Shown here: piece by piece, positions 1-64,000 of the stretch
Layout of the letters: each line of letters begins with the position of its first letter
Numbering within the stretch: the stretch's first letter is position 1
NCBI GenBank assembly: GCA_020091685.1
Contig: CM034610.1
Coordinates: forward strand, 14,574,724-14,638,723
Length of the DNA stretch: 64,000 nucleotides
Direction: 5' to 3'
Origin: Lutjanus erythropterus
Lineage: Eukaryota > Chordata > Actinopteri > Lutjaniformes > Lutjanidae
Program-made: the position numbers and the translations under genes
Notes under the pieces: generated by a model
Database searches by the model: none
What the model was told of the DNA's origin: nothing
Seen by the model: only the letters and a program-made list of their open reading frames with translations

Positions 1-14126
<14,126 letters not shown>

Positions 14127-15385
14127 GGCGAGTGCCGGAAAAGAAAGACGAAACGAATTAAAACAAGAGGATTTTAAAAAATGAAAACAAAAAAAACGGA
14201 AAGAGATGGATCCTACTGTACAGCCCCCCGACCCGTCTTCAAATCTCTAAGATCTGAGGATGAATTTTTAAAGGCCCTTTGACGAACACGAAGGGGTCTG
14301 TTCATGTGACCTCGGACACTGGCCTCTTGTTCTTTTTCTTGTTGTTGATCAATGACTAAAGAAATGTCTTACTTTGTGAGAAGAAGGACGGGACCCCACC
14401 GGATCAGGGGGTCAAGAGGGAATTGACCGTTTGGTTGAAAAGGGAGCGACGGATGAGGTGGAAGGACAAAAAGAGGAGGAGCTGTAAACGCCAAGTCAAC
14501 AGAGGAGGAGGAGCCACTGACATCTTGTTAACTGTGTGTCATAAAGACAATAGTTCAAAGAGAAACTATTACCACTTAGTTTTTACATAAATTATTTTTT
14601 TGAAGACTAACATCAGCTGTTGGCTTTTGAAAAGAGTGGAAGAGGGTGAGAATGCTTTTTAAAAAAACTGCGTGTAGAGTGTGCCGTGAGCAGTGTGAAC
14701 ATGGACTCGTCCACGGTTAGAAACATGAAATGTGATAATAAACGCTCTCTCTCATCCTGTGCTATGTGAAGGGCAGCACCAGTCCGCTGTGTGATAATAT
14801 ATAAACACATTTTTATTATTTATATGAGGAGGTTTTTAACTTAAACTCTCACAAGCGCTGGGTGGCTGCCCTAACATTTTAACTACGTTTTTATTTCCCA
14901 CAGGTTCAGTATACAATCGTTAAAAAACCCACATATCCAAGCCGTCTTCCCCTCTATACAAAAGAACAGACGTCGAGACAGAAATATTGGGTGTAACACG
15001 GTGGGTGTAAAATAACAAAAAAATAAAAAATAAAGGAAGAAAAAAAAAGAAGAGAACGGGAAAATCTATTTGAAACTTAACATTGTTGTGCTTCAGTTCA
15101 ATCATCAGTCATGCAGGTGCAAAGAAAAAGAAGTAAACTATCCGTTTCCCATGTGGGAAGAAGGAGTATAAATAAGTAATATTTAAAGAGGAAATAGTCA
15201 TTTCATTTTTATCATTTTGATGTTTGTGCATACTATGACTTATTTTGAAAACAATCTAATTTTCCATAAAAAAAGGAAAAAAAAGGTGTGTAAATATTGT
15301 ACAGTTCTTGATGAAATTCTTTGTCCTTCTGTACATTAACTCTCCTGTATTTGAGAAACAAATAAAATCTGCAAAGAACAAATGG
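14127..15385 (+). other. prr12 3' UTR
   Basis: Sequence after the stop codon, A-rich and non-coding. It ends shortly after the canonical AATAAA at 15361-15366, the most likely polyadenylation signal, about 1.24 kb past the stop. Confidence 0.75.
15361..15366 (+). terminator. prr12: prr12 polyadenylation signal
   Basis: AATAAA in the context ACAAATAAAATCTGC, followed within 30 bp by a GTGTTT-rich stretch that fits a downstream element. No other AATAAA with such a downstream element was noticed between the stop codon and irf3. Confidence 0.7.
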
Positions 15386-16540
15386 TGTTTCATTTCCCCA
15401 CAGGGTGTGTTTTACTTGACATCCATCCTTGTGAGGACATTTTGACTTTCTAGACCTTAAGAGGGAAGATATTTTGGCTGGTCCTCATTTATTCCAGATG
15501 CTTTTAGTCCCACAAAAATGTGTTTCATTTGTTGATTCATGACAAGGGTGTTTGACACGTGAAGGCTGTTTTCACATTTATCTGCTGAAGGAGTGAAGTT
15601 TTTCTCTGGTCATCTTAAATCTCAGCTGCTTCCAGTAATTAAGTGTTTGAATAAATATATGTTCAAACTCACAGATAGTAGATTTATCACTGAGGTAGGA
15701 AGGGCAGACGAGCTCTTAAGAATTTCAAACTACCTAACTTCTTTTAACGTGTCCTGTGGGGACCTCTGATTTCAGTGGAGAAGAGTAATAAAGTACAGTA
15801 CATTTACTCAAGTACTGTACTTAACTGAACAAATCTGAGCTCATCTTATTTTACATACAGTGTTCAGATGCAAACATCGGTGAAGACTGACAAGCTGAGC
15901 TCATTTAACAAACCAACATGCTGGTAAAACATAAATATGCCTATATTACTTTATAAATTAAGATTCTTATACAAAACACATGAAAAGCTTAAATTAACTA
16001 CCCAACAGTTTACACAGCTGAGATAATTAGTCAATTAAGTAAATAACTGATTGAGGGGAAATAATTGGCAACTATGTTGATAATTGGTTTTTAAATGTTA
16101 GGACTAGCTGCTTTTCCTTTAAATTAATTGAATGATTTCATTTTTTTAAAATCATTTTGAGATTCAGAGTGTTGGTTGGACACAATTGTTTAATTGTGAA
16201 AGCATTTCTCTCTATATTCACAATTTTTACAAACCAGACAATCAATTGATTAATCTAAAAAATAATCGGCAATGAAAATGAACAGTAGTGGCTGTCAAAT
16301 CCTGTTTTTATTAATGCACAGGTAATAACAGTCTAATGATATATAATAGAATAATGATAGTATAATAGTATACACAATCACAAGACATTTTTCTGCAGAG
16401 TAATAATTCGAGTACATTTTCCTGATTATACTTACATACGTTTACTTATGCGAGACCTTTACTTGTAATAGAGTATTTTTACGGTATGATGCAAACTGAT
16501 CAGGGATTGCACTGTCACTGAGAGTCCTCACAGGTATAGA
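15386..16540. other. Intergenic spacer prr12-irf3
   Basis: No gene is seen. A degraded reverse copy of family A (AATCAATTGATTAATCTAAA block) lies about 16020-16290. Both flanking genes run rightward, so the spacer holds the end of prr12 and the distal promoter of irf3. Confidence 0.6.
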
Positions 16541-16542
16541 AA

Positions 16543-16550
16543 TATAAAGG
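16543..16550 (+). promoter_or_regulatory. irf3: TATA-like box upstream of irf3
   Basis: TATAAAGG lies 60-90 bp upstream of the CRE and ISRE, just before a short GT run. If it is used, transcription would begin near 16575 and place those elements in the 5' UTR. A downstream TATA-less start is equally possible. Confidence 0.35.
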
Positions 16551-16605
16551 TGTGTGTGTGTGTGTGTTTGACCCCACCTAGCGGCCCGGCTGGTATGTGA
16601 AACTC

Positions 16606-16613
16606 TGACGTCA
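16606..16613 (+). promoter_or_regulatory. irf3: Perfect palindromic CRE (TGACGTCA) near irf3 exon 1
   Basis: The octamer TGACGTCA is the full CREB/ATF consensus. It sits 6 bp upstream of the ISRE at 16619 and about 255 bp before the donor of the non-coding first exon. CRE-type sites next to IRF sites are known from antiviral enhancers bound by ATF2/c-Jun. Function here is inferred from sequence only. Confidence 0.6.
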
Positions 16614-16618
16614 CATCT

Positions 16619-16635
16619 GGAAAACGAAACTGAAG
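16619..16635 (+). promoter_or_regulatory. irf3: ISRE upstream of or within irf3 first exon
   Basis: GGAAAACGAAACTGAAG contains the GAAANNGAAACT core recognised by ISGF3 and IRFs, and it closely resembles the strong ISREs of interferon-stimulated genes. It lies 252 bp upstream of the non-coding exon's splice donor. This supports interferon inducibility of the fish gene, unlike the mostly constitutive mammalian IRF3. Confidence 0.7.
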
Positions 16636-16871
16636 TCGGAGTTTCCCGAGAAAACCATGAAGCCCCCTGCAGCCGCTGGAGAGTCAGAGAGCAGCCGACT
16701 GTCGACGGCATTTAAACATCTGGGAGTGAACGAGTGAATCTCTTCCATAGCTTCGGTTTCACAGAGCCGCCATCCTGCACCGTGTTTCTGACTTTTAATC
16801 CTTGAAACGACTGCACTTGAACGCAACACTCACCTCCGCCGACTGAGACGTCGTCATTCACTAACTTGCAG

Positions 16872-18058
16872 GTAGGAGAGTTTTATTTTAAAGCGGTCAG
16901 TGTTGCCTCTCGTCTTTATAGAGGTAGGTTGTGAAACCGTGCGAACTAATGTGTCCTCAGCAGTTATTTGTCCAGCTCTTCTGTTACACATATTCACACC
17001 CAGACACGGGAATATTTCATAATACTACATCTGTAGACCGAGGGGCAAAGTACAGGCTGACTATATATCGACTACTCAATATAATTTATGATATTACTAT
17101 TACACTGTACTACTTACTCCATTCAAGTGGTATTTTAGTCCTTCTTTAATGCAACAATACAAATCAACGATAAGTCCAAATATTAAATTAATGTTAATAT
17201 CTGGCACTTTGCAAGCAGGTATTCTTCAGAATGAACACTTTAACTTTTCATGCTTTAATGCATGTTACTGTAATAATTCACTGATTATTTAATTATAATA
17301 GTGACGTTTTTTTCTTCTTCTTATATTAGAGTATTGATGGCTGAAGCAGACCTGGCCCCGTATTCTCCTGCTTCCTCTTTCCTGCAGTCCAGAAGCTGCA
17401 AATATAAGCAGATTTTTCCAGCTTCCTCATAGCCCTGCAGAAACCAAGATGCTGATGCCCAGATACATTATATTGTTTATTTATTTATTTATTTATTTTT
17501 TATCAAACCTTTAGTGGGAGAATACAGAAAAAGTCATAGTAATCCCCCATTCTAATAAGTTGTACATACATTGTGATGTTTTAGAGATAGAATAACTTTT
17601 CTCCACTCAAATGAACAGTTCATTAAAACATTCAGTCTAGCTGCTTCTTGTGTCATTGCTCCCTTTCACTTATGTACTACTAATAATATTTGTTCATTAC
17701 ATTTTTTCTGCTGGAAAATAGAGCCCCCTGCAGGTGATTTTTTTAAGGTGGACATGAAAATCCTAATAATCAATATAAACTTTTAAACACATATGAATAA
17801 TTATGGTGATTAAACTTTCAGCCTGGCTCAACTGAAGCATGTGAATATTTGTTGCTTCAGTATTTTGCAGTCCTACAGCTTTTCTCTGATTCTTTTTGTT
17901 GCGCTCAGTGCAAGGTATGCTGGGTAGTGATAGCTGAGAATTGATAAGATTTTCATGCTACAGTTAAGTGAAAAGGCTCAGAGCCCTGACATGCAGCATA
18001 TGACTTCAAACTGATGCCTTGACACTGTTGACGTGACGTTTTCTTCTTGCTCCTGCAG
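16872..18058 (+). other. irf3 intron 1 (within 5' UTR)
   Basis: Bounded by GTAGGA and TCCTGCAG. It contains a (TTTA)n run at 17476-17500. A short additional non-coding exon after the TTAGAG at about 17329 cannot be excluded. I see no coding sequence. Confidence 0.55.
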
Positions 18059-18060
18059 AA

Positions 18061-21000
18061 ATGTCTCATTCTAAACCTCTGCTCATCCCGTGGCTGCGGG
18101 CCCGCATTGACAGCCAAAAGTATCCTGGTGTTGAGTGGACAAACCCGGAGCGAACGCAGTTCTCCATCCCATGGAAACATGGTTTAAGAACAGACTCCAC
18201 CGACACTGACATTCTCATCTTTAAGGTAACTGACATACATAAATAAAACAAGGCAGTAAGGTAGAAAGTAGTCACGTATATGAATTTGACATAAATTATT
18301 GTTTAAAAAAAAATCTGATTGTGATTATTCTATATATTATTATACTAATATTCTGATTTGTGATATTAGAGAGAATAATTGTTTTTACATCATTATTCCC
18401 ATTTAATTGAAAAACATTAAAATGATTATGGTGTGTTTTTTACAGGGATATGTAGAATAAGATATGTTGGTCAGGACATTTCTGCAGCACCACTATATTT
18501 CATTTAAAATGGTATTTTGAAAAACATTTCACCATTAACAAATATTGTCCTGCAATTTGAAAACTGTATCACTAATGCAACAAATATTTAAAAAATAATT
18601 ATTTTGGGGTGCACGTTTTGCTGTTTGCTGTCAGTATTTTTTATTTGTTAAAAAATGTGCCTCCTGCAATCTTAAAATTGCAGCAGGCCACAGATCACAA
18701 ACATGACCATAGGCGATTTCGATAAAATTTCGATCAGTTGTTCGGCTCCTCTGGTCCGAGGTGTAATGATTACTTCCTCCCTGCAGGCCTGGGCGGAGGT
18801 GAGCGGCAATGGCCGTGCTCAGGGAGACGCCTCGGTCTGGAAGAGGAACTTCCGCAGCGCCCTTCGAGCCAAAGGCTTCAAACTGGTCTCTGACAACAAG
18901 AATGACGATGCTCATCCCCATAAAGTGTTTCACTGGCCGAATGAGTCGGCATCAGGAGGTGAGGATTCACTGGGCGTCTGTAGACAATCACCGCTTGGTC
19001 CTTTATTGTAGTGGATACCAGGCAAGTTAAAAAAAGGACTGTTTCCTCTGATGAACTGCACAAAAACATTGACTACACCTTTTTTTTTACAGCAGCCATA
19101 TTGATATGAAACAGAAGGGTGAACACAGGTGTTAGCAATGATACTAATTAAGGTCCTGTTGCATTTAATGTAGCAGAGTTTGACCTGAATGGAGCAGAAG
19201 GTTAATTAGTATTATTGGTGACACCTGTGTTTACCCTCCTATTTCCTATCAATATGGCTGCTGTGAAACATGTGTATCCAACATGTGTTGACTGACACCT
19301 AGCCTTAAAAATGCATAAAATAATACAACACAGGTTGTTCTCCTGCTTCTCTCGCAAAATCCAATCACTCATTCCATTTCTCTCTCTCAGCTTTATTCAT
19401 GCAAAATTATTCAGCTTGTGTATTTTAACTGTAATCCCAGGAAGGAGGGAGGCATCAGTTGGGTCTCCATATCACTGTCATACTGATGTGGATCGCAAAT
19501 GAGATAAATACAAAAAACAGGTAATGCAGTAAATGCACCACAGATGCTGCTCATTTATGCTCTCATGTGGGTGATAAAGCACCTCTCTATCAGTGCGGTC
19601 ACATACAGTACAGTATGTATCTGATCACCTCCACATTATGATCCATCTCGCATAGATTTATCTCTGGATTTATCTCTCTGTGGTTGAGATTTGTCGAGGC
19701 AATATGCAAATGCAGAGCTTGCAACTCAATATCATTTGTAAAGGGGATTATAAGATTAAAGAGGTGTTTCTGAGGAGAATAAATGATTAAAAAAGATATG
19801 CTAACACTTTATTCGAAGGGGTATGCATAAGACTGTCATAACCATGTCATGTCACCTGTCATGAAAATGCAGGAGTCTTTAGGAATGTTTAAGACTATTG
19901 TCGTTAAGTGTCTTTTGGTCAGTTAAGTCATTTTAATGCAAAGATGACGCTTGTTTGAGAAGTTTTTCTTATGGCGAATTGACATTAATCAAGCCAATAA
20001 TGTCTTTACTATGAAAATATGACATTAACCAAGACAAAATGTCTGTTATGACAACTTGACGTTGACCAAAAAAATATCTTTGTTGTGAAAACTTGACATT
20101 AATCAATACAAAATATCTTTGTTATAACAACTGGTCATCATGAGACCACTATAAGGGTGTTATTTCCTTGACCTCAAGTCAAGTGGTACATTTTGGATTT
20201 GTCATAAAGATGTCATTAAGTTTTATTACACTGTCCAGAGCTTCTGTAACGGTGTCATGAATAATTGCTTTGACCTCAAGTAAAGTGGCACTGTTTGGAT
20301 TGGTCATAAAGATGTCATTAAATGTTATAAGGCCACTTGGACAGCGGAGTACAGTTCCCACATGATTTACAGAGTTGACTGGATGACACTTAATTACAAC
20401 AGTCACAAACATTCATGAAGCCTCCTTCATATGCACACCCCTTCAAATAAGGTGTTATCAAAGATAGTAAGCAGCAGATGTTAACTGAGCTCTTTTGTTT
20501 TCACTCTCAAAGGGAATTCTTCTGCTGGATCCCAGGACCAGGACAGTCCGGATTTCTTTGAGGATCTTGGCCTCCCTACACAAGAAGTAAGAGGAACACA
20601 AAAGTGAAAAATAAATGCAGTGTGATCATATACAACAATTGCATATGAACTCATTCAGATGTGTTTCATGATATCTTAGACCCAGGGTGCAGGGTGCCCC
20701 TATCTTCCAGAAGAATCTGTGTTTTCAGGTATCTTTTTTTTTTTTTTATCTATATATCATCTTTTGGAATGAATTTTGTATCTCATAAGGCAAATTTATC
20801 AAATCATAAATTTGATAGTGAGGAATGTGGAATCACTTGTGATCAATATTTGCCAGGAGATGACATTGCCTGCCAGGATATCCTCCAGAAGTGTCTGAAA
20901 GAACTGAACATTGGCCCTGAAACAGGTCTGCTCTGCTCACGATTCCCTCCTCACTGCTGCAGCACGAGCAGAAAACGAGAGTATTCAAGGTACTTTTCCT

Positions 21001-23906
21001 AGAAAATAGTTTTTCAGTTTCTCCAACTTTTCCACAGAGGGCACTGCAGGCTTTGAGCCTCCTCCCGAGCAACAGCAGCTCCAAAGCCCAGTTGTGATTG
21101 GTGAATGTGCGTTGCCTGGGCAACAGCAGTATCCAGTGACGTTTGAGGGTGCAGTCTGTGAAGTTGGGTTGCCTGAGCAACCGGCACATCCAATGGAGGG
21201 AGCCGTGGGAGGGGCCTATGATGAGCAGCTGGCAGAGCAGTTCATACACAACGTGAACAAGGCCAGAGATGGAGATAATTTCAGTGAGTTGATGGATGTT
21301 GCTGTGAAAATTAAATGGAGAATTCACACTGACACGCAAAAATTACATCCCTCACAAAATGTTGAAATGGAAGATCTTTCATAAAACAATGTGGCCTGTT
21401 AATATGAATAATATCAGTGACTTGAATAAGCTATTTTAAAGAGGAATACAGTTAAGAGTGGAGTTCTTACACTTCTCCTCTTTCTGAATCTTAAGAGACT
21501 CAGTTCAGGATATTGGTGTACTACAGAGGAGTGCAGGTGTTGGAGCAGCTGGTGGAGAATGAAGCTGGAATCCGCTTAGTCTACAGGTAAATTAAGCTTT
21601 TATCGAAGGAAACATATCTTAGAAATGTTCAAAATCTGTTAGATATTTGAAATTATGTGTTTTCCAAGTATTCTGTTTGTGATTCTGAGACAGTTTATTC
21701 TGGACATGTCAACAAACATGCAAACGTTTTGGCAGACATCCTGGTGGCCTTCATCTGTGTGTGCCACTTTTTTTTACCTCTGGATATTCAACACTTGAAA
21801 TGTTTAACTTTAATTGATATTTTTAGTGATTAGAACTAACTATAAATAACACAAATAGAACAACTTGAATTAAGAAGAAATATCTGCATTATATGCTATA
21901 AAATTAAGGATAACATATATGACAATAGTAACGTAGACCAATATAACTGTGCCTGGCCAATTTTGGGTCGATAATATCGGTGAAACGATATATCTCTCTT
22001 GCTCAGTTAATACTGCTGTCATGTCTTCACGATAAGTGTGTAAGTAGAGTCAGGGGACGATTAGGTTAACTCAGTTTAGCTTAGCATAAAGATTGGATAC
22101 AGGTGGAAACAGCTAGCATGACTCTGTCCAAAGGCAACAGAATCTACCTACCTACCTGTCTACCTTTGATCAATGCAGAAAAGACCATCAGCACTGAAGC
22201 TAAGCTATGTACTGCTGTGGACAGGCTCAGCAGCAAAACATGTTTTAGTTACTTATAAACGTCCACCAAAAAAAACGTCAATATCAGTTTAAGTTTACAA
22301 TATATTAGAACTATATTAGAATATTAGAATATTTCCACAACTTTACTTCACTGTCAGACCAAAGTCAATAAGTAACAGAACACAGAGTTGCCTCTAGTCA
22401 TTAGTTTGTATTGTTATTATAAATGCAATGAACTAATATTACATATCCAATGTTAGAAAAAGGTTACTTCAGAATCACCTAAGGCACACAATAACACAAA
22501 CAAACTAACAGATAAAAGCAGCAGTCTGTGTTCTGAAAGGTTATTCACCCATGAAGTTTGGTTTGTTTGGAGAGAGCATTATTTGTTTCATATAACAGCT
22601 GTTTCCTGTCAAAAAAGGCTGTTGACGTCAAAAAGTGGTGAAAATATTCTAAATATAGCAACACTTTAGGTAGCTAAAATACCTTTGGTTGCTGACTTTG
22701 TCCACAGCAGTACCGATAAGTACCTCCTCCAACCCCACTTAAAATAATTATAACTATCCGTTTAATGCTGTCTGGGATTTTTCGTGTGACCTGCTATTCA
22801 ACTTAAAATCTAATGTGTAAATGTTGTTTTCACATCAGCCCTGGTCTCAGCAGGACATTTGATCCTGAGACTGGCCTCACTCTGGTCTCTCTGCCAAGTC
22901 CTGGAAACATGCTGGATAAAAACCAGGCGCATCTGACCCAACGCATTCTGGACAAGCTGGGCAACGGTTTGGACTTGGGGGTGTCAGGCCACGTGGTCTA
23001 TGGCCAGCGACGGGGTGAGATCAAAGCTTTTTGGAGCTTCTCCAAGTTTGACAGGACCAGACAGCCCAGAGAGATACCTAAACTGCAGCCTGAACCGCTG
23101 TACATGTTCAAGGAGTTCATACGAGGTGGGCGAAAGGAATAATTATGCAGTTTTTTTTTTTATGCTGCATCTTGTTGACTTGATGTCGTGATTGATTATC
23201 TTTTCCCTCCAGGAATATTGGACTTCATTGAGGGTCGAGACTGCCCTCCCTGCTCCCTGTTCCTCTGCCTTGGGGAGAAGTGGCCTGACCCAGACAACAG
23301 GCCTTGGGAGAAGAAACTCATCACAGTGGAGGTGAGAAAACCTGTGAATTATTGATACACACAAACAGTAAAGCAGTATTTCAGTTTTTTTTCATGCTGC
23401 ACATGCCTCCATCAAATTTCATGAGTGATCAAACCGCTGAAATTGCCCACTCAAAGGAGCCGTAGTCAGCAGCACTTTTCAAGAGGCAATTTTGTCTCAG
23501 TATTGATTAATAGCACTGAGGGAACAAAGCCTGAATACCGCCGGTGACAGCTGATCCCTCCGGTGTAAAAGGTTTTTCTGCCCCCGAGCCTCTGCAGAGG
23601 AGTCACACGCTGAGAAATCAAAAGCTTACACTTCTCAAACTTTAAAGAAAAACCAGCCTGATGTGTCTCGTTGCTCCAGCTTTCTCAAATTTCATGGCTT
23701 AAGTGTTGCCATCTTGCTCTTGTCACTCTTGTCATTGCAGCTGACTGCTGCTTCCTGTGTGTGTGTGTATGTGTGTGTGTTTTCTGTCTCAGGTGGTCCT
23801 GACTTCAATGGAGTTACTGAAGAACATGGCTGTCGTAGGTGGCGCCTCCTCCCTGCAGTCTGTGGAGCTGCAGATGTCGCTGGAAGAGATGATGGAGCTG
23901 TGCTGA
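18061..23906 (+). CDS. irf3: Interferon regulatory factor 3
   Basis: Transcription factor activated downstream of RIG-I-like receptors, TLR3/TRIF and STING. It dimerises after TBK1 phosphorylation and induces type I interferon. Coding exons: 18061-18225, 18787-18958, 20513-20586, 20680-20728, 20857-20925, 21038-21283, 21496-21586, 22839-23125, 23213-23331, 23793-23906; 461 residues. A 5' UTR exon ends at 16871 (donor GTAGGA) and is joined at 18059, two bases before the ATG. The DNA-binding domain (about 1-110) has the five-tryptophan signature W11, W26, W38, W57, W73 and the recognition-helix region KRNFRSALRAKGF. Residues about 113-255 are a Pro/Gln/Glu-rich linker. The IRF-association domain starts near 257 (FRILVYYRGVQVLEQL) and runs to about 425. 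The tail has GGASSL (441-445) and ELQMS (449-453). Placing next to prr12 supports irf3 over irf7. The small exons at 20680 and 20857 are the least certain. Confidence 0.95.
18440..18740 (-). repeat. Fragment of dispersed repeat family D in irf3 intron
   Basis: Reverse-orientation match to the repeat at 34430-34790 (shared blocks around CTCCTGCAATCTTAAAATTG and TTTCTGCAGCACCA). It is immediately upstream of the irf3 second coding exon. Confidence 0.5.
19088..19266. repeat. Hairpin MITE in irf3 intron
   Basis: The left arm (TTACAGCAGCCATATTGATA, then GTGAACACAGGTGTTAGCAA, then ACTAATTAA) is mirrored by the right arm (TTAATTAGTATTATTGGTGA, then CACCTGTGTTTACCCTCC, then TATCAATATGGCTGCTGTGA). 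The arms are about 65 bp with few mismatches and the loop is about 50 bp. A transcript would fold into a long hairpin. No coding capacity. Confidence 0.85.
19802..20458. repeat. TIR element with internal tandem subrepeats in irf3 intron
   Basis: The left end AACACTTTATTCGAAGGGGT pairs with the right end ACCCCTTCAAATAAGGTGTT (17 of 20 complementary). The interior has at least four copies of a roughly 55-bp unit with TTGACATTAATCAA and AAAATGTCTTTGTTATGA-like blocks (about 19975-20135), then two copies of a CATAAAGATGTCATTAA unit (20203-20325). This is a non-autonomous DNA transposon of a type common in fish. Confidence 0.8.
22062..22765. repeat. Compound repeat in irf3 intron: AGCTTAGC-type unit then family B copy
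   Basis: 22062-22165 carries TTAACTCAGTTTAGCTTAGC, then GGAAACAGCTAGCATGACTC, the unit repeated near 61.6 kb and 62.9-63.5 kb. 22205-22765 is a family B MITE copy that lacks its left terminus and ends ATAACTATCCGTTTAA. Confidence 0.7.
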
Positions 23907-23959
23907 CACACTTTGCTGTGCCTGAAGAGAGTCGTTGTTTACCTTTTTTATGTAATTCT

Positions 23960-24675
23960 TAAAGGGACAGTTCACCTCAAAATCAAAAACATATATCACA
24001 TTTTTCCTCTTGCCTGTAGTGCTGTTTTTCAATTCTAGATCAGTGGTTCCCTGCCTTTTTCCTGAAGGAACCCTTTTCTATCATTGAGTAAACTGACAAA
24101 CCCAGACATACTTATGGATATTTCATATAATATTTGACGCATAACAACAACAGCAGCATAAAACAAGTTATAAACTTTACAATTAACCCAAATAATGAAC
24201 ATAACTGCTGGATGTTTGTGTAAAATGAGCGACTTCAATGAATTTTGAGTAAATTAATTCATGTGAATATTGCATCAGACATGAGTTTTCCTGATATTTT
24301 AATCATTTTTATACAATTCTGTCTGTATTGTTTTTTTTTTTATTATTTTAACAACCATACATATTGTCTACATCTTAAATAGTAATCTAAATTTTAAAAA
24401 TAACCATCTCAATTAGTCGGAACCAGTGATCTGGATTGTTTTTGTGCGAGTTGCCGAGTTTTGGAGAAATCGGTCAAAGAGATGTCGGCCTTCCCTCTAA
24501 TATAATGAAACTAGATGGTTCTTGTCTTGTGGTGCTCAAAGCACCAACAGATACATTCGAAAATCTCAACAGCAATCTCTCTTTACAGAAATCATGATCC
24601 ATTTACTCAAGATAATCCACAGACCTTCTACTGTAGAAAAAAATATATGTATTTTTGGGGTGAACTGTCCCTTTA
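23960..24675. repeat. TIR element in the irf3 3' UTR, with a nested insertion
   Basis: The left terminus TAAAGGGACAGTTCACCTC and the right terminus GGGGTGAACTGTCCCTTTAA are inverted complements. About 24045-24420 (starting CAGTGGTTCCCTGCC) looks like a second repeat inserted inside. The element begins 54 bp after the irf3 stop codon, so it is probably transcribed as 3' UTR. Confidence 0.8.
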
Positions 24676-24855
24676 ACCTTGACAAAAGCATCTCAGAGAT
24701 AATCATGTTTACATGTTTTCAAAACATATTTCATTCTACACCAAATAGAATAGATCAGGTACAGTAATAATAATGTATTAATAATTGCTCTGCTGTTTGA
24801 TTTGCCGGACAAAGCAAATATATTTAAGGTGCATTTTGTACCACTTTTAACTATA

Positions 24856-24861
24856 AATAAA
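24856..24861 (+). terminator. irf3: Candidate irf3 polyadenylation signal
   Basis: AATAAA in CTATAAATAAAGC, about 950 bp after the stop. A second AATAAA at 24987-24992 is an equally good alternative. I cannot choose between them without transcript data. Confidence 0.4.
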
Positions 24862-24992
24862 GCAAAACAGCAGATTTCCCTTTACGGCTGACTTGATGGT
24901 ACACAGTGTTAATGTGCAGCACCATCCAGAGGCTGTCAGTCATTTTCATTTGTTTTTAATATTCCAGTAATAGTGGTAATGAATTGAATAAA

Positions 24993-25584
24993 CCTCCACA
25001 TGGAGCAACATTTATAATCAGATAAAGTTTTACTCTTACTTTCATAAAGACCCTCTCATCAAAACTGACATACTGTCTATACAGTGAGATACACTGTATT
25101 AAAACCTAAAACCTCAAACATAACAGTAAAGCCTTGAATTCAACTGTTCAATCCAGGGTTCCTAATCTTTTCTAGAGATTGTTTTCCAGGACATTTTCAG
25201 TTATGATTTTTTTTATGTTCCTCTCTGTGCCAGTCTGATTTCAAAGCCATACAGTCAATGTTTATAACTTCTATATCTATAACACATGGGAACCCTATTG
25301 GTCATTTAATGGTGCAGATGTGATCGGAGCATCTGGAATCAGTCTAGATGTTTTCGTTCACACATCAGGAGACCGTTTTAGCACAATATGTCGACTATAC
25401 ACCTGAGCACAATTTGACCTTATGTGTGGCAACACACCAGAGGCTGTATAGAAAAAAGTAAATATGCTCTGCAGATGTTTATTTAATTTTCTTCTGTTTA
25501 GGGGTCATGGTTAGTTTATTCTGAATTTACTCTGAAGCAACTGAAATACACACAGTATCAGAACAAGCAATTCAATTTCAAGAC
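24993..25584. other. Convergent intergenic gap irf3 / Ric8-like gene
   Basis: The two genes end tail-to-tail. Between the last irf3 AATAAA and the reverse-strand AATAAA at 25585-25590 I see no coding sequence and no clear repeat. Confidence 0.5.
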
Positions 25585-25590
25585 TTTATT
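25585..25590 (-). terminator. Candidate polyadenylation signal of the Ric8-like gene
   Basis: TTTATT on the plus strand reads AATAAA on the minus strand, 293 bp past the stop codon at 25883-25885. Confidence 0.5.
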
Positions 25591-25882
25591 AAAATTTAGG
25601 AGGATATTATCATGTTATTACAATGAAATCAGTTCTTTCTTAGGATCTACTATCAATTCAGAAGTTCATTCTTAATTCAAACCAATGTGAACTCATTGCT
25701 GCTCTACATTTACTAGTCTTACAGTGTTTTATATCTTTTCTCGAGTTAATTCAGTTTCAGATTGGCTGGCTGGTTGGGTCTGGAAGAGAACTACATCACT
25801 TTTGTCGTAATCATGCACTGTCAAATTTTAGAAATGGGATATTTACAAAATCGATGAGTTGAATGAATGGATTTGACATGTT

Positions 25883-28800
25883 TTAGTTCTTCTCTCCCTC
25901 CTCTGCATCTCCATCATGCTCTGACCCAGACTCCCGGTCCTCAGTGAGGGAATTGTCCCTCAGTCCTGCCATTGGGACCAGTTTCCCCTCTGAGTCCACT
26001 CCCATCGGCTGGATAATACTGTCTCTGCAAAACAAATGACAAACATGGACAATTTCTAATATCGTTCTTATTGTATTCATTTAACCTTGGTTTGCTCTGA
26101 GCCTGCACTGAGGAGGGTTTTTTAAAATCTTTGTGAACTGTTGTCTTTGTAAAGACTTATACAAATAAACTTCTGTGTGTCTATGAGTCTTTGTCCTTTC
26201 ACTGACCTGGACAGCTTGTTGAAGAGCATGATCAACCTCTTGGCCTCCTCCTCCTTCTCATCTTCCGTCATGCCCTCCATAGGGTCCGGCAGCTCTGCCT
26301 CCACCCGCCCAGTCACAGGGTTGATCCGGTCTTTGACCTGCCTGTACTCCTCTGTGTCTGAGTCGGAATCGCTGGAGTACTGGCCCTCAGTGCTGGGGGT
26401 CCTGGACCCCTGACCGCCCAGCAAACCCCTGGTGGCCAGCAGGCCAGCTGCGTTACCGTAGCCCGTGTACTTAACAAAACGACTCACTGGAGGAAGAAGT
26501 GAGGGTGGTGGTGACGGTTGAGACAAAAATTAACGTTAATGAAAACTTGTTTTTTGATGTTATTTCTAATCAGGTACTTAAGATGAACAGAAAATAAGAG
26601 ATAAATTCAGACAGACACCAGAGGGAGTCTGATTACAAATGCATGTTGTGCAGACAAGCCTCCCTCAAAAATCAGAGAAATCTATTTAAAATTCTAGTGA
26701 AGAGCTTAACATTTACAAATATGCCAGGCTGTATTTTTAAGAAATGCATATAAAATCATGCACAAGGCTATTTTTAGTGCAGTCTTTTATTTACTTAGTT
26801 TTTATATTGTTTAAACTGCCTAATACCCTCTATTACTCTTGAAATGTTTTAATTTTGGTCTACCATGTAACGGACTTTGTAACTTTGTCGCTGTATAAAT
26901 ACTCTTATTATTATTATTATTATTAATAATAATATTGTTGCTCTTGTTTTTAGAATAATTCCATTAGAATGGCAGACAGTGACAAATGTTTAAATAAATA
27001 TTCCACTGAACTGCTGAAACAAGTAAAATACAAATGAGTGATTGTGTCAAACAAAGGGCAAAATCTTTCAAGCAATCTTACAGAAAATTAAAGGGGAAAA
27101 TGAGGATTTAAGAATCTTAAGAGGTTAAAAAATAAAAAACAATACCAAGGTTTAGAGTAATAAAATTGTTGTCATCAGATGTTTGCATTTTCACACATTT
27201 TTAACGTAAAAATCGAGATACAGTGGTGTTGATCAAATTCGATCATTTCAATTTACAGTGTTGTATTTTTTGGACTGTAAGCTGCGATACAAACAAATTA
27301 CTGTTGATGCAGGGAGAGTGATCATGTCTCCTCCTACCGTTTTCCTTGCAGAGGACAAAGATGAGGTCGGCAGCACAGTGTTTAACATCTGTATCCAGAT
27401 GAGTCATGAGACGGATCAGACGACTCTTCACAGTGGAGCCTTCCTCCGGCCTGTGTGACACGTCTCTCAGAGGAGGCAGGATCTAGTGACCGGGATAAAT
27501 TACGATTAAAATCGTCTTTAACATTTGAGAAGTTTCAAATATAATCCAGATATTGTGAGAGGCAAAATGTGACAAGATGTTTCTTTGTAATATTATTTGG
27601 GGGTCTTACATGTTTCCTGATGTAATGGCGTGTTTCTCTGTGCGCTCTGCTGCTCTCTGTGAGCAGGTTGAGGATTGGTGTCAGCTTCTCTTTGATCTTA
27701 TCACCCTGAGAAGAAACAAACAAGGAAGACTCCCTCAGGTTATTTCACTATTAGTAAATAGTCTACTTTTAGGAACGAACTCTTAATTTTTAAGCATTTG
27801 GTCTCTTCTCTGCATATGACATTCTCCCTCACCGACTCCAGGCATCTCTCCATGAACATCATCAGGTTGTGGACACAGTCCATGTTGACCCCCTGGTACT
27901 GCTGCGAGCCGGGCTCCAGAGGAACCATCAGCAGCACGTCGAGACACTGGAGAGGCAGCGCTGACAACAGGTTCACTGTGTGACTGTTGGAAGAAGAAAA
28001 GGTTACAGAAACTGAAATTAGGAGTAAATGAAAGAGAGCATAATGGATTATTATGAAAGATGTCACAATCTCCAAATCCATGATTAGATCAGACTTGACT
28101 TTTGATTTTAAGGTCATGATCTGACTTTTTAAATTTAAACTTTTTTAGCACTAATGGCTGTGCCATCATCAGACTATCAAGTTTTGATTTGTTAAGATGA
28201 ACAGATCATTGCTTTTATGCTCTGAAAACTGTCATTTACATTTTCAAATTCTTCTTGTTTTTGAAGTGTTGTTTTTTTCCTTAGGACATGAGCTGTACCC
28301 TGCAAGTAGGTGGGTGAAGAAAAAAAAAATCATATAGACTTTGAAGGTGCATTTCAATCCATTTTCAGTTTCACCTAATTATTATATTATTATATTACAG
28401 TATACGCATAAATACCATAAGTGATACAAATGCAAACATATACTACTATTAAAGCTGTGATCAGAATTAAACATTACACAGTACTTTACAAAATAATATG
28501 GAGTGAGACACAAATTTATCACCAGCCCAATATAATTTAAAATTTAAATATACATTAAAGAAATAATACTGTTAGAGGAATCATCCCTGATACAGAAATG
28601 AAAATGAAATAAAATAAAGTTAAATTAAAGCGTGCAAGAAGAGGATGTGTGATATTGAATCTACTTACAGATTAATGCTCACAGAGTATTACTTTGAATT
28701 ACATCAAAAGCAACACTTTTTAATTAAAGTGAGATTTAGGGACCAAATTAGGCTTGGATTTTATAACCTGGGATTAAAGTATTACTGAAGAAGCAGATTT

Positions 28801-31800
28801 CATAAAACTCCAAATTAAAACATTAATTAACTGGTCACATTAAAAAAAAAACTGGTCATTGCATTTTATAGATAAAAATATGAATGGTCTGTAAAGCTCT
28901 CTTTACCATTCACTGACATTTTTTATTTACAAAAAAAGACAAAAACAAAAAAGGACAATTACAAAAAATTCTCATCCTACCATCTTTTCTTCTTTAATCT
29001 ATAACACTAAAGATTACACTCCCTCCTTTTACCTCATTTATACCTGTACTGCACATGCTGTATACACATGATCATATACTGCAGTATCCACAGATCATTT
29101 TGACAACATTGTATTTAGCCATTTATGCCAATATAACTTATTTGAACTGAAATAAAACTGAATTGACGATTTTCTTCCTATCCAACCTATCCAACTTTTT
29201 CTTTCATGCTCACCCCTGCAGCTCATCAGTGTCGTCTGTAAGCAAACACTTCCTCATCAGGCAGAGACGCAGAAGCGCCACCAGGTGTCGGTAGAGAGCC
29301 GCATCATCCTGAGGGAGGAGAACACAGACAGAAAACATACAACTTAATTCTTTATGATGTGAAGTACAGCTGAAAAACAACAGAAATTTTTATTTCATCT
29401 GTTCATCTGTAGTTGCTGACATTAAAGCTGAAGTCTGAGAGGTTAATGATGGACTCAGCGTCACTGACCTCACTTGGCTCCTGCCTGTGGGTGCTGTAGG
29501 TGATGTTGAAGAGGATTTTGAGGATCTCGACAATTCGCTGAGAGGCCTCCAATGAGATGGGTGCTGCGGCTGGGTCCAGCACACACTCATACTGGTCCTT
29601 CCATTGAACCTCCAGGCAGCTCTCCAGAGCTGCAGTGAGGATGGACACGCCTCCCTCCTGGAAAAGCAACATGATGAGTGTGAGAGTAAGAAGGACGCCA
29701 GATAAGATGTGCAGAACAAATCAGGCCTGGTCATATCAGTATTAGAATAAACTGAAGGTGACATGATAAACAATAGGAGATACAGCTCAAGTGAGGTTAT
29801 GTTACCTGTTGAAGTTGAGTCCTGAGCTCTGGCTGTAGTGCAGTCATGAGGAACATGAGGCGTAGTTCATAGAACTGAACACTGGAGGGAGATGAGCAGC
29901 TGATGCTGGAGGACAGACGCTCAATGAGACCACACATGAGCCTGATGGAGACAACAACAAGACGTCAGCTGTCTGGAAATGTGTTTATTTAGAGATTATG
30001 ATAAATAATGATAATACTGTCAGTGTGACGAGCCACAAACAATTTTATCTCAGTCAGTCTGTCAGTTTCCATCTAAGATTTGTGTTTCTGTTAACAGGAA
30101 TGAACTTGTTGCTTTCAATCAGAGTCGTGTGTTGTGAGTCTGTGACTATAATCATCCATAAAAGCACATATTTTGTGATCACTGAGGCATGTCTCTGCCT
30201 TTTCTCATTTTTGAAAGCTGGTGCAAATGTTTTAGTTTGAAGAGAAGCATTTGTTCTGAGATTCGGAGGATTTAAAGATTATTTTTTAGCACTAATGTAT
30301 AATGTGGATTCATTTACACAATTTACCCTGTGACTATACTCTATTTTAGCTAAAGCCCTAAAGCGATTTAAGGCCAGACTGTCTACATTTGTCCATTATG
30401 AGCAGGAGAAAGCTAAATGGACCCAGAAATGTAAATTACAAAGTCAACAGCTGTGTTCAACAGTATATTTGTGTGCATGTTTCTGACCGCATCCTGTGAG
30501 GAAGCCCACCTGAGAGCACTGAACCTCTCCTGTGCCCAGGTGCTGTTGTACACCACGTTACACAACACCTTCATGGCCTCTTTCCTCTGCACCTCCTCTC
30601 CTGAAGGCTCCTCCTCCTCCTCTTCCTCACCCTCCATCTTGCTCTCTCTGCGGTCCCTCCTCCCCTGCTCCAGCACCTTCTGATGGATGCTGCCTCTGTG
30701 CATCTCGTTGATGCTGGTCCTGTGGCTCCCGAACCAGCTGATGCTGTCCAGGTCGCCACTGTTGCTGATGCTGACGTCACTCTTAGCGTCCTCATCAAAG
30801 CACTCTTCATTTTGGTTGTTGGCCTCAGTGTCACCTTCATGTTCGTCAGCGTGACCCTGCAGCACTCTGGCCTCGGTGAGAGAAGTGATGATGTTGTCGT
30901 AGAAATCAGAGTCGGGGTCGTTGGCTTCGTCGCTTGCATCACATGTGGTCAGCCCAGCCAGTTTGGCCACAGTCAGGAGAGCACCGTCGGTCACTAGAGG
31001 AGCCAGGACCTTTTTGTCTCTGGAGAGGATCCTCAGGGTGCGTAGACATACTCTCAGCAGACGCTGTTTAACTCCTGTTCTGATGAACCTCAAGAGGACA
31101 ACAGCTAGATTCTGAGGACAGGAAAAGAGAGGCAGACATTTAGTTTAACACCACACTTTAAAGTACAACTGCCAAAACATCTGGGCAAGCAAAAAGTGAC
31201 AGTGTCAGGTACCTGTCTGAGGATGACGCCTCGATCCTCCTGGTCGTACTCGTCACAGTCAGAGTCAGAGTCAGTGTATTCCCTCACTTTGTTCTTCTTG
31301 AACTGGTACAGCAGGGCAAAGAACACATCATGTCAAATGTGTCACACTTTATTGCAGTTAATGAATTATACACCTTGCTCAGACTGCCAACCTGTATCCA
31401 TTTTTTTGGCATATACAGATTGATTTGTGAAAGTCTGGACAGCAAAAAAAAACAAAACACATGAAATGTGATTTTTGCAAATGGGATCCAAATCACATTC
31501 GGAGGTGGTTTGAAATTTGATCCCAATCGTTTTTGTACAGACACGTTTCAGTCTGGACACTCTAATTAGTCCAGCATGTCTTTTGCATCACTCACAACAT
31601 GACACACAACAAAGACACCAAATCCAAAGTGTCAGAAGTGCATCAGAGCGGCTGGGCATTGCACTCTTCTCTCTTTGAGTTTTTCTGACATGAAAGAGGA
31701 TATCTGCATTAACTTGGGAACATGAATGTTTGGAGGGTCAGATGATGGATCTCCATGTCTCCTGCTTCTGCAACAGAGAGCTGTGTCACAAGCATCTGTA

Positions 31801-33743
31801 GTTCCAGGTCTGTGTTTTGGCAAGAACCTGGTGATACGATACCTATCATGATACAAGGGCTAAGATTCAATATATTGCAATACTGTATGCAAGGTGATAT
31901 ATTGCTATTTTAAAATCAAATTATAGGAAACCTGTCATAGTATAAAGAAGTATAGAACACACCACCATTTGTCTGACATCTTACTTTAAAAAGTTGACTT
32001 TTTTATGCAACTAGAACAGTGAAGATAGATAACAACACTGCTGTCTAGTGACCAGGGGTATAAATACAACACAAAATGAACTACTGCCATGAATCTTTGC
32101 ATGTATCACAATATCACAATACAGTGTGTTTGAGAATCATTTAAGTATCACACAATGTGGTCAACACAGCAACACACACAAATCCGGTCTGCTCGCTGGT
32201 AAATAACAGTGCAGGCAGTCCATCTTAAAGACCTGACTCGAGAAACAAATCTGATTTGCCTGCAGTCTGAACAAAGCCTTAGTTTAGGGAGTTCTCATGA
32301 GCGACCAAAAGCAGCACTTGAGCATTATTTCTAAACTGTGTCGGCACTGTACCTCTTCTAGTCTTCTTTGCTTTAGGAGGTGGATAGTTCAGTTTCATAG
32401 AGCAACGCAGCAGAAGAGAGGGAGAGAGTAATATTAGTACATATTCATGTCACCATAGTGAATCAGGGGCCAAATTACATACAGTGTCTAACCATTAGAA
32501 GTCATCTTAAGAGCAATTCATCTTAAGAGCAATTCACAAAGCTGCTCAAAGCAACTTTACTGAGTGACTGAGAGAGCACCTAAACTAAGAGGAAACTAAA
32601 CAAACGGCGGGGTTGATCCTGTTGCTATAGATGACATCATGTTTCTGAATTAAGTTATTATTGATTTTGAATGAGAATGAAATACCGATGAGGAATATTT
32701 AAAGAGTACAGGTGCAGCCAAAACCAAGCTAGTAAAAATAATACAGTAAAGTAAAATAGAATAAAATTAATATTAAGAATATAAATAATAAATAGAGTAA
32801 GGTAAAATGATGAGCAGCTGGCCATAGAAATCTACACTGGGTCTCTGAATGCCTCACTTGTGAGCAGGCAATAAACACAGTCTAACCATATGTACAGTCT
32901 TTCAATAAACAATATATATTTTTCCATATATGAGAATGGCTGAGTATATAACAGACAGACTAACAGCAGAACTCCATGTAAAGACAGACATATTTTTAAA
33001 CTGATGGGCTCCTGTAATTGCTTTTTTTTAGATTGTCAATGTGATAAGATGCTGCGCTGACTTAATAATTAACATCTACCTCTTTTCAGGTATTTTTATG
33101 TTACTTGTTTGGAAACTCCTCACTTCTCTATAGATACTTTTATTTAGGAGTTTCTCTTAACTCTTAAGTTAGAGGCTACTTTTGACTTCAGGGTGTCTGT
33201 GAATACCCAGATTCATATCTGTTGTTTAATGGCTGCAAATGACAGAGCTGAAGTGTTGAATAGATTAACATGCAGCATGCTGGTTATTCAATCACTCTGG
33301 TCAGGCTCAATCTGCCTGAGCATGCAAGGAGAGAGGATCAGGGACGACTGATACAGCAGAATTACTAATCACAGACAGACTGTGGAGCAGGGGCGGGGAG
33401 GGGTGGATGAGATGGAGGAGTCGGGTAAGTAAGGGCTGAGGTGAGGTTTAAGGACCACAGGTGGGACTTAAAGAGATGCAACAGCAGCAGCAGCAGCAAC
33501 ATAAACCAACTTACTTTCCTTCGGTCTCTCTCCTCTGCGTCGAAGAAGAAGCACTGCGCAAACTGCAGGAGGGAAATGATTATAAGATGACGCTCTGCGA
33601 ATGTCAAAACATCCAGACACAAGGACGTGTGAGCTTCTTTGTGGCGGCGTTACCTCTTTGTTGAACTCCTGCAGCTGTGTCTGAACACCGTGCTCATTCC
33701 CCTGCTTGATGCACTGGATAATCCCTTCCAGGTCCACGTCCAT
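25883..33743 (-). CDS. Ric8-family G-alpha chaperone/exchange factor (synembryn, Ric8A-like) with acidic insertions
   Basis: Ric8 proteins are cytosolic armadillo-fold chaperones and non-receptor exchange factors for G-alpha subunits. Minus-strand exons in coding order: 33654-33743, 33515-33562, 31213-31302, 30510-31111, 29806-29941, 29469-29657, 29214-29308, 27833-27983, 27610-27705, 27338-27482, 26207-26486, 25883-26024; 687 residues. Family blocks: [13 protein letters not shown] (about 100), [114 protein letters not shown] and IIQPMG. The [14 protein letters not shown] stretch matches the CK2-phosphorylated acidic site of Ric8[10 protein letters not shown] and HLDTDVK favour Ric8A, whereas SRDKKVLAP is closer to Ric8B. 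The protein is about 155 residues longer than either, through exon 3 (residues 47-76) and a block at about 131-250. I did not assign a symbol because it may be a third Ric8 lineage. Confidence 0.9.
27984..29213 (-). other. Intron of Ric8-like gene, AT-rich
   Basis: No coding sequence or clear repeat structure recognised. There are A/T-rich stretches only. Confidence 0.5.
30590..30949 (-). other. Acidic/Ser-rich insertion inside the Ric8-like armadillo region
   Basis: Within the 602-nt exon, about 120 residues separate the block ending VAKLAGL from [13 protein letters not shown], which are nearly adjacent in Ric8A and Ric8B. The insert is rich in Asp, Glu and Ser, has a basic patch (GRRDRRESK) and ends in a Glu run. 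It has no intron of its own and the reading frame is open throughout. I recognise no domain in it. Confidence 0.75.
31213..31302 (-). other. Symmetric 90-nt acidic exon of the Ric8-like gene
   Basis: The exon encodes 30 residues with a repeated [13 protein letters not shown] core and starts and ends at codon boundaries. Ric8A and Ric8B align across it as if it were absent: the preceding exon ends DRRK and the next begins NLAVVLLRF. It could be included or skipped without frameshift. The splice sites are good (CTGTACCAG acceptor, GTAC donor). Confidence 0.75.
31303..33514 (-). other. 2.2-kb intron of Ric8-like gene
   Basis: The intron precedes the acidic cassette exon. It contains an 18-bp tandem duplication at 32503-32536 (CATCTTAAGAGCAATT twice), AT-rich sequence and, at 33478-33500, a short CAG/CAACAG run. 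No further exon is visible, although a very small one could be missed. Confidence 0.5.
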
Positions 33744-34430
33744 GCTTCCTGCACACACATACACACATACAGAGGGAGAGGAATAATCATGTTAGGCCAT
33801 AACAAAATTAAAGTTACACAACAATAATGACGAGGATGGCGGTGAGAGAGGTTATACATTATTAAATACGTTGCAGAGTTACAACAGTTTTATATTTTCA
33901 CATTTTTCTGTTTTTAATCTTTGTTTCCACTTTAGCTCAGTTTCACTTCATTTTTCATACTTTGCTTGTTTAAGTTTATTTTTTATTGTTAAAAAATGTC
34001 TTTGTGAAACCAACTGACTCATGGTCATGTAGACATTTCAGTCTCAATAAACATTTGCATGAAAGGCTTGTTGTGTTGTCAAATTTGACCAAATAGACAA
34101 AACCTAAAATTGAAGACATTTTCCATATAGATTTTATTTTAAATAATTTTTTCTTAACTCGTTTTATTTTTATTTTAGTTCACTGAATGTTTTTGACACC
34201 AAGTTTTAGTTTAGTGTAAAGTACTAAACATTTAGTCTGGTTTTCACCAAGAATGTAAGAATAGAACTCAGTGAATGCAGCATTTAGGGGCAGAAATGAC
34301 AGAATTTCAGCAAAATAATCATCCGTAACTTATCTTCTTTTAAGACTTTTGAATGCTTCCTGGCTAATGAAAGCTGAATCTGTATCTTTTACATGACAGA
34401 TGTCCATACTGAGATGTATTACACACATTA
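33744..34430. repeat. Upstream region of Ric8-like gene with a TTTTAGTT-type repeat
   Basis: 33890-34260 resembles the repeats at 43890-44110 and 58810-59045 (CTTTAGCTCAGTTTCACTTC, TTTTATTTTAGTT and GACACCAAGTTTTAGTTTAG blocks). No CpG-rich promoter or TATA box is evident in front of the Ric8-like ATG. Confidence 0.5.
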
Positions 34431-34790
34431 AGGCTGAATAATTAATTGAAAATGCATCGTAATCACAATATGGCCAACTCAAATTTTTAAATCGCAGGAG
34501 GCACAATATTTAAGACAAAATGTGTGTAAAAATATCATTTTAAGTTACATATATTGTTGTGTTGCAGAGATGTCTTGGCCTACACTTCATATTCTACAGA
34601 CCTAAGAAAACTTCTTTGTTTGCTACAGATCCCTGCAAAAATCACAGCACAATCATTTTAATATGTTTATCAATGAAAACAAGAATAATGATGTAAAAAT
34701 TATAATTCTCTCCAATATCGCAAATCTTATCGCAATTGTAGTATTAGTCAAAATAACTGCAATTACATATTTTTCAAATTATTGTATTCC
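34430..34790 (+). repeat. Dispersed repeat family D
   Basis: Begins AAGGCTGAATAATTAATTGA and continues with CGTAATCACAATATGGCCAA, AATCGCAGGAGGCACAATAT and CCCTGCAAAAATCACAGC. Related fragments are at 4125-4405 (reverse), 5130-5300 and 18440-18740 (reverse). Non-coding. Confidence 0.65.
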
Positions 34791-35189
34791 AGGCTAATGA
34801 AAGCTGAGTCTGTGTCTTTTACATAACATTTGATGTATTATACACATATACATAAAACGATTGCAAACAGTTTACAAGAGTTTAACTTACCTTGCTTAAT
34901 TCACGTAATGTGTGTCAAAATCACCTTATGTGCTGTCACAACTCCAACTTTGCTTCAGCTCGCTTCCTCGTATGTCTCGGTCCACGTATGCACAATATAC
35001 TGTCCTCCGCCTTTAAATTTGCTCAATTCACTTGCTTTCCAGTTACACTCATGCACTCAGTATATCTCTGTGTCTCCCTCTCTCTCTCTTTAATCCAGTC
35101 GAGGTGCAGGAGCCATGGAGTGGTTATGGTTATAATCCACTAATGGACTCTAAGCTTATATCTCTCAGTGTTGACCCTCTAACCTACAG

Positions 35190-35230
35190 GTCTGTGTCTC
35201 TCTCTCTCTCCCTCTCTCTCTCTCTCTCTG
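35190..35230 (+). repeat. (CT)n microsatellite
   Basis: About 20 CT units with a CC interruption, followed by TGTCCAGC. The short peptide frames across it are repeat artefacts. Confidence 0.9.
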
Positions 35231-37829
35231 TCCAGCTTTAACACACTGTTTCACTCAAATCTCTTAACAGCTTGGGAATCACTGAAATAACCATTAAGAT
35301 TTTGCTTGTTATCACGCTTCTCTAGCTGTTACATAACTACACTGGAGCTACTGATGGAAATGCATCTGCACAGTCACCTAGGATAACATCAATATGTTTC
35401 AGCTGAAAGCTCACAGCTTGAAATACCTGTCATTTTATTGATCATAATCCTTCCATCACGCAAATGAAAAGGTACAGTGAATTACATATTGTGCTCATAT
35501 GGAATTATAATGCTTTATGTTTCTAGTCCCACAAGGTGGAGCTGTTTTCAAGGCTGAGTCAATCCAGCCGTGAAGTCTGGAGACAGGGTTTCTGCAGGTT
35601 TCAACAAGTCAAATTTTACCTCCTCCGTCCCGAGCTTTGACTTTGTAAACATTGTTCACTTCTCCAAGCTACCTGAGATTAGTAGGACCTGATGGCTTTG
35701 CTTTCAAACAGGACACAGTTGCTTAAATAAATGGTGTCTCTCATAAAGGGACACTGGGTTTATTTTACTGTATAACACAATAAGGTCACCAGTGTGTAAC
35801 AAAATATAAAACTGGTTATTTCAGTGACTGAACATGGCTTTTGCAAAAACAAAATCGCTAACAATGCTACACATCTAAAAGCCTTGTGATTTTGTCTGTT
35901 TTGTAACTCCACTCCAACCTTATTATTACTCCTATTATTGCATTCAGCTGCAATATGTTTCTGCTCTTGACAGAGAAACGGCCTAAAAATCCATCACATA
36001 AAAAAAAAAAATCTTTGTAGAAGAACTGTTTATACTGTTTTGAACTGTTGGTTTCTTCTCAAATCTGTTTCCTTACATTTACTCCTCTACTTTGCATAAG
36101 TAAGTAGTAGTAAGTCCTAAAGTCCTTGTTCCTCAAACAACTACTTCCTAATTAGCAGTACTCTAGCTTGTTACTATTGCTCAAATGTATATGCTCTATC
36201 AAAACTACATAAATTACTATGCTTAATAAGTTTCAACCATAAAATTGTTTTTTTTTTCCCTAAAAACCATTTAAAAAATGAGACTGTGGTTTAATCCAAC
36301 TTTACAACAGTAAAGTTAACACAAATTCAGATTACTGGACTTGTTACTGGACAAACTACAAATTGATATTGATTGAGTTCAATGTTTTTCAAAACCTGTG
36401 AATCCTACAGGTCCTTCAGGATACAGTCGTGAATGTGCACAAAAAACTGACTGATCAGTCTGATAGTATGCAAGATAAACTGTGGACAAACTGCGAGTCT
36501 GTCAGTCATGCACATGTGCAAACACAATCACATGTACACATGCCCACACGCAAGCAATCACATGATCCCCTCAAGGCTTACACCTGATAATACTTATTTA
36601 TACTAAAATATTATATATATAATATATATAATATATAATACAATATACAATGATAATATAAAAATACTTTCTTTCTAGTGTTGAAGTGTAAAATTCTGGT
36701 ATCATGAAAACTCCACTACAGATGGTACCAATTTACATTAGATCAGGTGCGACATAAATTGATCTGCAGTAAGGGATTTAATAAATCAGCTGTTTTTTTT
36801 TTCATTTTAGCTAACCTACTTTACACACTGTACTGTTAAGATGAAGCAGCAGTTTGCACACTTGTTGCAAAATGTCTTGAGTGTTCTAAAAGGCTTAACC
36901 TGTGAGAAGATGATATGTGAGTGAATGACAGGCTTTCCTGGCAGGATGCTCACTCTTGTGCCCAGTGGGCAGAGGAAACTCGGCCGGGAGGCTCAAGTGG
37001 CCGGCTGGTGGCTGCAGGTTTACAACAACAGGATGCACGCTACGTCAGCGATAGTGGGAGAGAAGTCAGAGGAGTCCTCACAAAGTGCTCGCATGGAAGT
37101 AAACGCACATATTCCTCCAAGATAAATTAGACACTTGAGATGGAGGAAATCAACAACTCAGAGCTACAAGAGACTAATGACCCTGAGTAACCTTTAAACC
37201 AGGAAGAAAACAACCGTTGTCACTGACGTGTGCAATCCAGGACTATTTGCTAGTCATCCTGACATCATGACTAGCTGCCATAACAGCTGGGACATGATAT
37301 ACTACATGTAGCCTAAACTCAAAGCACATCTGTTTGCTTTTAGAGGTCAATTCACTTCAGTGTGAATCAGAACAGAGTATGGATCTCTATGTTTGATATA
37401 TATTGACAGTATAGGTATGTAATAGTATGGTATTTTCACTACGTCTATATACATTAGTTATCATTAACAACATAGTTATAAGCAGTGGTTATAACACTTT
37501 TTCTATGTGTTTGTTATTTTCTTAAAGTCACTGTCCACTAAAAGATATGTTTTGCTTATTCTTCCTTCAATTAGATGTTTGACCATCACCTTGCAGAATG
37601 ATGTATGTACAAAGGTTGAGAGCAAAAGGCTGTTTTCACATTCAACACACCTAAAATTTAAGTTTAAGGCGTGTACGTACGAGATAATTTTGTGACTTTT
37701 TACCAACCTTGTAATCCAAGAATGTGCCAATATGCAACTTAAATAAGTGCAATGTGGGAAAAAAAACATCAAATGCAGTGGAACTGTATACAGCTATAAA
37801 GGCATTTTAACTGTGGAATATATACAATA
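35231..37829. other. Gene-free AT-rich interval
   Basis: Includes an alternating AT tract at 36606-36660. I found no exon with splice sites and coding bias, and no clear transposon ends. Confidence 0.55.
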
Positions 37830-39170
37830 TTTGTCAGCAATTCTAATGTCTCCGATGAAGACATGTTATATAAACTCATTCATCTGATCTGATCATTTTA
37901 TATCCTAGCCTCCACTTATTTGTTATAGTTTTGACAAACACATTACAGGGTGTGATAAACCATGAATGTTTGAGTGCTTATGATTGTTAAATTGGGGAGG
38001 GAAGTTAAAGTGAGTGTTGTCACCGTTGTAATGCGTTGCCAGTGTCAGGAATCCCAACTGTTAGTTTGTCTTCATGCCTCATCACTAACTCTCCTGTCAT
38101 TTCAGATCACACCTCTCTCTCAGCCTGTGCATTTGCTCATTGCCTGCACCTGGTTTTCCCCGCCCATCTCCACACCTGTGGCTCATTCTCCCATTAGTCC
38201 TTCAGTATATATGCCAGTCCATTTTCCCCTGCTCTCTGCCAGATTGTCTTGTGTTCTTGCCAAGCTATCCAGCATTTTTTCCCTTTTTTCTGCCTGATCA
38301 CCTGTTTTTGGACTTCGGATTCTCTGCCAGCTCCTTGTTGGATTTGTTTGCTTATTTATCTGATTACCTGGTTTTGACTCTGCCTGAACTGATTTAGTAA
38401 AGTGTACTCTGCCTGCAACTCTATTGCCTTTGTCGTGCATTTGGGTTCAAACCTGTACTGGTGATTCTCACAGCCAAACTGCTAAATTAAAAATATTTGT
38501 ATATTTATAGAGTCTGGATTTTTAAACGAGGAAAAGTGAGCAGATGTAATTTTAAGATTTTCTGACAAAGACAAAAACATATAACACAAATTACTGATCT
38601 TTTAAAAAAAATATTTATGTCATAAATGACCAGTGTGAAGGACTTAACGGCATCTAGTGGCGAGTTTTCGGATCGGAAACACGTCATCTCACCCTCTCCT
38701 TCCATGTGTGTAGGAGAACCTGCGGTGGCCTTGAAAGTTTGCTTTGACTGTTCTGAGCCACTGTAGAAACATGGCGGTGCAATGTTTGTCAGCAATTATA
38801 ACTTGTCCTGTGAAGACATGTTTAATAAATGCATTATACTATATTGTCTTACACGATCTGTCTTGTATTCTTGTAGTTGATAAATACTGTAATTAAAACT
38901 TATATCTGCTAAAATCTATATTATAATGTATTATAAGCCATTTATTATATTTTAAGTGTTTATGAATATTAAACAGGTAAGGTGTAATGTTAAATAGGTG
39001 AAAAAAGTAAAGTGTTGCCAGTTTGGTAAGTGATTGCACATTCATAGATTCTGAATTTTTCAATGACGAAAAAGGAGTAGATGTATTTTTAAGTATTTTT
39101 AACAAAGACGAAAACATATTACACAAAATTTATTATTATTTCTAAAAATATGTTTTAAAATACGCCTGGA
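37830..39170. repeat. Pair of direct repeats (A: 37830-38042 plus 38473-38650; B: 38785-39170)
   Basis: Both copies share GTCAGCAATT, GAAGACATGTT, TGAATATT/ATGAATGTTTGAG, GTTGCCAG, ATAGA(G/T)TCTG(G/A)ATTTTT and CAAAGACRAAAACATATWACAC blocks in the same order. Copy A is split by the 430-bp insertion at 38043-38472 and copy B is not. The copies are diverged and non-coding. They may be two members of one transposon family. Confidence 0.65.
38043..38472 (+). mobile_element. 430-bp LTR-like insertion (possible solo LTR)
   Basis: Starts TGTCAGGAATCCC and ends GATTCTCACA, giving the TG...CA ends of an LTR. It is flanked by GCCAG (38038-38042) and GCCAA (38473-38477), a plausible 5-bp target-site duplication with one change. 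Inside are a TATA-like AGTATATATGCC and a pyrimidine-rich 3' half. No internal retroelement genes or second LTR are present. The neighbouring duplicate shows the uninterrupted GTTGCCAGTTTGG. Confidence 0.55.
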
Positions 39171-39309
39171 GGGAAGCTTTAATTAAACAAAAAATGTGGT
39201 AATTACATATTTTCTCAATATTGAGTCATAATAAATTTTATTGCAAAGAACAGAAGAAGATCCCACTACTTTCCCAGATTGATGAAATAATATTTCACAA
39301 CTTGTGGTA

Positions 39310-39585
39310 ACACTGGTGTAACTAATGACTATTTAGATCATTGATTTATTTTTTTCTTAATAAATCATTTGCTAAGTAGGCATTTGGTGTATAAAATGTC
39401 AGAAAACAGTAAAAAAAAAAAGTCAATCACAATTTACAAAAATTTAAGACATTCACAATTACGATCAAACAAGACAAAGAAGAGCAGTTAAGTTTCATGC
39501 TTGGGAATGTAAAGAGTTTTTGCTTGAAAAATAAGTCGATCAATTATCAAAATAGTTGCTGGTTTATTTTCTGTTGAACTGACTT
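39310..39585 (+). repeat. Degraded family A element
   Basis: Contains GTAACTAATGACTATTTAGA, TTGGTGTATAAAATGTCAGA, TCAATCACAATTTACAAA and GTTTTTGCTTGAAAAATAAG in the family order. The termini are worn. Confidence 0.55.
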
Positions 39586-42302
39586 ATTATTTTAACTGTT
39601 ATTGGTGGCAAAGCTTGCTCTCCACTGTCGCAAGCATTTATTTGGGTTAACAACGTGCTCATGTTTTTGTTATGGTCCCAGTTAGGAAGCAGCAGATGTG
39701 CAGGAACTTTGCTTTGTTTTGGCACGTACTCCTTGCTGTCATGCAAGACGTGAAATTTCTGTTAAACACTCAGCGTAATCCATGCTTAATCATATATGAA
39801 ATCATAAGACTTCCTAATTATTTAACTGCTAACACTCTTCTGTGATCACGCACCACTGATGACTCAGTGCACTACTGTGACAACACACACTGCCCAGATG
39901 GCGTCCACAGGAAAGGTACACAATAGACTCAAGAGGGGAAGTTGTGATTCAGAGAGAACGAGAGAGACTGCATGGGAGAAACAGAGTGCAGAGGCTGGAA
40001 ACCATTAAACCTGACACTGGCTCCCCATGGATTTACTGTATTCAGGGTTACCCCCAGGGTTCTCCAAAGTATACTTAAGATTTTCTAAGACCTTTTAGTA
40101 TCACTTATTACAGATAGATAAAATGACAACTGCTTCACCCGGCCAAATCTTTGCTAAGGTGCTAGATGCTTAAAGGAGGCCGTACTGATTAAAGAGAACT
40201 CCGCACACTTATATCTGTGCAGTATCACACTTTATTCTGACCTTCATCAGAGCACCCAGAATATCATTCAGCAAAAGTATGAAGAATATAATGGTGAAAA
40301 AATAATAACTGCTATAAAATAATTATTTTCCAGGTACTTGAATCTAATAAAACATTTTATCATAATACTCATGCAGTTTCCACAGTACTGTTAGCAGTAG
40401 CCACAGTAGCGGTTTTATCAATTACAGGCGCCTCCTGCTTGTCGCGGTGCAATTTCATCACAACAATAGTAAATGTGGTCAAAAATTTTACAGGTGTGTA
40501 GTTGAGATCAAAATGAAGGCCAGGTTGAGTGTTGACACTCTACAGATCCTGAACATTTTTGGACATGGTCAGAAAGCTCCTGCCTACTATTCTACGATCC
40601 ATACGGCCTCGGATTCCAACATACCATCCCTTAAACTGACGTGGGAAACTGACTTTTAGGCATCATTTAGAGAAACATGATAGGGTAAGATTCTTAGGAA
40701 TAAAAAAAGGGAACTGTGAACTAGATGAACCAATTCAGAATTTAAAAATTCAATGCACTGAGTGGGTTTGAGAGTGCTGCAGGTGTCTGGACAAAGATGG
40801 TACTTAGCACACACACTTCAGAGATGCCAAAGAGTTCAGGAGTTTCAGTTTGCTATATGTATCATTGTAGAAAAATATTATGGGCTAAGATATCCCTTTC
40901 TCCCTCTCCTCTCTTTATTTTGAGTGACCCCTCTGCATTAACTGACTTGGCTCCACCGCTTGCTGATTGGACCCAGATTGTCTTCATGTTAGAGCAGAAG
41001 CTTCTAGTCAAATAATGGAAATCCTCCTCTGCACCAGCACCATCTCTGTGACACACTTGTCTTGGTCACCTGGCTGCCCTGGAGTGATTACTATTGTACT
41101 GGGGCAGCACTCCTCTTATATATCTTGTGTTAAATGGTGTTTCCAGCTCACAAAAATAGCGGTAAACTAGGGAAGTTGTGATTAATCTAAATCAATTAAT
41201 TGCCATTAAGGATTTAACCGATACAAAATTTATTCATCAATAATTAATCTATAGTATAGTACAGGCCGTAATTGGGCCTCAACACACAAAAAAAATAAAG
41301 TTCAACTTAAAATTAGAAAAAAATTAGACAAAAATTAGGAAAAAAGAAGAAAATGAAAATAAGGGAAGAAAATAAAAACAATATTATTATAAATTATTTC
41401 TTATCAGTCATTAATGATTAATTGATTGTTATTGTTTTAAATGAGCTAGATAAGGAAAATGTACAGAATTTGCAAACCTACTGCAAACTACTACATTACA
41501 TGTAAATAACTAAGGGGTACACTGTAAGAACTCTGGTTGACAATCAGTGGAACATCCACATGTTGATGGGCTGGTCTCTAGTTAAAAGATTAATAATTAT
41601 GGGATAATTTCCTAGAGAAATGTAAGAATTGGCCATGAGCCAAACCTGAAAACATCAACATATCTTATTTCTGTGGCCATTCATAGTAAAGCTGTGAACC
41701 ATTCCTGGATGGTATAATTTAATCAGATTACTTCTAAAATCTGATTTATTATCATATTATTTGTTCAAAGGTGTAAGATGGAGAAGTTGTTTTTGAAACA
41801 CTGTATGTGTGGGTGGGGGTCGGGGTGGGGGATGTGAGCGAAGGACATTTCAGGAATAAACATGGTGACGGCAAGAATGACTCAAGGGAAAAAGGCACAG
41901 GAAAAATGGAGCGATAAAGAAAAGCCTGGAGGAGAATTGGGGTTATTTTGGGCTGCGCGGGCTTCCTGCAGGTGATGGAGATGAAAGAATGATTTCTGGA
42001 ACAATTGCTCAGCAGCAAGTGGAGTGAGAGAGAGATGGAGGAGGATGTGGATGAGGGGGGGTCGATGGAGCACAGACAGAACATAAGAATTGATGTAAAC
42101 ATTGCAGAAGGTACAAGGTCACCTCGAGTTTAAGCACAATGTTGTGTTTGGACACTGTTGTTAAAAAGGTTGTTTATGTTAGCATCACATCTCCTGGACA
42201 TAGAGGATAAATATGCCACCATAACTGTTTAATTACAAGCGTGGGAGTTGGTCTGTCAGTATGACAACTACACAGACACGCCCCCTGACCCTGCCAAGAC
42301 AC
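39586..42302. other. Intergenic region upstream of adm5
   Basis: No coding exon recognised. 41160-41420 is very AT-rich. The last 300 bp lead into the adm5 TATA box. Confidence 0.5.
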
Positions 42303-42310
42303 TATAAAGG
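42303..42310 (+). promoter_or_regulatory. adm5: TATA box of adm5
   Basis: TATAAAGG in ACACTATAAAGGACC. With the usual spacing the transcript would start near 42333. The first exon then ends at 42416 (donor GTAAGT) and is joined to 42594. Confidence 0.65.
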
Positions 42311-42604
42311 ACCAGAAGTTGAGAGGGGATGACAGACTTGGACATCCAACAATCAGAAGAGAGACCACGAATGGTTTACTCAAAAAGACACAGCAAGTTT
42401 TGGGATTTTCTTGGCGGTAAGTTTCATCCTGGAATCATGCTGATGCTATTTTAAACAGGTTTTATAATTAATAACTATTATCTTTATTGACTTTTCTTCT
42501 GTCTAATATTGAGTTAACAGGCCATTTGTCAAAAGTAAATATGGTCAGAACAGCATGTTTTCCTCATCATCACTTGTCGTTTTTCTGCCACAGGCCAGTG
42601 CGGT

Positions 42605-43381
42605 ATGGAGATAGCTGTTCTGCTGCTGCTGACTGTGCCTTTGACTGCTACCTCACCACTCAGACCAACTCACAGGTCAGTGAAAAACATCATCAACAAC
42701 AAATGAGAGGAGAGAAATACAGACAGAAGTCATAATGACTACCCTGTTACTTGGTAAATATCAAATACCTTTTTTTTTTCATGGATCCACAGGTCAGACA
42801 CAGACGCTGTCCTCCCAGGGGACATTGTCCAGGCTTCAGGGGTGAAAACATCAGAGGACACACAGGAGCAGCGTGTTCAAGCACTGAGGATCATCCCATT
42901 TCATTCAGAGGGCAAACATGTAGACCTGGATGCACTGAAACACAGGTACACAAGAGCATACAACATATGAGTGGCTGTAAATATGGAACTACAGAGGCCT
43001 TCTTGTATTATATCACATTTTAAATTCTAAGACAGTCTGTAGGCTAACTGATGCAGGATTAATACAGATTAAATACTGTACATTTCACAAATTATGGCTG
43101 TTGGTAAAACCTAAATTGTAGGTTTATGATTTACTTGAAGACTGGAGAGTATTTTTGTAATTGTAATGTTTTAAAAGCCTGAACTTAATTTAATTCTTTT
43201 TCTCCCTTCCATCACTGACAGCATGGCGTTGAAGTTACGTGCCCGGCGTGAACCTCAGCGTGGCTGCCACCTTGGGACCTGCCAGCTTCACAACCTGGCT
43301 GACACTTTATACCAAATCAGCAGGACAAATGGAAAAGATCAGTCGAAAAAGGCCCACGACCCGCAGGGATACGGCAGATAG
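42605..43381 (+). CDS. adm5: Adrenomedullin-family preprohormone, adrenomedullin 5
   Basis: Secreted vasoactive peptide of the calcitonin/CGRP/adrenomedullin family, expected to act on CLR-RAMP receptors. Coding exons: 42605-42675, 42793-42945, 43222-43381; 127 residues. Residues 1-17 are a signal peptide (MEIAVLLLLTVPLTATS). The furin-type site RARR (81-84) releases a predicted 41-residue peptide (85-125). It has the six-membered disulphide ring CHLGTC (90-95), the QLHNLADTLYQI helix and the DPQGYGR terminus, whose GR leaves an amidated tyrosine. No PAMP-like amidated N-terminal peptide is evident. Human ADM5 lies in the same region as PRR12, IRF3 and TRPM4, which supports adm5 over adm or adm2. 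The exon ending at 42416 is open in the same frame, so a start at 42371 would add 19 residues. I chose 42605 because its context (purine at -3, G at +4) and signal peptide are standard. Confidence 0.9.
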
Positions 43382-43616
43382 GGTGAAGAGAAATGACAAC
43401 AGTTATGGACTAACAAGGTGGACAGTTCTCAAAATATAGTCCCAAACTATTCACAACCAAATATCTCTGTGTATGTTTTGACTGACTGGTACTTATGAAT
43501 TATGAATATATGCTCTGTAAGCACATAGAGTGTGTGGCTATTTGGATGCTGTGTGAAATGTTTAATCTTATTGCTTTTTAAAACATAAATTCCTCAATAT
43601 TTAAATGGTTTGTACA

Positions 43617-43622
43617 ATAAAT
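43617..43622 (+). terminator. adm5: adm5 polyadenylation signal
   Basis: AATAAA in GTACAATAAATATT, about 235 bp after the stop codon. It is the first good signal downstream. Confidence 0.6.
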
Positions 43623-43889
43623 ATTTAATATAAATATATATAAATGTGTGGGATTAGTTCATGTTTACTTGGATCAAACTGTCATGGCCTTGAGGACATA
43701 TGCAAAACGGACTCCTACAAGCTGAATGGATCTCTTCAGTGGCTGTTAAAGGTAGAATATGGAGACTTTGTCAGTTGCTGTTCATAAACTCACCAGAAAG
43801 ACAGTTTATTGTTGAGTCTCATTCCCAGGTCATCAAAAACATATTAAGCAAGTATATCAGTTATTACAATTTTTATTTTCATTTTATGT

Positions 43890-44110
43890 TTAAATGTTTT
43901 CATTTCAGCTAGTTTCCAGGATCACTTTGTTCGTTTCAGTTTATTTTTTAGTTTGAAATGTTTAGTTTAATCATTAGTTTTAGTTTCATTTTATTATAAT
44001 ATGGCATGTATTTGACAGGAGCAACATTTGCAAACATCATAATAGGTATTAGTAAACTTTTCCATTTTTTTCCCACACCTAGTTTTAGTTTTTAGTTAAG
44101 TTTTAGTTAA
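43890..44110 (+). repeat. TTTTAGTT-type dispersed repeat
   Basis: Shares TTTCAGCTAGTTTCCAGGAT, TTTTAGTTTCATTTTATT and ACACCTAGTTTTAGTTTTTA with 58810-59045 and, more weakly, with 33890-34260. It lies just left of the hAT-like MITE. Confidence 0.6.
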
Positions 44111-44127
44111 CCCAACCTTGGTGCTTC

Positions 44128-44273
44128 CAGGGGCGCCACCAGAAATCTTGGGCCCCCTGAAAGATTAGATAGATAATACTATTAAAATAATATTGATAGC
44201 CCTCAAAGGGCCCCCTGTCAGGCCTGGGCCCTTAGAATCGTCCTAACTTCCCCCCCCCCTGTTGGCGCCCCTG
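44128..44273. mobile_element. hAT-type MITE with perfect 8-bp target-site duplication
   Basis: 146 bp long. The left end CAGGGGCGCCA and the right end TGGCGCCCCTG are inverted complements, and the interior has GGGCCCCCTG and GGGCCCCCTGTCAGG blocks. It is flanked on both sides by GGTGCTTC (44120-44127 and 44274-44281). An 8-bp duplication with CAGGGG-type ends is the hAT superfamily signature. Non-coding. Confidence 0.88.
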
Positions 44274-44886
44274 GGTGCTTCCCTGCCTGTTTTCATTTCA
44301 TTTGAATGACCATGACCTCTTACTGAAACTCTCACTTGCACTGTTGGAGATCCAACTCTGCTGACTGTGTGATATTTTTAGGCAACCACGCCTCTCAATT
44401 GCTCAATGCACGACCTTGTGTGTCTTCAGTTGTCTGTCTGCTACAGTGGTGTCAAAATGTGTCATCATCAGTGGCCAGTAAGCTAATCTTCACCACGTCT
44501 GATATCAGTCATGGGAGGGTGGGGGTCTCTTTGTAGTGTGATGCACTCATGGTGAGAGGATTATAATCAGCACTGGCCCAGCTCTCAGCACAGGTATGAA
44601 ATGCTTGTGGTTTTGACTGGCTCCTCCTGTATTCACAAAGTTTGCCAAGTGTTTGCCTCTTGTAAAAACCACACCCTCACCTGTATGGTGTGTCTGCCCT
44701 GCACCTTCTTTCCTCTCTGACTCCTGAGAGGCGTCCGGAAATATCATTTCCATAGTTTGGGGTCATTTTAAATTTTTACCAGTCCAGTAAATTGGCCTAC
44801 TCATTGGACAATGGTCAGGAAGAAACCCTGAAGGCTTTGTGCGACCGCATCTCTCAGTGAGCCGAACAGAAAGGAACATTCACACC

Positions 44887-44961
44887 ATGAGAGACACAGG
44901 AGGAGAAGGAGGAGGAGGAGGAAGCGGCGGAGACAAAATCTGTAAATCTGAGAAGGACCAG
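44887..44961 (+). other. trpm4: trpm4 first coding exon 1a
   Basis: 25 residues starting [12 protein letters not shown] and ending CKSEKDQ, with donor GTGGGT at 44962 and phase 0. Joined to the exon at 46844 it gives EKDQ-SWIPKI, matching the human EKEQ-SWIPKI junction. That makes this the more likely canonical start. Confidence 0.75.
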
Positions 44962-47900
44962 GTGGGTAGGCTTTCCATCAAATCACCCTCCTATTTTGGT
45001 CTCATTGTGGTGTTTTGGCAAAGACTACAGCTGTGGCGAGACTAACAAAGTCGTCTACGAAGTGGAAGTTATTATGAAAGTTGTGGCTGGCACTTATTCC
45101 CTGAGGTTGTGAGTCACGGATGAAAAGCACATATCAAACAACATAGCTGCCAGTAAACTCACTTACTGCTCGAGGAAAACCAAAACCCCTGTAGCGTTAC
45201 AGCCGTGTGCACAGTCTCGCATTTTGTCCCAGCTGTAGACAGATTTCTGCTCGTGTTTGTTTACAGAACTTGTCAAACCGGCGGAAGGTAGGCTAGCTTG
45301 GTTGCGGAAAAGACACGTTCAACAGTTTTATAACTTACAACACTAAAGGCTGAAAAGCCGGTTAGCGTCATTATCACCGGTCAACTGCGAAAAAACCTTG
45401 GAAAAGACATTCTCTATCATAACATTTAACTACGTTAAAGGTTACGTAATTGTAAACATATAAAACAAAGGCGAGAGCACGCCCATTATTGAATGTAGCT
45501 TTTGCCTAGTGTACACTAGCTAGCTATCGGTATGTAGCCTACTAGCTGCATTAGCGCTGCATTGGTTTGTTAACCAGAGTCATGTCTGGAAGAGAACCCT
45601 AGATTTGCACAACTCTCGCGAGATTTGTACGCGTTTCTTCGTTGTGATTGTCCAAATGAAATATGTCTTATAATGCGGCAGCATGGCCGGGTTTAAGAAC
45701 AGAAATACTTTGTTACGGGAGGATCGCGGTTTGGGTCGAAAAAATCATTCTCGCGATGATTCGCAGATCTGGGATTGCCGTCTAAAAAAAGACTAGTATA
45801 AACCGAAGGGAACCCCAGACCCGCGAAAGATCTCGCGAGTGTGGTCATTGAACGCGCGTGTTTGGTTTTTTACCTACCCAAAAGGAAGTGTTTTCTGTCC
45901 CTTCGCCTACCCAGGTTATAATCACAGTGTTGTCATATTATAAAATATAATTAAACTGTACTGAACTGTACAATTTATAACGGATACAAATCTCGCGAGA
46001 GTTTCGCAAATGGCACGCGTGCGTGCGTGTGTGTGTATCGGACAGCTCTACCTCTTAGTTTCCAGTTTCCTTGATCTTGCCTGTCAAAATGTCCTGTGTG
46101 ACAGATGAATTCATATAATGAATTCTAGAACACTCTTACTAATGCAAGTTTAATCCATAGACTGGTTTAATCCCAACAATGGAACATATGGATTGAAAAA
46201 AGAGAGTGGAGAATAAAGTCGAACTTTAGAGAATTAGGTAGAATTTTTTTAATGTCACACATTAGAAAAATAAGTCAGAGGAGGAAGGTTTTTTTTGCAT
46301 TATGAGAATAGAGTGACAATACAGAGACAATTTGAAATACCATGTTAAAAATAAAGTCAAAACTTTTTTATATGCATTACGGCTTTTATTATAAAAATAC
46401 AAATTAAAAAAATCTTCCTCCTATAATTTAGTTTTTCTTATGCCTGGCTTGTAATACTCTTCCGTACACCTCAAAGAAAGCCCAGTTCACTTTTGAGTAG
46501 TAAAAAGATTCCAGTGGGGCCCCTCAGTTTGACACACGCAGTAGCAGCCTACGTGCCCACCACACACACACACACACTTCCCCTTTCTTACACTTACCCA
46601 CACTAAAGTTGAAACTACAGCACCGCGTCAGAAGTCACAGTCAGGTGTTTAGGCCCTGCATATCTCACCAGTGTATCACCAGGTTCTTCTCTGAGCCAAA
46701 GTCGAGACTTCTCATCTGTGCGGTTTACTACACTCTGCGGACACATGATTTCCAGGCGTAAACGGGTACGGTCTAAATTTAACTTCTTAAGACTGAAACA
46801 GTGTATATGTTTATTTTATTAACATGTTTACAATGTTTTTCAGAGCTGGATCCCCAAAATCATCAAGAAAAGAGTGTGCACCACCTTTGTAGAAGATTCC
46901 TTCAGGTACTGTGAACTCTGTGGAGCACATTCCTCTGTGGTAGTAATGTCTCTCTATTGACTGTGGTGATGCAACAAATGATGATCCTGTTTTTACACCT
47001 CTGGTAGTAATGGCGCTCTGTGCCAGTGTGGGGGCGCGAGAGATGCTCATGCCTCTGTGGCCCTCGGTGACTACTTCAGCACAGCGATCGTCAACCACTG
47101 GGACAGCGCCCAGCACTCCTCTGAATACCCCACTGATGCCTTTGGAGAGCTGCAGTTCGCAGGAGCCAGCAAGAGACACAGCTATGTGGGTGGCCTTTCT
47201 GTTGGCTCTGAATGCCTCATTATATGCTTTATCTGCATAGCCTTCATGATCAAATCTGTTGTTTTTTGATGGTGTTTTTAAGACAAATGCTTTCGAAGAT
47301 GAACCAAATAATGATTCAAATTCAAAAGCAAAAAGTGTTTTTGCTTTTCCAAATCTTAAACAGTGCTGACAGAGAGGTCTCATATCTCTACTGGGAATCT
47401 TCTTTTCTTTGTCGTAACTAATCTGAGAAACTTGTAGTATAATTTAGCACATGCTTTGATGCTAAAATCTCTTTTTTTTAAAGTCATAGGTAGCTGACTT
47501 CTGGAATGAGTTTGTTCCTTTTAGTCAATCAAATGTCCACTTTCTGTCTTTGGGGATCTCAGTTTCTGCGTCTGTCATGGGACACACCCCCGTCTATGGT
47601 CTACACCCTGATGACAGCCCACTGGGGTCTGCCTGCACCCAACCTGGTGGTTTCTGTAGTGGGCGGAGAAGGCAGGTCTAAAGTGAAGACTTGGGTACGG
47701 GAGGTCTTGAGGCAGGGACTGGTGAAAGCCTCACAAAGCACAGGTAAATGTGTCATGGTGGTTACATGCCAGTTAACAGTATTGTGAAACTCATATACTG
47801 TTCACTACATCACTGTAATATCAGTTAACTTCCACTTGTGAAACAGGAGTATGTTCATTATATGACATAAAATAATCAATTTGACTGGTGCACTTTTAAA

Positions 47901-50900
47901 TTCAGGGTATATTTAGCTCCTCAAAAGATTTTAAAAACATTTGAATTTGGTTTCCTCAACAAAGGCCTTTGATTTTGGATATATATAAAAGTCTTCAATA
48001 TCATTAATGTCATAATTAACGTTAATTATGCAGTTTTTTTGTACATGAGGTGAGGTGTTTGCAAGCTCACGGTTAGATGCTACAAATTCCTACACACTGG
48101 TCCTAAAAGGCAGCTCCATCAGAGTTATTTTCCAGTTTTTCTGCATGGAAAATCCCACTCGGAAAATCCTACTGACTTTACATTTAATCTTAATCTCATC
48201 AGATGACCGTTTCCCTTAAGGCGATTGTATTATTTCGCGTGCCTCTCCCATTTTGAGTACAAATTATTTATTAAATGTCAAGACAACTGAATCTGAAATA
48301 TTTGTTTCCATAAATAAATAAATAACCACAGATGGGCATACTTTTCAGTTTTGTATATTTTTACTTGTGAAAGTCAAATCCCTCCAAAATCGTAACATTT
48401 CCAACCAACTGACTAACTGAATGATGTGAGAAAATTAATTAACTGTCTTGGAAGATGCAGAACATACTCGTGGTTGTTTTAGGAGGAAAAATACAGCTGT
48501 TACAACCTGTAGTTCGAGTACACTATATGTCTCCCTGGGGTCTGATCCTAATTTGGTACTACAATGGACATTTCCTCCTGACTACTGTGCCAAGTGCAGG
48601 TGGCATACGGCGATACTGATCTCCCGTCATTTAAGGTCACTTTAGCTGGTTGTTCTCTTGGAGGCCTCTGATTACAGCAAAGATAATAAGACACGTGTAA
48701 AAACATTCAGGCATACACATGAACACATACATAGTAGGCCCTAGTACAAACACGGCTGTAGGAAAATGAAGAGAATGCAGCACAGTAGTAGTGTGAGAAC
48801 AGCTCTGTGTAAAAAGCTGTTGTTGCACATAGAAACATATCACAACACAATGTTTTATACCTACTTTAAACTACTTCTTTAATAGATAAGTATACAGCTA
48901 CAATGCTTCATTTTTAAACTGCTAGCTAATTAGCCAGCAAAAAATATATTTTTTTTAGCTAGTTAGTAAAAGATGCAACATTTTTTCTTTTCATGGTGGA
49001 ATATGTCTCAGTGATTTACCATTTCAGGCTTAAAATTCCAGCTTTGAACTGCAAAACTCTGGCACAAACCTTCTCACATTCACTCTTTGACTGTTTCCCC
49101 CAGGAGCGTGGATCCTGACGGCAGGTTTGCGTGAAGGTGTTGGCAGGTGTGTTGGAGAAGCCGTGAGGGATCACGCCACTGCAGCCTCGTCGGTCTCCCT
49201 CAACAAGGTGGTGGCACTGGGCATCGCTCCCTGGGGCCTGGTGCACAACCGACAACAGCTGGTCAACCCTGAGGTCGTATAGGCATTCACTTACTGTATC
49301 AGCAAATTGATTTAACTGTGCAAAAATACCTTGTTTACATGTTTTGTGCAACAGTGATGGAAAATGCACATATTCCTAAATTTAACAACATGGGATCCTA
49401 ATTGAATTGCTATGTTATTGCACTGGTATCATGTCTGGGAGTATTGTGGGTTCCACCAAACGCAGGCCCCTGATGCACTGCAGGTATTCACCTTTGGTTG
49501 AAGAACCCCTGCAATATCATATCTTGGATTCTTCCTCTTGCAGGGCAGCTTCCCCGCTAAGTACTACGTCCAGAACACGTCCCGGGATTCCTGTTGCTTG
49601 GATAATAACTACCAGGCCTTCCTGCTGGTGGACGATGGGAGTGTGGGACGCAGAGGAGGGGAGACGGGGTTCAGGGCCAAACTGGAGGACTACATCTCCC
49701 ACCAGCGTACAGGCATCTGGGGTGAGAGACAGGATCATTAAATATTATATTTTGCATATTATGTAGAATATACAGCAGTGTATTAGGTCCACTGTAGGTA
49801 GAAATAAATAAACTTTATAGAGTGCGCATCAGGGGATAATATTCAGAGAAAAAGTCAGAATTTATGGGAAAAATACTCAGAAACAGGGTTCAATGATAAT
49901 GTTTTTTTCACCTGGCTGGCAAGGGGGTCAGAAATTTTACTTGCCCTGGAACAAATTGGCTTATTTATTAGCAGTGATCAAATAACAACAAAGACTACAA
50001 TTAATTGTCATATTTAACGTCTGTCCATCAAATGACAGAAAATAGTGAAAAATGTCCATCACAGTCTAAGATGGTGTCTTGTTTTGTTAGTCCATTTCCC
50101 AAAGATATTCAGTTTTATATGGTTAATAAACAGAAAAATTGGGTAATCTCAATATTTTAGGGCCTGAACACAGCATTTTCTTCTATTTTATTAATGAATA
50201 ATTGCTTTAATGATTCATAAAATTCGCTTAATAGTTTAATTATTTTTTACCATGTAAGTGATTTACTAGATTTGCTTGCCTGACATGGCATTTTACTTGC
50301 TCCGGTCAAGTAGATGATCATTATTGTTGAAAAACAGAGATGTCTCTAAACAGTACAATGCTCTTATATTGAGAAACATGCTCTTTCACTTTCAACACTG
50401 ATTTCAAACTGTTTGGCCCTCTGGTGGTGAACATTTATTAATGCACATGATGATAAGATGATTCTCTGGTATCCACTGGATGACAGCCATTGCATGCCCC
50501 TGCAAGAATTTGAAACGTGGCTCTTCAACATGTAAAATCAAGCCGAGATTTGCCCAAAATGTAACAGATTGCTATTTCTATATCTGTGCTGTCTCGGAGC
50601 TCCTGCTCTCCAAGACAAATATGCAGTTTGATTTTTTTAAGTCTGCAGATTTTGATCAGAATGTCTGCATTAAAGTGAAGTCAGTGGAAACAATAAGTAA
50701 GTAAGAATGTTTGTGTTTTGTAGGCAGCGGCAGCATCGACATCCCCGTCCTTTGTATGCTGGTATCAGGTGACGCAGGCATGATGGAGGTATAGTCACTG
50801 CTTTTTACAGTTGTTGATTGTCACAAAGAGATACTTAGTTTTAAAGTGATAGTTTGGTTTATTTGAAGATGGGTTGTATGAGGTCAGTGTATTAACTACA

Positions 50901-53900
50901 GTAGGTGCCAGCCGACACGCCCCTAGTTTGGAGAAGCAGAGAAGAGCACCGGCACTTAAGTCCACCTAGAAAATCTAGAGCAGAATAAGTGTACACTATA
51001 TTTAGAATACTTTCTCTGCTTTACCTTGTTGTCAGACAGCATTTTTCAGTGGGAAACTGCTGCTATGTAAGCCAAATATCCGTCTCTCCAAACCAACCAA
51101 ACTCCATAGGAGAAATCGGTAATTTTACCTCACCGAACACAGGAGTTGCTGGCTGACCGCTGCCTCGATCCGTTGTGTGACTTGTATTGTTTTGATTTTG
51201 TTTTGAATATTTTGTATTTATCAAAGTGGGTTGCCACCTACTGTAGCTAATATACTGACTATTGATATGTACCTCATATAACCCCACATCAAATAATCTG
51301 AACTATCCCTTTAATACTAAAAGTTATTCTTTTATTATGTCCCTACATTCCATAAAGAAACATCTCTCCGTGTTTTCCTAATTTCTGTCAGCGAGTGGAC
51401 CTTTCTCTGAAAAACTCGATGCCCTGGCTGGTGTTGGCCGGCTCAGGAGGCCTGGCTGACTTCTTGAGTGATGTCTTGGAGAACCTGTCATCATCCCCGG
51501 TCGTCCAGTCCTCTGGAGAGGGAGATAGCGAGGCGGGTCCTAGCATGGATCTGAAAGACAAAGTTGCAGAACGGGTTAAGAAGCACTTCCCAACTGAAGC
51601 GGAGTCAGACAAACTAGTTGAACGGGTAGGTGCTGTAGACAGAGATATGTCGTGGGGCTTTCCACATGCAGAACAGGAAGGAGCTATATATTCAGCAGCT
51701 ACTGGCTGGATTGCCATGAAATTGAACTTTGATGTTCACGATCCCAGAGGTTTCCAGATGTTCTTGGTGCCCTTTTCACATTCCTTGTAATACTGTGAGG
51801 TTATGACTCCGATTGTACTCACACAGGATATTTCGTAACATACCGGGCAGATTGCCAGTAGATTTACTGTACATATTTACAGTATAGCCCTGAGTGGATG
51901 AAGTCTTTTGATTTTTATGACCTTATAGAATTTCATCTACTATAACCTTTCAGGATTGTCTACATTGTAGCCTGGCTGCTGCTAAAGCTCACAGTGCAGC
52001 AAGATTATCAGTATGTTGCTAATGTCATCCAACAATTGCTTTATGTAATGAACATTTAACAAGCATCTACTGGACCTGTAGACTTCCAGCTATTTCTTAA
52101 GCTACTTCCTGTCTCAGTTTGTCCCATATTCTTAAACTGCTGGTTAGGGTTGGGCAATATAATGAGATTATATTGTATTATGGTGTGACACTGGATATCG
52201 TGGTAGATTTTGGATATCGTTATATCGTGATATGTCAGAAGTGTTGTCTTTTCCTGGTTTTAAAGGCTGCATTACAGTTAAGTTATGTCATTTTGAGAAT
52301 TTACCAGACTGTTTCAGCTGATCTCATATTTGCCTTTACTCACTTAGGCATTATAGCCACATTACTGATGATTTTTTTTAAGGGCTTTTGCCTTTATTTT
52401 GGGTAGGGACGGCTGAAGATATGACAGGAAGGGGGGTAGAGAGAGGGGGAATGACATGCAGCAAATGGGTCACAGGCAGGCAACCTACCAACTGAGCTAT
52501 GGGAGCAGCCCCATTACTGATGATTATTTATAAAATAATCTCACATTTTAGTCATCCCTGTAATATCGTTGCAATATAATACAACAAACCCTCAGCCTCT
52601 TCTACCCTTTGTAGTACACAACATATCATCAGTCACAACTCACATGATCAATAATTATCGATATTGACTGATATGAAACTTCACTATCGTTTTTTGGCGA
52701 TATCGCCCAGGCCTACTGCTGGTTGTTATTCTTATTGCTCCACGGCTAACTCACTCATCTCAAAGGTTACTTTCAGTTCCCATATGGCATAATTGTGTTA
52801 TTTTATTGACACAAAACACTGAAAAGGGATTGGCTGTATTTTATGTAATTAATAACAACCAATTAAAAAAAACTATCCATTTGCATCCAGGTGAAAATAT
52901 TCACGTGACAGCTGTTGGCTATTTATACTTGACCCCCTCATTTAGCTATAAAGAACGATAAACATTCCTTTTCCATACGAATGTCTTGGTTTGACTTTAC
53001 CTGATTCCCACTTGTTTTGAATCAAATGCCTTTCATTTCCTATAAATTATTTTGTTATCTTAAAGTTTTTAATATGAAGCAGCAAACTCAGGAAATGTTT
53101 TCTATCAGAATTACTTAAAACAACTGATATACAACTGAAAGTGAAAATGAAAGGGTAAAATAAGGCAGATATCTGAAAGTGCAAACAGAGAAGAAAAGCT
53201 TTAAGAAAAAGCTACACCTCAAACCACAGAGATCCAGTTAGAAGCTACAAAAGTACTGAGAGCTGAACACACAGAGACTCTTAAAACTCTGGTGTCCTGC
53301 ACACACGAGTTCAGTCTTGTTTTAGGGGGAGTAGGGGGTCATCACAGTTGGCTGTGGTTGCCAAGATGTCACTGCAGCCCGCTAGGAGGTGGGTCGGGCT
53401 CTCTTTGGCCGATTGTGGAGGTGCAATTTCCGGTGAAACGCATCACAGCCTGGCGAGATATAACTGGTAATAGAAATGCAAATCAACTCATTATGGTTTA
53501 ACTCGGTGTGACAATGGAAAAGCCCTAAGAGTCTCTGTAGAGAGGAGGTTGTGGTGGATGAATGTGTTAAACACAGGACTCAGTCTTGACCCACGTCAGG
53601 TGTCGAGTTGGCTTTTTGTTTTTGACCTTTGTTAACATATTTTCATTTTTTAAATAATCTTTTCCGCTTTTAGTGGCAGTTTGGTTAGACTCAGGCAACC
53701 AAACTACTTGGTTAGATTGAGGGAAAAAAAAAGAAATGGCTGCAAATAGCATTGTTGACCCTTGATCTCCCGACTTTCTGGAAAATTCCTAGAATGCATG
53801 TAAAAACCATCCTTGCTCAGTACTCTCACTGAGCTCTCAATTTTCGATGGAAGTCTCTGCATTCCCAACACACCCTTCTCAGCGCTGCAGCTTCAGTGAT

Positions 53901-56900
53901 GTGACATCATCGACACCACGTGCTGCCTTGAATGAGTGTGGCTGCTTATTGACTGTGAATTTATCAGTATCCCAGTGTTTAATCAGTCAGTAACCTAGTC
54001 AGTGCCCAGAATTCAACTTGTGTTGTTGAACAAGGGAGTGATTGGATACACACTCTTAATCTTATTCTTTTCTACTTACTGGTCAGTTGTTGGTACTGAA
54101 CTTCAAAGGTCCTGATAAAATCCTTAAATCCCTTGAAATCTTACTCAGCATAGGGAGGCTGTGAGCCTAATGATATCATGGATTTGACAATATCCTTTGT
54201 CACCAAATCTTTGTCGTCAGTCTGTCTGCTTTTTAGTCTCTTTCTCAGCATCATCTCATTATGATTAAAATTCCTCTCTTTTCCTTGTCTTCTGTCTCCT
54301 TGTTCTGTGTCTCCAGGCTCTGAGCATCTACCAGAACAGAGACTTTATTACAGTCTTTGATGGAGAGCAGGAGGGTCCCAATGACTTTGATACGGTCCTG
54401 CTCAAAACATTGGTGGGAGGTGCGTACAGCTCATTCAAATGATGAAAACTTCAAATGTTTTAGGTGGCAACTTGTCCATATTTTGATGTTTTGTGGTGAA
54501 ATTCTGTGTGTTTTAGCTAGTAAGCACCGTGCGTCAGTCGATGCCAGCCCCTACAATGAAGAGCTGAAGCTGGCGGTCACATGGAACAGGGTTGACATCG
54601 CCAAGAGTGAACTCTTCAATGGAGACATTCAGTGGAGGGTGAGGGGGAAAAGACATCACGTCAGATTTTAGATTCAGAGAAATAATTCCACTCTAAAGTA
54701 GGTGCATTATGTGTAGTGTATCTTCCACCATGTATTGGAACCTACCTAATAATTGATCCCCTTCATCCAATCAAAAAGTATGAAGACTTGGAAGACTCCA
54801 TGACAGACGCCCTGATCAATGACAAGCCTCAGTTTGTGCGTCTTTTCACTGAGAACGGCCTCAACATCCTGGACTACCTGACTTATGACAGGCTTGAGAG
54901 CCTCTACCGCTCGGTAGCTGATGGGACGGTGCTTTACCAGCTGCTCCAGCGCCGTCTGGGGGAGCGGTTAGGAACTGCAGCGCCTGTGCCTGCAGCATCA
55001 AACCTGCAGGACAAAGTGGCAGCAGAAAACATGCAGAATGGCCCAGTGAATGAGATCAGCCTTTTTGAGGTGTGTTTTTCTGATGATGTCTCTGTGTAAA
55101 CAAAAGTTTTCTACACTTTGTTTTTCATTGCACACGTTTGTTTCTTACTCTGCCTCTTTTTTCCTCAGGTTTCAGGAGTCCTAGAACTGTTAATGGGTGA
55201 CGTCTGCCAGCCATTTTACTATGACGCTTTGGGCTTAGAACACATCTCATCCAAGAGAAGAGCTCTTAAGGTACTCTTCCAAATATGTACCTTTTCCAAA
55301 TATGTGGACATATCTCAAAGATAATGAAGATAATGAACTGCTGGTGTTACAGGACTGCTTCCCGTGCTTCTTGTCATCCATTTTAGCGTGTCAGTAAGCT
55401 GCTGCGAGGAGACTGCTTGTATCGGGAAAGGCGTTGCCTCTACCCCTGGGCTTCCCTCTTCATCTGGGCTGTTCTCCAGAACCGCAGCGAGATGGCCACT
55501 TTCTTCTGGGAGATGGTAAAACTTCTGAGACTCGCAAACAGCAAAATAAAATAATTGTAAAACCCAGTAATTTGAGTTTCAAGCCTTAAAATGTCTTAAA
55601 AAGTCTTGAATTAGACATGTTGAAACTTGCAGGAATCCTGCATGGCCATCCTCTACACTCTTCATGCAGTCAGGTTCAAAACTGAGACTGCGTTATCAGC
55701 TTCATTGCAAAACTTCATTGCTATCAGTACCTGATATGAAGGAGTTTGTATGTCCTGACTTCTCTTGTTGTCTCTGTCCCAGGCAGGGGAGTCAGTGCTG
55801 AGTGCTCTGAGTGGCTGTAAGATGCTGAGGGAGCTGTCCAAGCTGGAGGTTGAGACTGAGACCAAACTGTCCATGAAGGAGCTGGCCCAGAGGTTTGAGA
55901 ACCTGGCACATGGTGAGACCATGAATACATCATCCACTAATGTTCATGATCAGACATTATATTTCACATCCTGATTATTCTGCTAATTTTAAGTAAATAA
56001 TTGAACACACAAATGATTTAGCTGTTTGCTTTTTGTCTTGATGTCGTTAGTGGTAAAAGTAGGTATTTCAGGGGTTTAAATTCTGTGTCAAATGAAGCAA
56101 TGTATGTATGACCATTGTATCATGATTCATCTTTACGAGTCACTTTCATTGTCTTTTTTTAAATGTTAAGCATCCAACCAAAGTGCCTGCATGTCTTTCC
56201 CTCCTCTCAGACGTCTTTAGCTCTTGCTATCGGAGCAATGAGAGTCGCTCTTTCACCCTGCTGATCAGGAAATCTCCGGTCTGGGGTGGTACCACCTGCC
56301 TCCAGATGGGCATGGGCGCCGACGCACGACTTTTCTTCAGCCATGATGGAGTACAGGTGTGTCACTGTCACTGACTGACAAACAAAAGAGTAAAACCGAG
56401 TCAAAAACAAAACAGTAGAACCAAGTCACTGACTTCATCGTGGCAGTTTAACCTGTTATGTTTATTGTCAGGCCTTTTTAACTTGTATTTTTGCTGCAGC
56501 TCAAGCTTGCTTACTCAGATTCAAGCAATAATGATGATAAACAATTCTACACATACAACACAGCCCACTTCCAGTCAGTGAAAATGGTCTAATTTCCTCT
56601 CCTCCTCTTCCAGTCTCTGTTGTCTCAGATCTGGTGGGGTGACATGAAGAGGAGCACGGAGGTGTGGAAGCTTGTGCTGACCTTCTTCTGCCCCGTCCTC
56701 TGCTACACCAACCTTATCTCCTTTAGGTAAAATCCACATTAGTATTATCATTATTATTATTTGTTTGACATCAGCATTGAGGAGATTCAGATTTCAGAAT
56801 TTCACTTAACAACATCCTCCACCTCACAGGGAACAAGAGGACCATCAGCAAGAGGAGGTGAAGCCGAACGAGGATGGGCCAGGCAGGGACAACGACAGCC

Positions 56901-59900
56901 TCTATGGCACCACTGTCTTCTCTTTCTCGGACATCAAGCACATGTAAAAACGTTAACTCTTTATTGATTCAGAGTCATATGAATGTCTGTTTTTGGTAAA
57001 GTGTTGATTGATTAAAAATGTGTCATTGTTGAATCAGTGAAGCTGATGCACAAGGACCAAACACTCCCAGGACGGCAACCATCAAAGGTGAGAGGAAAGA
57101 CTGATTGTAGACCTAATCATTTTCTGCAGCTGTCATGACGGTAACCAGCTACTAATCCATGCTCAAAAACCTTCCTTACAGGCATACCGCAATCTCACAG
57201 ACCGCCAAAGCGCCCGTTCATAGTGTCAAGATGGCGTCAGTTCTGGTTTGCACCTGTTACCTCATTCCTGGGCAACGTCCTGATGTACTTCCTCTTCCTC
57301 TTGCTGTTTGCCTATGTGCTGTTGGTGGACTTCAAGCCCCCGCCGCCCTCGGGTCCGGCCATCCCAGAATATGTGCTCTACTTCTGGGTATTCACCATTG
57401 TGTGTGAGGAGATCCGGGAGGTGAGTGCAGAGAGATATCTTGCAAAAGTGGATAAAAATTCAATGCTGAGCAGATAAGTAATTCAGAATTATTCAGCACA
57501 TATAGGATATAGATACAGCAACATCTAGATCACCATTGAAAGAGCTCCTCTGTGTTTGGTTATATCTAATATTGTTCTTTTCATAGCTGTGTTTAAAGAG
57601 ATTGTTTAGATTATTTGACGTGGGGTTGCATAAGGTGTTTGCTGATAGTCACTTTATTACCTACAGTAGATGGCGGTCAGCACGCCCTCAGATTGGAGAA
57701 GCTGAGAGGAGGATTTGCACAAAAGCTAAGCATTAAACTGCTGTTGACAGGGCAGCAACAAAGAGAATTTTAGCCACTTAAAAAGGGCCACCTAAAAAAT
57801 ACATATCAGTTTAAGTGTAAGCAGTATTAAGAATATTTTCACCACTTGTTTTGCCACCAGGCAGCCTTTTCTGATGGGAAACTGCCATTATATATGCCAA
57901 ATATCACCCTCTCCAAACCAACCAAACTCCATAGACGAAATCAGTCATTTTATCTTGTAGTACACAGCAGTTGCTGGTCTACTGCTGCCTCGATCGGTTA
58001 GTTTGTTTCTGTTACTGTGTGACTTTGGTGAATCCAAACTATCTTTTTTAACACACAGAAGTCACACAATAACAAAAACAAACTAACAGATCAGGGCAGC
58101 GGTAGACCAGCAACTGCATAGTTCTACAAGGTAAAACAATTGATTTCACCTATGGATTTTGGTTGGTTTGGATAGAGTGAGGTTTGGTTTACATAACAGC
58201 GGTTACCTGTCAGAAAAGGCGGCCTGATAGCAAGGTAAAGCAGTTAAAATATCCTACATATAACATTTTAACATTTTGATGTTTTCTATTCCAGACGTTC
58301 TTTTTGGGGACGAAGACTTGGCGTCAGAGAGTCAGATTGTACTTTCAGGATGTGTGGAACAAGTGTGATCTCATTGCCATCACGCTGTTCATCATAGGAC
58401 TAATCTGCAGGTATGGACATCAGTAGACCTTTTTCATGCAGTATTGGTATGAAATAGTCGGGTAAAAACAGGTGGTACCAATGATGTTAATGAAGGATTT
58501 GACAGTGGGACAGCCCTAAGCCCTCACACACTTACCAGGAATGAACCTCAAAGTCTGTGAATCTGTGAATGTGGGTGTTTTTTTCAAGTGCAGTTTTCCA
58601 AGTTGTCCACTGGGTGGTGCTGTTACCACAGTGTATTTGCTTCACTCTGTGTTTTAGGATGTTTGACTTGACATATGAATTTGGCCGGGAGGTGCTGTGT
58701 GTGGACTACATGGTCTTCACCATCCGTCTCATTCACATCTTTGCCATCCACAAACAGCTGGGACCAAAAATCATCATTGTTGGCAAGATGGTGAGAAACT
58801 GTAACACAAGCTGCGTTATTATAGTTTTTATTTTTATTCTGATTTTTAATTTTTGTTTTCATTTTAGTTTCACCTTGTTTCCAGAGTGGATTTTCTTCAA
58901 TAAATGCTTGTTGTGTTGACTAATTTGAGCAAATTGACAAAGGCTAAAACTAAACTGTTTTTATTTTTATTTCAGTCAACTATAATGTCTTTTTACACCT
59001 AGTTTTAGTTTTTACTTTAGTTTTAGTTAACTGTAATAACCTTGAACATGAGTTGACAGTATACCAGTGTTTGTTAGCTGGATGTTTGGATTATAATGAT
59101 GGAAAAACAACTACTTTCTCCTGTTCAGATGAAGGATGTCTTCTTCTTCCTATTCTTCCTGGGCGTTTGGCTCATGGCATACGGAGTAGCCAATCAGGCT
59201 TTGCTTTATTCCTACGACCCTCGCCTGGATCGCATCTTTCGCCGGGTTTTCTACAGGCCATACTTGCACATCTTTGGACAGATTCCTGTAGAAGAGATGG
59301 ATGGTATGAGTGCCTCATGCACATGTTTCAGAATTATGTATCTTTTGCAGCCTGGACTGGATGTTTTTCGATATCCACTGCAGCTTTTCACCACAGTAAT
59401 TTGGTCGTGATAGCAGATTTATATGATAATATCAAAAGACAGGACATATTTTAATCTTTCCTGTATTTTTGTGTCCATCCCAGTGGGGAAGCCGTGGGAC
59501 ATGGCGTGTACGGACAACGTGACATTGATTGAGAGTGGCGAGGAGCCCTGCAGAGTTCTGTACAGTAACTGGCTGGTGGTGATTCTGCTGGTTGTTTATC
59601 TGCTGGTCACCAACATCCTGCTCATCAACCTGCTCATCGCCATGTTCAGGTAAATAACAAGGCGATTAGAGTCCATCAGTCTGTTTCGTTAGCTAACAAG
59701 GACATGCTGACATTCTGCTGTCTTTGTGTCCACCCAGCAACACCTTCTCTGAAGTGCAGGCTAACAGCGACATCTACTGGAAGTTCCAGCGCTACAACCT
59801 GATCGTTCAGTATCACTCTCGTCCTTCCCTGGCACCTCCTTTCATCATCCTCTCTCACATCAATCTCTTTATCAAGAGGAACATCCGGAAGGTGCCCTCC

Positions 59901-62307
59901 ATCAAGATCCACCACTTTGGTCAGTATTTGAACAGGAGTCTAATTAATGTAAGAGTGCACCGATTGATCAACCACAGATGATTATTAGCTGATATTCATA
60001 TTAAATGGTTTGATTGTTGGTCTCTATAAAGGCTGAACAGGTGACACAGTGGCAGGGTCCGAAATTAACACCCACCAAGAGCAAAATGTGGGTAGATTTT
60101 ACATTGGGCAAGTAAACGCTATGGCAGGCAAATAGTAATTAAAAATACTATACTGAGTCTCTACCATGTTGTCATTGTGGGTGTCATTCACAGAGTTTGG
60201 CACACACTGACACAGGCAGGGACTTTATGCTGCATTAACTTTGCAAACTCTGAAATCTTCATTGCTTTTTATAGCAAAAAAAAAACCAGGGACTTCATGG
60301 TGCATTCAAGTGCACTTTGTACATTTAGAAATATATTCTTGAATGGCCTCTGTTAGGGAATTTTCCAATTTTAGGAGTAACTGAGAGGCCCATACTAATT
60401 CTTAAGAGACAGAATGTCATTCTCCTAGACAGTAAATGCAGCTGTTTTCTCCTTTCAGATAAACAAGGGAACAATTTGTGTTGTGTAGTAGTGTTGCTAT
60501 GGCGGCTAAGGTTGGAGAGGTGTTTGCCCTGTCTCTCTGAAGGGAGCAAACGTAACTGTTATATCACTGACCCTGAGCTTTGGAGCCAAGGGTGCTGATC
60601 TCAGACCTTCTGTATTCATAATTTCCGTGTTTGGATTTGCAGACCAATAGGCTAATTCTATATGCTGTAGATGTGTTGGGTCTGACCATATTTGGGCATA
60701 GATTCATCATGACCTTATCTGTGAATGTTTAAGACTATCCTGGAGAACCGAAACTCCAGAATTGAAGGGAACGTCAGGGCAGAGGGTGTACTGATTATTT
60801 CTTCATTCTCCATGGCCAAGTATTGTTAAACCGGTTTCAGCGTAAGACATACTGGACTCCTTTGTACTTTCTCCTTTTGATGTATGGGCTAAAAGATAAA
60901 ATCTAAAACAGCCATGAAGGTTGTTTAAAATCGGAAAGTTTCTTTTTTTTTCTCCCCCCTTATTGTCCTTTGTTGAAACACACAGGCCTACGTCTGTCAT
61001 TACTTGTTCTTTGACTGTTTTTAAATGTCACAGGTGTGCATCGATGCATTTCCTCTGATGGCATCGACAGCTGTGAAAGAATTTCTATCATTGTTTACTT
61101 CCTCGTTTGCTTCACTGGCTTGGTTCAGGAATCACCATGGCTGAGTTGAACGATAATACTGGTAACATAAACAACATCTTTTTTTTTTTAACTAGTGTTG
61201 CAGCTGAGAGGGAAAGCTGCTAACAGGCTAATGACGTGGGAAACCATTCAGAAGGAGGACTTCCTGACTGCCCAGAACAAGATCCAGAAAAGCAGTGACT
61301 CAGAGAGACTCAAGCGGATGTCTGTCAAGTGAGAGCACCTTCTTCTTCTTCACCCACTTAAAGCAGTAAAGGTTTTTGCTCGATCATACTGAAGGTAATG
61401 TCTCCTTTTGCAGAGTGGATGGTGTGATGAAACATCTGACTGAAAGCAGAGACTTTGACCACCGGCTCAGGGCTCTGGAGAATGAGGTAAAATTAAAGCA
61501 CTCTTTTAAAAACTGAGCTTACAATGTTTATCAATCTGTATCATTTATATTGTTCTTGACACATAATGTAAAAGATCATGCGTAAATATGAGGCGACTGT
61601 ACAGCCTGCTGCCAGTTAGCTTAGCATAATGAGAGGCAAGAAGGAAACAGCTATTGTAATAGTGTCACAACGCTGTTTGGCTAGCTGTTTCCCACTGGTT
61701 CAAGTCTTTATGCTAAACTAAGCTAAGCTAAGGTAAGCTAACTGGATGCTGGGTGTAAGCTCATATTTAACATACAGATGAGATGAGAATGTTTCAATCT
61801 TGTCATCTAACTCTGCAACAGAAATTGAATAAGTGTATTTCCCAAAATGTTGAACTATTCCTAGTTCATCTTCAAATGGGACTTAAAAATCACATGCTTG
61901 TAAAATTGACTGAGGCCACAAAATCCCACAATATAGTACAATGAACAGGAAATGTCAACATATGGACCTGGACTGTACTCCCACAACACTGATCCTTCCT
62001 TCCTCTCAGATGGAGTACTGCTCAAATGCCCTCAGCTGGATTGTGGATACTCTGGCACAAGGCAGCACGTTCAAACCTCCTCGACCTCCTCCCACATTAA
62101 GAGGTACTTCCAAATCAGAGCATATATATTTCTTAACAGAACAGGTAAAACAGACTGTGTGTTGGAATGCTGCTAGTTGCATCACTTAGCTTGTTTGACT
62201 AGTTTATGCATGTACCTCCAGTCACCCGTACCTAAATTGTACACTCATCTACCTTATTATGTCTCTTCTTCTACACAGATGCTTTCCCTTCTTCGAATTC
62301 TGCCTGA
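44887..62307 (+). CDS. trpm4: TRPM4 Ca2+-activated monovalent cation channel
   Basis: Plasma-membrane, Ca2+-activated, Ca2+-impermeable channel. Exons: 44887-44961 (or alternative 46745-46765), 46844-46905, 47008-47185, 47563-47743, 49104-49273, 49544-49721, 50724-50788, 51392-51625, 54317-54419, 54517-54638, 54779-55069, 55169-55270, 55387-55515, 55783-55912, 56211-56356, 56614-56726, 56830-56943, 57038-57087, 57182-57420, 58295-58410, 58658-58790, 59129-59303, 59484-59649, 59738-59919, 61196-61328, 61414-61486, 62010-62103, 62279-62307. The product is 1,260 (or 1,242) residues; human has 1,214. The N-terminal TRPM homology region has [24 protein letters not shown] and VLAGSGG. The membrane region (about 843-1090) includes S1 ([11 protein letters not shown]), S2 with CEEIRE, S3 with WNKCDL, S5 ([13 protein letters not shown]), filter [10 protein letters not shown] and S6 ([12 protein letters not shown]), then the TRP helix. 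The C-terminal coiled coil is in exons 61196-62103. The filter's GQIP, with Gln at the residue-977 position, indicates monovalent selectivity. trpm5 is less likely on the N terminus and synteny. Which teleost trpm4 copy this is cannot be told. Confidence 0.95.
45614..46000. promoter_or_regulatory. Cluster of TCTCGCGAGA palindromes in trpm4 intron 1
   Basis: Perfect TCTCGCGAGA at 45614-45623 and 45991-46000, a 9-of-10 copy at 45831-45840 and a partial one at 45749-45756. The 10-mer is a known core-promoter palindrome in vertebrate genomes. The region is also CpG-richer than its surroundings (ACGCGC, GCACGCGTGCGTGCG). It could be an internal promoter serving exon 1b, or an old repeat, because GAAGRGAACCCYAGAYYYGC occurs twice (near 45591 and 45805). 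Confidence 0.5.
46745..46765 (+). other. trpm4: trpm4 alternative first coding exon 1b
   Basis: Seven residues (MISRRKR) ending at donor GTACGG, also phase 0 into 46844. It lies 78 bp upstream of that exon. Without transcript support it may be a chance open segment, in which case the stretch is simply intron. Confidence 0.35.
47744..49103 (+). other. trpm4 intron, no repeat recognised
   Basis: AT-rich. I see no exon or clear mobile element. Confidence 0.5.
49970..50240 (+). repeat. Degraded family A element in trpm4 intron
   Basis: Contains CATCAAATGACAGAAAATAG, TGAAAAATGTCCATCACAGT and CCCAAAGATATTCAGTTT, in the family order. Confidence 0.6.
50842..51313. repeat. MITE family B copy in trpm4 intron
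   Basis: The left end TTAAAGTGATAGTTTGGTTT, then GGGTTGTATGAGG, pairs with the right end CCTCATATAACCCCAC, then ACTATCCCTTTAA. It is about 472 bp and is the most compact and complete copy of the family in this window. Confidence 0.85.
52145..52715. repeat. TATCG-type teleost element with nested SINE, trpm4 intron
   Basis: Begins GGTTGGGCAATATAATGAG and ends TATCGCCCAGGCC, imperfect inverted ends. The interior has GATATCGTGGTAGATTTTGG, TTCCTGGTTTTAAAGGCTGC and TACCAGACTGTTTCAGCTG. It is interrupted at 52374-52511 by a minus-strand SINE. A related copy is at 6250-6925. Confidence 0.8.
52374..52511 (-). mobile_element. tRNA-derived SINE, nested, with 14-bp target-site duplication
   Basis: Read on the minus strand it begins GGCTGCTCCCATAGCTCAGT, then TGGTAGGTTGCCTGCCTGTG, a tRNA-like head with a clear A box (TAGCTCAGTTG). 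It ends in an oligo-A run (TTTTTTT on the plus strand at 52373-52379). CATTACTGATGATT flanks it at 52360-52373 and 52512-52525. It is about 138 bp with no coding capacity. Confidence 0.85.
52716..54316 (+). other. Rest of the 2.7-kb trpm4 intron
   Basis: No exon recognised between the TATCG-type element and the acceptor at 54316. No clear repeat ends were found. Confidence 0.5.
57593..58265. repeat. Family B copies arranged head-to-head in trpm4 intron
   Basis: 57593-58045 reads as family B (ATTGTTTAGATTATTTGACG, GTGGGGTTGCATAAGG, CAACCAAACTCCATAGACGA, TGCTGCCTCGATCGGTTAG). 58052-58265 is the inverse complement of its right part (CTAACAGATCAGGGCAGCGG, TGGATTTTGGTTGGTTTGG). Together they form a large palindrome-like structure. 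Confidence 0.75.
58810..59045 (+). repeat. TTTTAGTT-type dispersed repeat in trpm4 intron
   Basis: Starts GTTATTATAGTTTTTATTTT and ends TTTAGTTAACTGTAATAACC, with CTTCAATAAATGCTTGTTGT and ACACCTAGTTTTAGTTTTTA inside. It matches 43890-44110 and 33890-34260. Confidence 0.65.
59920..61195 (+). other. trpm4 intron before the C-terminal exons
   Basis: No coding exon or defined mobile element recognised. The acceptor TTTTTTTTTAACTAG is at 61195. Confidence 0.5.
61606..61750. repeat. AGCTAAGCTAA-type unit in trpm4 intron
   Basis: CAGTTAGCTTAGCATAATGA, then GGAAACAGC, is followed by its inverse (GCTGTTTCCC, then TTTATGCTAAACTAAGCTAA). This is an inverted-repeat unit shared with 22062-22165 and 62905-63560. 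Confidence 0.8.
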
Positions 62308-62815
62308 TTCAGCCTTGATTATCCCTCCTCTTGCTCAGGGTCTGTAAAAGACAAGATTAAAGTGCTTTTATTTTGGCTGCTACCATGCCACCAACCCCAC
62401 CAGTCTACTGTTTGCCATCCATGTTTATCACTGGGGCACAGTTTACCAAATAGTTTCAGTTGTTCTGAACTGAAATAGCAGCAATCACTACTTGTGACAG
62501 TATTCTACATTAAATGCAAAAGCTGATATTTTCACTGTGCAATCAGTTTTATTCAAATGCCAAAGAAAAATGTATGTATTTATGATGTGGCATGATATAT
62601 TTTATTTGCTGATGCTATTATGTTTTTCTTGCTGTAAATTGATAGCTGGATCTCTGTTTTAAAGGTTTTTACTCTTAATTTGAAACTATATTGTTTACAT
62701 GGGTTACATTCAGTGCACATTGTTATACTTAAGTTACCTACTGCTAAATTGTTGCTTTTGTATTTATGTTGTTACATTATTTTATTCTATTCAATAAATT
62801 GTTTATGAAATATAA
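62308..62815 (+). other. trpm4 3' UTR
   Basis: Non-coding AT-rich sequence after TGA 62305-62307. It ends near AATAAA at 62793-62798 (TTCAATAAATTG), the likely polyadenylation signal about 490 bp past the stop. Confidence 0.7.
62793..62798 (+). terminator. trpm4: trpm4 polyadenylation signal
   Basis: AATAAA followed within 30 bp by TCAGTTCTCAGTGTTATG, which could act as the G/T-rich downstream element. Confidence 0.65.
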
Positions 62816-62904
62816 TCAGTTCTCAGTGTTATGTTTAAAGCTATTTTTTTTTACACTTTTTGGAATACCCAGTTCACTTTCTTGAAGAGAGTTAATACTG
62901 CTCT

Positions 62905-63560
62905 CATGAGCTGGCAGACAATTAGCTTAGCTTAGCATTAAGACTGGAAACAAGGGGCAACAGCTAGCCTGGCTTGAGATGCAATGTAACATGTTAATTA
63001 GTGACAGTACATGTTGTAAAGCCCCCTGAGGCAAATTGTGATTTGTAATATTGGGCCATAAATAAAGCTTTAAATTTGACTTTTGTTTGAGCATGGCCAG
63101 GCTAGCTGTTTCCCTGTTTACAGTCTTTATGCTAAGCTAAGTTAACTGGTTGTTAGCTCCGGCTACGAATTCACCAAGGTTTGTGATTTTTATCAGTTTT
63201 TTAAAGATAAAAAACAGCCATGACCATGTTAATTAGATGGATTTTTGTTTAAGAAAGAGGAAGCTAGTGGTTTCCTAGTTTTACAGTCTTTATGCTAAGT
63301 CAAGCTAACCAGCTCCTACACATTTACCAAGGGTTTTTGTTTTTATTAGTTTTTATTAGTGTATCACTGACTCTACTTACATATTAATTAAGATTTTTGC
63401 TTTTTGACAGTTTTTTATAGATTTAAAAAAAAACAAGCTTTGAACTAGGAATGAGCAAGTTGATCCCCAGTTTAATAAACTGTTTCCCAGTCTTTATCCT
63501 GAGCTAAGCTAACTGGTTGCTGGCTTCAGCTTTATATTTACCGAGGTTTGTGATTTTTAT
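62905..63560. repeat. Cluster of AGCTAAGCTAA-type repeats downstream of trpm4
   Basis: Four more units in both orientations: about 62905-62990 (TTAGCTTAGCTTAGCATTAA, AACAGCTAGCCTGGC), 63090-63170 (GCTAGCTGTTTCCC, CTTTATGCTAAGCTAAGTTA), 63255-63330 and 63470-63560. They alternate with ATTTACCAAGGTTTGTGATT and TTTTTATCAGTTTT blocks. Confidence 0.8.
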
Positions 63561-64000
63561 CAGTTTTTTGTCACATTACAGTTTCTAAAAACAACATATA
63601 GCATGTGAATTGGTAAACTTTACAGGTGCTGGTAGATGAATTTTGTTGCAGATGGACAGTCAGGCTACCTGTTTCCCTCAGGTCCCAGTTTTTTGCTTTT
63701 GGTGTCATTTAAACTGTTGGAAAGAAAGCAAATAAGAGTAATTCCCATAGCATGCATATAGCAGAGCAGACTTCATAATAACGAGCATTAAAACATAAAA
63801 CACTAATAAAAGATAAAAATAAAGAGATTAAACAATAAAAACAAATGGTGTAGGAAAATAAGATTCGTAATCATATGAGGGATAGATTATAAAGGTACAT
63901 TTTGATGGAGAGACATCCTTTAAAAGGTCAAAAATATAGTTAATCTTAAAAAAAAGAAGGAAGAAATTTAAAATCAACTCAAACTAACAAGCAGACAGAG
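63561..64000. other. Terminal AT-rich sequence, nothing recognised
   Basis: The last 440 bp hold A-rich non-coding sequence with no exon, defined repeat end or regulatory motif that I can support. Confidence 0.5.

Follow-up and report, generated by a model that had tools for sequence, protein, structure and literature searches.

A third Ric8-family gene that looks like an ancient duplicate, beside PRR12, IRF3 and TRPM4 in Lutjanus erythropterus

Ric8 proteins are helpers which fold the alpha subunits of G proteins. RIC8A (synembryn-A) is a chaperone and GEF for G-alpha i, q and 12/13, and RIC8B (synembryn-B) is a chaperone for G-alpha s and olf. In its available text, PMC6625990 describes vertebrates as having two Ric8 isoforms that share out the G-alpha classes, and the accessible part of PMC7044438 calls the basis of Ric8 client choice 'not readily apparent'.

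A third member is mentioned in the excerpts of a 2026 paper on TRPM genes (PMC13143021), in which RIC8 is listed as a three-member family (trio) of the TRPM4/TRPM5 paralogon. The phylogeny and distribution of the trio agree there with early gnathostome duplications. The main text, as available, mentions RIC8 once and leaves the protein undescribed, so the existence of the gene is already in print, in one line. Furthermore, 'Ric8a' is among the figure abbreviations for the acanthopterygian Trpm4/Irf3/Prr12 locus in the accessible part of PMC3554528, and a zebrafish 'synembryn-like' gene is known from the enhancer-trap line HGn8H (excerpts of PMC2970601; PMC2637426 contains only a reference to it). 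In the literature searched, where subscription journals are poorly covered, no paper was found that takes a third Ric8 as its subject. We use RIC8C as a label, coined in this analysis, for the third RIC8 lineage.

Gene structure and family assignment

The window is the whole stretch of 64,000 nt that was analysed (Lutjanus erythropterus, GCA_020091685.1, CM034610.1:14,574,724-14,638,723, forward strand). Its Ric8 gene is on the minus strand and runs, in the spliced model, from the start codon at 33743 to the end of the stop codon at 25883. There are 12 exons and 11 introns, all with GT-AG borders (11/11), and the 2064 nt encode 687 codons plus the stop, without an internal stop. The length of 687 residues and the motifs given in the original prediction were correct. 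The features, in window coordinates, are:

33654..33743, minus strand: exon 1, start codon at 33743
33515..33562, minus strand: exon 2, 48 nt, as long as exon 2 in fish ric8a and in fish ric8b
31213..31302, minus strand: exon 3, extra exon of 90 nt (30 aa, residues 47-76) with a 13-residue stretch (letters not shown)
30510..31111, minus strand: exon 4, 602 nt, aligned with the C19 exon
30590..30949, minus strand: expanded acidic loop within exon 4, residues 131-250, 120 aa with 35 D/E and 10 K/R
29806..29941, minus strand: exon 5 (spliced model)
29469..29657, minus strand: exon 6 (spliced model)
29214..29308, minus strand: exon 7 (spliced model)
27833..27983, minus strand: exon 8 (spliced model)
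27610..27705, minus strand: exon 9 (spliced model)
27338..27482, minus strand: exon 10 (spliced model)
26207..26486, minus strand: exon 11, 280 nt, with GYGNAAGLL at 26437-26463
26344..26382, minus strand: segment of 13 residues that corresponds to the CK2-phosphorylated clamp in RIC8A (RIC8A sites from the accessible part of PMC7044438)
25883..26024, minus strand: exon 12, including the stop codon (spliced model)
43265: adrenomedullin-type peptide (Calc_CGRP_IAPP, 1.4e-8)
Neighbour of the Ric8 gene: PRR12 (DUF4211 in concatenated ORF pieces, 1.3e-14)
Neighbour of the Ric8 gene: IRF3 (IRF exons; IRF-3 domain, 5.7e-11)
Neighbour of the Ric8 gene: TRPM (TRPM4)

The Pfam Ric8 family (PF10165) covers residues 98-655 of the window protein with an E-value of 1.9e-127 and a score of 426.5 bits against a curated cut-off of 25.7, and the match spans the complete profile (1-447 of 447). 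The best solved chains are mammalian RIC8A (6vu8, 1.9e-133) and RIC8B (8el7, 1.6e-111), found with a 657-aa version of the query that lacks exon 3 and has two wrong residues. Together with the intact model and the domains of its neighbours, this confirms a Ric8-family gene inside the PRR12/IRF3-ADM/TRPM4 block.

The added length of the protein comes mainly from the 30 residues of exon 3 and from the 120-residue loop, which has 14 residues in the three mammalian rows. Exon 3 is absent from fish ric8a and ric8b, and the C19 copy described below has a 90-nt counterpart. Exon 11 is a fused exon, whereas fish ric8a and fish ric8b each have two exons (145 + 120 nt) in its place. The loop has 110-120 residues in the two window-type copies, 49 in fish ric8a (with the best-scoring acceptor) and 25 in fish ric8b, so the view of the insert as unique to the window gene was toned down. 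A structure prediction for exon 4 from two rows had a mean pLDDT of 48.7, with residues 74-140 below 50; it would be compatible with a disordered loop, but its quality is too low for it to carry weight.

Other Ric8 genes in the genome and the doubled block

The same genome has a separate ric8a at C12, 38.8 Mb (RIC8A match 3.8e-188) and a separate ric8b at C12, 23.5 Mb, next to sirtuin (SIR2) and RFX exons, which is the published ric8b neighbourhood. This rules out the window gene as the sole ric8a, so a gene nested in teleost Ric8A in a genome with no other ric8a is not what was found, and the distinct third Ric8 gene of the original prediction is supported. RIC8C differs from RIC8A in having its own locus beside TRPM4. 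The 'Ric8a' of PMC3554528 matches the window in its locus, yet the Lutjanus genome has another ric8a.

A second gene of the window type was found on C19, near copies of PRR12 and TRPM. The window (C20) copy and the C19 copy both have the 30-residue extra exon, the long acidic loop and the fused exon. In the C19 model a GC donor follows exon 8, the end of the last exon was set manually at the in-frame stop, and a weak additional piece of 21 nt in the automatic model was left out. Two methionines, separated by four codons, could each be the start. Over 665 codons the two copies differ 239, 178 and 373 times at positions 1, 2 and 3, and this codon-position bias and the intact frame in both copies rule out a pseudogene.

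PRR12 and TRPM are beside both copies. A search for IRF exons around the C19 copy found none, and the doubling of the block is therefore partial. As the PRR12-Ric8-TRPM4 block occurs twice, its doubling probably goes back to the teleost genome duplication, and its presence on C20 and C19 makes it a synteny block of RIC8C's own that is older than this duplication. A search of viral contigs for Ric8 relatives with fish ric8a as the query gave six pattern matches, none of which was confirmed.

Origin of the third gene

Unrooted protein trees were built from seven rows, with Lutjanus as the one fish, under LG+C20 and LG+G4. Grouping with fish ric8b (p-AU 7.6e-5) or with mammalian RIC8B (6.2e-5) was rejected, and with it RIC8B as the whole-gene origin. 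The order relative to RIC8A is a three-way tie in this seven-row tree, with log-likelihood differences of 0 to 1.1 (LG+C20) and 0 to 2.3 (LG+G4). The proposed clade outside both Ric8A and Ric8B thus holds against B and ends in a tie against A. The best LG+C20 tree places the window-type genes with fish ric8a (51/25), and the RIC8C stem is long, with 0.58 changes per column. RIC8C is 50-53% identical to fish ric8a, compared with 61% between fish and mammalian orthologues and 50-55% between A and B; although it lies outside the B lineage, it is of the same family as RIC8B and about 46-47% identical to fish ric8b (465 columns). Of the 23 sites which separate A from B in five reference rows, 10 have the A residue in both copies and 2 have the B residue in both; the other 11 are mixed or neither. 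The mix of Ric8A and Ric8B features claimed earlier is therefore weaker than described.

We consider it likely that the window gene is an intact third-lineage RIC8, nearer to RIC8A than to RIC8B, which originated in 2R, was later doubled in teleosts and is a putative Ric8A-type chaperone. The early vertebrate genome duplications would have left one RIC8 copy, RIC8C, on the chromosome with PRR12, IRF3 and TRPM4, a date we infer because of the synteny and the trio statement of PMC13143021, and the teleost duplication would have doubled it again into C20 and C19. By its TRPM4 neighbour and its expected age, RIC8C is very likely the third RIC8 of that trio, and the zebrafish HGn8H gene might be its counterpart. 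The third Ric8 looks like an ancient duplicate that the corresponding human region lacks. The original prediction offered a teleost duplicate or an ancient paralogue, and each option was right in part: the C20/C19 pair is most likely a product of the teleost duplication and the lineage is older.

It is unlikely that RIC8C instead goes back to a duplication of ric8a in ray-finned fish, later than the tetrapod split and earlier than the teleost duplication, with the new copy landing in the PRR12-TRPM4 block and evolving rapidly thereafter. The best LG+C20 tree, the count of A over B residues in both copies and the fish ric8a loop, which is likewise expanded and acidic, agree with such an origin, but the TRPM4-adjoining locus is the expected site of a 2R copy, the long stem would have to fit into a shorter time, and the RIC8 trio, in the available text of PMC13143021, fits the early gnathostome duplications.

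A teleost-duplication (3R) twin of ric8a is disfavoured and very improbable, even though RIC8C is nearest to A and two ric8a copies were once to be expected in a teleost genome. There are two RIC8C copies, each beside PRR12 and a TRPM gene, no PRR12 or TRPM matches were found near the ric8a on C12, and a tree that joins the window gene to fish ric8a and leaves out its C19 sister is rejected (p-AU 3e-53). The window-type Ric8 was already within the block when this doubled and is thus not the teleost twin of ric8a. We regard a RIC8B-lineage gene or A/B chimera as almost certainly wrong; the RILSRDKK motif and the two B residues in both copies point towards it, and the p-AU values for both RIC8B groupings oppose a whole-gene origin from that lineage.

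Conserved residues and a possible client

RIC8C resembles RIC8A in its full-length Ric8 fold, as judged by sequence, and in the residues of the concave face that bind the G-alpha tail, as defined in the accessible part of PMC6625990: in each copy 8 of the 10 contact residues are identical to RIC8A, and the two that differ are F163 and F232. The GYGNAAGLL helix is unchanged in both. In the basic groove R345, R348, R405 and K408 are kept, K352 is R and K349 is H. The CK2 phosphosites of RIC8A include S435 and T440 (PMC7044438, available part); in terms of residue presence, S435 is kept, S replaces T440 (as it does in fish ric8a and in fish ric8b) and two serines are added, giving SSDSDSD. Besides this clamp, both copies differ from RIC8A at F163 (Y), F232 (Y or H) and K349 (H), and 22 of the 174 positions invariant across the A and B reference rows are kept by neither copy, so the activity could be altered. 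To judge from these residues, RIC8C would most likely act in the cytosol in the manner of Ric8A, as chaperone and exchange factor for G-alpha, and the added acidic, CK2-like material (extra exon, long loop and two clamp serines) may make its activity more dependent on phosphorylation.

The function of Gv, the fifth G-alpha class, was completely unknown before a 2024 study, according to the accessible text of that study (PMC11087313). Alongside its pair of RIC8C genes, the genome contains two probable GNAV genes, one at C3:37.11-37.14 Mb and the other at C19:14.38-14.40 Mb. A dedicated chaperone of Gv, retained and lost along with it, whose choice of clients or regulation depends on the changed tail pocket and the long acidic loop, is a putative role for RIC8C that we think quite improbable.

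With a third Ric8, retained by this fish in two copies, the division of labour among G-alpha chaperones would once have been wider and would have been partly lost on the human line. RIC8C may serve as a natural chaperone variant, with an altered clamp and tail pocket, for probing client choice, and for the little-known Gv class it offers a candidate helper.

Ric8 genes of the window and its genome

The original prediction of a Ric8-family gene at 25883..33743 was correct to the nucleotide. The minus-strand model (window 33743-25883) comprises 12 exons and 11 introns, all GT-AG, and encodes 687 residues in an intact frame, on which the whole Pfam Ric8 profile is covered with 426.5 bits. The nearest solved proteins are mammalian RIC8A (6vu8, 1.9e-133) and RIC8B (8el7, 1.6e-111). 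According to a Pfam domain check, the gene is flanked by PRR12, IRF3, an adrenomedullin-type peptide and TRPM4, of which the TRPM neighbour was named from the published neighbourhood. The peptide fits the ADM5 that had been proposed as a neighbour:

Window 43265 (+): adrenomedullin-type peptide, CHLGTCQLHNLA...DPQGYGR; its end is of the amidation type and it matches Calc_CGRP_IAPP

Across the genome from which the window comes (937.6 Mb in 444 contigs), 16 Ric8 exon matches were found at five places, four of which are full genes:

C20, window 33743-25883 (-): window gene, full Ric8 gene
C19:28.740-28.755 Mb: second gene of the same lineage, full Ric8 gene
C12:23.52-23.53 Mb: ric8b, full gene (RIC8B 3.9e-185 vs RIC8A 1.3e-151)
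C12:38.83-38.85 Mb: ric8a, full gene (RIC8A 3.8e-188 vs RIC8B 1.8e-139)
C12:32203191-32203313: lone ric8b-type exon (INPITGH...MFDKLSR), no other Ric8 match nearby

Because ric8a and ric8b are both separately present on contig C12, the window gene is neither of them; its sister lies on C19, and we call this lineage RIC8C. The lone exon appears to be the decayed remnant of a ric8b copy. The neighbours of ric8b, sirtuin exons at about 5 kb and an RFX exon at about 25 kb, correspond to the published block around this gene (PMC9897032, PMC11172991). Both ric8a (38.8 Mb) and ric8b (23.5 Mb) are located on one chromosome, which also carries TRPM exons at 15.5 Mb.

Kinship and age of the RIC8C pair

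Over 465 ungapped columns the two RIC8C proteins share 301 identities. The window protein has 233 identities to fish ric8a and 226 to mammalian RIC8A (6vu8); for the B type the counts are 220 (fish ric8b) and 195 (RIC8B). By comparison, fish ric8a vs 6vu8 and fish ric8b vs 8el7 each give 284. Three traits are common to the pair and absent from fish ric8a and ric8b: an extra 90-nt exon (exon 3) placed at an intron position which the latter two have in common, a single exon of 280/283 nt corresponding to two exons in ric8a or ric8b, and a long acidic loop (120 residues in the window copy, 110 in the C19 copy). This loop is the extreme of a length trend, with 14 residues in three mammalian sequences, 25 in fish ric8b and 49 in fish ric8a, and at its site bovine Ric8A crystals have a flexible loop, residues 102-106 (PMC6625990). 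Fish ric8b has a separate structural change, a single exon of about 633-639 nt (C12:23530751-23531383) that is several exons in ric8a.

Identity within the pair is lower in exon 3 (13/29 aligned residues) and the loop (31/102) than in the remainder (326/534), thus the added parts evolve faster. Over 665 codons the two copies differ at 239 first, 178 second and 373 third positions, and at 102 of 164 fourfold sites with unchanged residue; these counts fit purifying selection on both copies, with silent sites near saturation.

In trees of seven sequences the LG+C20 model recovered the RIC8C pair and the RIC8B pair at 100/100 each. Grouping RIC8C with fish ric8b (p-AU 7.6e-5) or with mammalian RIC8B (p-AU 6.2e-5) was rejected. 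The best tree joins RIC8C to fish ric8a with a support of only 51/25; a tree that unites the three RIC8A sequences is 0.01 log-likelihood units worse (p-AU 0.48), and one that joins RIC8C to mammalian RIC8A is 1.07 units worse (p-AU 0.27). Under LG+G4 the RIC8A sequences form a clade at only 50/26, with alternatives costing 0.66 and 2.29. If rates are similar, path lengths would lean towards a deep RIC8C split: 1.21 between fish ric8a and the window protein, about 1.06 (a branch sum) between the two fish proteins ric8a and ric8b, and 0.61 within the pair.

Matches to the PRR12 exon were confined to C20 and C19 of this genome. On C19 they lie about 21 kb from the second RIC8C gene, and TRPM exons follow about 90 kb beyond that gene. 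Near ric8a neither PRR12 nor TRPM gave a match, the TRPM matches on C12 being only those at 15.5 Mb. IRF exons adjoin the window gene and none were found near C19:28.7 Mb, so the block is only partly doubled. According to PMC13143021, TRPM4a and TRPM4b agree with an origin in the teleost duplication, and zebrafish keeps both prr12a and prr12b (PMC11050278). Together with PRR12 and TRPM beside both RIC8C genes, these pairs make it most likely that RIC8C was in the block, and hence existed, before the teleost duplication. PMC13143021 counts RIC8 as a three-member family in the TRPM4/TRPM5 paralogon, and we infer that this trio is RIC8A, RIC8B and RIC8C. The 'Ric8a' among the figure abbreviations of a 2013 Pax6 paper, whose figure includes the acanthopterygian Trpm4/Irf3/Prr12 locus (PMC3554528), may be the same gene as the window gene.

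Function and possible clients

Of the 10 bovine RIC8A residues that grip the G-alpha tail (residues per PMC6625990), 8 are kept in each RIC8C copy, and GYGNAAGLL is unchanged. Out of 174 positions invariant in five RIC8A and RIC8B sequences, 127 are kept by both copies, 25 by one and 22 by neither. Both copies carry F163Y, at the pocket that receives the last G-alpha residue, and K349H, in the groove binding the phosphorylated clamp, and both replace the RIC8A stretch SEDEDTDTEE by another 10-residue sequence. The GEF activity of RIC8A is stimulated when CK2 phosphorylates S435 and T440, a modification that also serves as an entropic clamp (PMC7044438). Judged from sequence, RIC8C would work as both chaperone and GEF, with its control by phosphorylation altered.

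Going by kinship and contact residues, the putative client range is RIC8A-like (i, q, 12/13). Gv is a bolder lead, from matching presence only; it is described as having two copies in euteleosts and as lost at the tetrapod base (PMC5896119). Two probable GNAV genes were found:

G000:C3:37110956-37142823: probable GNAV gene, NRLQES exon and tail (LEAVSLL)
G000:C19:14383571-14395848: probable GNAV gene, NRLQES exon and tail (LAAVPLL)

In both, the exon beginning with NRLQES stops after STSM or STSL, while many other G-alpha matches extend past this end to about profile position 283. The probable assignment is based on these tails and on the exon end, which agrees with the split exon described for GNAV. 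For the joined C3 pieces, G-alpha-o is the closest relative of solved structure (5.3e-37).

The third Ric8 gene is real, intact and present in two copies, and it is probably a sister of RIC8A from the early vertebrate genome duplications (2R). A third RIC8 is already in print as one line; of interest here are its protein form, its double retention and its possible client.
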